A DNA stretch of 64,000 nucleotides from Verrucomicrobiales bacterium (GTDB lineage Bacteria; Verrucomicrobiota; Verrucomicrobiia; Limisphaerales; UBA9464), in assembly GCA_027483345.1 (NCBI GenBank), contig JAIXUV010000034.1, positions 1-64,000 of the forward strand, in the 5' to 3' direction. Position 1 is the first letter of the stretch; each line of letters opens with the position of its first letter. Positions 1-64,000 of this stretch are shown piece after piece. A program made the translations under genes and the position numbers. The notes below the pieces were generated by a model. The model did not search any database and was not told the origin of the DNA. It was given only the letters and a program-made list of their open reading frames with translations.

Positions 1-2801
1 GCGGCGATCTTCGGAGGGATCCGCGTCGCGGCCGCCGACGGCGTCTGCGCGAGGTGGCTGACCAGCTTCAGTCGCTGGCTCTCGCCACCCGAGAGCGTGT
101 TGATCGGCTGACCCAACCGGAGGTAGCCCAGCCCGACCTCGTCCAGGAGACGCAGCTTCTCCACGGCACGGCGCGCCGGGCGCGAGTCGGGAAACCCCGA
201 GAGGAAAGCCACGGCATCCTCCACCGTCGCCTCCAGGAGGTCGGCCACGGACAACGCCTGTCCCGCTGGCGCGGTGATGCGGACACTGGCGACGTGCTCG
301 CGGAAGCGTCGGCCGTTGCAAGCCGGGCACCGGATGAAGATGTCGCTCAGGAACTGCATCTCGATCTTCTCGTGGCCCGCGCCGCGGCACTGTTCGCACT
401 GGCCGAGCTGCGAGTTGAAGCTGAAGTGTCCCGGCTGCAGACCGAGGGACTTCGCGACGTCGCTTGAGGCGAAGAAGTCGCGGATGTCATCGAACGCCCC
501 GATGTAGACCGCCGGATTCGAACGCGGCGTGCGGCCCAATGATGTCTGGTCCACCAGCACCACCGCACCGAGGTTCTCCGCCCCTTCCAGCTCCGCGGAG
601 GCCAGGGCTCCGGCAGCCTCGTCGAGGGACTCGCCATCGACCTCCTCCTCCAAGGCCTGCGCCGCACCGGTGCCCGCAAGCCGCGCCTGGAGCAGCGGCA
701 GCAGGGCCTCGCGGACGAGCGTGGACTTTCCGGAACCGCTGACGCCGCTGATGCCGACCAGCCTTCCCAAGGGGATCTCCACGGAGAGGTCCCGGAGGTT
801 GTTGGCCGTGACGCCCTTCAGACGCAGCGTCTCGGACCGGCCGGTGGCCGTGTATCGGCTCCGGGTCGGGAGGGCGTCTTCCATCGACATGGACGGCAGG
901 CTTGTCCCGATCGCCGACAGGGAGACCGGGCGGCGTCTTGGCAGCTCGATGCGGCGGCGTCCGGTGAGGAAGTCGGCGGTGAGCGAACCCTCGGCCCGGG
1001 CCAACTGCGAAGCGGGGCCTTGGAAGACGACCTGGCCGCCGGATTCACCATGGCCGGGACCGATGTCCACGATCCGATCCGCGGCCCGCATGACGGCGGA
1101 CTCGTGTTCGACGACGACGACCGTGTTCCCCAGGTCGCGTAGGCGCTCGAGGATCCGGATCAGCCGGACGGTGTCCCGGGCATGGAGTCCGACGCTCGGT
1201 TCGTCGAGCACGTACAGCGTGTTGACGAGGCGCGTCCCAAGGCAGGTCGTGAGGTTCACCCGTTCCGTCTCTCCGCCGCTCAGCGTGCGGGTGGCGCGGT
1301 CCAAGGTGAGATAGCCCAGTCCGACCTCGAGGAGGTAGTCGAGCCGCGTTCGCACCTCGCGGAGGGCCATCCCGACCGGATCGCGTCCGGAATGACGGGA
1401 TTGCTCCAGCAGTCGAAGGATCAGGACGGCAGCGTCGGCGACCGGCAACGCATAGAACCCGGCCAGGTCCATCGCCACGGTTTCACCCGGCGGCGTCCAT
1501 CGATAGAGAAGCGACTCCTGCTTGAAGCGCTTCCCTTCGCAGACGGTGCAACGCCGGTAGCTCCGATATCGGGCGAGCAGCACCCGCACGTGCATCTTGT
1601 AGGCCTTGCCTTCCAGCCACCGGAAATAGCCACGGACACCGTACCAGCTCTTCGGCCACGCGTTCTCCGGATCCTCCGGATCATGGCCCGGGTCGCCTTC
1701 CATCAACCACCGCTGCTGCGCTTCCGTCATGCGGTTGAACGGGACATCGGTGGGGATGCCCCGCTTCCGGGCCATCCTCATCATGTCCGCCTGGCACTCG
1801 GCGCCGGACTCGGTCTGCCAGGGCTTCACCACACCTTGGGAAAGCGACTTCGAGCGGTCCGGCAGCGCCAGGTCGGGATCGATGGAGATGACCCTTCCGA
1901 ACCCCTTGCACGCCGGGCAGGCGCCCACGGGATGGTTGAACGAGAAGAGCGCCGGCGTGGGCTCCGCGTACTCGAGGTCGCAGGCGGCGCAATGGTGTCC
2001 CTTGGAGAAATGGCCGACCGAGGACCAGAGCTTACCCCCGTCGGCGGAACCCAAGACCGTCAGGCGCCCCTGCCCGAAGTGGTAGGCCTGCTCGCACGCC
2101 TCGACGAAGCGGTTCCGCGAGCCGGATGCCATTCGGACCCGGTCGGCGACCACGGTCAGTCGTCCTGCGATACCCTTCGAGGACGACGCGGCGGCTTCTT
2201 CCACGCGCAGCACGGCGCCTCCGGCGACGATCCGCTGGAAGCCCTGCTTGGAAACCAACGCCAACTGCTCGGTGAGCGGGATCTTGTCCGAGAGCGGCAG
2301 GTCGAAGGCGACCAGCAGGTCCGCGCCGGCGGCCGAATCCTTGGAAACGCGCTCCCAAACCGCCTCGGGCGGCTCCCTACGGACGGGTCGGGCGCATTGA
2401 CGGCAATGGAGTCCCGCCAGATGCGGCCAAAGCACCTTCATGTGGTCGCACAGCTCGGTCATCGTGCCGACCGTGCTGCGGGTGGTCCGGACGGCGTTGC
2501 GCTGTTCGATCGCGATCGCGGGCGGGATGTTCTCGATGCGATCCACCGCCGGCTTGTCCATGCGGTCGAAGAACTGGCGGGCGTAGGGCGAGAACGTCTC
2601 GATGTAACGGCGCTGTCCCTCGGCGTAGAGCGTCTCGAACGCCAGCGAACTCTTGCCGGAGCCGCTGAGACCGGTGACCACGATCAGTTCACCGAGGGGA
2701 AGGTCGAGGTCGAAACCCTTGAGGTTGTTCTGACGGACACCGCGGAGACGGATGCAGTCGGGACGGGATTCGTGGGTGTCGGGACGTGCGGGATCCGGCA
2801 T
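1..2801 (-). CDS. uvrA: Excinuclease ABC subunit A (UvrA), 3' end truncated by window edge
   Basis: Manual minus-strand translation from ATG at 2801 is open to the window edge (so absent from ORF track): [84 protein letters not shown]...; also [11 protein letters not shown] and [11 protein letters not shown] signature motifs, CxxC zinc motifs. Confidence 0.95.
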
Positions 2802-3078
2802 CGGGCGGCCAAGCTATGGTCCGACCGTCGGGAGTCAATGCGGCGCCCCCATCTGCAAAGCGCCGAGCGCATGGACCGGTTCCCGCCCTGGAACGCGAAC
2901 CCCCCGGCATCCTTGGGACACCGGGGGTGCTCGGAATCTGGGTTCCAGGCTTCAATGAAGTCCGCCTCGGAACAGAAGCCGAATCACTGTGAGAGGATCG
3001 GTTTTGCCACTGAAGACCGGGAGGTCCCTTTCGCGGCCTTGCGGCTTCGCGTGCGGCTCCCTCCCGCCGGACTCCTCC

Positions 3079-3495
3079 TCAGGCCGGGATCTCGTCAGCG
3101 CGGAAGAAGCGCTTCACCTCGATCTCCGCGTTCTCAACGGAATCGGAGGCGTGCGCGATGTTGATCATGTTGGTCTCGCCGAGGTCGCCGCGGATCGTGC
3201 CCTTCGGCGCCTTGCGGCTGTCGGTGGGGCCGAGCAGGTCGCGGACGGTCGCGACGGCGTTCTCGCCGGAAAGGATCACGGCCAGGACCGGCTCCGACTT
3301 CATGAACTCCACGATCTCCGGGAAGAAGGGCTTCGAGGCGATGTGCGAGTAGTGTTCCGTGAGGAGCGCGTCGCTGAGACGGAGCACCTTGGCGGCCTGG
3401 ATCCGGAGTCCGGCCTTCTGGAAACGGTTCAGGACCTCGCCGGCGAGGTTCTTCTTCATGCAGTCCGGCTTGCAAAGGATGAGTGTGCGTTCCAT
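3079..3495 (-). CDS. ndk: Nucleoside diphosphate kinase
   Basis: MERTLILCKPDCMKKNLAGEVLNRFQKAGLRIQAAKVLRLS...; NDK N-terminal signature and NxxHASDS active-site region (NIAHASDSVENAEIEVKRFF). Confidence 0.95.
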   Translation of the reverse strand: MERTLILCKPDCMKKNLAGEVLNRFQKAGLRIQAAKVLRLSDALLTEHYSHIASKPFFPEIVEFMKSEPVLAVILSGENAVATVRDLLGPTDSRKAPKGTIRGDLGETNMINIAHASDSVENAEIEVKRFFRADEIPA

Positions 3496-3662
3496 CGGTC
3501 CGGAGAGCCTACACGCATCCCATCGGCCGCGTAAACGGCGTGTTTCAAAGTTCATCCAACCGTCACCCGGTTCCCGATCCGGCGCGCGGACGGGGCGTTG
3601 ACCGGACCACCGGACCTTCCTAGCGTGCCCGCAGTCGAAGGCTTCGGCCCGGACACATCCCC

Positions 3663-4634
3663 ATGAAGAACTCCCTCGAAACGCGGCTTGGAATCTTTTT
3701 CGCCGTCGTCGTCGTCGCCGCCTTCATCCTGTTCGAGATGGTCGGCGGACAGCGCTACTTCGCGAAGAGCATCCCGATCCGTGCCCGTTTCAACACCGCC
3801 GGCGACCTGAAGGCCGGGGATCCAGTGAAGCTCGCGGGCGTGGACGTCGGCAAGGTGCGCTCGATCCGGATCAGCTCCGGCAAGGTCGAGGTGCTCATGG
3901 ACGTCGATCCCGCGGCGGAGATCCGCACCGACAGCAAGGCGGTGATCAAGTTCACCGGGCTCATGGGACAGAACTTCGTGGCCATCGACTTCGGCAGCCA
4001 GAACTCCCCCACCCTCGCGCCGGACGCCATCCTCGAGACCAAGGAGCAGCCCGACCTTGCCGCGATCATGGCCAAGCTCGAGACGGCCGCCGACGGCATG
4101 CAGAACATGAGCAAGAGCTTCTCGGGCGAGGAGTTCGGCAAGTTGCTGGGGCCTCTGACCGAGTTGGTGAAGGACAACCAGCCCCGCATCGCGATGATCC
4201 TGGGCAACCTCCAGAACCTCACGACCACTTTGAACGACGGCAAGGGGACGCTCGGTCGCCTGATGAAGGAGGACACCCTCTACGCCAACACGCTGGTGGC
4301 CGTGACCAACCTCATGACGACCTCCGAGGACATGAAACTCACCCTGGCCGACGCCCGGAGGATCGTCGCCGGACTTCAGGAAGGCCGTGGAACCGTCGGG
4401 AAGCTGCTCGTCGACGAGTCCCTGTTCCGTGAGACGACCAACATGATGACCAACCTGCGCGAGATCACCGAGAAGATGAACCGCGGCAACGGGACGGTCG
4501 GGCAGCTCATCAACGACGACGCGTTCCTGAAGAACGTGAAGCTCACCCTGCAGAAGGTCGAGAAGGCGACGGAGACCCTCGAGGACGCCGGACCGCTCCA
4601 GGTGATCGGAACGGCGGCCGGCAGCATCTTCTGA
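3663..4634 (+). CDS. MlaD/MCE-family lipid-transport substrate-binding protein
   Basis: N-terminal TM helix followed by MCE domain: SIPIRARFNTAGDLKAGDPVKLAGVDVGKVRSIRISSGKVEVLMDVDPAAEIRTDSKAVIKFTGLMGQNFVAIDFG. Confidence 0.88.
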   Translation: MKNSLETRLGIFFAVVVVAAFILFEMVGGQRYFAKSIPIRARFNTAGDLKAGDPVKLAGVDVGKVRSIRISSGKVEVLMDVDPAAEIRTDSKAVIKFTGLMGQNFVAIDFGSQNSPTLAPDAILETKEQPDLAAIMAKLETAADGMQNMSKSFSGEEFGKLLGPLTELVKDNQPRIAMILGNLQNLTTTLNDGKGTLGRLMKEDTLYANTLVAVTNLMTTSEDMKLTLADARRIVAGLQEGRGTVGKLLVDESLFRETTNMMTNLREITEKMNRGNGTVGQLINDDAFLKNVKLTLQKVEKATETLEDAGPLQVIGTAAGSIF

Positions 4635-4703
4635 GGTTCGACGGAGCCCAAGGCTTCGTCCCGGTTCGGTCGCGGTGGGTCACGCTCCGTATTCCGAAAA
4701 GCC

Positions 4704-5327
4704 ATGAACCTGTACCGACTCAAGGGAAAGATCCACGGGGCCTCCTACGGACTGGGCTCCGGGCGGAACACCATCGGCCGATCCTCGGAGAACCTGGTAC
4801 GGATCCCGGACCCTTCGGTTTCCGGCGTCCACTGCGAGATCGAGATCGGGGAAACGGGAGTCGTCGTGCGCGACCTCCAGTCCACCAACGGCACGTTCAT
4901 CGACGGCCAACCGGTAGCCGAGTCTGCGATCCGGCCCGGACAGGTGCTCCAGCTGGGCACCGTGGCGTTGGTGCTGGAGGAGGAGTCGGTCACCATCGCG
5001 GTTCCGACACTGCCTTCCACGGCGGTGGAGGAGAACGGACCGAAGACCCTGGCCGACGGCACGTTGGCCTGCTCGCGGTTTCCGGAACTCCAGGCCGCGT
5101 TCCGTTGCACGAAGTGCCAGCGGCCCTTCCATGGAAGCGCCCTCAGGCAGGTCCGCCTCAGCTCGGGCCGGCTTCCCCTGCTCTTCTGTCCGGACTGCGA
5201 CGGCAAATGCGAGGTCATCCCCGGATTCAGCCGTTCCGGGGACTCCGGAAGCGTGCTGCTGAATCCGAGGAAGCTCCTGTCGCGGATCACCCAGACGATC
5301 CGTCTGGGTTGGCGCAAGCCCGAGTGA
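4704..5327 (+). CDS. FHA-domain protein with C-terminal Cys-pair (zinc-ribbon-like) segment
   Basis: NTIGRSSENLVRIPDPSVSGVHCEIEIGETGVVVRDLQSTNGTFIDGQPV is a canonical FHA core; later CTKCQ...CPDC pairs. Confidence 0.85.
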   Translation: MNLYRLKGKIHGASYGLGSGRNTIGRSSENLVRIPDPSVSGVHCEIEIGETGVVVRDLQSTNGTFIDGQPVAESAIRPGQVLQLGTVALVLEEESVTIAVPTLPSTAVEENGPKTLADGTLACSRFPELQAAFRCTKCQRPFHGSALRQVRLSSGRLPLLFCPDCDGKCEVIPGFSRSGDSGSVLLNPRKLLSRITQTIRLGWRKPE

Positions 5328-5352
5328 ACGGGCGCGGCCGGATCCGGATGGT

Positions 5353-7146
5353 TCAGTCGCGGATGCGGAGCCGGCTCATCTGGCCGGGCAGGATCCCGCC
5401 GCACACCGCCGCCACCACGACGGCGAGGGCCGCCTGGCCCCACTTGCCGTAGATGGCCCAGCCTCCGGCGAAGATCAGCGCCCAGATGCCGATGGAGGCG
5501 AGGATCGTGCAGACGATTCCCGGGACGATGTCCGATCGCTTGGACCACTCGAACTCGTGCATCTGGACCCGCTCGTGTTCGGCATCTTCCAGGACCCGCG
5601 CCCAGCCCTTCCCGCCCGGTTGGACCCGCTTGTAGAAGTCACGGAGCTTCTCCTCCTCGGTGGGCGTGGTCAGAACCGCGGTGAGGATCGAAGAGATGGT
5701 GGTCACCGCCACGCCGATCACCATGCGCCGGGCCTCGGACACCTCGCCGGCACTTCCCAACCGCCAGAAGGCCGCCATGCCGAACGAGACCAGCATGGCC
5801 ACGATCTCGGCCTGCGCGTTGATCCGCCACCAGAACCAGCGGAGGATCAGGACGAGTCCGGTGCCGGCTCCCACTTCCATCATGAGGTTGAAGTTGGAGA
5901 GCGCGTCCTGCATCTGGAGCGCCAGCGCACAGGAAGCCAGCATCAGCAGCACCGTGGAGATCCGTCCCAGCCAGACCTGCTGTCCGTCGGTCGCCTTGGG
6001 ATTGATGAACCGGGTGTAGATGTCGCTGACCACGATCGAGGAACCGTAGTTCACCTGGGTCGACATCGTGCTCATGTAGGCAGCGATCAGTGAGGCCACC
6101 ATGATCCCCATCAGCCCGGGCGGCAGGAAGGTCATCATCGCCGGATAGGCGAGGTCGTCCTGGATGATCTTCGGATCGAGGTGCGGGAACTTCGAGCGGA
6201 GCGAGGCGAGGTCGGGGAAGACCATCAGTGAGGCCAGTGCGACGAGGATCCAGGGCCACGGACGGACCGCGTAGTGCATCACGTTGAAGAAGAGGCAGGC
6301 GCCGACCGCGTGCTTCTCGTTCTTCGCCGCCAGGAGCCGCTGCGCCACGTAGCCGCCGCCGCCAGGCTCGGCGCCGGGGTAGTAGATGCTCCACCAGGTC
6401 ACCAGGAGCGGCACGAGGAAGACCGCCGTGACCAGGTCGGACGGAGCCGTCGCGAAGTCGGGGATGATGTCGAGCTTGGGACTGACGCGCGGGTCCGCCA
6501 GCAGGCGCTTGAGGCCGCCCACCTCCGGGAGACCGGTCACGAAGACCGCGGCCCAGATGGCGCCGACCATGGCGATCACGAACTGGACGAGATCCGTGAG
6601 CAACACGCTCGTGAGGCCGCCGGCCATGCTGTACGCGAGCGTCACCACCGAGGCGAGGGCAATGGTCTGAAGCGGATCCATTCCGAACATGACGCCCCCG
6701 ATCTTGATGGCCGCCAGGGTCACGTTGGCCATCACCAGGATGTTGAAGAAGATGCCGAGGTAGACCGCCCGGAAGCCGCGGAGGAACGCAGCGGGCCTGC
6801 CGGAATAGCGGAGCTCGTAGAACTCGATGTCGGTGAGCATGCCGCTCCGTCGCCAGAGCTTGGCGAAGAGGAACACCGTGCTGGTGCCGGTCAGCAGCAG
6901 CGCCCACCAGACCCAGTTCCCGAAGACGCCGTTCCGACGGACGATCCCCGTGACCAGGTTCGGCGTGTCCGCGGCGAAGGTCGTGGCGACCATCGAGGTG
7001 CCCAGAAGCCACCAGGGCATGGTCCGGCCGCTGAGGAAGTAGCTCTCGTAGTTCTTCCCCGCGGATTTGCCGGCGATGAAGCCGATCAGGAGGTAGACCG
7101 CGAACGCAGTGAGGATGATGACCCAGTCGATGGGGCGCAGTTGCAT
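5353..7146 (-). CDS. Sodium:solute symporter (SSS family)
   Basis: Multi-TM protein MQLRPIDWVIILTAFAVYLLIGFIAGKSAGKNYESYFLSGRTMPWWLLGTSMVATTFAADTPNLVTGIVRRNG; ATG at 7146 preferred over upstream ORF start. Confidence 0.92.
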   Translation of the reverse strand: MQLRPIDWVIILTAFAVYLLIGFIAGKSAGKNYESYFLSGRTMPWWLLGTSMVATTFAADTPNLVTGIVRRNGVFGNWVWWALLLTGTSTVFLFAKLWRRSGMLTDIEFYELRYSGRPAAFLRGFRAVYLGIFFNILVMANVTLAAIKIGGVMFGMDPLQTIALASVVTLAYSMAGGLTSVLLTDLVQFVIAMVGAIWAAVFVTGLPEVGGLKRLLADPRVSPKLDIIPDFATAPSDLVTAVFLVPLLVTWWSIYYPGAEPGGGGYVAQRLLAAKNEKHAVGACLFFNVMHYAVRPWPWILVALASLMVFPDLASLRSKFPHLDPKIIQDDLAYPAMMTFLPPGLMGIMVASLIAAYMSTMSTQVNYGSSIVVSDIYTRFINPKATDGQQVWLGRISTVLLMLASCALALQMQDALSNFNLMMEVGAGTGLVLILRWFWWRINAQAEIVAMLVSFGMAAFWRLGSAGEVSEARRMVIGVAVTTISSILTAVLTTPTEEEKLRDFYKRVQPGGKGWARVLEDAEHERVQMHEFEWSKRSDIVPGIVCTILASIGIWALIFAGGWAIYGKWGQAALAVVVAAVCGGILPGQMSRLRIRD

Positions 7147-7671
7147 GGGTTTCGCGCGAGAATGAGGCACATGCAGGCTCCTGCCAATCCCGCGTTGCTT
7201 CCCTCGCGGTAGCCGAACCAAAAATCCGATGGAGGCAACCCAAGTTCACCCAGACGAGGAGGGCGCAGATACCGCGTCCCACGAAACCCATCCAACCCGG
7301 GTTTCGCCGGCGAACGCGCCGTGGATCACCCGTCTTTTCGTCTGCTCCACGAAGTTCATGCGATGCAACGGGGATGCGTCTGGACGAGAACCGCCGATTT
7401 GTGTCGGTGGGCCGGACCGCGTGAAGCCGGAACCCCCGCTCTCTCGGCATGCGCGCGAAAGCCCGATCCGGATCCCACGCCCTTGCGGTTCACGATCGTG
7501 CAGATCGGAACCGATGGATCGTCCGAGGACGCCCGAATGAGTCGGGTTTGACCCCATGGCCCGCGACCCTGAGAAGCCCGAGGTTCGGGATCAACTTCGG
7601 CTCCGTTCCGATTCCCGGCGGAGCGGGAGAATCCCTCTCTTGGGCAATTCGGTATCGATACACGACGACAT

Positions 7672-7878
7672 ATGACCAAACTCGAGATCAAGGGCGACTG
7701 GAACATCATCCAAGGCAAGCTGAAGCAGAAGTGGGCCAAGCTGACGGATGACGACCTCCGGTTTGTCGAAGGCAAGCAGGAGGAACTGATCGGGCGAATC
7801 CAGAAGCGCACCGGCGAGGCGCGGGAAGCGGTGGAGAAGGCCATCCACGAGTCTTCGACTTCCTGCTGCAAATGCTGA
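7672..7878 (+). CDS. CsbD-family small stress-response protein
   Basis: [48 protein letters not shown] matches CsbD-like pattern. Confidence 0.9.
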
Positions 7879-7931
7879 TCCCGCCCCGGGCTTGCCAACC
7901 GGCAGGTCCCGGGCCTTCCCCGAGTTCCGCC

Positions 7932-8141
7932 ATGAAAGATCCGGTCTACAAGCTCATCGAACTCACCGGCACCTCCGACAAGTCCGTCGAGGAGGCCGTC
8001 GACAATGCGATCCGAAAAGCCGCCAAGACGGTCAACAACCTCCGCTGGTTCCAAGTGGTCGAGACCCGGGGCAGCATTGCGAAGGGTCGGGTCGAACACT
8101 GGCAGGTGACCATCAAGGTCGGATTCACCGTGGACGATTGA
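7932..8141 (+). CDS. Dodecin-family protein
   Basis: [69 protein letters not shown] is dodecin-like; ATG at 7932. Confidence 0.93.
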
Positions 8142-8515
8142 GGTCCGAGCCTGGGCCGTGGGCAGCGCTGGACGACCTTGGGAAATGGCTGCAGGCCCCA
8201 ATTGTGTCCCACTTCTCAGGAGACCGGTTTGGGAGGCGCGGAAAGGAGTCGAGACGCCGCGGATGCCTCAATCGGTCTCAAACCGCGGTGGAAGGGACGT
8301 TGTGGCCTCGGCCGGAGTAGAACCGACCATCCATGCCACATTCCCGAGACCGGCGGACGGCGGGACTCCATGCCTGCGAATCCGCGTCTCCGTCGCCTTC
8401 GCACTTCTCGCGGAGGAACCGTCCACCAGCAATGCGGAGCGGTCGGCGAATTCCTTGCCTCCCGCCCTGTGTCCCGCCTTGGTCTTCCCGTCCGGACTCG
8501 GCTAGTTTCGTCCCG

Positions 8516-9727
8516 ATGTCACCGAGGCGCATCCTCATCGCCGACCACGTCAGCAAGGTCCTTGGCGGGGCCGAGGTGAACGTGGTCGAGCTGCTGGGGC
8601 ATCCCGAACTGGCCCGTCGATGGCAGGTGACGGTCGCCTGCGCACCGGGCAGCCCGCTGGATTCCGCGCTGGCCGCCATGGGCGTGGACCGCGTTCCCTA
8701 CGGCTTCGCGCCGGCCCTGAACGAGCTTAGGGTGGTGGGACGTTCCTTCTCTCCCTGGGCCAAGGTGAAGGGCCTGCTGGAGCTCCAACGGGCCTCGGGA
8801 ACGCTCCGCGAACTCATCTCCCGCCTGAAGCCGGAGGCCGTCCTAACGCCGACCAACAAGGACCACTTCGCCGCAGGCGCCGCGGCCGCCCGTTCAGGGA
8901 TCCCCTCCGTCTGGTGGGTCAACGACCTGCTCACCCCGGAGTTCTTCGGATGGCCGGTCCGGCGGGCCTTCTCCCACAAGGCCCGCCGACTTGCCTCCCG
9001 CCTGGCTCCGGTGTCCCAGGCCGGAGCCGACGCCCTCGTCCAGTTGGGTGTCCCCCAGCAACGGATCCGGACGATCCTCAATGGCATCCCCCTCGACCGC
9101 TACGTCCGCGACGCTTCCCGGCCGCTCCGCACGCAACTCGACCTGGCGCCCGGGGAACCCCTCATCGGGGTCGTCGGAAGGATCACACCCTGGAAGGGCC
9201 AGGAACTCTTCCTTCGGATCGCCGAACAATGGATCGCCTCCGGACGCGCCGGACGTTTCGTCATCATCGGACGCGCCTTCAACGAAGACGCCCCCTTCGA
9301 ACAGCAGTTGCGGAGCCGCATCGCCCAAGCCCCGCTCCACGGACGCGTCTCCATGGTCCCCTTCCAAAGCGACATCGCCGCCGCGCTTTCCAGCCTCGAC
9401 GTCCTCCTCCACACCTCGCTGAAGCCGGAGCCCTTCGGAAGGGTGCTGATCGAGTCGATGGCGGTCGGGACTCCGGTGGTGGCCGCCGGTGCCGGCGGCG
9501 TCGCCGCGATCCTCACCTCGGACGTCGACGGCCTCGTCGTCCCACCCGGCGATGCCGCAGCCTACCTGAACTCGTTGCGGCGGCTGCTGGACGATGGCCC
9601 TGGCACCCGCCTTCTCACCGAGTCGGCACGGGAGACCGTCCGGAAACGCTTCAGCCTGGATCGCGTGTTCGGGGACTTCGAACGGCTGTTCGAGGAACTC
9701 GCCCAGACGGAAGGAATCCGCCGATGA
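8516..9727 (+). CDS. Glycosyltransferase family 4-like (GT-B)
   Basis: MSPRRILIADHVSKVLGGAEVNVVEL...; GVVGRITPWKGQELFLRIAEQW; EPFGRVLIESMAVGTPVVAAGAGGVAAIL. Confidence 0.9.
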   Translation: MSPRRILIADHVSKVLGGAEVNVVELLGHPELARRWQVTVACAPGSPLDSALAAMGVDRVPYGFAPALNELRVVGRSFSPWAKVKGLLELQRASGTLRELISRLKPEAVLTPTNKDHFAAGAAAARSGIPSVWWVNDLLTPEFFGWPVRRAFSHKARRLASRLAPVSQAGADALVQLGVPQQRIRTILNGIPLDRYVRDASRPLRTQLDLAPGEPLIGVVGRITPWKGQELFLRIAEQWIASGRAGRFVIIGRAFNEDAPFEQQLRSRIAQAPLHGRVSMVPFQSDIAAALSSLDVLLHTSLKPEPFGRVLIESMAVGTPVVAAGAGGVAAILTSDVDGLVVPPGDAAAYLNSLRRLLDDGPGTRLLTESARETVRKRFSLDRVFGDFERLFEELAQTEGIRR

Positions 9728-11961
9728 ACGGTTCCCTCAACGGACGACCATCCCCAACGCCCGGCCGCATCCGGACCGGAAGCCTGCTTGCCGGATTCCT
9801 GCTGCTCTTCGGCCTCCTGATGCTCAAGGCGCGGGCGGAGATCCAACTGGATGTCTTCGCCGGCTACGAAGGCGCCGCCCGAATGGGACACTGGTTCCCG
9901 GTGGCCGTGGAGGTCTTCAACGACGGAGGGGCGTTCGATGCGACGATCGAACTCGGGTTCGGCGGCGCCACCTCGGACCGTCAGGTACTCCGGGAATCGC
10001 TTCCTACCGGCACCCGGAAACGCTTCCTGCTCTCCGCCTACGCGTCTTCCGCGAACGCCTCAGGCGTCCACGTCCGCGTCGCCGACTCCCTCGGCAAGAC
10101 CCTGGCGGAACGAACCCAGAACCTGGCCTTCGTCCCCGCGGAAGGGGCGGTGCTTGGCGCCATCCCGGCCACGTCCAGCGGACTCCCATCCATGCCCGGA
10201 GCTTCGTCGGAAGCTTGGGACGGCAGCATCCGGATCGCCCGGATGGATCCCGCCTACTTCCCGGAAAACCCGCTCGCGCTGGAAGGTCTCGGCGGACTCT
10301 ACCTGCACTCCGACCGGCTGGCCTCGTTCCGACCGGCCCAGGTCGACGCGCTCCTCGCCTGGGTCCACAACGGCGGCCACCTGGTCCTCGCCCTCGAGCA
10401 GGTCACCGGCGCGGACTCGGCACCTGCGCTGAAATCCCTCCTGCCCATCCAGCCGCGGAACAGCGGTGCCATCGTCGTCGGGCCAGCCCTTCTCGAATGG
10501 ATCCGGTCGGCCCCGGCACGTCCCTCCCACGGATTCGAGTCGCCCTCGCCTCGCCTGCGGTCTCGGAAGGGCAAGGATGAGGACCAACCTCCAAGATCGG
10601 GGCGGCTCTTCCAGACGGCCCCGGGCGACGGCCTCGACCGGGGTTTGGAAAGTTCGACGGTCCTCGGACCGCTGGCACCGAACGCCCGTCCGATGATTTC
10701 GGCCGGCGGAACGACCATCGCCTCGACCCGGGCGGTGGGTTGGGGTCGCGTCACCCTTCTCGGCTGGAATCCGGAACGGGAACCGCTCCGTGGTGCGGCG
10801 GCCGGCGGACACTTCTGGGCCGCCCTCTTCGGGGTGCCTCCGCAACTGCTCACCTCCGAGGCCTCGCTGACGTGGGCGGAACCGATGTTCGACGACGTGA
10901 TGTCGGCCCTCGTCGAGACCGAACAGGTGCGCAAGCTTCCGATCGTCTCACTCCTGGCGCTGCTCGTGGTGTACCTGGTAGTGATCGGCCCCTTCGACCG
11001 CTGGCTGGTCCGCCGCCTCCGGAAGCCGATGCTGACCTGGGTCACCTTCCCGGCCTATGTCGTCGCTTTCTCCCTGATGCTCTACGCCATCGGCTTCCAC
11101 CTGCGGGCCGGGAAGACGGAGTGGAACGAGATCCACCTCGCCGACCTGCACCCTCTCGGGACCAACGGCGCGGTCGTGGGCGTCCGCGGCAGGACCTACG
11201 GTTCGGTCTATTCCCCTTCAAACGAGCGCTACGCGTTGTCGTTGGACCGGGATTCTGCCGGGTTCCGCCGACCCTTCGGCGAGATGGACCTCGTCGGCGG
11301 CAATTCCGGGCTCCTGAGCCGCGGCAAGGCTGAGGGGATGGATGCAGAACTCTTCGTGCCGATCTGGACCAGCCGCACCGCCGCAGCCGAGTGGGCCGGC
11401 ACGGCGACCGCCCCATTCGAGGCGGCCCTTTCCGCCGATGGCGCCAACGTTTCCTTCCGCAACACAGGTCCCGACCGCATCACCGCCATCTGGGTTGTCG
11501 AATCCGGGTTGGTGCACGGCCCGATCCGGGACCTTCCGCCGGGTGGAACCGCGGCGCTGAACCGCAGATCCGGCGGCGGCGTCTCCCGGATGGGTTTCCT
11601 GGAAGAACACCTTCCCCGGTTCCGTTCCGTACTGAACCACCGTCGGTCCATGTTCGGCCGCAGCGACGATCCGCCGCGCCTCACCGACCGGGGCGCAACG
11701 GTGGTCGCGGCCTCCATCCTGGGTACGGACGTGCCCCCTCCTGAGGAAGCGGGCGAGCGGGAAGAGGATCGGGGATACCGAAGCCGCGGCGCCACCGGCC
11801 AGGACATGTCCTCGCTGCTGCGGGACGAGGGCCTGCTCGTCTTCGCGTTGGTCGAGGACCATCGGCCTTCCGGTCCACTGAACCGCTTCGAGGTTTCCCG
11901 CCACCGGACGACCACCGTCTTCCGGATGCTGCTCCGTCCCCAGAATCCCAGCCGCCCATGA
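9724..11961 (+). CDS. Large membrane-anchored protein associated with an ABC transporter
   Basis: ATG at 9724 overlaps preceding stop (ATGA). Signal/TM segment GSLLAGFLLLFGLLMLKARAEIQLDVFAGYEG; internal TM pair LPIVSLLALLVVYLVVIGPFDRWLVRRLRKPMLTWVTFPAYVVAFSLMLYAIGFHLRAG. The longer 8914 ORF start overlaps the GT gene and is not used. Confidence 0.75.
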   Translation: MNGSLNGRPSPTPGRIRTGSLLAGFLLLFGLLMLKARAEIQLDVFAGYEGAARMGHWFPVAVEVFNDGGAFDATIELGFGGATSDRQVLRESLPTGTRKRFLLSAYASSANASGVHVRVADSLGKTLAERTQNLAFVPAEGAVLGAIPATSSGLPSMPGASSEAWDGSIRIARMDPAYFPENPLALEGLGGLYLHSDRLASFRPAQVDALLAWVHNGGHLVLALEQVTGADSAPALKSLLPIQPRNSGAIVVGPALLEWIRSAPARPSHGFESPSPRLRSRKGKDEDQPPRSGRLFQTAPGDGLDRGLESSTVLGPLAPNARPMISAGGTTIASTRAVGWGRVTLLGWNPEREPLRGAAAGGHFWAALFGVPPQLLTSEASLTWAEPMFDDVMSALVETEQVRKLPIVSLLALLVVYLVVIGPFDRWLVRRLRKPMLTWVTFPAYVVAFSLMLYAIGFHLRAGKTEWNEIHLADLHPLGTNGAVVGVRGRTYGSVYSPSNERYALSLDRDSAGFRRPFGEMDLVGGNSGLLSRGKAEGMDAELFVPIWTSRTAAAEWAGTATAPFEAALSADGANVSFRNTGPDRITAIWVVESGLVHGPIRDLPPGGTAALNRRSGGGVSRMGFLEEHLPRFRSVLNHRRSMFGRSDDPPRLTDRGATVVAASILGTDVPPPEEAGEREEDRGYRSRGATGQDMSSLLRDEGLLVFALVEDHRPSGPLNRFEVSRHRTTTVFRMLLRPQNPSRP

Positions 11962-12935
11962 ATCCCGGTGCCGCCGCCGCCAATCCACCCCCGGTTCCCC
12001 CGGGGCCCGCCGTCCAGACCTTCGGGCTCACCCGCGCCTACGGCACGATGACGGCGCTCGACCGGCTCGACCTGACCGTACAGCGCGGGGACCTCTTCGG
12101 CTTCATCGGCTCCAACGGCGCCGGGAAGACGACGACGCTCCGGATCCTCGCCACGTTCCTCACCCCCAGCGCAGGCACAGCGCGGATCTTCGACAAGGAC
12201 GTCGTCACCGAAGCCGACCAGGTGCGCCACCTCATCGGCTACATGCCGGACTTCTTCGGCGTGTACAAGGACATGGAGGTCACCGAGTACCTCGACTTCT
12301 TCGGGGCGTGCTACCGCATTCCCGCGGAACGCCGGGAACGGACCGTCGCCGACGTCCTCGAGCTGGTGGGTCTGACCGGCAAACGGGGTTCCGTCATCGG
12401 CGCCCTGAGCCGCGGCATGCAACAGCGCTTGGGCCTCGCTCGGGTGTTGATCCACGATCCCCAGCTGCTGCTGCTCGACGAGCCGGCCTCGGGCCTCGAT
12501 CCGCGGGCCCGCATCGAGATGATGGCGATCCTGCAGGAGCTCCGGCGGATGGGTAAGACCATCATCATCAGCTCCCACATCCTCAGCGAGCTGCAGGCGC
12601 TGTGCAACCGGTGCGCGATCATCGAGCGGGGCCGCCTGATCTATTCCGGTCCCGTGCAGGGGGCCGGCGGCCCGGCCTCCGCAGGGCCTGTGTACCTGGT
12701 CCGGTCGCATTCGGAGCCGGAGACGGTCGCACGCTGTCTCCAGGGTGCGGAGGGCATCCTCGAGGCCACGCCGCTCGAACGGCAGGTCCGCGTCGTCCTC
12801 GCCAGCCCCGACGCCGATCCCTCCGTGATCGCCCGCACGCTGGTCAACGCGGGACTGGGGGTCCTGGAATTGAAGCCGGAGGAGGTCGGACTCGAGGAGG
12901 TGTTCCTCCGAGTCACCCGGGGCGAGACCCAGTAG
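11958..12935 (+). CDS. ABC transporter ATP-binding protein
   Basis: Walker A GSNGAGKTTTLRIL, LSRGMQQRLGLARVLIHDPQLLLLDEPASGLDP; overlaps upstream stop. Confidence 0.95.
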   Translation: MNPGAAAANPPPVPPGPAVQTFGLTRAYGTMTALDRLDLTVQRGDLFGFIGSNGAGKTTTLRILATFLTPSAGTARIFDKDVVTEADQVRHLIGYMPDFFGVYKDMEVTEYLDFFGACYRIPAERRERTVADVLELVGLTGKRGSVIGALSRGMQQRLGLARVLIHDPQLLLLDEPASGLDPRARIEMMAILQELRRMGKTIIISSHILSELQALCNRCAIIERGRLIYSGPVQGAGGPASAGPVYLVRSHSEPETVARCLQGAEGILEATPLERQVRVVLASPDADPSVIARTLVNAGLGVLELKPEEVGLEEVFLRVTRGETQ

Positions 12936-12949
12936 GTCGAGGACAGACC

Positions 12950-14467
12950 ATGGGATTCACGGCCTCCCCCGCCTTCCGCCGCGAGCTGCTGGAGATGGCG
13001 CGGAGATCGACCACCCATGTCGTCCGGTCCCTTGCCGTCGCGGTGATGGCGGTGGTCGTCTGGAATGCCGTCGAGCCGCTCCGTCTCGGGGCCGCGACCT
13101 CGGGCCGCCCCCTCTTCATCGGCCTGAACCGCCTCGTGTTCGCCTTCCTCTGGATCGTGGGTCCGCTCCTGACGGCGGACTGCATCAGCCGTGAGAAGCG
13201 CGAGGGGACCATCGGCCTGCTCTTCCTCACCCCGCTACGGCCCATCGAGGTGGTCCTGTCCAAGGTCGCCGCTCACTGCCTCCAAGGCGCCTCCGTCCTC
13301 CTCGCGATCGTGCCGATCCTGGTGGTCCCCATGCTCCTCGGCGGCATCACCTTCCCCGACGTCGTCCGGATGGCGCTCTTCCAGTCGGCGGCCCTCGCCT
13401 TGGCGCTGACGTCGGGCCTGCTGGCCTCGTCCCTGTGTCGCGATGGACTGCTGGCCCGCCTGGCCGCGGTCGGGTTCTCCACCGCCGCGGCGGCCGGTGT
13501 GGTGCTCCTCCATGTGACGACCGCGACCCTGGGACAACACCTCGCGACGCCTTCGAACCTGCTGGTCCGCTCGTTCGAGGACTCGTGGTTCCTGCGGTGG
13601 CGGATGCTCTGGTGGACCTCCGGGCTGCAATACGGCTCCGTGAACTTCCTCTCGGCGCCCCAGATCAACACCGGCACGGGTTGGATCGACGTCGCCGCGG
13701 CGGCTGGCGTCCTGGCCCTCTCACTGGTGGCCGTCCTCGCCGCGGTCCATCTCGCGGGCCGCGCACTCGTCCGGACCTGGCGTCCCGCGGAGCAACCGTC
13801 CCGCGGTTCCACCCCGTCGGACTGCATCGGGAATCCGTCGCACCGGATCGTCTGGGATCCAGCAGCCTGGCTGGTGCGTCGTGTGGACGGCCCCCTCCAT
13901 GATCCCCGGCTTTGGCTGCTGCTGGGTTTCGCCGTCGGGATCCTGCTCGCCGGGACCTTCAGCCGTCGGCCGGGCGAACAGCGCGATCTCCTGCTGGCGG
14001 CCCTTTGCTCCGGGAGCGCGCTCCATTCATGGAGGCGGATCTTCCAGACCGAGGCCGACGAACTGCTCCGTACAACCCCATTGCCTCCAGAAGGCCTGCT
14101 CCGTGCGTGGCAGTTGCGCGTCCGCATCGCCGGGGTTTTCGGCGCCGTCGGTGCCGCCGCGGGCAGCCAACTCATGGGATGGCTGCGGAACGGGCGCCTC
14201 CCGGTTCCGGCCGAAGCGCTTCCCTGGCTGGCGGGGCTCCAGCTCTGGATGCTGGCGATTCCCCCGATGACCGTCCTGATCCATCGCGCCGGGCTTCCCG
14301 TGGCGGTGTCCATCGGGGGGCCGCTGCTTTTCCGCGAGCTGTGGGAATGGGGCTGGCGCGGGTTCGATCCCGAGGGGGCTTCGGGCACTTGGCTTGCCCG
14401 GATCGTCCTCGGGATGCTGCTGATCCTGCTCTTGGAAAGGACGGTCCGGAAATCCGGCCGAGGCTGA
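12950..14467 (+). CDS. ABC transporter permease
   Basis: MGFTASPAFRRELLEMARRS... multi-TM; DCISREKREGTIGLLFLTPLRPIEVVLSKVAAH; immediately downstream of ATPase. Confidence 0.82.
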   Translation: MGFTASPAFRRELLEMARRSTTHVVRSLAVAVMAVVVWNAVEPLRLGAATSGRPLFIGLNRLVFAFLWIVGPLLTADCISREKREGTIGLLFLTPLRPIEVVLSKVAAHCLQGASVLLAIVPILVVPMLLGGITFPDVVRMALFQSAALALALTSGLLASSLCRDGLLARLAAVGFSTAAAAGVVLLHVTTATLGQHLATPSNLLVRSFEDSWFLRWRMLWWTSGLQYGSVNFLSAPQINTGTGWIDVAAAAGVLALSLVAVLAAVHLAGRALVRTWRPAEQPSRGSTPSDCIGNPSHRIVWDPAAWLVRRVDGPLHDPRLWLLLGFAVGILLAGTFSRRPGEQRDLLLAALCSGSALHSWRRIFQTEADELLRTTPLPPEGLLRAWQLRVRIAGVFGAVGAAAGSQLMGWLRNGRLPVPAEALPWLAGLQLWMLAIPPMTVLIHRAGLPVAVSIGGPLLFRELWEWGWRGFDPEGASGTWLARIVLGMLLILLLERTVRKSGRG

Positions 14468-14522
14468 TCCGGCCGCGATTGCGCTTCACCTCGGCGTCGC
14501 GTTTCCGCATTTTCCCGGCGCC

Positions 14523-15593
14523 GTGATCAGCACCACCTCCGAGTTGAGGGATTTCGCCGCACGCATTCGGCAGTCCGAATGGGTCGCACTCGACACCGAA
14601 GCGGACTCCCTCCATGCCTACCCGGAGAAGCTGTGCCTGCTCCAGGTCGCCATCCCGGGCGAAGCCGTCCTCGTGGATCCCCTCGCCGACCTCCACCTGG
14701 AACCGATCTGGGAGGCGATGGACGACCACGAGATCATCTTCCACGCGGCCGACTACGACCTCCGGCTGCTGTTCCAGGGCCACCATTTCAGGCCCTCGCG
14801 GATCTTCGACACGATGTGGGCGGCGCGGCTCCTCGGCGAGACGCGGTTCGGGCTCAACGACGTCCTGACCAAGGAACTCGGCATCACCCTCGAGAAGGGA
14901 GCCCAGAAGGCCAACTGGGGCCGGCGGCCGCTCACCGACAAGATGATCCAGTACGCCCTCAACGACGTGCTGCACCTGCGTCCGCTGGAACGCCGGCTGC
15001 GTTCGCGGCTCGAGGAACTGGGTCGCCTCGACTGGCACCGGCAGTCGTGCGGGCGCCTGGTCGAGGACTGCTGTCAGCCCGAGAAGATCGACGAGAACTC
15101 CGTCTGGCGTTCCAAGGGCCACGACAAGCTCGATCCGCTGGGACTCGCCGTGCTGCGCGAAGTCTGGCACTGGCGGGAGAAGGACGCCTTCCGGACCGGA
15201 CGCCCGCCCTTCTTCATCCTCAAGCACGAGACGATGGCGGAGATCGCCGCGGAGGCCGCCTCGAAGAATTCCACACGCAGCCTGACGCTTCCGCATTTCC
15301 TGACCTCGAAGCGCCGCGCCGACCTGGTTGCGGCCGTCCGTCGGGGGCTGGAGGTTCCGGAGGACCAGCGTCCGCGGCCGATCCGGGTCCATTCGCGCCG
15401 GATGACCCGTGAAGAACTCGACGAGGCCGACCGCATCGGGAAGCGTCGGGACCAGAAGGCCAAGGAGCTGGGAATCGATCCGACGCTGATCGCGTCGAAG
15501 GCGACCCTCTTCGCCCTGGGACGCAACGAGCCCGGGGCTTGGGACGACCTGCTCGACTGGCAGTACGACCTGCTTTCGGACCGCTCCGCCTGA
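14523..15593 (+). CDS. rnd: Ribonuclease D-like 3'-5' exonuclease (DEDD + HRDC)
   Basis: GTG start; WVALDTEADSLHAYPEKLCLLQVA ... IIFHAADYDLRLLFQ ... NDVLHLRPLERRL: DEDDy exonuclease motifs; HRDC-like C-terminus. Confidence 0.92.
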   Translation: MISTTSELRDFAARIRQSEWVALDTEADSLHAYPEKLCLLQVAIPGEAVLVDPLADLHLEPIWEAMDDHEIIFHAADYDLRLLFQGHHFRPSRIFDTMWAARLLGETRFGLNDVLTKELGITLEKGAQKANWGRRPLTDKMIQYALNDVLHLRPLERRLRSRLEELGRLDWHRQSCGRLVEDCCQPEKIDENSVWRSKGHDKLDPLGLAVLREVWHWREKDAFRTGRPPFFILKHETMAEIAAEAASKNSTRSLTLPHFLTSKRRADLVAAVRRGLEVPEDQRPRPIRVHSRRMTREELDEADRIGKRRDQKAKELGIDPTLIASKATLFALGRNEPGAWDDLLDWQYDLLSDRSA

Positions 15594-15629
15594 TCCGCGC
15601 CGAATCCGGTCGGCAACCGGATTCCCATC

Positions 15630-16127
15630 TCAGAGCATTCCAGCCCGGGCCGACTCGGCGGTGGCCACGGACTCCAGCTTCTTGAAGTTCCCGGCCTCGC
15701 AGCACGAAACGAAGGTCTCGGTGGAGCGCTTCAGTTCCTCCCAGCGGGCGCGGATCTTCCGGGCTTCCCCTTCGTCGATGTGGTTGTCCGCCGCGGCGCT
15801 GGCGATCACCGCCAGCAGATCCGCGAACTCCTGCACCACGCCGTTGGTGGCCGGGATCAGGTAGTCCGGGTGGGAATGATGGGTCTTCGGATTGCGGATG
15901 AAGAAGCCCCCGGTCCTTTGGCAGAGCCAGTGGATCAACCGCAGGTCCCGGGTGCTCTGCGTGAGCTGGTCCATGCGGTCCAGGGGATTGTAGGAAGCCG
16001 TCATGGCCTCCGGATCCGGCTTCTCCGCCCACTTGTAGATCAACGAGAGCGAGAGGTTCATGTCGGAAGCGATCTGCTTGGCGCTGGTGGACTTCAACAC
16101 CTCCCGCATCACCTCGTGGGATTCCAT
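15630..16127 (-). CDS. Phage regulatory CII-like helix-turn-helix protein
   Basis: MESHEVMREVLKSTSAKQIASDMNLSLSLIYKWAEKPDP...YNPLDRMDQLTQSTRDLRLIHWLCQRTGGFFIRNP resembles Phage_CP76/CII-like proteins. Confidence 0.65.
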   Translation of the reverse strand: MESHEVMREVLKSTSAKQIASDMNLSLSLIYKWAEKPDPEAMTASYNPLDRMDQLTQSTRDLRLIHWLCQRTGGFFIRNPKTHHSHPDYLIPATNGVVQEFADLLAVIASAAADNHIDEGEARKIRARWEELKRSTETFVSCCEAGNFKKLESVATAESARAGML

Positions 16128-16219
16128 GAGCCGTTTGTTATCAGGCCCACGGACGATTGGGAAGTGGGACGCGGAGATTCCGCGTGATCCGACGTCGGTG
16201 GCCGTGCTTCCGTCCTCCC

Positions 16220-17695
16220 GTGACTCCGAGCGTCATCCTCGCCTGTGTCGCGGCGTACTTCGCCGTGCTCATCGGTGTCGCTTGGTGGACCGGACGGGCG
16301 GCCGGGAACGAAGGCTATTTCCGGGGCAACCGCCGCTCCCCTTGGGTGGTGGTGGCGCTTGGACTGATTGGCGACTCCCTCTCCGGGGTCAGCTACATCT
16401 CCGTCCCAGGCAAGGTGGCCCGGGACCACTTCGAGTACCTTGCCGTCGTCTTCGGCTATGCACTGGGTTACCTGGTGATCTGCGGCATCCTCCTGCCGCA
16501 CTACTACCGGCTGGGCCTCACCTCGATCTACGGCTTCCTTGGACAACGCTTCGGCCCGGCGGCCCAGAAGACAGGCTCGGGATTCTTCCTCCTCTCCCGG
16601 GTCTTCGGATCGTCCGCCCGACTCCTGCTTTCGATCACCGTCTTCCAGACATTCGTCTTCGACGCGTGGGGCGTGCCCTTTTGGACCACGGCCGCGGTCA
16701 TCATCGGGTTGATCCTGATCTACACCCTCCAGGGCGGCATCAAGACCCTGGTCTGGACCGACACCATCCAGAGCGGATTCCTGGTGCTGGGAGTGGTGGT
16801 CTGCGCCGGCTCTTTGTTGCGACAGCTCGACATTGGACCGGTGGACCTGCTCCGGATGCTCCGTTCGGCCCCGGAAACCGCGATCTACAATGGGGACTGG
16901 CGCAGCGCCGGGTTCTTCTGGAAGCAGCTGGTCTCAGGGGCGGCGATCGCCGTGGTGATGACCGGACTCGACCAGAACAACATGCAGAAGACGCTGTCCT
17001 GCAAGACCCTGTCGGACGCCCGGAAGAACTTCGCCCTGTTCACGCCGATCATGGTCCTGGTGAACCTGGCGATCCTGGTGCTGGGCGCCCTGCTCTTCCG
17101 GTTCGCGGCCGAACGCGGGATCGGCATTCCGGCGCGGACGGACGAGCTGTTTCCGCGGATCGCCCTGCAACACCTAGGAACGTCCACCGCGGTCGTGTTC
17201 CTCCTGGGATTGACCGCCGCGACCTTCAATAGCGCCGACTCGGTTCTGACCACGCTGACCACCAGCTTCTGCGTGGACTTCCTCGGCTTCGAGCAGCGCA
17301 AGGACCTGGGCGAGGAAGCGCGGGTCGGACTGCGGCGGCGGGTCCATGTCGCCTTCGCCGGCGTGCTGCTGGCGACGATCCTGATCTTCCGGAGCCTAGC
17401 GGAAGGCCTGCCGCTCATCGACGTGGTGCTCAAGGTCGCCGGCTACACCTACGGCCCCCTGCTGGGCCTGTTCTTCGTCGGACTGGCCACCCGGATCCGT
17501 GTCTCGGGTGCCGCGATTCCCGTCGTGGCCCTGGTTTCGATGCTTTTGGCCGGAATCTTGGACCTGGCTTCCACTCGGTGGTGGAATGGGTTCCGCTTCG
17601 GGACCGAGCTGATCCTCGTCAATGCCTTGATGACAGGTCTTGGGCTGGTACTCTGTGGGCGGTTTCAATCAAGAGCGGTGCCCCGGGATTGCTAG
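16220..17695 (+). CDS. Sodium:solute symporter (SSS family)
   Basis: TPSVILACVAAYFAVLIGVAWWTGRAAGNEGYFRGNRRSPWVVVALGLIGDSLSGVSYISVPGKV; GTG start at 16220 likely (ORF opens at 16157). Confidence 0.9.
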   Translation: MTPSVILACVAAYFAVLIGVAWWTGRAAGNEGYFRGNRRSPWVVVALGLIGDSLSGVSYISVPGKVARDHFEYLAVVFGYALGYLVICGILLPHYYRLGLTSIYGFLGQRFGPAAQKTGSGFFLLSRVFGSSARLLLSITVFQTFVFDAWGVPFWTTAAVIIGLILIYTLQGGIKTLVWTDTIQSGFLVLGVVVCAGSLLRQLDIGPVDLLRMLRSAPETAIYNGDWRSAGFFWKQLVSGAAIAVVMTGLDQNNMQKTLSCKTLSDARKNFALFTPIMVLVNLAILVLGALLFRFAAERGIGIPARTDELFPRIALQHLGTSTAVVFLLGLTAATFNSADSVLTTLTTSFCVDFLGFEQRKDLGEEARVGLRRRVHVAFAGVLLATILIFRSLAEGLPLIDVVLKVAGYTYGPLLGLFFVGLATRIRVSGAAIPVVALVSMLLAGILDLASTRWWNGFRFGTELILVNALMTGLGLVLCGRFQSRAVPRDC

Positions 17696-17784
17696 CTACT
17701 TCATGCGGCTCAAATCTTTGTCGACCTTAACCTTATATTCCCTCCAAGTTACTTCTCTGGAAAACCCAAACTTCAATCATCACA

Positions 17785-18669
17785 GTGAAATACTGGATCT
17801 TCTGGACCCGAATATTTGCAAAAGCAGCAGCAATCGGATTAGCCACATCCGCACCAATGCTTGGGGCAACTGTCGGACTAACAAACGCAACCGCAACGTT
17901 TTCCCAGCCTCCAATTGGAGGCTTTCCGCTATACCATCCTAGTTACGCAATCGACACGAATCTAGTCAATGATGTTGGCTGGGGAATATTCCCGCAAACG
18001 GGCACCCAGAATGCTGCCGTTTTCGAAACTGTTGAAGATGTCGGATTCGTTGACGGATCCGTGATTCGAGTTGCCCTTCATCAGCTTCATCTCAATCCGC
18101 GTCATACACTTGGTCGATTTCGCATTTCGGTTACTCAAAGTCCCCGCAATCAATTTGCCGATGGACTCCCCACCGGAGGATCCGTCAACGCCAACTGGAC
18201 CGCACTGACTCCGACGCGGGCTACTTCGACGAATGGAACAACCCTGAGCATACTTTCGGATAGCAGCGTACTCGCTTCCGGCCCCTCCCCCGCTCAGGAT
18301 ATCTATTTTCTAGAGTTTGAGACGTCACTAACCCTGATCACCGGGTTTAGAATCGAAGTGATTCCCGACAATTCGCTTCCTGGCAATGGTCCAGGGCGAG
18401 CCATCAATGGCAACTTTCTGTTGACCGAGATTTCGGCAGAGATTCTTCCGAGGTACCCAACCCTCGATATCCAAGTCTCGGAGGTTCAGATAAAGTGGGA
18501 TTCTTCACTGAACCGTGTTTATCAGATTCAGTATTCCGAACCCGGCACGCTGGATCAATGGACCAATGCTGCGCCGGTCATCCCTGGAACGGGAGGAATT
18601 TTGACCTACTCTGATCGAACCTCCGCGGCAAGCCAGCGACAGTATCAAGTCATTTCCAGAAAACCTTGA
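17785..18669 (+). CDS. Secreted hypothetical protein
   Basis: 294-aa ORF with hydrophobic N-terminus and beta-rich C-terminus (YQIQYSEPGTLDQWTNAAPV); lies in low-GC island; start uncertain. Confidence 0.6.
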   Translation: MKYWIFWTRIFAKAAAIGLATSAPMLGATVGLTNATATFSQPPIGGFPLYHPSYAIDTNLVNDVGWGIFPQTGTQNAAVFETVEDVGFVDGSVIRVALHQLHLNPRHTLGRFRISVTQSPRNQFADGLPTGGSVNANWTALTPTRATSTNGTTLSILSDSSVLASGPSPAQDIYFLEFETSLTLITGFRIEVIPDNSLPGNGPGRAINGNFLLTEISAEILPRYPTLDIQVSEVQIKWDSSLNRVYQIQYSEPGTLDQWTNAAPVIPGTGGILTYSDRTSAASQRQYQVISRKP

Positions 18670-18681
18670 ATCCCAGATAGA

Positions 18682-19794
18682 ATGTCGAATTCAACCCTTC
18701 CTACAGTCCGCAATTTCTACAAGGACAAGAAAGTCGCAATCACTGGACATACGGGGTTCAAAGGCTCGTGGCTTTCGCTGTGGCTTGCAAAGTTGGGAGC
18801 CAAGTGCCATGGCTTTAGCCTACCAACCCCCACCAATCCGAGTTTGTTTCAGATTGTCGAAACCGCTGCTTTGCAAAGCAGCACGATCGGTGACATTCGT
18901 GACAGAGATTCCCTCAGAGAGTTTCTTTCAGTCACACGACCCGAAATTGTCTTCCACCTAGCAGCACAGGCTTTGGTTCGTCAGTCCTACAGCGAACCTA
19001 TTGAAACGATAACCACCAACTTTCTTGGCACCGCGTACCTTTTGGAGGAGATTCGCAATCTGCGCATCAATTGTACCGTGGTTATTGTGACTACTGATAA
19101 GTGTTACGAGAATCGAGGTTGGGATTTCGGCTATCGCGAAAACGATCCCATGGGCGGAGCAGACGTTTACTCCGCAAGTAAGGCGGCGTGCGAATTGATC
19201 GTTTCCTCATGGTGGAAATCCTTCTACTATCCAGATGCCGAATTGGGGTCCATTTCAACCGCTCGGGCCGGGAATGTCATTGGTGGCGGTGACTATGCCA
19301 AGGACCGCATTATCCCAGACCTGGTTCGAGCCAAAATGTCTCAGTCCCTTTTGGAAATCAGAAACCCCGCAGCGACCCGTCCGTGGCAGCACGTTCTGGA
19401 TTGCCTCGGCGGATACCTCGCACTTGGAGTCTATACCGCCAATCAACCAAAGCATCCTTCGTTGATCTCATTCAACTTCGGCCCGGGACCTGGAGGAAAT
19501 CTGCCTGTATCGGAACTTGTGCAGGAGTTCAGGAAACATTGGGATTGCCCCTATGAGTTTCGGACCCAGAAAACCAACGCAAAAGAAGCGGAACGTCTGA
19601 ACCTTTCGATTGAAAAGGCATTTGAGATACTTCGCTGGAAACCAGTTTGGACGTTGGAGGCTGCAGTGGAAAACACAGCAAACTGGTACCGCGCCCGGCA
19701 TGAAATTGCCGACTCGAAAATGGTCGATTTCTCAATGGATCAGATTCACCGTTTTGAGAGTGCTGCGTTGGAGTCTCGCGCGGCGTGGCTCTGA
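18682..19794 (+). CDS. rfbG: CDP-glucose 4,6-dehydratase
   Basis: FYKDKKVAITGHTGFKGSWLSLWLAKLGAKCHGFSL; VTTDKCYENRGWDFGYRENDPMGGADVYSASKAACE. Confidence 0.93.
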   Translation: MSNSTLPTVRNFYKDKKVAITGHTGFKGSWLSLWLAKLGAKCHGFSLPTPTNPSLFQIVETAALQSSTIGDIRDRDSLREFLSVTRPEIVFHLAAQALVRQSYSEPIETITTNFLGTAYLLEEIRNLRINCTVVIVTTDKCYENRGWDFGYRENDPMGGADVYSASKAACELIVSSWWKSFYYPDAELGSISTARAGNVIGGGDYAKDRIIPDLVRAKMSQSLLEIRNPAATRPWQHVLDCLGGYLALGVYTANQPKHPSLISFNFGPGPGGNLPVSELVQEFRKHWDCPYEFRTQKTNAKEAERLNLSIEKAFEILRWKPVWTLEAAVENTANWYRARHEIADSKMVDFSMDQIHRFESAALESRAAWL

Positions 19795-19797
19795 AGA

Positions 19798-21039
19798 TTG
19801 CCTATGCTTGATTTCACGTGCAGGTCCTGCGGTTCGGTCTCGGGTCGGCTCATCCTCGACCTCGGCAACCAACCGCTCGCCAACAACCTCCTCTCCCCGG
19901 TCGACCTGGGAGGCGAAGAGCCCCGGTTTCCACTTCGGCTCGTCTGGTGTGACCGGTGCCACCTGCTTCAGATCACCGACATCGTGCCGCCCGTCCGGCT
20001 CTTCTCGGAGTACCTCTACTTCTCGTCCTTCTCCGACGCCTTGTTGAAGCACTCCAAGGAGGCCGTCGAACGGCACCTCGCCGACTTCGAACTCGGCCCG
20101 TCCAGCCTCGTGGTCGAGATCGCCAGCAACGACGGCTACCTGCTCCGCAACTTCGTCGCAGCCGGTGTCCCCTGCCTCGGCATCGAACCCGCCGGGAACA
20201 TCGCCAAGGTCGCCGTCGAAAAGGGCATCCCCACCCTCAACCGATTCTTCGGCGTCGAACTCGCCAACGAACTGGCCGCCGAAGGCCGTCAGGCCGACCT
20301 CATCCTCGGCAACAACGTCTTCGCCCATGTACCGGACACCAACGGCTTCGTCGCCGGCCTCGCCGCACTGCTGAAGCCCGGGGGGCGGATCGCCCTCGAA
20401 TTCCCCTACGGCTGCGACCTGGTGGAGCACACGGAGTTCGACACGATCTACCACGAGCACGTCTTCTATTTCACCGTCACCGCCCTCAAGCCCCTCTTCG
20501 AGCGGCACGGGCTCGAACTGTTCCACGTCGAGCGGTATCCGATCCATGGCGGCTCGTTGCGCCTCTTCGCCGGCCATCGCGGCGCGCACCCGATCCGCGA
20601 GAGCATCGTGGACCTCCTCGCCGAGGAGACCTCGAAGGGTGTCCACACCGCGGCCTACTACGAGGCCTTCGGCGACCACGTGCGCCGGTTGAAGGAGGAG
20701 ACCTTGGCCTTGCTCCGGGATCTGCGCTCCCGCAAGGAACGGATCTGCGCGTACGGGGCCTCGGCCAAGGGCAGCACGCTGCTGAACTTCTACGGGATCG
20801 GTCGGGACGGATTCGACTGCATCGACTTCGTCGTCGACCGGAGCACCGCCAAGCAGGGCAAGCTGACCCCGGGAAGCCATCTGCCAATCCTGCCCGTCGA
20901 GGAACTGCACACGCGTTTCGCCAAGCACGCCCTGCTGCTCACCTGGAACTTCGCCGACGAGATCCTTCGCCAGCAGCAGGCCTGGAGGGATTCCGGCGGA
21001 CGCTTCATCGTGCCGATCCCCGAGGTCCGCGTCGTCTAG
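19798..21039 (+). CDS. Class I SAM methyltransferase (sugar C-methyltransferase-type: zinc-binding N-terminus and C-terminal extension)
   Basis: CRSCGSVSGRLILDLGNQPLANNLL...LVWCDRCHLLQI...VVEIASNDGYLLRNFVAAGVPCLGIEPAGNIA; TTG start. Confidence 0.88.
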   Translation: MPMLDFTCRSCGSVSGRLILDLGNQPLANNLLSPVDLGGEEPRFPLRLVWCDRCHLLQITDIVPPVRLFSEYLYFSSFSDALLKHSKEAVERHLADFELGPSSLVVEIASNDGYLLRNFVAAGVPCLGIEPAGNIAKVAVEKGIPTLNRFFGVELANELAAEGRQADLILGNNVFAHVPDTNGFVAGLAALLKPGGRIALEFPYGCDLVEHTEFDTIYHEHVFYFTVTALKPLFERHGLELFHVERYPIHGGSLRLFAGHRGAHPIRESIVDLLAEETSKGVHTAAYYEAFGDHVRRLKEETLALLRDLRSRKERICAYGASAKGSTLLNFYGIGRDGFDCIDFVVDRSTAKQGKLTPGSHLPILPVEELHTRFAKHALLLTWNFADEILRQQQAWRDSGGRFIVPIPEVRVV

Positions 21040-21055
21040 CCCGCACTCAGGCGAC

Positions 21056-21595
21056 ATGCTCTTCGAGTCCACATCGTTGGAAGGCGTCTGGCTGATCCGT
21101 CCGGAACGCCGCCATGATGAACGGGGCTGGTTCACACGCTCCTGGTGCGAAATGGAGTTCGCCGCCCACGGGCTGAACACCCGTTGGCCGCAGGGCAACG
21201 TCACCCGGACCCTCCGTCGCGGCATGATCCGCGGACTGCATTGGCAGGATGCCCAGGCGCCGGAGATCAAGCTCGTGCGCTGTTCCGCCGGCGCGATTCA
21301 GGATGTGGTCGTCGACGTGAGACACGATTCACCCACCCGCGGCCGTTGGCTTTCCTTCGAGCTGAGCGCCGAGAATGGACACCAACTCTACGTTGGGGCG
21401 GGCTTCGCCCATGGATTCCAGTGCCTCGGTGACGGCAGCGAGGTCTCCTACTTGATGGGCGGACTCTACGTCTCCGAACTCGCCCGGGGTTTCCGTTGGG
21501 ACGACCCGGAGGTTGCGATCGGCTGGAACAATCCGGCCGCCGCATTCCTGTCGGAACGGGACCGGAACTTGCCTCTGTTGCGCGACGTTGTCTGA
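21056..21595 (+). CDS. dTDP-4-dehydrorhamnose 3,5-epimerase-family protein
   Basis: LEGVWLIRPERRHDERGWFTRSWCEMEF...NVTRTLRRGMIRGLHWQ...VRCSAGAIQDVVVDVR...GFAHGFQCLGDGSEVSYLM. Confidence 0.9.
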   Translation: MLFESTSLEGVWLIRPERRHDERGWFTRSWCEMEFAAHGLNTRWPQGNVTRTLRRGMIRGLHWQDAQAPEIKLVRCSAGAIQDVVVDVRHDSPTRGRWLSFELSAENGHQLYVGAGFAHGFQCLGDGSEVSYLMGGLYVSELARGFRWDDPEVAIGWNNPAAAFLSERDRNLPLLRDVV

Positions 21596-21607
21596 CTACG
21601 CCCGCCG

Positions 21608-22336
21608 ATGGCCGCCACGAATCCCTACCGCAACTACCTCACCATCGCCGCTGCGGTCGCCAGCCAGATGGGTCCCGCCGAGGTGGCGCTGATCCCGCTC
21701 CGCATGGCGGTCAGCCCGCTGCTGATCCCATTCCTGCCCCGCCGCACCTTCCCCTTCCGCGGCCGGCAACTGGAGCAGTTCTACCACCGCTACAACACCA
21801 CCTGGGCCAACGAACGGGTGGTCGAGGTGCCCGTGGGACGGACCTTGGTCGACGAGGCCGGCGGACCGGACGTGATCGAGATCGGCAATGTCCTCGGGCA
21901 TTACGGTCCGATCTCCCATCAGGTGGTGGACAAGTTCGAGAAGGCCGACGGGGTGCTCAACGAAGACGCCGCGACGTGGCAGCCTCCGCGGCTCTGCGAC
22001 CTGGTCCTGTCGATCTCGACCTTTGAACACATCGGCTACGACGACGACGACAAGGATCCGTCGGGCGGGAAGATCCTCCAGGCGGTGGCCAATTGCCGGC
22101 GTTGGCTCAAGCCGCGGGGACGGTTGGTCCTGACCGCCGCTCCCGGCTACAACCCGGCGTTCGATGCCCTGATCCGCGACAACCGCATCGGCGCCGATCG
22201 TCTCGAGTTCTTCCATCGGGTCTCCCGACTGCGGTGGAGACCCTGCGATGCCACCACGGCACTTGCGGCCCGCTACCATTCGCCCTACCCGTTCGGCAAC
22301 GCCGTGATCCTTGCCGAATTCGGCCCTGCCGTCTGA
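21608..22336 (+). CDS. Methyltransferase-like protein
   Basis: DVIEIGNVLGHYGPISHQVVDKFEKADGV ... LVLSISTFEHIGYDDDDKDP ... WLKPRGRLVLTAAPGYNPAFD. Confidence 0.7.
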   Translation: MAATNPYRNYLTIAAAVASQMGPAEVALIPLRMAVSPLLIPFLPRRTFPFRGRQLEQFYHRYNTTWANERVVEVPVGRTLVDEAGGPDVIEIGNVLGHYGPISHQVVDKFEKADGVLNEDAATWQPPRLCDLVLSISTFEHIGYDDDDKDPSGGKILQAVANCRRWLKPRGRLVLTAAPGYNPAFDALIRDNRIGADRLEFFHRVSRLRWRPCDATTALAARYHSPYPFGNAVILAEFGPAV

Positions 22337-22380
22337 AGTCGGATCCCAGGGCGCCACCGTCGAAACCCGCTCCCACCACC

Positions 22381-23319
22381 ATGGCCAACATCCTGATCCG
22401 CCCCCCCTGGCACCTGCCCGACAGCCAGATCACCCCGGAATCCGCGTACCTGCGGCGGAGGGAGTTCCTCCGGTCGATGGGCTTCATCGGCGGCGGCCTC
22501 CTGACGGGCCTCGCTGCGGAGGCGGCGGACGCACCGAAGACGGCCGTGCCGCGGAACCCGGAGTTCGATCCGAAGGAACCGCTGTCCCTGGAGGAGGCGG
22601 CGACCAGCTACAACAACTTCTACGAATTCAGCACGTCCAAGACGCGGGTGAAGGAACTCGTGGGCAAATTCAAGACCGATCCCTGGACGGTGGAGGTGGC
22701 CGGGTTGTGCGAGAAGCCGTTCAAGTTGGACCTCACGGCGCTGACGCGGGATTTCAGCCCGGAGGAGCGCGTGTATCGGTTCCGCTGCGTGGAGGCCTGG
22801 GCGATGGTGGTGCCGTGGACCGGCTTTCCCCTTGCGAAGGTCATCGAGAAGGCCCAACCCAAGTCCGAGGCCCGCTTCGTCTCGTTCACCACGGCCCTGC
22901 GGCCGGACGAGATGCCTGGGATCGCGCGGCTTGCCGACTACCCGTGGCCCTACACCGAAGGCCTCACGCTGGAGGAGGCCCGGCATCCGCTCACCTTGCT
23001 AGCCACGGGCATCTACGGCCGCCCCATGCCGAAGCAGAACGGCGCACCCGTCCGTTTGGTCGTACCGTGGAAGTACGGCTACAAGAGCATCAAGAGCATC
23101 GTCCGCATCGAATTCACCGCCAAGCAGCCGGCAACCCTCTGGGAGACGCTGAACCCGAAGGAATATCCCTTCGAATCGAACGTGGACCCGAAGGTGCCGC
23201 ATCCCCGCTGGAGCCAGTCCACGGAACGCATGGTGGACACCGGCGACCGCGTCCCGACCCGCTACCTGAACGGATACGCCGACCTCGTCGGGAAACTGTA
23301 TCCGAACCGCAAGACCTGA
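22381..23319 (+). CDS. msrP: Protein-methionine-sulfoxide reductase catalytic subunit MsrP (YedY), Tat-exported molybdopterin oxidoreductase
   Basis: LRRREFLRSMGFIGGGLLTGLAAEA Tat-type signal; NNFYEFSTSK, YRFRCVEAWAMVVPWTGFPL, PVRLVVPWKYGYKSIKSIVRI. Confidence 0.93.
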   Translation: MANILIRPPWHLPDSQITPESAYLRRREFLRSMGFIGGGLLTGLAAEAADAPKTAVPRNPEFDPKEPLSLEEAATSYNNFYEFSTSKTRVKELVGKFKTDPWTVEVAGLCEKPFKLDLTALTRDFSPEERVYRFRCVEAWAMVVPWTGFPLAKVIEKAQPKSEARFVSFTTALRPDEMPGIARLADYPWPYTEGLTLEEARHPLTLLATGIYGRPMPKQNGAPVRLVVPWKYGYKSIKSIVRIEFTAKQPATLWETLNPKEYPFESNVDPKVPHPRWSQSTERMVDTGDRVPTRYLNGYADLVGKLYPNRKT

Positions 23320-23340
23320 TCCCCGCCGTCCCAGCCTTCC

Positions 23341-24468
23341 ATGTCGACCGTCCTTCCCGTCGAGACCACCGACCCGGTCAACGCCCGGATCCTCGCCGTC
23401 AGCGAGGATCGCCTCCAGGGCTACCACCGCGATCCGATGTCCGAGATCGCCCGGCTGAGCGGGTTGCCGGTGGAGACGGTCATCGAACGCATCCGGGCCC
23501 TCCTCGAAGCCGGGACGATCCGCCGCGTGAGGCAGACGCTGCTCGCGACCAGCCTGGCCGAGGGGGCGCTCTGCGCCTGGGAAGTCCCCGTGGAGTCGAC
23601 AGACACGGCCTTCGACTTCCTGTTCCAGCAGGATCCCTTCAGTGGACACGTGGTCGTCCGGTCGACGGATGCCGCGACACCGGGTTCGAACTACCGCCTC
23701 TGGACGACCCTGAAGGTTCCGCAGGGATTCTCGCTGGAGAAGCACGCCCGGCATCTGGCGAACCGGATCGGTGCCCGCCACTACCGGCTCATGCAGGCGA
23801 AGAACCTCTTCGCGCTCGGGGTGGGACATGTCCGCCGGCGCGGGATGGAGCCCGGGGCACGGGCGGACGAGCCGGCGGAAGCCGTGGACGTTCAGGTGGC
23901 CCAACTCAGCGACCTGGAATGGCGGGTCCTGGCGGCGTTGAAGCGGGAGTTCGCGCCGGAGGAACTCCGGGTGGATCTCTGGAAAGCACGGGCCCGGGAG
24001 GCGGACCTGCCGACGTCGGTCTTCCACGAGGTGGCCGAGGACCTCAACCGTCGCAAGATCATCGGCCGCTTCAGCACCTTCCTCGAGCACGTGAAGACGT
24101 TGGCCTCGGGCGAACGGGTCACGAAGTTCAACGCCCTTTTTCACTGGGCGGTTCCGCCCGGAAGGGAACTCGAGGCCGGCCGTGAGGTCGGTCGCCACTA
24201 CATCATGACCCACGCCTACTGGCGGGAAGGCGGCCCGGAGTTCCGCAACGTGAATATCATGGGAGTGGCCCATGGATCCGACAAGGCGACCGTCCTCGCC
24301 CATAAGGCCGCGATCGACCGGCACCTGGAAGAGGCGGGGATCCCGATCGGATACACCAACGTCTTCTGGGGCGGCCGCAGCGAGATCAAGCCCAGCGAGA
24401 TCTCCCCGCTCGCCTATTTGGAATGGTGTCGGTCCACGGGGATCGATCCAGAGGCCATGAGGGATTAG
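23341..24468 (+). CDS. Two-domain Lrp/AsnC-family protein resembling fused siroheme decarboxylase (AhbA/AhbB, NirDL-type)
   Basis: Two HTH+AsnC-like halves; DPMSEIARLSGLPVETVIERIRALLEAGTIRRVRQTLLA and C-half GRFSTFLEH...KFNALFHWAVP...RHYIMTHAYWREGGPEFRNVNIMGVAHG. Confidence 0.7.
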   Translation: MSTVLPVETTDPVNARILAVSEDRLQGYHRDPMSEIARLSGLPVETVIERIRALLEAGTIRRVRQTLLATSLAEGALCAWEVPVESTDTAFDFLFQQDPFSGHVVVRSTDAATPGSNYRLWTTLKVPQGFSLEKHARHLANRIGARHYRLMQAKNLFALGVGHVRRRGMEPGARADEPAEAVDVQVAQLSDLEWRVLAALKREFAPEELRVDLWKARAREADLPTSVFHEVAEDLNRRKIIGRFSTFLEHVKTLASGERVTKFNALFHWAVPPGRELEAGREVGRHYIMTHAYWREGGPEFRNVNIMGVAHGSDKATVLAHKAAIDRHLEEAGIPIGYTNVFWGGRSEIKPSEISPLAYLEWCRSTGIDPEAMRD

Positions 24469-24526
24469 CCCTCCGGACGGTCGGACGGCCTTGAGCCCGG
24501 GACAGCGCCTCCGATAGCCTCCACGC

Positions 24527-27172
24527 ATGTCCGCCGACGAAGCAGCGCTGACCCCGATGATGGCGCAGTACCGCCGCATCAAGGGCGAACTGCCGAAGGA
24601 TGCGCTGCTCCTCTTCCGACTCGGCGACTTCTACGAGCTGTTCTTCGAGGACGCCGTCACCTGTTCCCAGATCCTCGGACTGACCCTGACCAAGAGGAAT
24701 GGCATCCCGATGTGCGGGATGCCCTACCACGCCGCGAACGGCTACATCGGCCGCATCCTGAAGGCGGGTCGGAAGGTCGCGGTCTGCGACCAGACCGAGG
24801 AGGCGAAGCCCGGCAAGCTCGTCCAGCGGGAGGTGACCTCGATCCTCTCGCCAGGAACCCACTTCGACGACCGGCTGCTGAAGGCGGAGCACAACAACTT
24901 CCTCGCCGCCCTGTACCAACATGGAGGGGCCTTCGCGCTGGCCTGCGTGGACCTGACGACGGGCGACTTCCGCGTCACCGAGCAGTCCGATTCCAAACCC
25001 GTGCTCGCCGAATTGGACCGCCTCCGGCCGGCCGAGCTGATCCACCCGGCCGAGTCGAAGACGCTCGCCGCCTTCGCCGCCCAGGCCAACACCATCACCG
25101 TAGGACACGACGACTGGACGTTCCTGCCCGAGACCGCGGTCTTCACGCTCAAGGAGCATTTCAAGGTGGCCTCGCTCGATGGATTCGGGCTTCGCAACCG
25201 GCCGGCGGCGGTCGGCGCGGCCGGTGCGGTCCTGCACTACCTTTCGACCCACCTGCGGCGGGATGTCTCCCATCTCACCCGGCTCACGACCTACGAGGCG
25301 ACCGACTTCCTGGTGCTGGACGCCACCTCGCTCCGCAACCTGGAGATCCTGGAACCGCTGCACGCGGACTCCCCGAGGAACACGACCCTCTTCTCCGCAT
25401 TGAACCGCACGGTCACCCCGATGGGAGCCCGCCGGCTGCGCGATTGGCTGACCCAGCCGCTGGCCACGCTCGGCCCCATCCACCGCCGCCAAGAAGCGAT
25501 CCGCGCCTGGCTGGGCAACACCGATGTGCTGGCCGGGTTCCGAAGCCGGCTGACGGAAGTGCGAGATCTTGAACGGACCGTCAGCCGTCTCAGCCTCGGA
25601 AGCGGCAACGCCCGCGACCTGCTCGGGCTGAGGATCGCCTTGGAGCAGATTCCCGCGATCCGGGCCTCGGCCTCCGGGCTCCTTCCCCGCGAGGAGCCGG
25701 CGCCGCCGTTGCTGGAGGAAGACGGAATCCCTCCAGGCCCGGAAAATCCCCCGCCGCTGCTCGCCGACCTTCTTTCCCAGGTCCTTGAGATGCCCGACCT
25801 GGTCGAGTTGCTGACCCGCGCCCTGGCCGACGAGCCACCGTTGGCGGTCCGGGAGGGCGGCATGATACGGGACGGCTTCAGCGCGGAGCTGGACGAGCTC
25901 CGCAACGCTGCGCGCGGCGGCAAGGACTGGTTGGCCAAGCTTCAGCAGGACGAGGTCGCCCGCACCGGCATCCCCTCGCTGAAGGTCGGATTCAACTCGG
26001 TGTTTGGTTACTACATCGAGGTCACCAAGACCCACCTTGCAAAGGTGCCGGCCGACTACGTCCGGAAGCAGACCGTCGCCAACGGCGAGCGCTACATCAC
26101 CCAGGACCTGAAGACGATGGAGTCGAAGATCCTCGGCTCTGAAGAAAGGGCGACCAAGCTGGAGTACGATCTGTTCCAGCGTCTGCGCGAGGAGGTCCTC
26201 GCCCAGTTGAAGGCGATCCAAGCCACCGCCTCCGCGCTGGCCCAACTCGACGTGCTGGGCGCCTTCGCCGAGACGGCCCGACTCCATGGATGGGTTCTTC
26301 CCACGGTCGGCGGCGCCGGGATCCTTTCGATCCGAGAAGGTCGCCATCCGGTGCTCGACCTCAGCATGACCGGGGAGCGTTTCGTCCCCAACGACACCGA
26401 CCTCGACCCGGCCGAGTGCCAGATCGCCCTGATCACCGGGCCGAACATGGCCGGCAAAAGCACCTTCATCCGGCAGGTCGCCTTGCTCACCCTGCTTGCA
26501 CACACGGGCTCCTGCCTGCCTGCGGAGTCGGCACGCATCGACCTGTGTGACCGCATCTTCACCCGGATCGGCGCCAGTGACGACCTGGCCCGCGGGCAGA
26601 GCACGTTCATGGTCGAAATGAGCGAGACCGCGAACATCCTGAACAACGCCAGCCGCAGGAGCCTGGTGATCCTCGACGAGATCGGACGCGGTACCAGCAC
26701 CTTCGACGGCCTGAGCCTTGCCTGGAGCATCGTGGAGCACCTGCATCATCAGGTCGGTGCCAAGACCCTGTTCGCCACCCACTACCACGAGCTGACCGAA
26801 CTCGCCGGCGGAGACGCGACGGATCCGGGCCGTCTCAAGCGGGTTCGGAACCTCAACGTCGCCGTCAGGGAGTACAACGACCAGATCGTCTTCCTGCGGA
26901 AGATCCAGCCGGGTCCGGCCGACAAGAGCTACGGCATCCAGGTCGCCCGACTCGCCGGCGTTCCACACCCGGTCATCGGCCGCGCCAAGGAGATCCTGCG
27001 GGTGCTGGAGGAGGCCGAGTTGAACCTGCACCAGGTGGCCGCTACTTCCGGCACGGCGGATGGCGGCGACGAGGGAAATGCCCACCCCAAGAAGCCCGCG
27101 AGGAAGGGATCCGCCGGCCGGCGGGCCCTGGTGGGTCTGGCCCCTTCGGACCAGCTCGACCTCTTTTCCTGA
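24527..27172 (+). CDS. mutS: DNA mismatch repair protein MutS
   Basis: TPMMAQYRRIKGELPKDALLLFRLGDFYELFFEDA; ITGPNMAGKSTFIRQVALLTLLAHTGSCLPAE; LVILDEIGRGTSTFDGLSLAW. Confidence 0.98.
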   Translation: MSADEAALTPMMAQYRRIKGELPKDALLLFRLGDFYELFFEDAVTCSQILGLTLTKRNGIPMCGMPYHAANGYIGRILKAGRKVAVCDQTEEAKPGKLVQREVTSILSPGTHFDDRLLKAEHNNFLAALYQHGGAFALACVDLTTGDFRVTEQSDSKPVLAELDRLRPAELIHPAESKTLAAFAAQANTITVGHDDWTFLPETAVFTLKEHFKVASLDGFGLRNRPAAVGAAGAVLHYLSTHLRRDVSHLTRLTTYEATDFLVLDATSLRNLEILEPLHADSPRNTTLFSALNRTVTPMGARRLRDWLTQPLATLGPIHRRQEAIRAWLGNTDVLAGFRSRLTEVRDLERTVSRLSLGSGNARDLLGLRIALEQIPAIRASASGLLPREEPAPPLLEEDGIPPGPENPPPLLADLLSQVLEMPDLVELLTRALADEPPLAVREGGMIRDGFSAELDELRNAARGGKDWLAKLQQDEVARTGIPSLKVGFNSVFGYYIEVTKTHLAKVPADYVRKQTVANGERYITQDLKTMESKILGSEERATKLEYDLFQRLREEVLAQLKAIQATASALAQLDVLGAFAETARLHGWVLPTVGGAGILSIREGRHPVLDLSMTGERFVPNDTDLDPAECQIALITGPNMAGKSTFIRQVALLTLLAHTGSCLPAESARIDLCDRIFTRIGASDDLARGQSTFMVEMSETANILNNASRRSLVILDEIGRGTSTFDGLSLAWSIVEHLHHQVGAKTLFATHYHELTELAGGDATDPGRLKRVRNLNVAVREYNDQIVFLRKIQPGPADKSYGIQVARLAGVPHPVIGRAKEILRVLEEAELNLHQVAATSGTADGGDEGNAHPKKPARKGSAGRRALVGLAPSDQLDLFS

Positions 27173-27265
27173 TCCCCGTTGTCCACGGGGATCGGCGGTC
27201 CTACGTCCGGTCCAGAATGCCGTTGTGACCGACCACGCTTCGCGGTCACGCTTTCCCCTCAATCT

Positions 27266-28597
27266 ATGGAGAAGATCCATGTCGGAATCGTCGGCGGAGG
27301 AACCGTTGGGGGTGGCGTTTGGCAGGCCCTGCAACGCAACGGCCCACTCATGGCCGCCCGCCTCGGCGTGGCCCTCGAGGTCACCGGGGTGGCCGTGCGC
27401 GACCCCGGTCGCGCGCGGGCCGTGGACATCCCTCGGGACCGGATCACCGGCGACTGGCTCACGGTGGTCGAGGATTCCCGCAACCGGATCATCGTGGAGC
27501 TCATGGGCGGCACCTCGACGGCCCGGGAGGTGGTCCGCCGGGCGCTTTCCCTCGGCAAACCGGTGGTCACCGCCAACAAGGCCCTGATCTCGGCGCACGG
27601 TCCCGAGCTCTTCGCCTTGGCCGCCAAGAACGGCACCAACCTGTACTATGAAGCCGCCGTCGCCGGTGGCATCCCGATCATCAAGGCGATCCGCGAGTCG
27701 TTCGCCGGAAACCGCCTCCTGCGCATCGCCGGCATCGTCAACGGCACCTGCAACTACATCCTGACCCGGATGAAGCTCGAGGGCGCGGACTTCGCCGACG
27801 TCCTCGCGGATGCCCAACGGCTCGGCTACGCGGAGGCCGAACCCTCCCTCGACATCGACGGCCACGACGCGGCCCACAAGACCGGGATCCTCGCCTCGCT
27901 CGCGCACGGGTTCTGGGTGAAGCCGGAGGAGATCCACACCGAGGGGATCCGACACGTGTCCAAGCTGGACATCCAGTTCGCCGCCCAACTCGGCTACACG
28001 ATCCGGCTGCTGGGCATCGTCCAACCGGTGGCTGCCCCGAAATCCCGTTCCAAGCGCGCCGGCTCGGCCGCGATCCAGGTCACCGTCTACCCCGCGCTCG
28101 TCCCCAACTCCCACGTCCTCGCCTCGGTGAACCACGCCTTCAACGCGGTGGCGATCCGCGGCGACGTCGTGGGCGACACCCTCTTTTACGGACGCGGCGC
28201 CGGACAGGATCCGACGGCCAGCTCGGTCCTGAGCGACCTCGCCGACGCGGTCCTCGATCTCCGCGCCGGCAACCACCACCGCGTGCCGCCGTTCGTCGCA
28301 CACGACGGTTCGGCCAAGGTCGCGCCGATCGACGGCATCGTCTCCCGCTTCTACGTAAGGCTCGAGGTGGCCGACCGCCCCGGGGTTTTCGCGCGGATCG
28401 CGTCGATCCTCGCCCAGGCCCGGATCGGCATCTCCTCGATCATCCAGCCCGAGGGCCATGCCGGCGAGACGGTGCCGGTGATCCTGATGCTGGATGAGGC
28501 GACGAACGAAGCCACCCGGAAGGCCATGGCCCGGATCGCTCGTCTTCCGGTGGTCAAGGCCCCGCCGGTCGTCCTGAGAGTCGAGAACCTCGATTGA
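27266..28597 (+). CDS. hom: Homoserine dehydrogenase
   Basis: MEKIHVGIVGGGTVGGGVWQAL ... VTANKALISAHGPELF ... YYEAAVAGGIPIIKAIRESFAGNRLLRIAGIVNGTCNYILT; C-terminal ACT. Confidence 0.97.
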   Translation: MEKIHVGIVGGGTVGGGVWQALQRNGPLMAARLGVALEVTGVAVRDPGRARAVDIPRDRITGDWLTVVEDSRNRIIVELMGGTSTAREVVRRALSLGKPVVTANKALISAHGPELFALAAKNGTNLYYEAAVAGGIPIIKAIRESFAGNRLLRIAGIVNGTCNYILTRMKLEGADFADVLADAQRLGYAEAEPSLDIDGHDAAHKTGILASLAHGFWVKPEEIHTEGIRHVSKLDIQFAAQLGYTIRLLGIVQPVAAPKSRSKRAGSAAIQVTVYPALVPNSHVLASVNHAFNAVAIRGDVVGDTLFYGRGAGQDPTASSVLSDLADAVLDLRAGNHHRVPPFVAHDGSAKVAPIDGIVSRFYVRLEVADRPGVFARIASILAQARIGISSIIQPEGHAGETVPVILMLDEATNEATRKAMARIARLPVVKAPPVVLRVENLD

Positions 28598-28614
28598 AGC
28601 CGTCCGAATCCCCG

Positions 28615-28869
28615 ATGAAACCCAAACACACACGGCTGTTCGTCAAACCCGGTTGCCCCTGGTGCGAGGAGGTCATCGAATGGCTCGATTCCCACGGTTA
28701 CGTCTACGAGACCCTGGACGTGATCCGGAACTCCGCGGCACGGGCCGAAATGCTGTCGTTGACCGGCCAGTCCAAGGCACCGTCCATCGAGCTCGACGGC
28801 CACGTGCTGGCGGACTTCGGCGCCGACGAACTCGAGGAGTGGCTTCGTCCCCTTGGGTACGAAACCTGA
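28615..28869 (+). CDS. Glutaredoxin-family protein (CPWC)
   Basis: MKPKHTRLFVKPGCPWCEEVIEWLDSHGYVYETLDVIRNSAARAEMLSLTGQSKAPSIELDGHVLADFG. Confidence 0.88.
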   Translation: MKPKHTRLFVKPGCPWCEEVIEWLDSHGYVYETLDVIRNSAARAEMLSLTGQSKAPSIELDGHVLADFGADELEEWLRPLGYET

Positions 28870-28933
28870 AGAAGAGGTGGGAGGACGCTTGCCGGCACTG
28901 GAGTTTCTTCCGGGAACCGGCGACGCTTCACCC

Positions 28934-29695
28934 ATGAAGATGTTGCTGACGACGGCCCTCTCGCTCACCGCGGTCGCAGGCGTTTCCATGGCCCAAGTCG
29001 TGTATTCCGGCGGACTCGGGACCTCCATGGCAGACCAGGGATGGGCCTACCAGGCCAGCACGGTTCCCGAAGGAGGCACGGCGTCCGCGACGACCGGATT
29101 CTCTGGTGGCGCGACCGTGGGCAACACCACACCGGCGATCACGGATCGCGCAGGTTGGGCCTACGGCAGGACGATCGCGCCCTCGTTCCCGATTCTGGAC
29201 AGGTCGACGGGGTACACCGTAACCCTCGATCTTTCCGTCGGCTCCGAGAACCACTCGAGCAACGACCGGGCCGGCTTCAGTTGGACCACCATGGGTTCCG
29301 ACGGGTTCGGCGTGGAGTTCGGCTTCCACGGAGACAGCGTGTGGGCCCAGGGAACCACGCCCACGGTCTTCACACGGGCCGAGTCTGCCACCACGGACAC
29401 CTCGATCCGGAACACCTACACCCTCTCGGTTTTCGGATCGGGCTACACCCTCGCCAACTCCGGAGGGACGCTGCTGACCGGAAGCCTGCGGAACTACGCT
29501 GGAGCCGGTGCTCCGGCGATCCCGTACGCGACGTTCCAGAACTACATCTTCCTGGGCGACAACACCGCGGCCGCCGCGGCGACCTATTCGATCTACGAGG
29601 TCGCCGTCGCGGTGCCGGAACCGGACCGGATGGCGGTGATCGCGGGCATGATGATGATCCCCGCACTGCGGTTCCTCCGGCGCGCACGGCGCTGA
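28934..29695 (+). CDS. PEP-CTERM sorting-domain secreted protein
   Basis: N-terminal signal MKMLLTTALSLTAVAGVSMAQ; C-terminus AVPEPDRMAVIAGMMMIPALRFLRRARR (PEP motif + TM + basic tail). Confidence 0.8.
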   Translation: MKMLLTTALSLTAVAGVSMAQVVYSGGLGTSMADQGWAYQASTVPEGGTASATTGFSGGATVGNTTPAITDRAGWAYGRTIAPSFPILDRSTGYTVTLDLSVGSENHSSNDRAGFSWTTMGSDGFGVEFGFHGDSVWAQGTTPTVFTRAESATTDTSIRNTYTLSVFGSGYTLANSGGTLLTGSLRNYAGAGAPAIPYATFQNYIFLGDNTAAAAATYSIYEVAVAVPEPDRMAVIAGMMMIPALRFLRRARR

Positions 29696-29823
29696 TCGAA
29701 ATCGGCCTCCAAGTCGGTCCGCACCGGCCGGTTTGCCGGCCGGCATCGCGTCTTCGGAACTCTGGGTTGCCATCGCGGCTTTGCGGATTTGCGTGAGGCT
29801 CCCATTGAGATGGGCAGGTCCGA

Positions 29824-30513
29824 TCAGGCCGACTCGTACCGGCGACGGAGTTCGTCCGGCGGAGTGCCGGCGGCATGGGCAGCGAGGATCCGGGCCATGA
29901 GCAGGTAAGTGCGGAAGACGCCACGTCGACGAAACCGCCGTGCCGAGGTGCTGACGACTTCTCCGAGCAGGACGATCCTTCCCACGTTCCGAAGACGCCG
30001 GACCAACTCGAACTCCTCCATCAACGGCAGGTCGGGACAACCGCCCACGGACTCCAAGGCGCTTCTGCGGACCCAGATCGCCTGGTCGGCGAAGGGTCGA
30101 CAGGTGAGTTGGAACCAGAGCCAGGAGCGGAACCGCGCCCCACGCATGCACCACGGGGCGTCCCGGAAACGCTTTTGGAAGGCGCCGCCCACGACCGGAT
30201 TCGAAATCGCGGACCGTTCCAGCGCCGCTTCGATCGCACGTCCCGCACCCCACGGCAGCCAGGTGTCCGCGTGGAGGAACAGGACGACATCCGACTGCAC
30301 GGCGAGAGCGCCCACGCGGCATTGGAGTCCGCGCCCGCGGGCGGATGGGATCCATCGGCATCCCCGGGCGCGAGCCAACGCCTCCGTCCCATCGGTGCTG
30401 CCACCATCCACGACCAGCACCTCGGAGACCTCCGGAACCTGGAAGACGGAATCGAGGGCACCCGGCAGGGACCTCGACTCATTCAGGGTCGGGATCACGA
30501 CGGACAGGGTCAT
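29824..30513 (-). CDS. Glycosyltransferase family 2 (TIGR04283-like)
   Basis: MTLSVVIPTLNESRSLPGALDSVFQVPEVSEVLVVDGGSTDGTEALARARGCRWIPSARGRGLQCRVGA...FLHADTWLP. Confidence 0.88.
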   Translation of the reverse strand: MTLSVVIPTLNESRSLPGALDSVFQVPEVSEVLVVDGGSTDGTEALARARGCRWIPSARGRGLQCRVGALAVQSDVVLFLHADTWLPWGAGRAIEAALERSAISNPVVGGAFQKRFRDAPWCMRGARFRSWLWFQLTCRPFADQAIWVRRSALESVGGCPDLPLMEEFELVRRLRNVGRIVLLGEVVSTSARRFRRRGVFRTYLLMARILAAHAAGTPPDELRRRYESA

Positions 30514-30578
30514 GTCGTGGGACGCCGAGCGCGTTGGGTCTCCGTCGGGCCGGGATGGGATGGGACCCCGACCAGAGC

Positions 30579-31484
30579 TCAGAACTTGGCGAGCTTCTCC
30601 AGTTCGCGGACCCGGGCGAGGATCTCCTTCTTGGCGGTCTTGGTGGTGACGTTCAATCCGAAGCCCTCGCAGCAGAACGAGGCGACCACCGATCCGTGGA
30701 CAATCGCCCGACGGAGGTTGGTCTCGATCGAGCCGGACTTCTGGGACGCGAGGAAGCCGATGAGGCCGCCGACGAAGGAGTCTCCGGCGCCGGTGGGATC
30801 GACCACCTTCTTGAGGGGGAAAGCCGGAGCGACGAAGAGCCCCTTGGGCCCGGACAGGACCGAGCCGTGTTCACCCTTCTTGATGATGACGTACTTGGGC
30901 CCCAGCTTGTGGATCTTGGGGAGCGCGTTGACGACGTTGTCCTCGGAGACCAACTGCCGGGCCTCGCTGTCGTTCAGGACGAGGCAGTCGATGCGCTTGA
31001 GCAGGCTCAACACCTCGGGCAGCGCGATGTTCAGCCAGAGATCCATGGTGTCCGCGATCACGAACTTGGGCTTGGACACCTGATCCAGGACGCGGTGCTG
31101 GACGGAGGGCGAGATGTTGGCGAGGAGGATGAAGGGAGTGGTCTCGTAGTCGCCCGGCAGCACGGGTTGCCAGTTCTCGATGACACCCAGGACGGTCTCG
31201 AGCGTACGGCGGTTGTTCATGTTGACCTCGTACTCGCCCGACCAATGGAAGGTCCGTCCGTCGGCCACACGCTCCAACCCCTTGAGGCAAAGACCGTGCT
31301 TCTCGTACAGCTTGATGTACTTGGCCGGGAAGTCGCCACCGACCACGCCGACGAGCTTGGTCGGGGCGAAGAAGCTGGCGGCGACGGCCGCATGGCTGGC
31401 GGAACCTCCGAGAAGACGGGGATTCTCCGACTTCGGGGTCTTGATGGAGTCGAGTGCGGTGGTTCCGACGACGAGGACGCTCAT
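30579..31484 (-). CDS. PfkB-family carbohydrate kinase
   Basis: MSVLVVGTTALDSIKTP...GGSASHAAVAASFFAPTKLVGVVGGDFP; DPTGAGDSFVGGLIGFLAS signature. Confidence 0.9.
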   Translation of the reverse strand: MSVLVVGTTALDSIKTPKSENPRLLGGSASHAAVAASFFAPTKLVGVVGGDFPAKYIKLYEKHGLCLKGLERVADGRTFHWSGEYEVNMNNRRTLETVLGVIENWQPVLPGDYETTPFILLANISPSVQHRVLDQVSKPKFVIADTMDLWLNIALPEVLSLLKRIDCLVLNDSEARQLVSEDNVVNALPKIHKLGPKYVIIKKGEHGSVLSGPKGLFVAPAFPLKKVVDPTGAGDSFVGGLIGFLASQKSGSIETNLRRAIVHGSVVASFCCEGFGLNVTTKTAKKEILARVRELEKLAKF

Positions 31485-31660
31485 GTTCAGATCAGATCGA
31501 TTCTAGGGTGGATCGCGACGGCCGGGACGTTAGTCCACATGGGAAATCCGGTGCAATGGCGCCGTTTTGGGAGGGTTTCTGGCCGGCTCGACGATGCCGG
31601 AAACTTTTTCCCGATGGAGGCTTGATTCCCCCCGTGTTTCGCCGTTGATGGACGGCGTTC

Positions 31661-31852
31661 TTTGTCAGGGCCGGACCCGACGTCCGGCCTCGATCAAACA
31701 TCATTGGAGCTGCGGGAACGCCGTGAGAATCGGCGACGGTTGCGCCACTGTATCGGGTTACAAACCCCCCTGGTCATCGAGACAGCCACTGGAAGCGATT
31801 CCGGGAAGGCGGGGGGCGAGGTTGAGATCCGTAGTCAGGATATCGCGCCAGT
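31661..31852 (+). promoter_or_regulatory. Cobalamin (B12) riboswitch
   Basis: Ordered conserved blocks: GCCGGAC/GTCCGGC hairpin (31670-31688), GGGAAcGCCGTGAGAATCGGCGACGGTTGCGCCACTGTA (31714-31752), GCCACTGG (31785-31792), CCGGGAAGGC (31801-31810), AGTCAGGATATCGCGCC (31833-31849, B12-box-like). Order and spacing match the cobalamin riboswitch family (RF00174 type). Confidence 0.88.
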
Positions 31853-32090
31853 GATGCTCGTCCGATCCCGGGAACAACCCGGGGTCACTTCGCCGCAAAG
31901 CGAAGGATGGAGCCAGGACTGCCCCGATCGACCGGTTGGGGCGGAGCATGCGAATGTCCGACGCCTTCATTCACTGCCTTGCCGGGGATGGAGGCGTTTC
32001 CAATTCCAGGAACCCTTCAGCCGCCGGCCCTGGTCTCACATCGACACCCCCACCATGACGGAACCGCATGGAGGGATCGTGAAAGAGACC

Positions 32091-32915
32091 ATGAAACCGA
32101 TCCACAGACTCGCCGGGACCGCCGCCGGCATCCTCACCGCCACATCCTTGTTCGCGCAGTACGCGACCACGGTTGTCGACTACATCCCCGGTGCCGGATT
32201 CTCCGCCACCCGCACCAATGCCATCGCCGCACTCGGCGAGCCCAGCCGGATCACTCCGGGCGACTTCGGTGGGCCGGTGGACCCGTTCGCCCCGCCCTAC
32301 ACGGCCACGCAATTGGTCAGCGTCGGCGCCGGCGGTTCCATCACCGTCGGTTTCGCCAATCCCATCCGCAACGACCCCGCCAACCCATACGGCATCGACT
32401 TCAACGTTTTCGGCGGCGGCGGCTTCCTCGTCACCAACGCGTTCGACGCCAACTTCAGCTACATCGGGGTCCCGTCCACCGATGGAACCCTGTTCAATCC
32501 CAACGGCGGCAGCACCCGCGTCAGCGTCAGTCCGGACGGCTCCAACTGGTTCGTCCTCGACCCGGCGCTGGCGCCGAAGGTCGACGACCTTTTCCCGACG
32601 GATGGCAGCGGTGACTTCACGCTCCCCGTCCCGCCCTCCCTCCGGTCGGAGCCCCTCGGCGGACTCACGTTGGCCGACGTGCGGATCCGCTACGCCGGTT
32701 CGGCGGGAGGCGCCGGCTACGACCTCGGCTGGGCCCGTGCCTCCGGAGGCGGTCCGGTGTCCCTCGACAGCGTCTCGTTCGTCCGGATCGAAGTGTTGAG
32801 CGGCCGCTCGGAGATCGACGGCTTCGCCGCGGTCGGCGCCGTCCCGGAACCGTCGACCATCGCCCTGTTCGCCGTCGGCGCACTGGCCTGCCTCGGATTC
32901 CAACGTAACCGCTGA
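32091..32915 (+). CDS. PEP-CTERM cell-surface protein downstream of cobalamin riboswitch
   Basis: MKPIHRLAGTAAGILTATSLFAQYATTVVDYIPGAGFSATRTNAIAALGEPSRITPGDFGG...; C-terminus AVPEPSTIALFAVGALACLGFQRNR; ATG at 32091. Confidence 0.85.
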   Translation: MKPIHRLAGTAAGILTATSLFAQYATTVVDYIPGAGFSATRTNAIAALGEPSRITPGDFGGPVDPFAPPYTATQLVSVGAGGSITVGFANPIRNDPANPYGIDFNVFGGGGFLVTNAFDANFSYIGVPSTDGTLFNPNGGSTRVSVSPDGSNWFVLDPALAPKVDDLFPTDGSGDFTLPVPPSLRSEPLGGLTLADVRIRYAGSAGGAGYDLGWARASGGGPVSLDSVSFVRIEVLSGRSEIDGFAAVGAVPEPSTIALFAVGALACLGFQRNR

Positions 32916-32944
32916 AGACCCTCCGCTTGAATCCGACGGACTCC

Positions 32945-33304
32945 ATGAAGGCCAAGGGACAGGTCGCGCACCACGCGTCGGCCTGTCCCCTTTGCGGCGG
33001 TGAAAACGCCTGCGGCGCGGACCGCATCTCGACGGGCGGAACCTGCTGGTGCCAAAAGGTTGAGATCCCTGCCGTCCTGGCCGGGAAGGTCGGCGCCACT
33101 GGGAGCTGCCTTTGCCGCGGGTGCATCGCGGAACACCGGAAGCAAACCCGCTGGATGCCGCGCGCCGAGCCGTCGGAGACCTATCAGGACGCTGCCGGGA
33201 GACTGGTCTTCCGGGCCGCCTACCACCTGCGTCGGGGCTACTGCTGCGGCAATGGCTGCAGGCACTGCCCCTTTGGCTTCACCACCCCGCTTCCGGAACC
33301 ATGA
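32945..33304 (+). CDS. Cysteine-rich CWC / DUF5522-like protein
   Basis: ACPLCGGENACGADRISTGGTCWCQKVEIP...GSCLCRGCI...YHLRRGYCCGNGCRHCPFG; 12 Cys in 119 aa; ATG at 32945 (TTG at 32927 alternative). Confidence 0.82.
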   Translation: MKAKGQVAHHASACPLCGGENACGADRISTGGTCWCQKVEIPAVLAGKVGATGSCLCRGCIAEHRKQTRWMPRAEPSETYQDAAGRLVFRAAYHLRRGYCCGNGCRHCPFGFTTPLPEP

Positions 33305-34296
33305 GGAACTGCGTTCAGCCAAAGCCGACCTTCGCGGTCCTGCTTTTGACGGCGGCCTCGGCAGCCCTCGCCACCAACGCAGCGGAGCGGTTGTCCGAGG
33401 ACTTCTCGAAGCCTCCCCAGCAGTCGGGCTGGATCCGCTTCGGAGACACGGAGCTGTCCCGTTGGGATTCCGTGGGGCAGCAGCTGGAATTCACCTGGGA
33501 TTCCTCCCGCCCCAACAGCGGGATCGCCCATCGCCTGCCCCGGGTCATGACCGACAAGGACGACCTGGCCTTCGCCTTCGACCTCGAGCTGTTGTCCCAT
33601 GAAGTCGGCGTCGACCCGGCCCGGCCATCGACCTTTCAGATCGCCGCGGGACTGGTCCGCTTGGATGCGGTTCGTTCCTTGGATTACGTGCGGGGTGCTT
33701 TGCCGGGACCCCGTGACACCCTTGAATGGACTTGGTTCGGGGCGAAGGACCCCATCGCCGCGTCGATCTCGCCGACGGTCATTCCATCGGATGGCCGGCT
33801 TCCTTGGGGCTACGCCGACAGCTTCGTCACGCTGGAGGTCGGGACCCGCTACCGGTTCGACGTCCAGTACACGGCCTCCGACCGGACGTTGAGGCTACGC
33901 ATGAAGACCGGCAGCGAACCCGGTCCATCCCTGGACAGCATCGTCCTGCCTCCGGCGTTCACCGGGTTCTCGGTCGACGCCTTCGCGATCTGCAGCTACT
34001 CGGCGCAGGGCCAGCATCCGCTCTTCGGAGGATCCGTCCTTGCCCGTGCCGTGGTCGACAACTTGCTGATCACCGTCCCAGCCCCGCCGGTGGAACTGGT
34101 CCGGATCGACGGCAAGCAGGTCTCCTTCCGGGCTTCGAAGGGTTGGCGATACCGGCTGGAGGCCTCCGGGGATCTCCAGGAATGGAGCGTGGTCGACACC
34201 GTGGAACCCACGGAGGACGGAGTGGTCCGCATGTCCGACCTGCGCGATGCGGTTTTCCGGGAGCAGTTCTATCGCGTTCGCGCGGTTCGGCCATGA
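33301..34296 (+). CDS. Secreted hypothetical protein
   Basis: ATG at 33301 overlaps upstream TGA (ATGA); signal MRNCVQPKPTFAVLLLTAASAALATNA; C-terminal WRYRLEASGDLQEWSVVDTV...REQFYRVRAV. Confidence 0.75.
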   Translation: MRNCVQPKPTFAVLLLTAASAALATNAAERLSEDFSKPPQQSGWIRFGDTELSRWDSVGQQLEFTWDSSRPNSGIAHRLPRVMTDKDDLAFAFDLELLSHEVGVDPARPSTFQIAAGLVRLDAVRSLDYVRGALPGPRDTLEWTWFGAKDPIAASISPTVIPSDGRLPWGYADSFVTLEVGTRYRFDVQYTASDRTLRLRMKTGSEPGPSLDSIVLPPAFTGFSVDAFAICSYSAQGQHPLFGGSVLARAVVDNLLITVPAPPVELVRIDGKQVSFRASKGWRYRLEASGDLQEWSVVDTVEPTEDGVVRMSDLRDAVFREQFYRVRAVRP

Positions 34297-35033
34297 GCCA
34301 TGGGAGCCGCGAAGACTTTCGACAGGCCTTCACCTTGGTCGAACTCCTGGTGGTGGTCGCCGTGATCGGGATCCTCGCGGGACTTCTTTTGCCGACGTTG
34401 GGAAGCACACGTCAGGCAGCCGACAGGAGCCGATGCACTACCAACCTGCGTCAACTCGCCCTCGCGGCACAGCTCTATTGGGACGACCATGGAGGTCGCG
34501 CCTTTCCTGAACGCGGCGTGAGGACCAATGGTGGATGGATCTACTGGTTTGGTTGGCTGGCGGATGGCTCGGAAGGCCACCGCGAATTCGACCCGACCCG
34601 CGGCGCGCTGTGGCCGCACCTGCGCCAACAGTCGATCGGCGTTTGTCCCGCCCTTGACCGCTCGTCGGCACAGTTCAAGTCCAAGGCCTCCGGCGCCGCC
34701 TACGGCTACGGCTACAATCTCCTGGTGGGAACCCGCTCCGAAGCCGGCATCCGCATCCCAGAGATACGGAGCCCCACCGACCTCGCCGTCTTCGCGGACT
34801 GTGCCCAAGTCAACGACTTCCAGCCCCCGGCCTCGCCCTCGAATCCCATGCTCGAGGAGTTCTACTACTTCGACCTGCTGACGCCGTCGGTCCATTTCCG
34901 CCACCGCCGGCGCGCGCTCGCCGCGTTCGCTGATGGACACGTGGAACCGCAACGTCCCCAGGAGGGTTCGGCCGATCCCCGGATTCCGGGACAGCTCGTC
35001 GGTCGCCTGTCCGAGGACCGCGTCCGTCCCTGA
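34293..35033 (+). CDS. Prepilin-type N-terminal methylation domain protein (type II-like pseudopilin)
   Basis: ATG at 34293 overlaps upstream TGA; FRQAFTLVELLVVVAVIGILAGLLLPTLGSTRQAADRSRCTTNLRQLALAAQLYWDDHGG; C-terminal ALAAFADGHV. Confidence 0.92.
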   Translation: MSHGSREDFRQAFTLVELLVVVAVIGILAGLLLPTLGSTRQAADRSRCTTNLRQLALAAQLYWDDHGGRAFPERGVRTNGGWIYWFGWLADGSEGHREFDPTRGALWPHLRQQSIGVCPALDRSSAQFKSKASGAAYGYGYNLLVGTRSEAGIRIPEIRSPTDLAVFADCAQVNDFQPPASPSNPMLEEFYYFDLLTPSVHFRHRRRALAAFADGHVEPQRPQEGSADPRIPGQLVGRLSEDRVRP

Positions 35034-35179
35034 CACCCAGGCGCGGAGCCTTTCGGGCTCGGATCGACCACCGGCCGGGAATCCAGAAAAAGTTCTCCAC
35101 ATTCCGCCGGGCGAAAACGGTCAACATCTTCCGCCGGATCCCCCTTCCCCGGCCCTGTCCCGACGGGGAGATTGCGCAC

Positions 35180-36640
35180 GTGCAAGACCTCCCAGAAGGC
35201 ATCGGCGGTGCCGATTCCGGAACCAAGCCGGACTTCAAGCGTTCCAAGCGGAACCGCTCCGCGGTGGACATCTCGAAGCTGGACCGTCTTCCGCCCCACT
35301 CGGTGGAGGCGGAACAGGGAGTTCTCGGCTGCGTGCTGCTCTCGCCGAACGAGTGCATGGGTCTCTGCATCGAGAAGTTCAAGTCGGGCGCAGAGACCTT
35401 CTACGACCTCCGCCACCAGGCCATCTACCAACTGCTGGCCGACATGTACGACAAGAAGGACGCGATCGACCTGATCACCGTCCAGCAGAAGCTCAAGGAC
35501 ACCAACCAGCTCGAGGGCGTCGGCGGGCTGGCCTACCTCAGCGGGCTGCAGGACGCCGTTCCCAGCGCGGCCAACCTCTCGTACTACATCGACATCGTCC
35601 GGGAGAAACACGTCCTGCGCCGGATGCTGAGCGCCTGCACCGGCGTGGTCTCGAGGGTCTACGAACACGAAGGCGAGGTGGACAGCCTGCTCGACGAGGT
35701 CGAACGCGACATCCTGCGGATCAGCGAGGACCGCGAAACCTCCACGATCCGGCCGATGAAGGACCTCGTCCGCGGGGCGATCGACATGATCCAGGAGTTC
35801 CACCAGCGGGCCGGCGGCCTGACGGGGCTGCCGACCGGATTCGCCGACTTCGACAAGATGACGAGCGGCATGCACGGAGGGGAGATGATCGTGATCGCGG
35901 CCCGTCCCTCGATGGGCAAGACCTCCCTGGTCATGAACATCGCCGAGCACATCGTCATCAACGAGAAGCAGCCGGTCGGCGTGTTCAGCCTCGAGATGAC
36001 CTCCGAGTCGCTGGTCATGCGTATGCTCTGTTCCCTGGCACGGGTGAACGGGCGGTCCATCCGCGAGGGCTTCATGGCCGAGCAGGACTTCAAGAAGCTG
36101 ACCGGCGCCGCTGCCAAGATGGCGAAGTCGCCGCTGTTCATCGACGACACCCCGGGCCTTTCGATCCTCCAGCTCCGCGCCCGCGCGCGCCGGATGTGGC
36201 AGCAGCACGGCATCAAGCTGTTCATCATCGACTACCTCCAGCTGATGCACTCCACGTCCAAGAAGGCGCAGGACAACCGCCAACAGGAGATCTCCGACAT
36301 CTCGAACGGGGTGAAGTCGCTGGCCAAGGAATTGAACGTCCCTGTGATCGTCCTGTCCCAGCTCAACCGTGAACTGGAGAAGGACAAGAACCGCAAGCCG
36401 CGCCTGTCGGACCTCCGCGAATCCGGTGCGATCGAACAGGACGCCGATCTGGTCGGCCTTCTCTACAAGCCCGCGGAGGAGGAGGAAGACGTGTCTGAGG
36501 CCCGTCAGCCGGTGGAATCCCACCCCGTGAACCTCCTGATCGCAAAACAGCGCAACGGCCCGACCGGCGACGTCCGACTGACCTTCTTTAAGAGCTTCAC
36601 ACGGTACGAGTCTGCGGCGAAGCTCGACGCCGAAGACTGA
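35180..36640 (+). CDS. dnaB: Replicative DNA helicase DnaB
   Basis: LPPHSVEAEQGVLGCVLLSPNEC; GEMIVIAARPSMGKTSLVMNIAEH; IDYLQLMHS; VIVLSQLNRELEKDKNRKPRLSDLRESGAIEQDAD; GTG start. Confidence 0.97.
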   Translation: MQDLPEGIGGADSGTKPDFKRSKRNRSAVDISKLDRLPPHSVEAEQGVLGCVLLSPNECMGLCIEKFKSGAETFYDLRHQAIYQLLADMYDKKDAIDLITVQQKLKDTNQLEGVGGLAYLSGLQDAVPSAANLSYYIDIVREKHVLRRMLSACTGVVSRVYEHEGEVDSLLDEVERDILRISEDRETSTIRPMKDLVRGAIDMIQEFHQRAGGLTGLPTGFADFDKMTSGMHGGEMIVIAARPSMGKTSLVMNIAEHIVINEKQPVGVFSLEMTSESLVMRMLCSLARVNGRSIREGFMAEQDFKKLTGAAAKMAKSPLFIDDTPGLSILQLRARARRMWQQHGIKLFIIDYLQLMHSTSKKAQDNRQQEISDISNGVKSLAKELNVPVIVLSQLNRELEKDKNRKPRLSDLRESGAIEQDADLVGLLYKPAEEEEDVSEARQPVESHPVNLLIAKQRNGPTGDVRLTFFKSFTRYESAAKLDAED

Positions 36641-36647
36641 ACTGCTG

Positions 36648-39131
36648 ATGAAATTGTTTCCTCGCCGCTGGCTTAGGCTCTGCGCCGTCCTCGTCGCCTG
36701 CCTCCAACTGGCCGCCGCCGAAGAAGGTCCCGTGATCCGGAAGATCGTCATCAAGCATGTCGGTCCGCCTGCCGTCAGCGAGGAGCTCATCCGGGCCAAC
36801 ATCCGAGTGAAGGAGGGGGAGGCGTACAGCCGGGTGTCGATCGACGACGACATCAAGAACCTCTACGGCACCCTTTTCTTCTACAACATCCGCGTGACCG
36901 AGGACGTGACCGCGACCGAGACGGGTCCCGGCGGCGTCAAGATCGCGAAGGAGTACACGCTGACCTACGTGGTCCAGGGAAAGCCGGTGATCACGGAGAT
37001 CCGCTTTTCGGGGAACAAGAAGTACTCGACCTCGCGGTTGCGTCGGAAGCTGACCTCCAAGACCGGCGAGCCCATGGACGAGCGCCGGCTCTTCAACGAC
37101 ACGCAGGAGATCCTGAAGATGTACCAGAAGGCCGGTCTGCAGAAGACCACCATCGAGTACAAGCCCAGCATCAACGAGGCGCTCGGCCGGGGCATCGTCA
37201 CCTTCGAGATCAGCGAGGCTCCGCGGGTGAAGATCAAGGACGTGGTCTTCGACGACGCCCAGGCCTTCAAGCAGCGGAAGCTGCGTCGTGCGATCAAGAC
37301 CCGCCGCTGGTGGATCTTCTCCTGGATCACCGGATCCGGCCGCTTCAAGGACGACGTCTTCGAGGAGGACAAGGAGAAGCTCCGCGAGTTCTACGCCGAC
37401 AAGGGCTACATCGACATGGAGCTCAAGGATCCGGTGTTCGTCTATCCGAAGACCAACAACCTGATCCTGCACCTGCCGGTGGTCGAGGGTCCCCAGTACC
37501 GGGTCGGCACGGTCGAATTCAAGGGCAACGAGCTCTTCCCTCGCGAGCAGATCGTCCAGAACCTCACCTCGAAGGACGGCGAGAAGACGAAGCGGGGCCT
37601 GCAATTGCGTTCGGGCGAGGTCTTCTCTCCGACGCGTCTCGGCAAGGACACCGAGGCGATCCAGGATTTCTACGGTGCGCGAGGCTACATCGATGCCCGG
37701 GTCCGACCTGAGCGGATCGCGAACATCGACAAGGGTTCGCTCGACCTCCGCTACAACGTCGAGGAGGGCGACAAGTTCTACGTCGAGAAGATCGAGATCC
37801 AGGGCAACACCAAGACCAAGGACAAGGTCATCCGTCGCGAGTTGGCAATCACGCCCGGCGAGACCTTCGACATGATCCGGGTGAAGGTCTCGAAGAGCCG
37901 GCTCGAACAGATGCAGTTCTTCGAGAAGGTGGAGACGAAGGAAGAAGGCACCGACGTCCCGAACCGGAAGAACCTGGTGATCTCCGTCGAGGAGAAGAAC
38001 ACCGGCAACGTCGCCGTCGGAGCGGGGTTCAGCTCTGTCGACTCCCTGGTCGGCTTCGTGGAGATCAGCCAGGGCAACTTCGACATCGGCAATCCGCCCT
38101 ACTTCACGGGAGCCGGCCAAAAGGCCCGGCTCCGCGCCCAGGTCGGCTCGAGGCGCCAGGACTACGTGATGACCTTCGTGGAGCCGTGGTTCCTCGGGAA
38201 GCGGCTCTCGCTCAGCACCGATCTGTACCACCGGGACCTGAACTTCCTGTCGGACAACTTCAACCAGCGCCAGACCGGCGCGCGGATCGGCCTGAGCCGA
38301 CAGCTCCCGCTGAACCTCGTCGGGAACATCAGCTACACGATCGAGAGCATCGGGATCCGGTTCTCGGATTCCTACCGGGCCCAGCAGCAGGCCGTGGGCA
38401 GCGCGATCCTCGCCGAGGAAGGCACACGTCTCGTCTCTCGCGTGGGCAGCTCGCTGGCCCACGACACCCGGAACAACTTCCTCCTGCCGACCCGGGGCCA
38501 TCGCGCCGAATTGCTTGGGGAACTGGCGGGCGGTCCTTTCGGCGGCGATTCCGATTTCTACAAGCTGGAGGCCCGGATCGCCCAGTATTGGAGTCCGGGA
38601 CGCCTGTTCCGTGACGAGGGCACGGCGAAGGAGATTCTGGACACGCACACCCTTGAGCTGGCCGGGCGCATCGGCGTGGTCGAGGCCTATGGCGACTCGA
38701 GCCGGGTTCCCCTGTTCGACCGGTACTACCTGGGCGGTCTCTACAACCTGCGCGGATCCAAGTTCCGCGCCGTGGGTCCGCGGGAATTCTACTCCGGTGA
38801 GCCCCTGGGCGGTGGCACTTACTGGTTCGGATCCGCGGAATACACGATTCCGATCATTGAACGCCTGCGCTTCGCCCTGTTCTACGACATCGGCATGGTC
38901 TACCCGGAGGCGTACAGTTTCGATCCCACCAGTTCCGGTGTGGATGCGATCGGCAATCCGTTGGTCCGCGGGAACACCGGCCTCTACAACGACAACTGGG
39001 GTATCGGCATCCGACTGAACCTCCCCATCGGCCCGCTGCGGCTCGACTACGGCATCCCGATCAACCACGACCCCGACTCGGGAGGATCCGGGAGGTTCCA
39101 GTTTGGCGTTGGCTGGACGCGTGATTTCTGA
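36648..39131 (+). CDS. bamA: Outer membrane protein assembly factor BamA
   Basis: Multiple POTRA repeats and C-terminal Omp85 barrel: LFDRYYLGGLYNLRGSKFRAVGPRE ... GIGIRLNLPIGPLRLDYGIPINHDPDSGGSGRFQFGVGWTRDF. Confidence 0.95.
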   Translation: MKLFPRRWLRLCAVLVACLQLAAAEEGPVIRKIVIKHVGPPAVSEELIRANIRVKEGEAYSRVSIDDDIKNLYGTLFFYNIRVTEDVTATETGPGGVKIAKEYTLTYVVQGKPVITEIRFSGNKKYSTSRLRRKLTSKTGEPMDERRLFNDTQEILKMYQKAGLQKTTIEYKPSINEALGRGIVTFEISEAPRVKIKDVVFDDAQAFKQRKLRRAIKTRRWWIFSWITGSGRFKDDVFEEDKEKLREFYADKGYIDMELKDPVFVYPKTNNLILHLPVVEGPQYRVGTVEFKGNELFPREQIVQNLTSKDGEKTKRGLQLRSGEVFSPTRLGKDTEAIQDFYGARGYIDARVRPERIANIDKGSLDLRYNVEEGDKFYVEKIEIQGNTKTKDKVIRRELAITPGETFDMIRVKVSKSRLEQMQFFEKVETKEEGTDVPNRKNLVISVEEKNTGNVAVGAGFSSVDSLVGFVEISQGNFDIGNPPYFTGAGQKARLRAQVGSRRQDYVMTFVEPWFLGKRLSLSTDLYHRDLNFLSDNFNQRQTGARIGLSRQLPLNLVGNISYTIESIGIRFSDSYRAQQQAVGSAILAEEGTRLVSRVGSSLAHDTRNNFLLPTRGHRAELLGELAGGPFGGDSDFYKLEARIAQYWSPGRLFRDEGTAKEILDTHTLELAGRIGVVEAYGDSSRVPLFDRYYLGGLYNLRGSKFRAVGPREFYSGEPLGGGTYWFGSAEYTIPIIERLRFALFYDIGMVYPEAYSFDPTSSGVDAIGNPLVRGNTGLYNDNWGIGIRLNLPIGPLRLDYGIPINHDPDSGGSGRFQFGVGWTRDF

Positions 39132-39164
39132 CATCCCTTTCCCGTCTGTTTTCCCAAACGAAGC

Positions 39165-39791
39165 ATGAAACGACCTGTGAAGTTCCTCGCCGCCGCGATC
39201 ACCGCGGCCCTCCTCTCCATGCCGGCCAATGCCCAGGGCAAGGTCGGAGTAATCGACCTGCAGAAGGTGTTCGACAACTTCTGGCGCACCAAGCAGGCGG
39301 ACGTGCAGATCAAGGATCGCCTTTCCGAGTTCGAGAAGCTCGGAGCCACGATGTTTGAGGACTACAAGAAGGCCAATGAGGAGTTTGGAAAGCAGATGGA
39401 GGCCGCCAACGACCCTGCTCTTTCCAACGAGGAGAAGGACAAGCGCCGCAAGGACCTCGAGAAGAAGCGCAAGGACATCCTCGAGATGGAGAACAACCTG
39501 AAGCAGTTCCAACAGAACAGCCAGAAGTCGTTGATGGAACAGAAGTTCCGCGTGCGTGAATCGATCCTTCGCGAAGTCCGCGGCGTGATCGAGGAGAAGG
39601 CCAAGGCGGGCGGCTTCAACATGGTCCTGGACACCGCGGCGCTCTCCGCCAACCAGACCCCGATCCTCCTTTACAGCACCCTCTCCGGTTCCGAGAACGA
39701 CCTTTCCGAGTCGGTCTCCAAGCAGTTGGCCGCTTCCGCTCCTCCCGATGCGCCGAAGGCGGAGGCTCCCAAGACCGAGGAGAAGAAGTAG
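39165..39791 (+). CDS. OmpH/Skp-family periplasmic chaperone
   Basis: MKRPVKFLAAAITAALLSMPANAQGKVGVIDLQKVFDNFWRTKQADVQIK; coiled coil; directly after bamA. Confidence 0.9.
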   Translation: MKRPVKFLAAAITAALLSMPANAQGKVGVIDLQKVFDNFWRTKQADVQIKDRLSEFEKLGATMFEDYKKANEEFGKQMEAANDPALSNEEKDKRRKDLEKKRKDILEMENNLKQFQQNSQKSLMEQKFRVRESILREVRGVIEEKAKAGGFNMVLDTAALSANQTPILLYSTLSGSENDLSESVSKQLAASAPPDAPKAEAPKTEEKK

Positions 39792-39810
39792 TCTCCCAGC
39801 CAGTTTGAAT

Positions 39811-39843
39811 GGGGCGCGGCATCGGCCGCGCCCCTTTTCGTTT
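39811..39843 (+). terminator. Rho-independent terminator after ompH/skp
   Basis: GGGGCGCGGC-atcg-GCCGCGCCCC 10-bp stem followed by TTTTCGTTT. Confidence 0.88.
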
Positions 39844-39867
39844 CCCGATCCTCCGTCACCTCCTCCC

Positions 39868-40566
39868 ATGACCACCGCCGTGATCGTCGCCGCCGGACGC
39901 GGAACCCGCATGGGCCCGGGAATCGACAAGCTCTTCCTCGAGATCGCCGGCCGCACCGTCGTCGGCCACACGTGGAAACGCTTCGACGGACATCCCGAGA
40001 TCGACCACGTCGTCCTGGTCGTCCGGAAGGGCTCCGAGCCAGCATTCCATGAGATCGGTGCCACACTGGACCTCTCCAAACCGTGGTCCCTGGTGGCCGG
40101 CGGTGCTGAAAGGCAGGACTCCGTGTGGAACGGAGTCCAAGCGGTGCCTCCCGGTACGCGCTGGGTGGCCGTCCAGGACGGCGCCAGACCCTGCACCTCC
40201 GCCGCCACGATCTCCCGATGCCTCGCCGACGCCCGCCGCGCCGGAGCCTCCGTGGCCGCCCAGCGGATGGTCGACACCATCAAGGAGTCGACAGCCGAAG
40301 GCGGGATGATCGGACAGCACCTCGACCGTTCTCGGCTCTGGAGCGTCCAGACTCCCCAATGCTTCGCCCTGGACGTCCTGGCTCCAGCCTTGGAGAAGGT
40401 GCGGAAACAGGGGATCTTGGTGACCGACGACACGGCGGCGTGCGGTCTTGCCGGACACCCGGTGGTCCTCACCGAATGTCCGGACCCAAATCCCAAGGTC
40501 ACAAGTCCGGCGGATCTTCCGCTGGTGGCCCATTGGCTGACTCCCCCTCCCGAACCGCTTCCTTGA
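39868..40566 (+). CDS. ispD: 2-C-methyl-D-erythritol 4-phosphate cytidylyltransferase
   Basis: MTTAVIVAAGRGTRMGPGIDKLFLEIAGRTVVGHTWKRF; GGAERQDSVWNGVQAVPPGTRWVAVQDGARP; WSVQTPQCF; TDDTAACGLAGHPV. Confidence 0.93.
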   Translation: MTTAVIVAAGRGTRMGPGIDKLFLEIAGRTVVGHTWKRFDGHPEIDHVVLVVRKGSEPAFHEIGATLDLSKPWSLVAGGAERQDSVWNGVQAVPPGTRWVAVQDGARPCTSAATISRCLADARRAGASVAAQRMVDTIKESTAEGGMIGQHLDRSRLWSVQTPQCFALDVLAPALEKVRKQGILVTDDTAACGLAGHPVVLTECPDPNPKVTSPADLPLVAHWLTPPPEPLP

Positions 40567-40635
40567 CTCCGCGGGGCGCGACCGACAAGTTGTCCCGCTC
40601 GTTCGCGCCCCGCCTTCCCCGCGGTCAACGCACCT

Positions 40636-42540
40636 ATGTCCAAGACGAAAGAGAAGAAGCCCGTCGCCAAGGCCGCCCTGAAGAAGCCGACCCCTCCCGC
40701 AGCCACCGCACCGGCCTCGACGCATTCCGCGTCGAAGGGCGGACGCCCCGAGCGTCCCGCCAAAAAGCCGGCCGCGGCCGCCAACCCTGCGGAGATCGTC
40801 GTGCCCAAGGAGCCGGTCGAACTCACCGGGCCCAGCCCTGCCCAACTCGCACAGATCGCTTCCGGGGAGGGCGACGGCCTGCCCTCCGCCATCGGCACGA
40901 TCAAGAACGCCTCCGGCGTTGATATCACCGAGAAGATCAAGGAACTGGTCCGGCAATCCCAGGAGCAGGGCTACCTGACCCACAGCGACATCGGTGACGC
41001 GCTTGCCGACACCCCCATGTCCCCCGAGGAGATGGACGAGGTGTACATCAAGCTGCGCAACCTCGAGATCGAGATCGTCGACCAGGCGGAGGTGGACCGG
41101 CCCAAGAACGCTGAGCAGGAGGAAGAGGAGGACAAGTCACGGCTCGACATCCTCGATGATCCGGTCCGGATGTACCTCAAGCAGATGGGCCAGGTCCCGC
41201 TGCTGACCCGCGAACAGGAGGTCGAGATTTCCAAGCGGATCGAGGACAACGAGAACGAGGTGAAGCGGATCATCTACTCGTTCGGATTCTCCGCGAAGGA
41301 ACACATCGCACTGGCCGAGAAGCTGATCTCGGAACCTCCGAAGGAGCGTTTCGACCGGGTGATCGTCGACAAGAAGATCGAGGTGCGTGAAGAACATCTC
41401 AAGGCGCTCCGCAAGCTGGTGAAGGATGTCCGTGCCATCGACCAGCAGGTGGACGAGTACTGGCGCGGGCTTCAGGAACCGGCCTCCAAGACCAAGCACG
41501 AGAAGATGGGCGTGGAGTTCAAGAAGCTGGACGAGAAACTCCAGCGCTCCTTTCCCAAGTTCTACTACAAGCAAAAGGTCATCGAGGAGATGTCCCTGGT
41601 CGCCGAGAACATCCACGAGAAGTTCCAGATCTCCCGGCGATCCATCCACGAACTCGAGCCCCAGAAGCGGGCCGCTCAGGCCCAGGCGATCATCCATGCC
41701 GAAGAGCGGAAGATCAAAGCGCTGGAGGAGTTCGTCCGCATGACCGTGGCGGGCTACATCGAGGCCTTCAGCCAGCTGAAGCATTTTGAACGCAAGGCGC
41801 TGCAGGCGAAGACCGAGATGGTCGAGGCCAACCTGCGCCTGGTGATCTCGATCGCCAAGAAGTACACGAACCGCGGCCTCTCCTTCCTCGACCTCATTCA
41901 GGAGGGCAACATGGGCCTGATGAAGGCGGTGGAGAAGTTCGAGTACCGCCGCGGCTACAAGTTCTCGACCTACGCGACGTGGTGGATCCGGCAGGCGATC
42001 ACCCGCTCGATCGCCGATCAGGCGCGGACCATCCGCATCCCGGTCCACATGATCGAGACGATCAACAAGCTGATGCGGGTGCAGAAGCAGCTGATCCAGG
42101 ACTTCGGCCGGGAACCGACCCCGGAGGAGATCGCGGACGAGATGCAGATGCCGGTCGACCGGGTGCGTGCCGTCCTCAAGATGGCCCAGCAGCCGATCTC
42201 CCTGCAGAGCCCGGTGGGTGACTCCGACGACACCAACTTCGGCGACTTCATCGAGGACAAGTCCGCGGAGAACCCGTCGGACATGACCAGCTACAGCCTG
42301 CTGAAGGCCAAGCTGGCGGACGTTCTGGACTCGCTGACAGAACGCGAACGGAAGGTGCTGGAACTCCGGTTCGGCCTGCTCGACGGCTATAGCCGGACGC
42401 TTGAGGAGGTCGGCAAGCAGTTCAAGGTGACCCGTGAGCGCATCCGTCAGATCGAGGCCAAGGCCTTGAGGAAGATGCGTCATCCGACCCGTTTGAGGCA
42501 GCTCCACGGCTTCCTCGAAGGCGAGGAGGCCGTCGCCTGA
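40636..42540 (+). CDS. rpoD: RNA polymerase primary sigma factor (RpoD/SigA)
   Basis: [129 protein letters not shown]. Confidence 0.97.
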
Positions 42541-42549
42541 GATCGCAAG

Positions 42550-42582
42550 AGAGCCCCGGTGGAAACCGGGGCTCTTTCGTTT
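42550..42582 (+). terminator. Rho-independent terminator after rpoD
   Basis: AGAGCCCCGGT-ggaa-ACCGGGGCTCT 11-bp stem followed by TTCGTTT. Confidence 0.92.
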
Positions 42583-42661
42583 CGAACGATCCCATCCGCG
42601 CCGTCGTAACACCGTCCGCCTTCCGAAACCAACCACGGGTCCACCGGGTGGTGTCCTGCAA

Positions 42662-44362
42662 ATGACTTCCCTACTTGAACATCCGCGGACGGTTCGCATC
42701 CATCCACGGATGCCCCCTGCCGCTGCGACCGCCTTCCAGTCCCTCCGCTGGCTTTGGCTGGTGCTGTCGATGGCGATGGCGACGACTTCGGGACTGCGGG
42801 CCGCTGGCATCCGGCGGGAGGAACTCTTCGACGGCCCCATCCTGACCTGGGAGATCCAGCTGTCCCGCGGCGAGATGGCGAAGCTGCGCGGGGCCGCCGG
42901 GCCTTTCACGTCGGAAAGACCCGAAGCGCTCTGCACGGTCCGGGCCGGTGGTCACGTCTGGACCAACGTCGCGATCCACCTCAAGGGCGCCGCAGGCAGT
43001 TTCCGGCACTTCGACCAGAATCCAGCCCTGACCTTGAACTTCGGCAAGGTCCAGGACGGCCAGACCTGCTTCGGCCACCGGAAGCTCCACCTCAACAACT
43101 CAGTCCAGGATGCCGGACGCATGGACGAGCTGCTCGCCTCCGAGATGTACCTGAACAGCGGTGTGCCAACCCCCCGCGCCACTCACGGATTCGTCCATGT
43201 CAACGGCCGGAGACTGGGCCTCTACGTGGTGAAGGGCGGCTGGGACAAACCGTTCCTGAAGCAGCATTTCGGCAGCTCAAAGGGCAACTTCTACGACGGC
43301 GAGTTCTCCCAGGACATCGACGGGAACCTGCGTCGCGCCTCTGGCGAAGGTGAACCGGACTGGGCCGACCTCGAGCAATTGAGGGACGCGCTCAGGGAGC
43401 CCGACAGGGCCCGACGCCTGGAGCGGCTCGTCGGCAGCGTCGACATCGACCGGTTCATCTCCTACACCGCAATCCAGGTGCTGATCGACGACTGGGACGG
43501 CTATGCCCGTCAGCGGAACAACTACCGGATCTACAACGATCCGACCTCCGGCCGGTTGGTTTTCATGCCCCATGGCATGGACCAGCTCTGGCGGAATCCG
43601 AGGAGCGGCTTCTCGCCGCGCTTCAACGGCGTGGTGGCGTCGAGCCTGTTCGGATTGGAGAGCATGTCCGCACGCTTGGTGACCCGCATGCGGGAACTGA
43701 CCAACACCGTCTACAACGCCGGGTTCGTGGACGAGGTGTTCGAGCGGGCCAAAACCCGTCTGATCCAGGCCTACGAGAAGGAACGTCGACACGAGGAACG
43801 GCAGCGCATCCTTTCCGCCATGGAGGAAACGCGGGGGCGGATACGCTCGCGGATGGCCACCTTCAACGGCGAGGCCTACAAGACACCCCATGCGATCGCG
43901 TTCGACGCGGATGGCCGGAGCCCGGTGCGCTCCTGGACCACCAGCCAGGAAGGTGACGACGTCGAGTTCACGGATCAGAAGGTCGACGGCAGACGGATCC
44001 TGAGCATCGAGGTCTCCGGCCCGGGTTCCTACGGATCCTGGAGGGCCCGCTTGGCCCTGCCTCCAGGAAGATACCGTTTCGAGACCCGTGTCAAAACCAC
44101 CGAGGTCCGCGGCACAGACCCAACCGGCCGGGGACGAGGCGCGGGCATCCGGATCAGCGGCAACCGGCGTGGTGCGGGTCTGGAAGGTTCCAACGACTGG
44201 AGAACGCTTCGGTATGATTTCGCGGTTCCCGGCGAGGAAGGTGGCCGCAGGGGAATGGGTGGCGAGCAGGATGCGGTGCTGATCGCCGAACTGCGGGCAG
44301 ACTCGGGCGTGGTGGAATTCGACGCCGACTCGATGGTCCTCAGCCGGATCAACGATCCCTGA
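42662..44362 (+). CDS. CotH kinase-family secreted protein
   Basis: IHLKGAAGSFRHFDQNPALTLNFGKVQDGQTCFGHRKLHLNNSVQDAGRMDELLASEMYLNSGVPTPRATHGFVHVNGRRLGLYVVKGGWDKPFLKQHF. Confidence 0.85.
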   Translation: MTSLLEHPRTVRIHPRMPPAAATAFQSLRWLWLVLSMAMATTSGLRAAGIRREELFDGPILTWEIQLSRGEMAKLRGAAGPFTSERPEALCTVRAGGHVWTNVAIHLKGAAGSFRHFDQNPALTLNFGKVQDGQTCFGHRKLHLNNSVQDAGRMDELLASEMYLNSGVPTPRATHGFVHVNGRRLGLYVVKGGWDKPFLKQHFGSSKGNFYDGEFSQDIDGNLRRASGEGEPDWADLEQLRDALREPDRARRLERLVGSVDIDRFISYTAIQVLIDDWDGYARQRNNYRIYNDPTSGRLVFMPHGMDQLWRNPRSGFSPRFNGVVASSLFGLESMSARLVTRMRELTNTVYNAGFVDEVFERAKTRLIQAYEKERRHEERQRILSAMEETRGRIRSRMATFNGEAYKTPHAIAFDADGRSPVRSWTTSQEGDDVEFTDQKVDGRRILSIEVSGPGSYGSWRARLALPPGRYRFETRVKTTEVRGTDPTGRGRGAGIRISGNRRGAGLEGSNDWRTLRYDFAVPGEEGGRRGMGGEQDAVLIAELRADSGVVEFDADSMVLSRINDP

Positions 44363-44607
44363 TCCGGAGCGATTTCCAGGAGGCGCGCTGAGGTTTCCCG
44401 AAGAAGTGCAAGACCGCCAAGGGCGAACAGGATCAGGAGCCTCAATGCCAACAACGGCCGAAGTCCGTCATTCCCAGGACAGGACCGTCGCCTCCCTTCC
44501 CCTCGCTTCGAGGCTTGGCGCCTTGGCCTGAGGGTCCCTTCCTCATGGATTCGGCGGGGCGCCGGTTCTTGTTTGGGTTTTCCGACAAGAAGCCGTAGAC
44601 CTCCCGC

Positions 44608-45651
44608 ATGTCCCATCCATGTTCGCGATTCCTGGCTTGGCTGGGATTGATCCCGGCCATCGTGTCCGCCGACGCCATCGTCGGGAACTCGTTCGTCGCG
44701 GATGCCCCACCGACCCGATCCTCCCACGCATCGACCATCGTGGAGACGCCGACGGGCATTGCGGCGGCCTGGTTCGGCGGAACGGCGGAGCGGGCGAAGG
44801 ACGTGGTCATCTGGTACGCGACCTTGGAGGGCGGACGTTGGGGGACTCCGGTCGAGGTGGCCCGAGGAAACGAAGATCAGGGCGCCCCGCAGTATGCCTG
44901 CTGGAACCCGGTCCTCGTCCAGGAACCGGCCGGTCCCCTCCACCTCTTCTACAAGGTCGGACCAAGCCCCGACACCTGGTGGGGACGTCACCAGTCGTCC
45001 AAGGACGGCGGCAAGACCTGGAGCAAAAGCACCCGGCTTCCCGATGGTCTGGTCGGCCCGGTTCGCAACAAGCCCATCCGACTTGCCGACGGCATCTGGC
45101 TCTTCGGTTCGAGCTCGGAGGACGCCGGTTGGCGGATCCACATGGAATGGAGCCGTCCGCCCTTCAAGGAATGGTCGCGGACCCCGGCCCTCAATGGCAC
45201 CAACGACTGGGGCGCCATCCAACCGACCCTGCTTGCCTGGGCGCCGGACCGGATCCAGGCCCTGCTGCGCACCCGCCAGAAGGTCGTGGCCGAGACGTGG
45301 AGCCGGGACGGTGGCCGAACCTGGACTCCGGTCGCGAAAACCTCCTTACCCAACCCGAACAGCGGCATCGACGCGGTGATGCTCCAAGACGGACGCGCCT
45401 TGCTGGTCTACAATCCGGACGCCGGCAGCCGGGCCACCATCGGCATCGCCGTTTCCCGCGACGGCAAGGACTGGAGACACGTCCAGGACCTCGAGTCCAC
45501 CACAGCAGCAGGCAACGGCGCCTTGGACCGGAATCCGGGCGAACTCAGCTACCCCGCGGTGATCCAGTCGAAGGATGGCCGGATCCACATCACCTACACC
45601 TGGAAGCGGGAAAAGATCCGCCACGTGGTCGTCGATACGTCGAGGCTTTGA
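44608..45651 (+). CDS. Exo-alpha-sialidase / BNR-repeat family secreted protein
   Basis: SSHASTIVETPTGIAAAWFGGTAERAKDVVIWYATLEGGRWGTPVEVARG; Asp-box-like SKDGGKTWSKS, SRDGGRTWTPV. Confidence 0.88.
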   Translation: MSHPCSRFLAWLGLIPAIVSADAIVGNSFVADAPPTRSSHASTIVETPTGIAAAWFGGTAERAKDVVIWYATLEGGRWGTPVEVARGNEDQGAPQYACWNPVLVQEPAGPLHLFYKVGPSPDTWWGRHQSSKDGGKTWSKSTRLPDGLVGPVRNKPIRLADGIWLFGSSSEDAGWRIHMEWSRPPFKEWSRTPALNGTNDWGAIQPTLLAWAPDRIQALLRTRQKVVAETWSRDGGRTWTPVAKTSLPNPNSGIDAVMLQDGRALLVYNPDAGSRATIGIAVSRDGKDWRHVQDLESTTAAGNGALDRNPGELSYPAVIQSKDGRIHITYTWKREKIRHVVVDTSRL

Positions 45652-45655
45652 GCGC

Positions 45656-47329
45656 ATGGAACGCCTTCCGGTCGCCAACCGCGAACTCCGGATAGCGTCC
45701 CGGAGGGGCCAGACGTTCTGGGGCCGATGTGCCGCCGCCGGCCTGTCCCTTGCCGTCGCGGCGTTCATCGTGAAGGTCGTCGGCCTCGTGGCTCCCCGTG
45801 AGCTCGGACTGGCGCTCTTCGTGGGACTTTTCTGGACCGCATTCATTGTCGCACTGGGTGTCGGAACGTTGCTGGTCTCGGACTCCATCAGCGGCGAGGT
45901 CCGTGAAGGGACCCTGGGACTGCTCTTCCTCACCGATCTCCGCCCGTCCGACGTCCTCGCAGGGAAGCTGGCCGCAGGTTCCCTGTCCTCCGTGTACAGC
46001 CTCCTCGCCATCCTTCCGGTCCTTGGCCTGCCGATGCTGTGCGGCGGTGTCGGCGGAATGGATTACCTGCGTGCTTCACTGGCCCTCCTGCTCACCTTGA
46101 CCTGGTCCCTATCGCTGTCGCTTTTCCTTTCCACGTTCCGGGGCGGGTTTCAACAGGTGCAGACCCGGTCCGTGGCCTTCACTCTCCTCATCGCCGGTGG
46201 CCTCCCAGGCATCGGAGGCATCCTTCAGGCGGTGCTTTTGGACAAGGGATTCGACGGTCCGTCCGTCCGTCTGCTGGTTGCACCGCTCTTCCTGCTGAGT
46301 CCCGGAACCACCCTGGCCTTCTCCATGCCCCAGGTCTTCCAAGGTTGGTACATGGGGTATCTCCTCGGAGTGGTCACCCTCGCCGCAACCTCCGCTGGAC
46401 TCCTTTTCGCGACGCAACGCCGGCTTCGACACGCCTGGAAGGACCGGCCGGAAGCCGCGGGAAGACCCGCTCTTATCCAACGTCTCAGGACCTTCGTCCG
46501 CTCCCGGACGCTGACCTCCGGCGACGCGCGCAGGGAGATCCTCGACACGATCCCCTTTACGTGGCCGAACCTGCGCTCGCGCTGGAAAGGCTGGAATCCT
46601 TGGATCGGCGGCGGCGTGATCCTCGCGGGTTGGGCGGGGATCGGACTCGCCTTCGGATCCGATTTCTTCGAGTTCCCGGCATGGGTGGCGATGTCGATCC
46701 TGCTCCACCTGCACCTGAAGGCGTGCCTTTCCAACGACGCCCAGCGGTCGTTCTTCGATGCCCGACGCTCCGGCGCGATGGAACTCCTGCTGACGCTGCC
46801 CATCGATGACCGTCGCCACGTGCAGGAGCACCTGCTCGCGCTGCGCCGGAATTACCTGAAGCCGATCCTGTCCGTCCTCGTCCTCGACGCGGGAATCACG
46901 GTCTGGGTCCTCTCCGGCGACGCCCTCCGGAATGAGGATTCGATCGAATGGATGCTCAGCATGGCGAGCCGGGGCGGGTTCCTGGTCCTGGACTCGCTCG
47001 CGCTCGCCCACTTCGGGCTTTGGATCGGCGCGTCGACCCGGCGAACGCAACTCCGTCAGGAACCGTTCCTCATCGTCATCATGGGCCCGTGGCTGGTCCT
47101 GCTCCTTATGCTCACCCTTGGAGGACTTCGGGGAGGCCTCGATTTCAAAGGCTTCCTGGTGATGACCCTGGTGGTTGGCGCCACATTTTCCCTTCTTGCC
47201 CTGACCTATGCCAAGTCACGCTTGGGGACAGATTTCCGCGCGGCGGCCTCGATGGCGCCCGGCATGAGGGATACGGCGTTGACCGACACGGCGACCGTCG
47301 CAGATCAGTCCACCGGGCGGACGATGTAG
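45656..47329 (+). CDS. ABC-2-type permease-like membrane protein
   Basis: MERLPVANRELRIASRRGQTFWGRC...; DSISGEVREGTLGLLFLTDLRPSDVLAGKLAAG parallels the 12950-14467 permease. Confidence 0.75.
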   Translation: MERLPVANRELRIASRRGQTFWGRCAAAGLSLAVAAFIVKVVGLVAPRELGLALFVGLFWTAFIVALGVGTLLVSDSISGEVREGTLGLLFLTDLRPSDVLAGKLAAGSLSSVYSLLAILPVLGLPMLCGGVGGMDYLRASLALLLTLTWSLSLSLFLSTFRGGFQQVQTRSVAFTLLIAGGLPGIGGILQAVLLDKGFDGPSVRLLVAPLFLLSPGTTLAFSMPQVFQGWYMGYLLGVVTLAATSAGLLFATQRRLRHAWKDRPEAAGRPALIQRLRTFVRSRTLTSGDARREILDTIPFTWPNLRSRWKGWNPWIGGGVILAGWAGIGLAFGSDFFEFPAWVAMSILLHLHLKACLSNDAQRSFFDARRSGAMELLLTLPIDDRRHVQEHLLALRRNYLKPILSVLVLDAGITVWVLSGDALRNEDSIEWMLSMASRGGFLVLDSLALAHFGLWIGASTRRTQLRQEPFLIVIMGPWLVLLLMLTLGGLRGGLDFKGFLVMTLVVGATFSLLALTYAKSRLGTDFRAAASMAPGMRDTALTDTATVADQSTGRTM

Positions 47330-48162
47330 CCGCCGGACTTGGCATCGGCCTCGAGGTCGATCAGGCCCCGCTTCTCCGCCTCCTTCAACAGGTCGTTGAA
47401 GGAACGGAATCCGTGCGGACGTTCGCTGAACCCGGGCTTCCGACGCTGGATCGCCTGCTTGACCATCGAGCCCCAGATCAACTCGTCCTCGTCGCGTTCA
47501 TCCGCCATGTCCTCGATGGTCTCGACCACCAGGTCGAGGGTCTTGTCCAACGACAGGGCCTTGGCATCGCCCGCGGCGGCAGCCGAGGAACCGGCACCGC
47601 TTGCGGGGGCCTTCGAAGCCGAGGACGAGGAGGAAGGTGAAGCCGTCGCCGTGGTCTTCGCGCGCGCCCGAACCCGGGTCGGTGCCGTACGCACGAGGTC
47701 GTCGTAGTAGATGAAGGTGTCGCAGTTGTTGATGAAGAGGTCCGAGGTGGAGTTCTTGACCCCGACACCGATGACCGTCTTGTCGTTCTCGCGAAGCTTG
47801 CTGACCAGCGGGGAGAAATCCGAGTCGCCGCTCAGGATGACGAAGGTGTCCACATGCCCCTTGGTGTAGCAGAGGTCGAGGGCGTCCACGACCATGCGGA
47901 TGTCGGCCGAGTTCTTGCCGGACTGGCGGACGTGCGGGATCTCGATGAGCTCGAACGCCGCCTCATGGAGGTCCCGCTTGAACTCCTTGTAGCGGTCGAA
48001 GTCGCAGTAGGCCTTCTTCACCACGATGTGGCCCTTGAGCAGTAGGCGCTCCAGGACCTTCTGGATGTCGAATCGCGGGAAGTGCGCGTCACGCGCACCG
48101 AGCGCGATGTTCTCGAGGTCGAGGAAGACCGCCATCGTGGATTCGGCGTCACGTGTGCTCAT
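47305..48162 (-). CDS. NYN-domain (LabA/DUF88) protein with C-terminal OST-HTH/LOTUS-like domain
   Basis: MAVFLDLENIALGARDAHFPRFDIQKVLERLLLKGHIVVKKAYCDFDRYKEFKRDLHEAAFELIEIPHVRQSGKNSADIRMVVDALDLCYTKGHVDTFVILSGDSDFSPLVSKLRENDKTVIGVGVKNSTSDLF; ATG at 48162. Confidence 0.92.
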   Translation of the reverse strand: MSTRDAESTMAVFLDLENIALGARDAHFPRFDIQKVLERLLLKGHIVVKKAYCDFDRYKEFKRDLHEAAFELIEIPHVRQSGKNSADIRMVVDALDLCYTKGHVDTFVILSGDSDFSPLVSKLRENDKTVIGVGVKNSTSDLFINNCDTFIYYDDLVRTAPTRVRARAKTTATASPSSSSSASKAPASGAGSSAAAAGDAKALSLDKTLDLVVETIEDMADERDEDELIWGSMVKQAIQRRKPGFSERPHGFRSFNDLLKEAEKRGLIDLEADAKSGGYIVRPVD

Positions 48163-48270
48163 TGGAGGAAGGATGTCGATACGGCACCGGCAGGACGAGA
48201 AAGATTCCGTGGACGGATTTGAGGTTCCCAGTGGGTGCCAATCCCCGTTCAATCCGCGCCCGTCATCACC

Positions 48271-48750
48271 GTGAACAAGAAGGCCCTGCTCCAAGCGATC
48301 GTCGAGAAGCTCTCCGCCGACCTCGCCCTGTATTTCAAGGCGGCCACGGTCGCCCGCTTCGAAGCCACCCACGAACAGAGCAAAGCGGAGAACAAGTACG
48401 ACACCCGGGGTCTCGAGGCCTCCTACCTCGCACGCGGCCAATCCCGTCAGGCCGCGGAGATCGAGTTCTCGATCCACACCATCGGGGCCATGGAACCCCG
48501 CGACTTCTCCAGTGGACTGCCCATCGATGTCGGAGCCTTCGTCGAGGTGTCCCATCGCAAGGAGACCTCCTGCTACTTCATCTGCTCCAGGGCGGGCGGC
48601 ACCGAGGTGGTCTTCGAAGGCGCCGAGGTCATGGTGATCACGCCCCAGTCCCCGTTGGGTAGCCAACTGGTCGGACGGAAAGAGGGGGATTCCGTGAAGA
48701 TCGAGATCGGCGGGCGGGCCACCATCCAGAAACTCGTCCGGGTTCTCTAG
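48271..48750 (+). CDS. GreA/GreB C-terminal-domain-like protein
   Basis: VNKKALLQAIVEKLSADLALYFKAAT...; VEVSHRKETSCYFICSRAGGTEVVFEGAEVMVITPQSPLGSQLVGRKEGDSVKIEIGGR resembles Gre C-terminal fold; GTG at 48271 or earlier start 48235. Confidence 0.65.
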   Translation: MNKKALLQAIVEKLSADLALYFKAATVARFEATHEQSKAENKYDTRGLEASYLARGQSRQAAEIEFSIHTIGAMEPRDFSSGLPIDVGAFVEVSHRKETSCYFICSRAGGTEVVFEGAEVMVITPQSPLGSQLVGRKEGDSVKIEIGGRATIQKLVRVL

Positions 48751-48901
48751 CCATCGCCGTCGATCGGCGGAGCGATGTTTGGCCCTGTTTCGCTCACAGG
48801 AAGCCAGACCGCCCTTTTCCACAGGCGCGGCCCGCTTCCGACTGCTATGCATGCATCCGGGCGGGAATCCCTCCCCTGCCCATCCTCCATCCCGACTGAA
48901 A

Positions 48902-49300
48902 ATGAAGTTCCTCACCTTCCTGGCCCGAATCGGACTCGGCGGCGCCCTCCTCGTCTTCGGCGTCAACGGATTCCACAATTTTCTCCACCTCCCCACACCG
49001 GGCGGCAAGGGCGGCGAATTCCTGCGCCTTCTCGAATCCACACACGTGCTCTGGGTGGTGCATGGACTGGAAGTGGCCGCCGGTCTCCTGCTGCTCCTGC
49101 GGCGGGTTCCGCTGGCCCTGACGCTCTGCGGTCCGGTGGTGGTCAACATCGTCCTTTTCCACACGCTGGTGCAGCGGGCGAACTGGATCCCCGCCGCCGT
49201 GGTCGCCGGGCTCACCGGATTCCTGCTCTGGCGCCATGCGGAATCCTTCCCGGCGCTGTTTCCCAAGCCGGAACCTGCGAAGAAGCCTGCGAAGAAGTAG
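48902..49300 (+). CDS. Small DoxX-like membrane protein
   Basis: MKFLTFLARIGLGGALLVFGVNGFHNFLHLPTPGGKGGEFLRLLESTHVLWVVHGLEVAAGLLLLLRRVPLALTLCGPVVVNI. Confidence 0.7.
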   Translation: MKFLTFLARIGLGGALLVFGVNGFHNFLHLPTPGGKGGEFLRLLESTHVLWVVHGLEVAAGLLLLLRRVPLALTLCGPVVVNIVLFHTLVQRANWIPAAVVAGLTGFLLWRHAESFPALFPKPEPAKKPAKK

Positions 49301-49423
49301 CGGTTCCGAGCCAAAATCCGGGCAGACACGAACAACCCTCGGCAAGTCGGGCCGAGGCCTAGGCTCTATGAGATGGTCATCCCCATCGGGACGGCATGGT
49401 GCCGCAACGCCGGGGTCCGACTC

Positions 49424-49573
49424 ATGACCAGCTCCATTCTTATCTTCGCCGCCGCCGTCGTCATCGTTTCCTTCTGGGTTCTCGGCATCCATTCCTGGAT
49501 CAGCAACGAATGCGCCGAGACCGAGCACCTGGACGCCCTCACCAAGGCGGCCCGGTCGGGAAGCGCCCGCTGA
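49424..49573 (+). CDS. Small single-TM hypothetical protein
   Basis: MTSSILIFAAAVVIVSFWVLGIHSWISNECAETEHLDALTKAARSGSAR; short ORF only. Confidence 0.4.
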   Translation: MTSSILIFAAAVVIVSFWVLGIHSWISNECAETEHLDALTKAARSGSAR

Positions 49574-49645
49574 AGGACATCGGCGGCCACCGCGCCCGAT
49601 CCAGGTTGCTTGCGCTTCCTCAGGGTATTCCGGAAGACTCCCTGC

Positions 49646-51082
49646 ATGACGTCGATCAAGTTTGGCACCTCCGGTTGGCGCGGCCTCATCGCGCGCGACT
49701 TCACCTTCGAGAACGTCCGGTTCGCGGCACAGGGAATTGCCGACTACCTCAAGGCGGAATTGGCCGATCCGGCGTCCGCGATCCATGGGCGCAAGCCCGA
49801 GGTCGTCATCGGGCATGACACCCGATTCCTCGGCCGCGAATTCTCCCTCGCCGTGGCCGAGGTGATGGCCGCCAACGGCTTGATTCCCCTGCTCTGCCAG
49901 CGGGACGCTCCGACCCCGGTCATCGCCCACACCATCCGCGCCCGGAAGGCCATCGGCGGCATCAACATGACCGCCAGCCACAACCCGGCGGAATACCAGG
50001 GACTGAAGTTCAGCGTGTCCAACGGCGCCGCCGCGCCTCCCGAAGTCACCAAGAAGATCGAGGCCGCCATTCGCGGACATCAGGAAGCCGGCTGGACCTT
50101 CAAGTCGGCGGTGGTCGGCACCTTCGAATGCAAGACCTTCGATCCGATGCCTTCCTACCTGAAGCAGGTGCGACGCCTCATCGACTTCGCCGTGATCCGC
50201 AAGGCCCGTCTGAAGATCGCGGTGGAGCTGATGTACGGAACCGGCCGTGGCTACCTCGACACCCTGCTCGAGGAAGACGGCGGGGCGAAGGTGCTCCGGT
50301 TCCATGACGAACTGAATCCCAGCTTCGGCGGTCATCATCCGGAACCCAATGCCGAAGGCATGGAGGAGGCGCGCAAGGCCATCCTGGGCGGGAAGGCGAC
50401 ACTGGGATTGGGCCTCGACGGCGATGCGGACCGGTTCGGAATCGTGGACCGGGACGGAACCTGGCTCACCCCGAACCAGATCCTCGCCCTGGCGCTGTAC
50501 CACCTGAAGAAGAACCGCGGTTGGACCGGCGGCGTGGTCCGCACCGTGCCGACCAGCCATCAGGTCGACGCCGTCGCCGAATTGCTGGGCGTCGAGCTCC
50601 ATGAGACACCGGTCGGCTTCAAGTATATCGGTGCCCTGATGGAAGCCGGTCCCATCATCGTGGGTGGCGAGGAGTCCGGGGGACTCAGCGTCAAGGGACA
50701 TGTGCCGGAAAAGGACGGCATCCTCGCGTGCCTGCTCATGGCGGAACTGGTGGCCACCGAGAGGAAGCCGCTCATGAAGATCCTCGCGGAGTTGGAGAAG
50801 AAGACCGGCGAGTTCCACACCACCCGGATCAACGTGGCGATTCCGGCAGACAAAAAGGAAGCGCTGTTGGCCCGGCTTGCCGGTGGTTTGGAAAAGGTCG
50901 GCAACCTCAAGGTGGAGAAGTTCATCACCACCGACGGCTTCAAGTTCCTGCTGCCCAACCGCGAATGGGTTGCCTTCCGCGCCAGCGGCACAGAGCCCCT
51001 GATCCGTTGCTACATCGAGGCGAAGTCGGCGGCCCAGATGAAGAAGCTGGAGAAGGCGTGCAAGGTCATCCTGTTGGGCTGA
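49646..51082 (+). CDS. Phosphoglucomutase/phosphomannomutase family protein
   Basis: MTSIKFGTSGWRGLIARDFTFENVR...GGINMTASHNPAEYQGLKFS...GLGLDGDADRFGIVDRDG...WVAFRASGTEPLIRCYIEA. Confidence 0.95.
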   Translation: MTSIKFGTSGWRGLIARDFTFENVRFAAQGIADYLKAELADPASAIHGRKPEVVIGHDTRFLGREFSLAVAEVMAANGLIPLLCQRDAPTPVIAHTIRARKAIGGINMTASHNPAEYQGLKFSVSNGAAAPPEVTKKIEAAIRGHQEAGWTFKSAVVGTFECKTFDPMPSYLKQVRRLIDFAVIRKARLKIAVELMYGTGRGYLDTLLEEDGGAKVLRFHDELNPSFGGHHPEPNAEGMEEARKAILGGKATLGLGLDGDADRFGIVDRDGTWLTPNQILALALYHLKKNRGWTGGVVRTVPTSHQVDAVAELLGVELHETPVGFKYIGALMEAGPIIVGGEESGGLSVKGHVPEKDGILACLLMAELVATERKPLMKILAELEKKTGEFHTTRINVAIPADKKEALLARLAGGLEKVGNLKVEKFITTDGFKFLLPNREWVAFRASGTEPLIRCYIEAKSAAQMKKLEKACKVILLG

Positions 51083-51117
51083 CCCAACCGCTTGGCTGAA
51101 GTCCCGGTCCGATACTT

Positions 51118-52338
51118 CTACTTGGCGTTGCCCGGAAGCGGCACCTGTCCGGGACGGCCGAGATAGTAGAGCAGGTCCCGGATTTGGGTTTCGCTCAATC
51201 CGGCGACCAGGCCTTCCGGCATCATGGAGATCTCCGAGCCGGTGATCTTGACCACCTCAGCCCTCGGCAGCGTGAGCACCTCGGTCGCGTTCTGCACCAC
51301 CACGGAATTGGCATCCTGCGACCGGACCAGTCCGGTGAGAACCCGCTCATCCTTCAACTCCACGGTGGAGGCCCGATACTCGTTTGGGATCACCGCGTTC
51401 GGGAAGAGGATGTTCTGCAGGAGATAGTCGAGGTCGCCGCGGTTGGCGCCCGTGATGTCCGGTCCGACCTGGCCCCCGGAATCGAACAGGTGATGGCATT
51501 GGGCGCAGACCTGATTGAAAACCACACGACCACGGGACGCGTCGCCCGGAGTGGAGCCACCGGCCCAATAGACCCGCTTCACCCGCTCGATCTCCGCGGT
51601 CATGTCGGGACTGGTCTCCTTCACCACACCCCAGATCTCCGTGAGATTCGCAGCCAATTTGTCGTCCTTCAGCGAACGCAGCTGACGGACGAGATCCGCG
51701 GTCAGCGCCGTCTTGGGAACGACGCCGGAACGCACGGCCTCCAACAGAGGGCGGGCATAGCTGGGACGGGAAGCCAGCGCATTCAGCACTTCCCGCTGTT
51801 CCGCAGGTGGAATCCCAGGGAAGAGCTTCAGGAGCGTCTCCGGAGTCCCTGGGGCGTCGAACCCGGCCAAACCGCGCACCGCCGCCACACGGGTCGCGGA
51901 ATCCGAGGCCAATTTCAGGAGAAGTCCCGCCAACGAGGCGTCTCGGGTGCGGAGCAAGGCGGCCAAGGCGGCGTTGCGGTCCGTTGGGGATGCGATGGTG
52001 TCGGAGGCGGTGGCCCGCAGGGAATCCAGCGCGCGCCGGCTGCCAAACGCCACACCGAGGCTGCGAACCAATGCCAGCGACTCGGCATCTCCCCCTTGTG
52101 CAACCGCTTCTTCCAAGGCCTCCCATCCCTCTGGCGTCGCCAATCCCGTCCGGCCACGCACCGCCGCCTCCAAACCCCGAAGCACATCACGCCGCACCTC
52201 TTTATCGGTTGCGGACAAGGCAATGGAAACAACGCGAGCGAGGCTGGTTTCCGCCGCCGTAAGCTGGAGCGTCAGGGGCGAGGACAGGAGTCCGACGGAC
52301 AGCAGGAGTGCGAACGGAGCACGCAGCGTGGAAATCAC
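51118..52338 (-). CDS. HEAT-like repeat protein with planctomycete-type heme-binding (cytochrome c) domain
   Basis: RGRVVFNQVCAQCHHLFDSGGQVGPDITGANRGDLDYLLQNILFPNAVIPNEYRASTVELKDERVLTGLV...LSETQIRDLLYYL; CxxCH. Confidence 0.9.
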   Translation of the reverse strand: MISTLRAPFALLLSVGLLSSPLTLQLTAAETSLARVVSIALSATDKEVRRDVLRGLEAAVRGRTGLATPEGWEALEEAVAQGGDAESLALVRSLGVAFGSRRALDSLRATASDTIASPTDRNAALAALLRTRDASLAGLLLKLASDSATRVAAVRGLAGFDAPGTPETLLKLFPGIPPAEQREVLNALASRPSYARPLLEAVRSGVVPKTALTADLVRQLRSLKDDKLAANLTEIWGVVKETSPDMTAEIERVKRVYWAGGSTPGDASRGRVVFNQVCAQCHHLFDSGGQVGPDITGANRGDLDYLLQNILFPNAVIPNEYRASTVELKDERVLTGLVRSQDANSVVVQNATEVLTLPRAEVVKITGSEISMMPEGLVAGLSETQIRDLLYYLGRPGQVPLPGNAK

Positions 52339-52527
52339 GCCTCAGCCTGACGTGGACCGCGCAGAGCATCAAGAGGCAGGGAGCCGGAATGCGGTCCGGG
52401 CGATCCGCGTCCGGCTCCTGCCGAGGTAAAGTCACTGGAAATAACTGTTTGCGCCCCCTCCGGAGGGTGTGGATAAGCTTTTGCCTTTGCTGAGCCGGAG
52501 AAATCCGGTCCGGCCGTAGTTGCGGCG

Positions 52528-52815
52528 TTGACGATGATGAACCGCTTCCGAATGCACATCTGGTACTCCGGACGTGTCCAAGGGGTGGGTTTCCGGTACC
52601 AGACCCGAAATCTGGCAACCGGCTTCGAAGTCGCTGGAACGGTTCGGAACCTGCTGGATGGCAGGGTCGAACTCATCGCGGAAGGCAGTCGGGACGAACT
52701 AGAAACGTTCCGAATTGCGATCCGGGAAAGCGGTATGGGACCGATGATCCGCGACGAACAAGTTAACTGGTCTGCCGGCTCCGGAGGGTTCCGGGGATTC
52801 GAGATCGTGCAGTAG
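52528..52815 (+). CDS. acyP: Acylphosphatase
   Basis: MHIWYSGRVQGVGFRYQTRNLATGFEVAGTVRNLLDGRVELIAEG. Confidence 0.95.
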   Translation: MTMMNRFRMHIWYSGRVQGVGFRYQTRNLATGFEVAGTVRNLLDGRVELIAEGSRDELETFRIAIRESGMGPMIRDEQVNWSAGSGGFRGFEIVQ

Positions 52816-52820
52816 ACAGA

Positions 52821-53543
52821 ATGAGGTACGCCATCATAGCCGACATCCACGCGAATCTGGAAGGATTCCAAAGGGTGCTTGCCGACATCAAGGAACAGAA
52901 GTGCACCCACGTTGTGTGTCTGGGGGATGTCGTCGGCTATGGGGCCAATCCGAAGGAGTGCCTCGACATCGTCCGGGGGATGAACATCCCGACGGTGAAG
53001 GGCAACCATGACGAGTACATCGGCTTGGATGAGGATCCGGAGGGATTCAACGATGCCGCCGCCGAGGCCGTGGCTTGGAGCCGCTCGCAGCTGACTCCGG
53101 ATGACCGCAAGTGGCTGCGCGACCTGAAGTATTTCCGCCTGGTGGCCAACTTCTCGATCGTCCATGCGACTCTCGATGGTCCACAGCGCTGGGGTTACGT
53201 CTTCGAGAAGCTCGAGGCCGCGGCCAGCTTCACCTACCAGAACACGCAACTCTGTTTCTTCGGCCACACCCACGTCCCAGTCGCGTTCATCCGGGACACT
53301 GCGGTCCGTGGCGGCCAATATTCCAAGCTCAAGATCGAGCCGGGTCGCAAGTACTTCATCAACGTGGGCAGCGTCGGACAACCCCGGGACGGAGACCCCC
53401 GCGCGGCCTATGTCGTTTATGACATGCCAACCCAGACCGTCGAACTCCGGCGTCTGGACTATGACATTGCGACCGCCCAGAAGAAGATCATGCAGGCCGG
53501 TCTCCCACAGCGCCTTGCCGACCGTTTGGCCACCGGCAAGTAG
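52821..53543 (+). CDS. Metallophosphoesterase
   Basis: MRYAIIADIHANLEGFQRVLADIKEQKCTHVVCLGDVVGYGANPKECLDIVR...VKGNHDEYI...CFFGHTHVP. Confidence 0.95.
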   Translation: MRYAIIADIHANLEGFQRVLADIKEQKCTHVVCLGDVVGYGANPKECLDIVRGMNIPTVKGNHDEYIGLDEDPEGFNDAAAEAVAWSRSQLTPDDRKWLRDLKYFRLVANFSIVHATLDGPQRWGYVFEKLEAAASFTYQNTQLCFFGHTHVPVAFIRDTAVRGGQYSKLKIEPGRKYFINVGSVGQPRDGDPRAAYVVYDMPTQTVELRRLDYDIATAQKKIMQAGLPQRLADRLATGK

Positions 53544-53594
53544 AGCCCCTTCCCGGCTTGCGACGCCGGGTCCGAACCGCACGGCCCGACGCCT

Positions 53595-54620
53595 GTGAAG
53601 GTCCTGGTCCTCAAGCCGAGCTCGCTCGGCGACGTGATCCACGCCTTGCCGGTACTCCGGCACCTGCGTCGACATCATCCGGATGCTCGCGTCGACTGGT
53701 GGCTCCACAAGAACCTGGTTCCCCTGCTGGAAGGGGATCCGGACATCCACCGGATCATCCCCTTCGACCGCAAGGCCTGGGGACGCCCCCTCGGTTTCGC
53801 CCAGATCCTCCGCGAGGTGTCGGGACTCCGGTCCGAAAGCTACGACCTCGTCCTAGACCTCCAGGGACTCGCCCGATCCGCCTTGGTGGGTCGCGCCTGC
53901 GGTGCGCGTCGGTTTGTCGGCGTCGGGGACTGGCGAGAATTCGCACCTCTGTTCCATGGCGAGTCGGTTCCCCGCCCGTCGCCGTCCACCCACGCCGTGG
54001 ACTGGTACCTCACGGTGGCCAGGCATCTCGGATGGGACACCCACCAACCGTTCGAATGGCTGCCACCTCGGCCTGCAGGCGTCGCCGAAATCCAGCGGCT
54101 GTTCCCGCAACTTTCTGAGGGAGGCTGGATCGGCCTTCAGCCGGGCGCCCGTTGGGAAAACAAGCGTTGGCCGATCGAGAGTTGGAGCCAATTGGCCAAC
54201 GACCTCCAAGAGCGGCTGCCTTCTGCGCGGATTGCCGTCTTTGGTGGCCCGGATGAAACGGCGTTGGGTGAGACGATCGTGCGGGCCGATGGAAGGGGGC
54301 GGATCCTCGACCTCACCGGCCGCCTGAGTCTGCCCGGGATGATCGAAGGGCTTCGGCGGATCCGAATGCTGGTCACCAACGACACGGGACCGATGCATGT
54401 GGCGGTCGCTTTGCGTCGCCCCGTGGTTGCCGTCTTCGGGCCGACCGCCCCGGAACGCACCGGTCCTTATGGCCAGTCGTCCAACGTCCTCCGCGTCCGC
54501 GCCCTTCCCTGCGCTCCTTGCATGAGCAACCGCTGCCGGATTTCCGAGAAGCTGGCCTGTCTGAAGAGGATCGGTCCGTCGGATGTGCTCGAGGCGGTGG
54601 TGGCCCGGATGGAAGCCTAG
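53595..54620 (+). CDS. Glycosyltransferase family 9 (heptosyltransferase-like)
   Basis: MKVLVLKPSSLGDVIHALPVLRHLRRHHPDARVDWWLHKNLVPLLEG...IGLQPGARWENKRWP...LVTNDTGPMHVAVALRRPVVAVFGPTAPERTGPYG. Confidence 0.95.
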   Translation: MKVLVLKPSSLGDVIHALPVLRHLRRHHPDARVDWWLHKNLVPLLEGDPDIHRIIPFDRKAWGRPLGFAQILREVSGLRSESYDLVLDLQGLARSALVGRACGARRFVGVGDWREFAPLFHGESVPRPSPSTHAVDWYLTVARHLGWDTHQPFEWLPPRPAGVAEIQRLFPQLSEGGWIGLQPGARWENKRWPIESWSQLANDLQERLPSARIAVFGGPDETALGETIVRADGRGRILDLTGRLSLPGMIEGLRRIRMLVTNDTGPMHVAVALRRPVVAVFGPTAPERTGPYGQSSNVLRVRALPCAPCMSNRCRISEKLACLKRIGPSDVLEAVVARMEA

Positions 54621-54666
54621 GCACCTGCAAGTTTCGCCAACCCGGCCGCGGCTACACGAACACCGC

Positions 54667-55926
54667 TCAGCGATCTTCCTTCATCGCCTTCTTGGCGGCC
54701 TTGGCCCGGGACTTCAGCAGGTCCACGACCGGATCCGCGAGCTTGAGGCCGAGGTCGGTCGCGGCCGCCCGCGCGGCGTCCGGTCCGTACTCGCGGAAGC
54801 GCTTCATGGAATGCGCCGCCACCCTCCATTCGCGGGCGCCTTCCCGGGACCTGGCCAACCAGACGAAACCGCCTTCTTCATCGGGCCAACCGTCACCTAT
54901 GGAACTCCAGAGCCGAACCTGGGTGCCTTCCCCAATCTGTTGCGCCAGCGGACTGAGCTGTCCCGCGTTCAGGGGCAGTTGGACCAACTCGCAGGGCAAA
55001 GGACCGTCCCGGAGCCCGGATACACCTGCGGAAATGAAATCCGGGACCACTTCCAGTAACAGCGCGATGGCGTTGCCTTTCCCAGCCAGCGTCCCGTCGA
55101 AACGCACGGCGTCCAGATAGTTGGTCTCGAACCCGGATCCCGTCCCGGGAAGTGTCACCAAAAGGGGCCGGCCCATCCAAGGAACCGCGGCCCAGCCCGC
55201 CTTTCCGGGCGTTTTGGCCGTGATCTGGGGAAAAACCGCAGGATCACTGCGAATCTTCCGACGAACCAGCTTCTCCGCATCCTCCAGCGACACCACATGA
55301 TGGACCTCGCCGGTGATCGGCGAGGTTGGCACGGCCCGGCTTTGGCTCGGAGCGCCGAAGAAGCGGTCCACCGATGGCCGCGCCTTCCCGCCGGCCAGCG
55401 CGATGCAGTGGTTCACCGCCCGAACCAGGGATTGGGCCAACTCTTCCGAATCCACCGCAAACCATCCATAGGGCCGGTTCGCGGCGCCGAGATCCTCGTT
55501 GCCGGCGCGCCACTCGCGGACACCGGCCCCCTTGCCGACGTCGGCCAGCCAAACCGCGTAGGCCATGCGGTCGCCGATGAAGGTGATCCGGACATGGGTG
55601 GCTTCAGGGTCGAGCTCGGCGAGCGAAAATTCGGTGGCACCACGGATCTCCGGCCCGCCCGGCGTGCCGTCGGAGAGGATCCTGCGGACACGGAACCGGC
55701 GACCCAAGACCTCGGTCAGCTTCTGCTGCACGCGTCCGCCACCGGCGAGGTTCCGGAAGTCGCCATGCTCGTCGAGGGAACGGCGGATGAAGTCGAGGGT
55801 GTCGACGAATGTCGGCGCCTCCTGAGCCGAAAGGACCATCGAACCGGCCAAGAGCAGTGCCGGAATCAGGGACAGGAAACGGAACACCCCCGGCGACGGG
55901 AGGCACCGGGGGTGGCGGGCTGTCAT
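54667..55926 (-). CDS. Secreted hypothetical protein
   Basis: 419-aa ORF with signal-like FRFLSLIPALLLAGSMVLSAQE; no family recognised. Confidence 0.65.
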   Translation of the reverse strand: MTARHPRCLPSPGVFRFLSLIPALLLAGSMVLSAQEAPTFVDTLDFIRRSLDEHGDFRNLAGGGRVQQKLTEVLGRRFRVRRILSDGTPGGPEIRGATEFSLAELDPEATHVRITFIGDRMAYAVWLADVGKGAGVREWRAGNEDLGAANRPYGWFAVDSEELAQSLVRAVNHCIALAGGKARPSVDRFFGAPSQSRAVPTSPITGEVHHVVSLEDAEKLVRRKIRSDPAVFPQITAKTPGKAGWAAVPWMGRPLLVTLPGTGSGFETNYLDAVRFDGTLAGKGNAIALLLEVVPDFISAGVSGLRDGPLPCELVQLPLNAGQLSPLAQQIGEGTQVRLWSSIGDGWPDEEGGFVWLARSREGAREWRVAAHSMKRFREYGPDAARAAATDLGLKLADPVVDLLKSRAKAAKKAMKEDR

Positions 55927-55954
55927 GGATGGTGGAAACCGGGGGGTACCGACC

Positions 55955-56299
55955 TCAGCGCTTGAAGGTCATCGGAGCCGCCTGCGCCTGGGGAATCTCA
56001 TGGGCACACGGCTGGTTGATGGGAACCTCGGGGACGCGGCCGTTCTCCGAGACCACCCCGTTCTGGAGCATCCACGCCTCGACCTCCTCGCCGCTGACAT
56101 CCGCCAACACACGGCCGTTGATCTCGACCGTGGGCTGCTTCGTCTGGCCGGTCTTGCGGACCATCTCGTCGAAGTTCTCGGGGACGTTGATGATGTCCTT
56201 CTCCTCGAAGGCGAGATCGTACTTCTTGAAAACGGCGCGGACGCCCGCGCTCCAGCCACACCAGGGCTTCAGGTAGGCAGTGATGGTCGGTTTGGACAT
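55955..56299 (-). CDS. Monothiol-type glutaredoxin-family protein (CGWS)
   Basis: MSKPTITAYLKPWCGWSAGVRAVFKKYDLAFEEKDIINVPENFDEMVRKTGQTKQPTVEINGRVLADVSGEEVEAWM. Confidence 0.85.
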   Translation of the reverse strand: MSKPTITAYLKPWCGWSAGVRAVFKKYDLAFEEKDIINVPENFDEMVRKTGQTKQPTVEINGRVLADVSGEEVEAWMLQNGVVSENGRVPEVPINQPCAHEIPQAQAAPMTFKR

Positions 56300-56414
56300 A
56301 GGATGAAAAACTTCGGTGGATACTGGCAGTGGGCAGCCTCGGCGCAACCGGTGAAATGCCGGCCGATGAGGATGGTTGCGCGGAAACCGCTCAAGACCTC
56401 TGGAACTCCCGACG

Positions 56415-57944
56415 TCAGCGGCCCACGGCCGCCTTGCGGACCGCGGCGACGAGTCCGGGGATGTTGTGCTCCCGGGCTTCCACGTCGGGCTCGATCTCAA
56501 GGGCCTTCAATGCCTTGCTGGTCTCGGGCCCGATGCTCGCGGTCTTCAACCCCGGAAACCGACGGCGCAGCGCCGGCAGGTCGAAACGGCCATGGAAGTT
56601 CTCGACCGTCGAGGCGCTGGTGAACGTGACCCAATCCGCACCGGATTCGGAAAGGGACGTCGCGGCACCGTTGAGGTCTTCGGTCTCGGGAATGGTCCGG
56701 TAACAGGCGATGGCGTCCACGATGCCGCCCTTCTCCTCCAGCATCCGGGGCAACTCAGGCGTCGCCACTTCAGCCCGCACGATCAGGAATCGGAGGTTCT
56801 CGATCGTCTCCACGGCGCCGATGGCCGCAGCCACCTTGGACGCCACGTACTCCGACGGCATCGCATCCACGTTCAGGTGGAATTCCGCGACCTTGGCCGC
56901 TGTTGCCGGCCCGACCGCCGCGATCCGGACGTTGCCGATGTCCCGCACGTCCTTGAAGGCTTTGAAGAAGTAGTCGAAGAAGGTCGTGACGCCGTTGGGA
57001 CTCGTGAAAACAAGCCAGTCGTACTCGCCGATACCGGAGATGCACTCGACCAAGGGATCCATGTCCACCGGCGGAGCAATGCGGATGGTCGGGATCTCGA
57101 GCACCTCGGCTCCGAGTTCGCGGAACTGGACCGAGACCAGCGAGGCCTGCTCCCGGGTCCGGGTCACCACCACCCGACGCCCATGCAGGGGTCGCGTCTC
57201 GAACCAGTTGAGACGCTTCCGCTCCGACACCACTTCGCCGATCACGGTGATCGCCGGGGTGGCGATCCCAGCCTTGCGGGCGGCCTCGCCGATCGTTCCG
57301 AGCGTGGCGGAGACCGACTTCTGTCGGCCGGTCGTGCCCCATTGGATCATGGCGGCCGGGGTCTTCGCCGGCGCGCCGCCTTCGACCAGGCGCTTGGCGA
57401 TCTCGTCGATCCGTTCGACGCCCATGAGGACCACCTTGGTCCCGGGTAACCGCGCCAAAAGCCCGAGGTCCACCGCGGAATCCGGCTTGGTCGGATCCTC
57501 GTGTCCGGTCAGAACGGTGAAGCTGGAACAGTGGTCACGGTGGGTGAGCGGGATCCCCGCGTAGTTCAACGCCGCGGTCACCGACGAGACTCCCGGCACG
57601 ACCTCGAAGGCCACTCCGGCGTCCGCCAGCTCGACCGCCTCTTCCCCTCCCCGGCCGAAGACATACGGATCGCCTCCCTTGAGACGGACCACCGTGGCAC
57701 CCGCCTTCGCCTTCTCGACCAGCAGCTTGTTCAGGTCCTCCTGGGGAATGGCGTGCGCGGCGGCACGCTTGCCGCCGAAGATCCGTTCCGCCGTGGACGG
57801 CGCCAGCGCCAGCAGCGCCGGATTGACCAAGGCGTCGTAGACCACCACGTCGGCGGTGCCGAGCACCTCGGCGCCTCGCACCGTGATCAGTCCGGCATCG
57901 CCGGGTCCGGCACCCACCAGAAACACTTTCCCCTGTCGCTTCAT
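56415..57944 (-). CDS. Bifunctional uroporphyrinogen-III C-methyltransferase / uroporphyrinogen-III synthase (CobA-HemD fusion)
   Basis: MKRQGKVFLVGAGPGDAGLITVRGAEVLGTADVVVYDALVNPALLALAP...VRLKGGDPYVFGRGGEEA...; C-half RRVVVTRTREQASLVSVQFRELGAEVLEIPTIRI...DWLVFTSPNGVTTFF (HemD). Confidence 0.95.
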   Translation of the reverse strand: MKRQGKVFLVGAGPGDAGLITVRGAEVLGTADVVVYDALVNPALLALAPSTAERIFGGKRAAAHAIPQEDLNKLLVEKAKAGATVVRLKGGDPYVFGRGGEEAVELADAGVAFEVVPGVSSVTAALNYAGIPLTHRDHCSSFTVLTGHEDPTKPDSAVDLGLLARLPGTKVVLMGVERIDEIAKRLVEGGAPAKTPAAMIQWGTTGRQKSVSATLGTIGEAARKAGIATPAITVIGEVVSERKRLNWFETRPLHGRRVVVTRTREQASLVSVQFRELGAEVLEIPTIRIAPPVDMDPLVECISGIGEYDWLVFTSPNGVTTFFDYFFKAFKDVRDIGNVRIAAVGPATAAKVAEFHLNVDAMPSEYVASKVAAAIGAVETIENLRFLIVRAEVATPELPRMLEEKGGIVDAIACYRTIPETEDLNGAATSLSESGADWVTFTSASTVENFHGRFDLPALRRRFPGLKTASIGPETSKALKALEIEPDVEAREHNIPGLVAAVRKAAVGR

Positions 57945-58044
57945 GAGGCGCGGAAGGTAGGCGGCGACGGCGGCGGCACCAAGCCCCTTTGAACAGGCCG
58001 GCCAACGCCGGTTCCCGCCGTCCCGCATCAGGGATCCACCCGAT

Positions 58045-60234
58045 GTGGAACACCCTATCCCAGGCTCAAGGACAACCGTGTCTGGACCGATAGGGCGTTG
58101 GATGAATCGACTCGGACTCGGTCTTCGGATGAGTCTCGCCATCGGCGGGATACTGCTTGTCGCCATCACCGCCGTCGTGGGCGTCGAGGCCCGCAAGGCG
58201 GCCCACTCGGCGACGGAGAACGCCTATCGGGATGCCGGCCAATTCGCACAGCGGCATGCGCTCGAGGCCGGGCGCCATCTCAACGAGGCCCTCCTCGCCG
58301 CCCGGACCGTCTCGCAGGCACTCGAGGGGATGAAGACGGCCTGGGTGGACGACCGATCGCTCTACAGCTCCATCCTCAAGCAGGTCCTGACGGCCAACAC
58401 GAACTTCCTCGCCGTATGGTCCGGCTGGCAACCGGACGCCTTGGACGGAAAGGACAAGGACTTCGCCGACAAGGCGGGACACGATTCGACGGGGCGTTTC
58501 GTTCCGCTTTGGTTCCGTGTCGGGACCGAGGCCACCAACTCGGTCCTGCCGGACCATCAGGTCGCGGGCAAAGGTGACTACCTGCTGAACGCACTGAAGC
58601 ACGGTCACGAGCACGTCTCGGAGCCCTTCCGGATCCGCCTTGGCGACCGCGATCACGACGTGGTTTCGCTGGCGGTTCCGATCCGTACAGGCGGAGAGGT
58701 GGTCGGCGCCGCCGGCATCCTCCTGCCCCTTTCGACCTTCCAAGCGCTGGCGCTCGACCAAGAGACCAGTTCCGACGGCCAACTCGGCATCGCGACCTTC
58801 TCCGGGACCCTGGTGGCCGACTCCACCTCCTCAGACTTCGGAAAGCGGATTCCTGCCGAATCGCTGTCCAGGCTCCTCGAAGCCATCCGCGCAGGACGCC
58901 TGCACCCGGAGACCGGCGTCGACCCGGCCACTGGAGCCGACCTCCACCGGGTTTACGCCCCGATCCGGATCGGTGAGACCGGCACGCCGTGGATCGCCGA
59001 GGCGCGCTTTCCGTTGGACCGGATACGGCAGTCCGGAACCGACGCCCTCCTGCGGGGACTCCTGATTGGCTTGGCGGCCCTCGTCGCCACCTTGGCCGTG
59101 GTGTTCGCGTTGGCTCGTTCGATCGCGCGTCCGCTCGACCGGGTCACCCTCGAGCTCGGTTCGACGGTGGAGACCCTCGACACCGCGACGGCGGAGCTGA
59201 AGGAGGCCAGCCGGGCGATCGCGGACGGCGCATCGAGCCAGGCAGCGTCATTCGAGGAGACGGCAGCCGCCCTGGAGGAGATGGCGAGCATGACGCGCCG
59301 CAACTCGGAACACGCAGGCAGTGCGAAGGAACTCGCCGGACAAGCGCGTGCCGCAGTCGATTCCGGGGCGGGCGACATGGCCCAGATGTCCCAGGCCATG
59401 CTGGAGATCAAGGCGGCGGGCGACAGCATCACGCGGATCATCCGGACCATCGACGAGATCGCCTTCCAGACCAACATCCTCGCCCTCAATGCGGCCGTCG
59501 AGGCCGCCCGAGCCGGGGAACAGGGACTCGGCTTCGCGGTCGTCGCAGAGGAGGTTCGCAGCCTGGCGCAACGCAGCGCCGCGGCGGCCAAGGAGACTTC
59601 GGCCAAGATCAGCGACGCCATCGCCAAGTCGGAACGGGGCGTGTCCCTCAGCAACCGAGTCGCAGCGGGACTCAACGACATCCTGGAGAAGGTCCGCCAA
59701 GTCGACGAGCTGGTGGCCCAGATCGCTGCGGCTTCGAAGGAACAAAGCGAAGGCATCTCCCAGATCAACCAGTCTGTGGGACGCATGGAGCGGATCACCC
59801 AGGACAACGCCGCGACCACAGAGGAGACGACCCAGTCGATCAGCCACCTTACCGAACAGACACAGGCTCTGAAGGACGCCGTGCGGAGCCTTGGGCAGCT
59901 CGTCCAAGGATCCGGGAGGACGTCAACTGTGAGGCAACCCGAACTCTCCACGGGAAAACCGCACCCGGCACAGCCCACTTCGACCGGATCCACCGCCGGC
60001 ATTTCGGCGGCAACCGGCGAGGAACTCGTGATCCTCCGAAACCCGTGCGCGACGCGGGACGCGGGAAACGGCAACAAGGGTTCGATTTCGGCAAGTGAAC
60101 GGAAAGCGTCGGTCGATCCCGATATCGCGTTCCCGATGCCGCCGCCGGACAGCGTCCTCTCGAAATTCAGCCGCAAGGAGGATCCCAAGGGATCGGGTGG
60201 CACCTCGAACGTGGAACTGTTCCACGACTTCTGA
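58045..60234 (+). CDS. Methyl-accepting chemotaxis protein with dCache/Cache-like sensor
   Basis: Two TM segments flanking a sensor domain; signalling core [49 protein letters not shown]; start codon uncertain. Confidence 0.93.
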
Positions 60235-60344
60235 CACGCCCCCTGAACGCGGGTCCGGCCTGCCACCCGGGAGCGGCAAGCCAAGGCCTCAAAGTCCTTG
60301 CTTCACGCAATCAGGAGCCGCTTCCGAACGACCACGGCGGGATC

Positions 60345-61235
60345 TCAAACCTCCCCGACCAGCTTCACCAAGCGACGGCCGTATTCGACGTAGTTTGCCC
60401 TCAGGGCTTCGTCTTGCGCGCCGGCGTTGGCCTGGACGTCGTGGAACACCGCGACCATGTGGGGTTCGATGCTCAACGCACCCGTGTATCCCCTCGCCTT
60501 GGCGTCCGCGAGGATCCGACGGACCGCACCGTCGCCCTCGCCCGGCCAGTGGTAGTCGGCATCGCCCCGCGCCGAATTCCAACGGGCGTCCTTGATGTGG
60601 ATGTGCACGCTCCGGTCGCGGACTTGGGTCCAGAACTCCCAGGGATCCTGCCGGGGCATCGGTTCCGGGCGGGTACGGTCCAGGTTGAAGACGGGATTGG
60701 CGGTGTCGAAGACCCAAGCGAGGCCGGGCACCTCGTCGAGTAGGCGTTGGGCGTGCCTCCAGCTCATCCCGCCGTAGTTCATGCAGTTCTCGTGGACCGG
60801 TTGGAGTCCGGCGTCGAGGAAGCGGCGGGTCACCTCCCGCAGGCGGCGGAAACGTTCGGCCTCCATCTGGTCCCCATCGTCCCGCACCTTGTAGCTCATG
60901 ATGCGGACGAACCGGGTTCCAAGCCGCTGCATGCGCGGGATGCAGCGATCCACCTCGGCCAGGGTGATCTCGAACGGGTCCTCGATCCGTTTCGCCCAGT
61001 TGCCGATCGTCGACGCAAAGCAGTAAACCGAGATGCCGGCGTCCTCCAGCATCCCGACCGCGGAGTCGAAGGCCGCGTCCGTCAGGTCGTGGAGATTCGC
61101 CTTGGGATGCCCCGGTACCGTGACGTTTCGGGCCTCGATGTGGCGCCAACCCAGTTCGCGGGTGGCTTCGATCTGGGAGGCCAGCGACTGGCCGGCCTCG
61201 TCGCCGATGCCGCAATAGAGGGAGGGAAAGGACAT
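60345..61235 (-). CDS. Sugar phosphate isomerase/epimerase (xylose isomerase-like TIM barrel)
   Basis: MSFPSLYCGIGDEAGQSLASQIEATRELGWRHIEARNV...VHENCMNYGGMSWRHAQRLLDEVPGLAWVFDTANPVF...VHIHIKDAR. Confidence 0.88.
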   Translation of the reverse strand: MSFPSLYCGIGDEAGQSLASQIEATRELGWRHIEARNVTVPGHPKANLHDLTDAAFDSAVGMLEDAGISVYCFASTIGNWAKRIEDPFEITLAEVDRCIPRMQRLGTRFVRIMSYKVRDDGDQMEAERFRRLREVTRRFLDAGLQPVHENCMNYGGMSWRHAQRLLDEVPGLAWVFDTANPVFNLDRTRPEPMPRQDPWEFWTQVRDRSVHIHIKDARWNSARGDADYHWPGEGDGAVRRILADAKARGYTGALSIEPHMVAVFHDVQANAGAQDEALRANYVEYGRRLVKLVGEV

Positions 61236-61274
61236 GGGTCTATCTGTTGGGAAGGGACGTTGGGAATCCGTCGC

Positions 61275-61310
61275 CGCAAACGACGAAGGCCACCCTCTCG
61301 GGTGGCCCTT
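61275..61310 (-). terminator. Rho-independent terminator (minus strand) after the 34-aa ORF
   Basis: GGCCACCC-gaga-GGGTGGCC 8-bp stem read on minus strand, followed by TTCGTCGTTT. Confidence 0.7.
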
Positions 61311-61327
61311 GGACGGAACCGACGGGC

Positions 61328-61432
61328 CTACTTGGCCTTGGCGGTCTTCGCGACGCGCGCGGTTTCCTTCTTACGCTTGTTGTAGGCGTAACGGCGGCGG
61401 CGCTTCTGGATTTTGTTGGATTGTTGTCCCAT
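61328..61432 (-). CDS. Very basic 34-aa small protein (not in supplied ORF list)
   Basis: Manual translation: MGQQSNKIQKRRRRYAYNKRKKETARVAKTAKAK-stop; followed by terminator-like hairpin. Confidence 0.72.
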   Translation of the reverse strand: MGQQSNKIQKRRRRYAYNKRKKETARVAKTAKAK

Positions 61433-61477
61433 GGCTAAGATTTACTTTCGCAAATGTTGCAAGTCTTGAGTCGGAAG

Positions 61478-62176
61478 ATGCGTCGTGCCAGCGGCTGCAT
61501 CAACCACTTTCTCCTCGGGTGCGCCGCGGTGGGGCTGCTCGCGACGGGATGCTCTTCGACGCCCGCGGAGAAGCAAAGCAAGGCGGAGAAGAAGGACCTG
61601 GCCCAGGTGCGGGTGTATCGGGAAGCCAAGGACTTCTCCGGCCGCGCCGCGGAAGCCGGCAGCCTCGGCACCAGCAAGGCGACCGTCGGGCGATCCGACC
61701 CGGCCGAATTGACGGTCCTCCGTGAGTCCTTCCTCGACGAACGGGACATCAAGCGCGCCCAACTCGTCGAACAGGGCGACAACGGCTTCATGATCGGCCT
61801 GGAGTTCACCGCACACGGCAGCCTGGTGCTCCAGATGAACTCTCTCGCCGTCCAAGGCCAGCACCTGGTCGTCGCAGCGCGTTGGTCGGACGGCACCAAC
61901 GTCATGGGACGGTTCATCGCCGCGCCGATCATCCGACGCCAACTGGACAAGGGATTCCTGGTCTTCACCCCCGACATGAACCGCGAAGAGGCCACCCGGT
62001 TCGTGCGGGGCCTCAACAACGTGGCCATCAAGTTGGAGAACCAGCCCAAGCCGGTGGATGAGAAGAAGGCGAAGAAGGCGGCGGAAAAGGCGGCGAAGAA
62101 GCAGAAGAAGCAGGAGTCCGAGAGGCCTTCCAGCACCTTCAAGAGGGACTTCGACCCGTTCCTGCCCCAGCCCTAG
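61478..62176 (+). CDS. Lipoprotein of unknown function
   Basis: Lipobox CAAVGLLATGCSS; KKAKKAAEKAAKKQKK-rich C-terminus; ATG at 61478 (61454 alternative). Confidence 0.72.
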   Translation: MRRASGCINHFLLGCAAVGLLATGCSSTPAEKQSKAEKKDLAQVRVYREAKDFSGRAAEAGSLGTSKATVGRSDPAELTVLRESFLDERDIKRAQLVEQGDNGFMIGLEFTAHGSLVLQMNSLAVQGQHLVVAARWSDGTNVMGRFIAAPIIRRQLDKGFLVFTPDMNREEATRFVRGLNNVAIKLENQPKPVDEKKAKKAAEKAAKKQKKQESERPSSTFKRDFDPFLPQP

Positions 62177-63192
62177 TGAACCTCAGACGCATCGCCCTCC
62201 TGGCGCTGCTCCTGGTCCCAGGAGTCGGTCGCCTCTTCGCCCAGCCGTTCCAGCTGCCTACCGCAAACCGTGCGGTCCTCGACCCGGATGGCGGACAGGA
62301 ACGCTATTTCGTCGGCACAGTGGGTAAGCCTTGGACCAGCGGACGGTTCGGATGCGTCCGGACCGATGGGTTCCAGCTCCATGAAGGCGTCGACATCCGG
62401 CCCTTGGACCGGGACCGGCGGGGCGAACCGACCGATCCCGCCCGCTGCGCCGCCGAAGGTGTGGTGGCCTATGTGAACACCAAGCCGTCCCTCTCGAACT
62501 ACGGCAACTACGTGGTGGTGCGCCACAAGATCGACCAACTCGAGGTCTTCACCCTCTATGCCCACCTCGCCTCGGTGAAGGCGGGGATCAAGGCCGGGAC
62601 CCCGACGCAATCCGGGGACGTCCTGGGTGTCATGGGCCGGACTTCCAATACCCGCCAACGCATCACTCCCGACCGGGCCCATCTCCATTTCGAGATCCTC
62701 TTCATGGCCAACTCCCGCTATGCCGAATGGCACCGGGGTGCATTGAAGGGAACCCGGAACGACCACGGCGACTTCAACGGCCGCAACCTGATGGGAATCG
62801 ATCCCGTGGAGGTCTACCGCATCCAGTCCAAGGTCGGTCCCGGCTATGATCTCGTGCGGCACCTGGGCGGGATACCCGAGTTGTGCCGGGTGGTGCTGCG
62901 CCAACCGAATCCCGATTGGGTCCGGCGCAACCGCGGCGCGGTCCGTCCCAACCCCAAGGCCGAACGCGACGGTGTCGCCGGATGGGAACTGGCCCTCGGC
63001 TTCAACGGCGTCCCGCTCCATGCGACCCCGCGCAGCCGACAGGAACTGGGGGGCTCACGTCGCAACGCCCTCCTGACCGTCAATCCCGTGGTGGCCGCCG
63101 CCCATCCCTGCGGCAAGATCGTGGTCCGCCGCGGACAATCCTGGGAACTCACCAACAAGGGATCCCAACTCCTCGAGTTGCTCGCCTACTGA
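62176..63192 (+). CDS. M23-family metallopeptidase
   Basis: LHEGVDIRPLDRDRRGEPTDPARCAAEGVVAYVNTKPSLSNYGNYVVVRHKIDQLEVFTLYAHLASVKAG...RAHLHFEI; GTG start, overlaps upstream stop by 1 nt. Confidence 0.9.
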   Translation: MNLRRIALLALLLVPGVGRLFAQPFQLPTANRAVLDPDGGQERYFVGTVGKPWTSGRFGCVRTDGFQLHEGVDIRPLDRDRRGEPTDPARCAAEGVVAYVNTKPSLSNYGNYVVVRHKIDQLEVFTLYAHLASVKAGIKAGTPTQSGDVLGVMGRTSNTRQRITPDRAHLHFEILFMANSRYAEWHRGALKGTRNDHGDFNGRNLMGIDPVEVYRIQSKVGPGYDLVRHLGGIPELCRVVLRQPNPDWVRRNRGAVRPNPKAERDGVAGWELALGFNGVPLHATPRSRQELGGSRRNALLTVNPVVAAAHPCGKIVVRRGQSWELTNKGSQLLELLAY

Positions 63193-63264
63193 CGCCGTCC
63201 GCTCGACCGCCTTCCAGCGGCTCCCGCCTCGGGTCACGGTTGGCGTTCGATTCTTCCAAGCCGA

Positions 63265-64000
63265 TCAGCCGCACGTCTCTTCCTGCGTTTCCGCGGACGT
63301 TTCCGAAGCGGCTTTCGGGATGGGCACGAGGTCCATCGGCTGCTCGTGGTCCAGATGGGCGTTGCAAGCGGTGAAGAACTCGTCCCGGGTCGTGGCCCGC
63401 CGGATCCGATGGAGGAAGTCGGGGCTGATGCCGTCCCCGACGAAGTTCATGTACTTCTTCATCTTCTCGACCTGCAACCGCTCACGGAAACCCGCCGTCG
63501 GCTGGGTCGCTTCGTAGAGTCTGCGGACGTAGTCCAGGACCTCCCGTCCGGTGGGGCGACGGAACCCGCGGCCAGCCCGATGGTCGCGGATCTGCCCGAA
63601 GATCCATGGGTTCCGAATGCAACCGCGGCCGATCATCAGTCCCCGCGCGCCGGTTTCGGCAAGCACCTGTTCGGCTCGGCCGGGCGAATAGACGTTTCCG
63701 TTGGCGAGCACGGGACAACCCAAGGCCTCCACCGCACGTCGGATGAACCCGTATCGGACTTCCGAACGGTACATCTCGCGCACGGTGCGACCATGCACGG
63801 TAAGGAGGTCGACCCGATGGCGGGCGACGATTTCCAGCAACGTCTCGAACACCTCGGTGTCGTCGAACCCGATGCGCGTCTTCACGGTGAAGGCCACGTC
63901 GGTGACGGCCTGCCTCATGGCACCGAGGATGCGGTCGATGCGTTCAGGTTCGCGCAGGAGACCGCCGCCGGCGCACTTGCGATAGACCACCGGCGCCGGA
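63265..64000 (-). CDS. dus: tRNA-dihydrouridine synthase family protein, 5' end beyond window
   Basis: VYRKCAGGGLLREPERIDRILGAMRQAVTDVAFTVKTRIGFDD...LLTVHGRTVREMYRSEVRYGFIRRAVEALGCPVLANGNVYSPGRAEQVLAETGARGLMIGRGCIRNPWIF. Confidence 0.93.
   Translation of the reverse strand, partial: PAPVVYRKCAGGGLLREPERIDRILGAMRQAVTDVAFTVKTRIGFDDTEVFETLLEIVARHRVDLLTVHGRTVREMYRSEVRYGFIRRAVEALGCPVLANGNVYSPGRAEQVLAETGARGLMIGRGCIRNPWIFGQIRDHRAGRGFRRPTGREVLDYVRRLYEATQPTAGFRERLQVEKMKKYMNFVGDGISPDFLHRIRRATTRDEFFTACNAHLDHEQPMDLVPIPKAASETSAETQEETCG

Follow-up and report, generated by a model that had tools for sequence, protein, structure and literature searches.

BtuG1 and BtuH2 are B12-binding surface lipoproteins of gut Bacteroides. 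In BtuH2, cobalamin is contacted by Tyr510, Trp511, Trp577, His476, Asn399 and Gln333. It is the C-terminal domain of BtuH2 (PDB 7BIZ) that binds cobalamin (PMC8941943), and BtuG1 of B. thetaiotaomicron (PDB chain 8blw_B) carries a C-terminal BtuH domain (PMC10404256). DUF4465 proteins (BtuJ) are likewise extracellular B12 scavengers of beta-jellyroll fold, encoded in riboswitch-controlled loci and reported from PVC bacteria as well (PMC13398666). At the RNA level, cobalamin riboswitches of the RF00174 family with an L5-L13 kissing arrangement and an intrinsic terminator are known (PMC9600662). Our literature search found no paper tying a cobalamin riboswitch to the PEP-CTERM genes described here, to DUF1559 or to BtuH in Verrucomicrobia; the lone joint match (PMC12530212) concerns c-di-GMP riboswitches.

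Here, we analysed a 64,000-nucleotide stretch of a Verrucomicrobiales genome (the window) in which a cobalamin riboswitch precedes four genes for mostly secreted proteins. We consider it likely that the locus is a riboswitch-repressed, exosortase-anchored B12-capture operon of the BtuH type, with B12 binding and regulation both predicted. The most probable reading is a B12-repressed operon that adds exosortase anchoring and a dedicated pseudopilin to scavenging of the BtuH type. Such an operon would carry BtuH-type B12 capture beyond gut Bacteroides, to proteins that Verrucomicrobiota anchor by an exosortase. It would also suggest what a set of unannotated secreted proteins, encoded together throughout a common bacterial order of freshwater and soil, is likely to do, and tie one DUF1559 pseudopilin subfamily to a specific nutrient.

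An initial annotation, made by reading sequence blocks, had placed a cobalamin riboswitch at 31661–31852. All of the blocks it quoted are present in the order given, and cmscan agrees: the sole Rfam match above the gathering cut-off in the whole window is RF00174 (Cobalamin) at 31688–31866 on the + strand, which scores 66.6 bits where 31.5 are required (E=3e-14). The match spans model positions 1–189, a full-length aptamer, and was recovered with the covariance model from the window and from the whole genome alike. The element was thus correctly recognised, but its interval lay some 15–25 nt too far upstream and left out the expression platform (31888–31999), which that description lacked altogether. 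Within the aptamer, loop L5 (UUGCG, 31740–31744, +) was located by the covariance-model alignment and by its pairing with L13 across about 67 loci. Two terminator-like hairpins lie just 5′ of the aptamer (31583–31600 and 31640–31657, +), where about 0.7 would be expected by chance; no + strand gene ends there.

How might the aptamer control the genes behind it? About 20 nt 3′ of the aptamer lies a hairpin, P13 (CTTCGC-CGCAAA-GCGAAG, 31888–31905, +), whose loop L13 (CGCAAA, 31894–31899) is complementary to L5; the homologous helix is 99.5% paired in relatives, with one covarying pair. L5 and L13 change together among relatives: TTCCG occurs with CGGCAAA in 7/7 loci and TTACG with CGTCAAA in 4/4. 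By inspection the pairing is inexact in places, and loci with L5 TAGCG match their partner less perfectly. Further downstream (31961–31999, +), 31961–31972 pairs with 31986–31997 in a 12-bp terminator hairpin followed by a weak U tract (TTTCC). The homologous hairpin of relatives (GCCTTC...GAAGGC) shows covariation and has a T tract behind it in most. A stem of 5 bp or more, together with 4 or more T in 8 positions, was present in 63 of 69 loci, against 17% of mononucleotide shuffles. Over 33 sequences, P13 and the terminator were 87.9% paired, compared with 49–54% when the structure was slid, a control that partly favours the structure because it was derived from those same sequences; both-side changes numbered 27, against 12.1 ± 2.3 after shuffling.

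The predicted antiterminator strand, GGATGGAG (31905–31912, +), would pair with 31965–31972 in the 5′ strand of the terminator. This helix (GGATGAGGC with the terminator 5′ strand) is 96.3% paired in 33 sequences and shows no covariation among them because it is too invariant. A constrained fold extends the antiterminator form to L13 and the 3′ strand of P13. Taken together, L5/L13 kissing and the conserved antiterminator/terminator pair predict an OFF switch acting by transcription termination. As a Cbl-I type riboswitch, the element would repress the B12-capture operon when intracellular cobamide is high: bound ligand would favour L5-L13 kissing and P13, freeing the downstream hairpin to terminate transcription. 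With no ligand, L13, the 3′ strand of P13 and GGATGGAG would instead pair with the terminator 5′ strand, and the operon would be read. Compared with the known RF00174 systems, the window likewise has a full-length aptamer, P13/L13 and, downstream, a predicted terminator. In contrast to them, its platform is clade-specific, L13 and the 3′ strand of P13 also enter the predicted antiterminator, and the terminator tail is weak.

This weak tail bears on the mode of control. In the window a perfect 12-bp stem is followed by TTTCC only, so that termination there may be weaker or factor-assisted. Tails are also short in the closest relatives, and a generic terminator scanner did not list the window hairpin. 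Alternatively, the operon could be B12-related but controlled mainly at translation, or by a riboswitch partly degenerate in this clade. We regard this as unlikely, if worth keeping in mind, since neither the 12-bp stem nor P13/L13 is disrupted, T tails are strong in most relatives and, by eye, we saw no conserved pairing with the ribosome-binding site or start region, for which reason a platform sequestering the ribosome-binding site was set aside.

The predicted regulation would act on four co-directional genes. Gene 1 (32091–32915, +; start ATG 32091, GTG 32079 possible) encodes a secreted protein, BtuH-like by profiles and fold, with a C-terminal PEP-CTERM anchor (motif about 32838–32906; PF07589 in Pfam, 26.4 bits). 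Gene 2 (32945–33304, +; alternative start TTG 32927) encodes a Cys_rich_CWC and DUF5522 protein by Pfam. Gene 3 (33301–34296, +) encodes a secreted protein with no Pfam match, conserved in relatives, whose AlphaFold model (pLDDT 93.2) and fold search indicate a ConA/legume-lectin-like beta-sandwich followed by a C-terminal beta domain. Gene 4 (34293–35033, +) encodes a pseudopilin with N_methyl and SBP_bac_10/DUF1559 matches in Pfam/NCBIfam. ATGA overlaps join gene 2 to gene 3 and gene 3 to gene 4. These domain searches bear out the gene content first read from the sequence (a PEP-CTERM protein, a Cys-rich protein, a secreted protein and a pseudopilin), and the divergent pfkB-family kinase is also where it was said to be (30579–31484, −). 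The kinase was not counted with the system, being kept only in the four closest genomes, and the next gene 3′ of the operon is dnaB, at 35180; both lie outside the conserved block because flanking genes vary between relatives. Another secreted protein, with a choice-of-anchor Y domain, is encoded near the operon at 28880–29695 (+).

Judged from the genome sequences, an entire order has retained the riboswitch in combination with the operon. A gene 1 homologue occurs in 46 of 59 relatives, and in 44 of these 46 genomes a riboswitch lies directly upstream on the same strand, at a median of 312 nt; in 39 genomes it is the only RF00174 match. The order g1-(g2)-g3-g4 (genes 1 to 4) recurs in the relatives and in the majority of some 77–79 loci drawn from named public genomes, a set that overlaps the 59 relatives. 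Genes 1 and 3 are fused in several genomes, and other classes of the phylum have riboswitch-g1-g4 as their core. By title, nearly all of the public loci come from MAGs of Verrucomicrobiota (Pedosphaera, Verrucomicrobia subdivision 3), with some labelled Akkermansia muciniphila and one Planctomycetota. Several MAGs titled Akkermansia muciniphila or Prosthecobacter debontii (L113, L116, L125, L130, L160 and others) have a Pedosphaera-type locus and look taxonomically mislabelled.

Profile and model evidence places the gene 1 product among the remote relatives of the BtuH domain, which binds B12. A profile of 28 gene 1 homologues matched 8blw_B first among PDB chains (E=5.1e-6), then 7biz_A (0.06), and two further profiles again placed 8blw_B first (E=1.5e-5 and 1.7e-6). 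The matched stretches of 8blw_B fall in the BtuH part of BtuG1. Fold comparison led to the same proteins: when gene 1 was modelled with AlphaFold2 (pLDDT 93.3) and the model searched with Foldseek, the result was 8blw_B (E=1.1e-6), 7biz_B (4e-4) and 7biz_A (6e-4), each at a probability of 1.00, as the only matches at E≤0.001 among 350,542 PDB chains. The kinship is remote because TM-scores to BtuG1/BtuH2 are low (0.40–0.47), the domain scores of single segments are weak (i-E 0.016 and 0.49) and one profile built mainly from other classes (A8) had no PDB match at E≤1 and so did not recover BtuH. Like BtuH and the H-domain of BtuG1 (7BIZ, 8BLW; PMC8941943, PMC10404256), gene 1 encodes a secreted, predicted surface-exposed beta-sandwich in a B12-riboswitch-controlled locus. 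It differs from them in its very low identity (about 15–18%), in having a PEP-CTERM/exosortase tail in place of a lipoprotein anchor, in lacking Ig-like/PKD domains and in sharing its locus with pseudopilin and CWC/DUF5522 genes. It also differs from the DUF4465 (BtuJ) scavengers, since neither gene 1 nor gene 3 matches that family (PF14717) in Pfam.

What, then, do the encoded proteins do? In our favoured scheme, the gene 1 product would be exported and held at the cell surface through its PEP-CTERM tail and an exosortase, for which the source genome has three EpsH matches. There, its BtuH-like beta-sandwich would bind cobamides, and the products of genes 2–4 (the CWC/DUF5522 protein, the lectin-like secreted protein and the pseudopilin) may be accessories dedicated to this uptake. 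These roles, like B12 binding, anchoring and the direction of regulation, are what we infer from the computed homologies and structures. The division of labour could also be reversed, with gene 3 as the main B12-binding component and gene 1 as an accessory. Several members of the order keep riboswitch-g3-g4 without gene 1, and in some genomes (G040, G042, G046, G048, G052, G055 and G057, for example) the riboswitch is followed by g3 with no g1 detected. Yet the fold matches of gene 3 are generic ConA-like lectins and it has no significant PDB sequence match, which makes this arrangement quite improbable.

A more radical alternative is that B12 is only a signal here for an envelope function outside B12 biology, an adhesin or lectin working with the pseudopilin, in which case the ligand of gene 1 would be a sugar or some other compound, and gene 1 would resemble BtuH only as one generic beta-sandwich resembles another. 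CBM32-like galactose-binding folds do rank after BtuH in the fold search, so that gene 1 could conceivably bind a sugar; moreover, gene 3 is lectin-like and searches of Pfam and NCBIfam attached no B12-related label to any operon gene. However, the only significant fold matches and the recurrent top profile matches, drawn from all PDB chains, are B12-binding proteins, and known B12 transport genes occur in homologous operons and behind the same riboswitch, so we consider this alternative very unlikely.

These transport links take several forms: (i) in G193, the gene after riboswitch-g1-g4 encodes an ABC ATPase fused to FecCD; (ii) in G281, the genes run g4-g1-BtuF-BtuC-BtuD, the permease scoring best against BtuC, with no riboswitch detected at this stretch; (iii) the operons of G019 and G042 (L058, L101) include BtuF-like and DUF6580 proteins, the CWC domain being fused to the BtuF-like protein in G042; and (iv) in the sister genomes G037 and G041, where g1 is missing, the gene behind the riboswitch encodes a BtuB-like TonB receptor, all scores falling short of the curated equivalog cut-offs, and a P13/terminator platform like that of the window operon is also visible in G037. 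Compared with these BtuFCD importer and BtuB operons, the window operon shares the riboswitch and, in some of its homologues, BtuF/C/D, whereas it has no BtuB, BtuF or BtuC gene of its own. The initial annotation was right that the operon contains no recognised B12 genes, but the target outside B12 biology that this implied finds no support, because riboswitch and operon are co-conserved, gene 1 is remotely related to BtuH, homologous operons include BtuF, BtuC, BtuD or DUF6580 genes and the same riboswitch precedes a BtuB-like gene in two sister genomes. Most likely, the operon serves B12 scavenging in Verrucomicrobiota of freshwater and soil and is not a B12-unrelated target. We set aside a locus that combines TonB receptor, FecCD and DUF4465 with a protein resembling gene 1 very weakly (L227/L229/L230), as it has no cobalamin riboswitch and adjoins a Fur-family-like regulator. 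In these three loci, from another family of the class, the regulator, DUF4465 or other secreted proteins and a TonB receptor are clustered, with FecCD/ABC genes in L227 and L229; the cluster is possibly a metal-regulated cobamide or metallophore uptake system.

The B12 economy of the order was surveyed by family searches, as was that of the source genome. The source genome (5.08 Mb, 402 contigs, 95.5% complete, 5.4% contaminated) encodes a B12-dependent MetH, and a methylmalonyl-CoA mutase-like protein was read by eye on contig C243, a possible contaminant. CbiC is absent from this genome and from all 59 relatives, with MAG incompleteness as a caveat. The same caveat applies to BtuC (FecCD), which is convincingly found in almost none of the 59: it is strong only in G046 (1e-85) and partial in G052, the others having weak partial matches (about 1e-4 to 1e-13). 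Peripla_BP_2 occurs in 14 of the 59 and TonB receptors in 57; in the source MAG, the TonB receptor contig C167 may be contaminant DNA. A DUF6580 membrane protein is encoded by 54 of the 59 and lies inside the riboswitch operon in at least two, which makes it a candidate inner-membrane B12 component. Tentatively, an order that keeps B12-dependent enzymes but lacks de novo synthesis, and whose genomes nearly all lack BtuC as well, could use the operon as a different B12 import machine, in which the pseudopilin, lectin-like and CWC/DUF5522 proteins would work with the BtuH-like receptor and perhaps with DUF6580 at the inner membrane. How cobamides are imported is directly testable here because the genomes appear to need B12, mostly without a recognisable BtuC.

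The source genome contains exactly two RF00174 matches, the window aptamer and a stronger one of 109.7 bits on contig C94 (L110, 5783–5974), directly upstream of the nrdB/nrdA genes for class I ribonucleotide reductase. Class I ribonucleotide reductase genes are a classical cobalamin-riboswitch target. Strong second matches of this nrdBA type occur in only a few close relatives (G004, G006, G013), and nrdA-like genes also lie behind riboswitches in G048 and G050. The divergent neighbour of the nrdBA riboswitch is a CbiX-like ORF (sirohydrochlorin cobaltochelatase type; L001, 375–1493, −), recognised by eye only.
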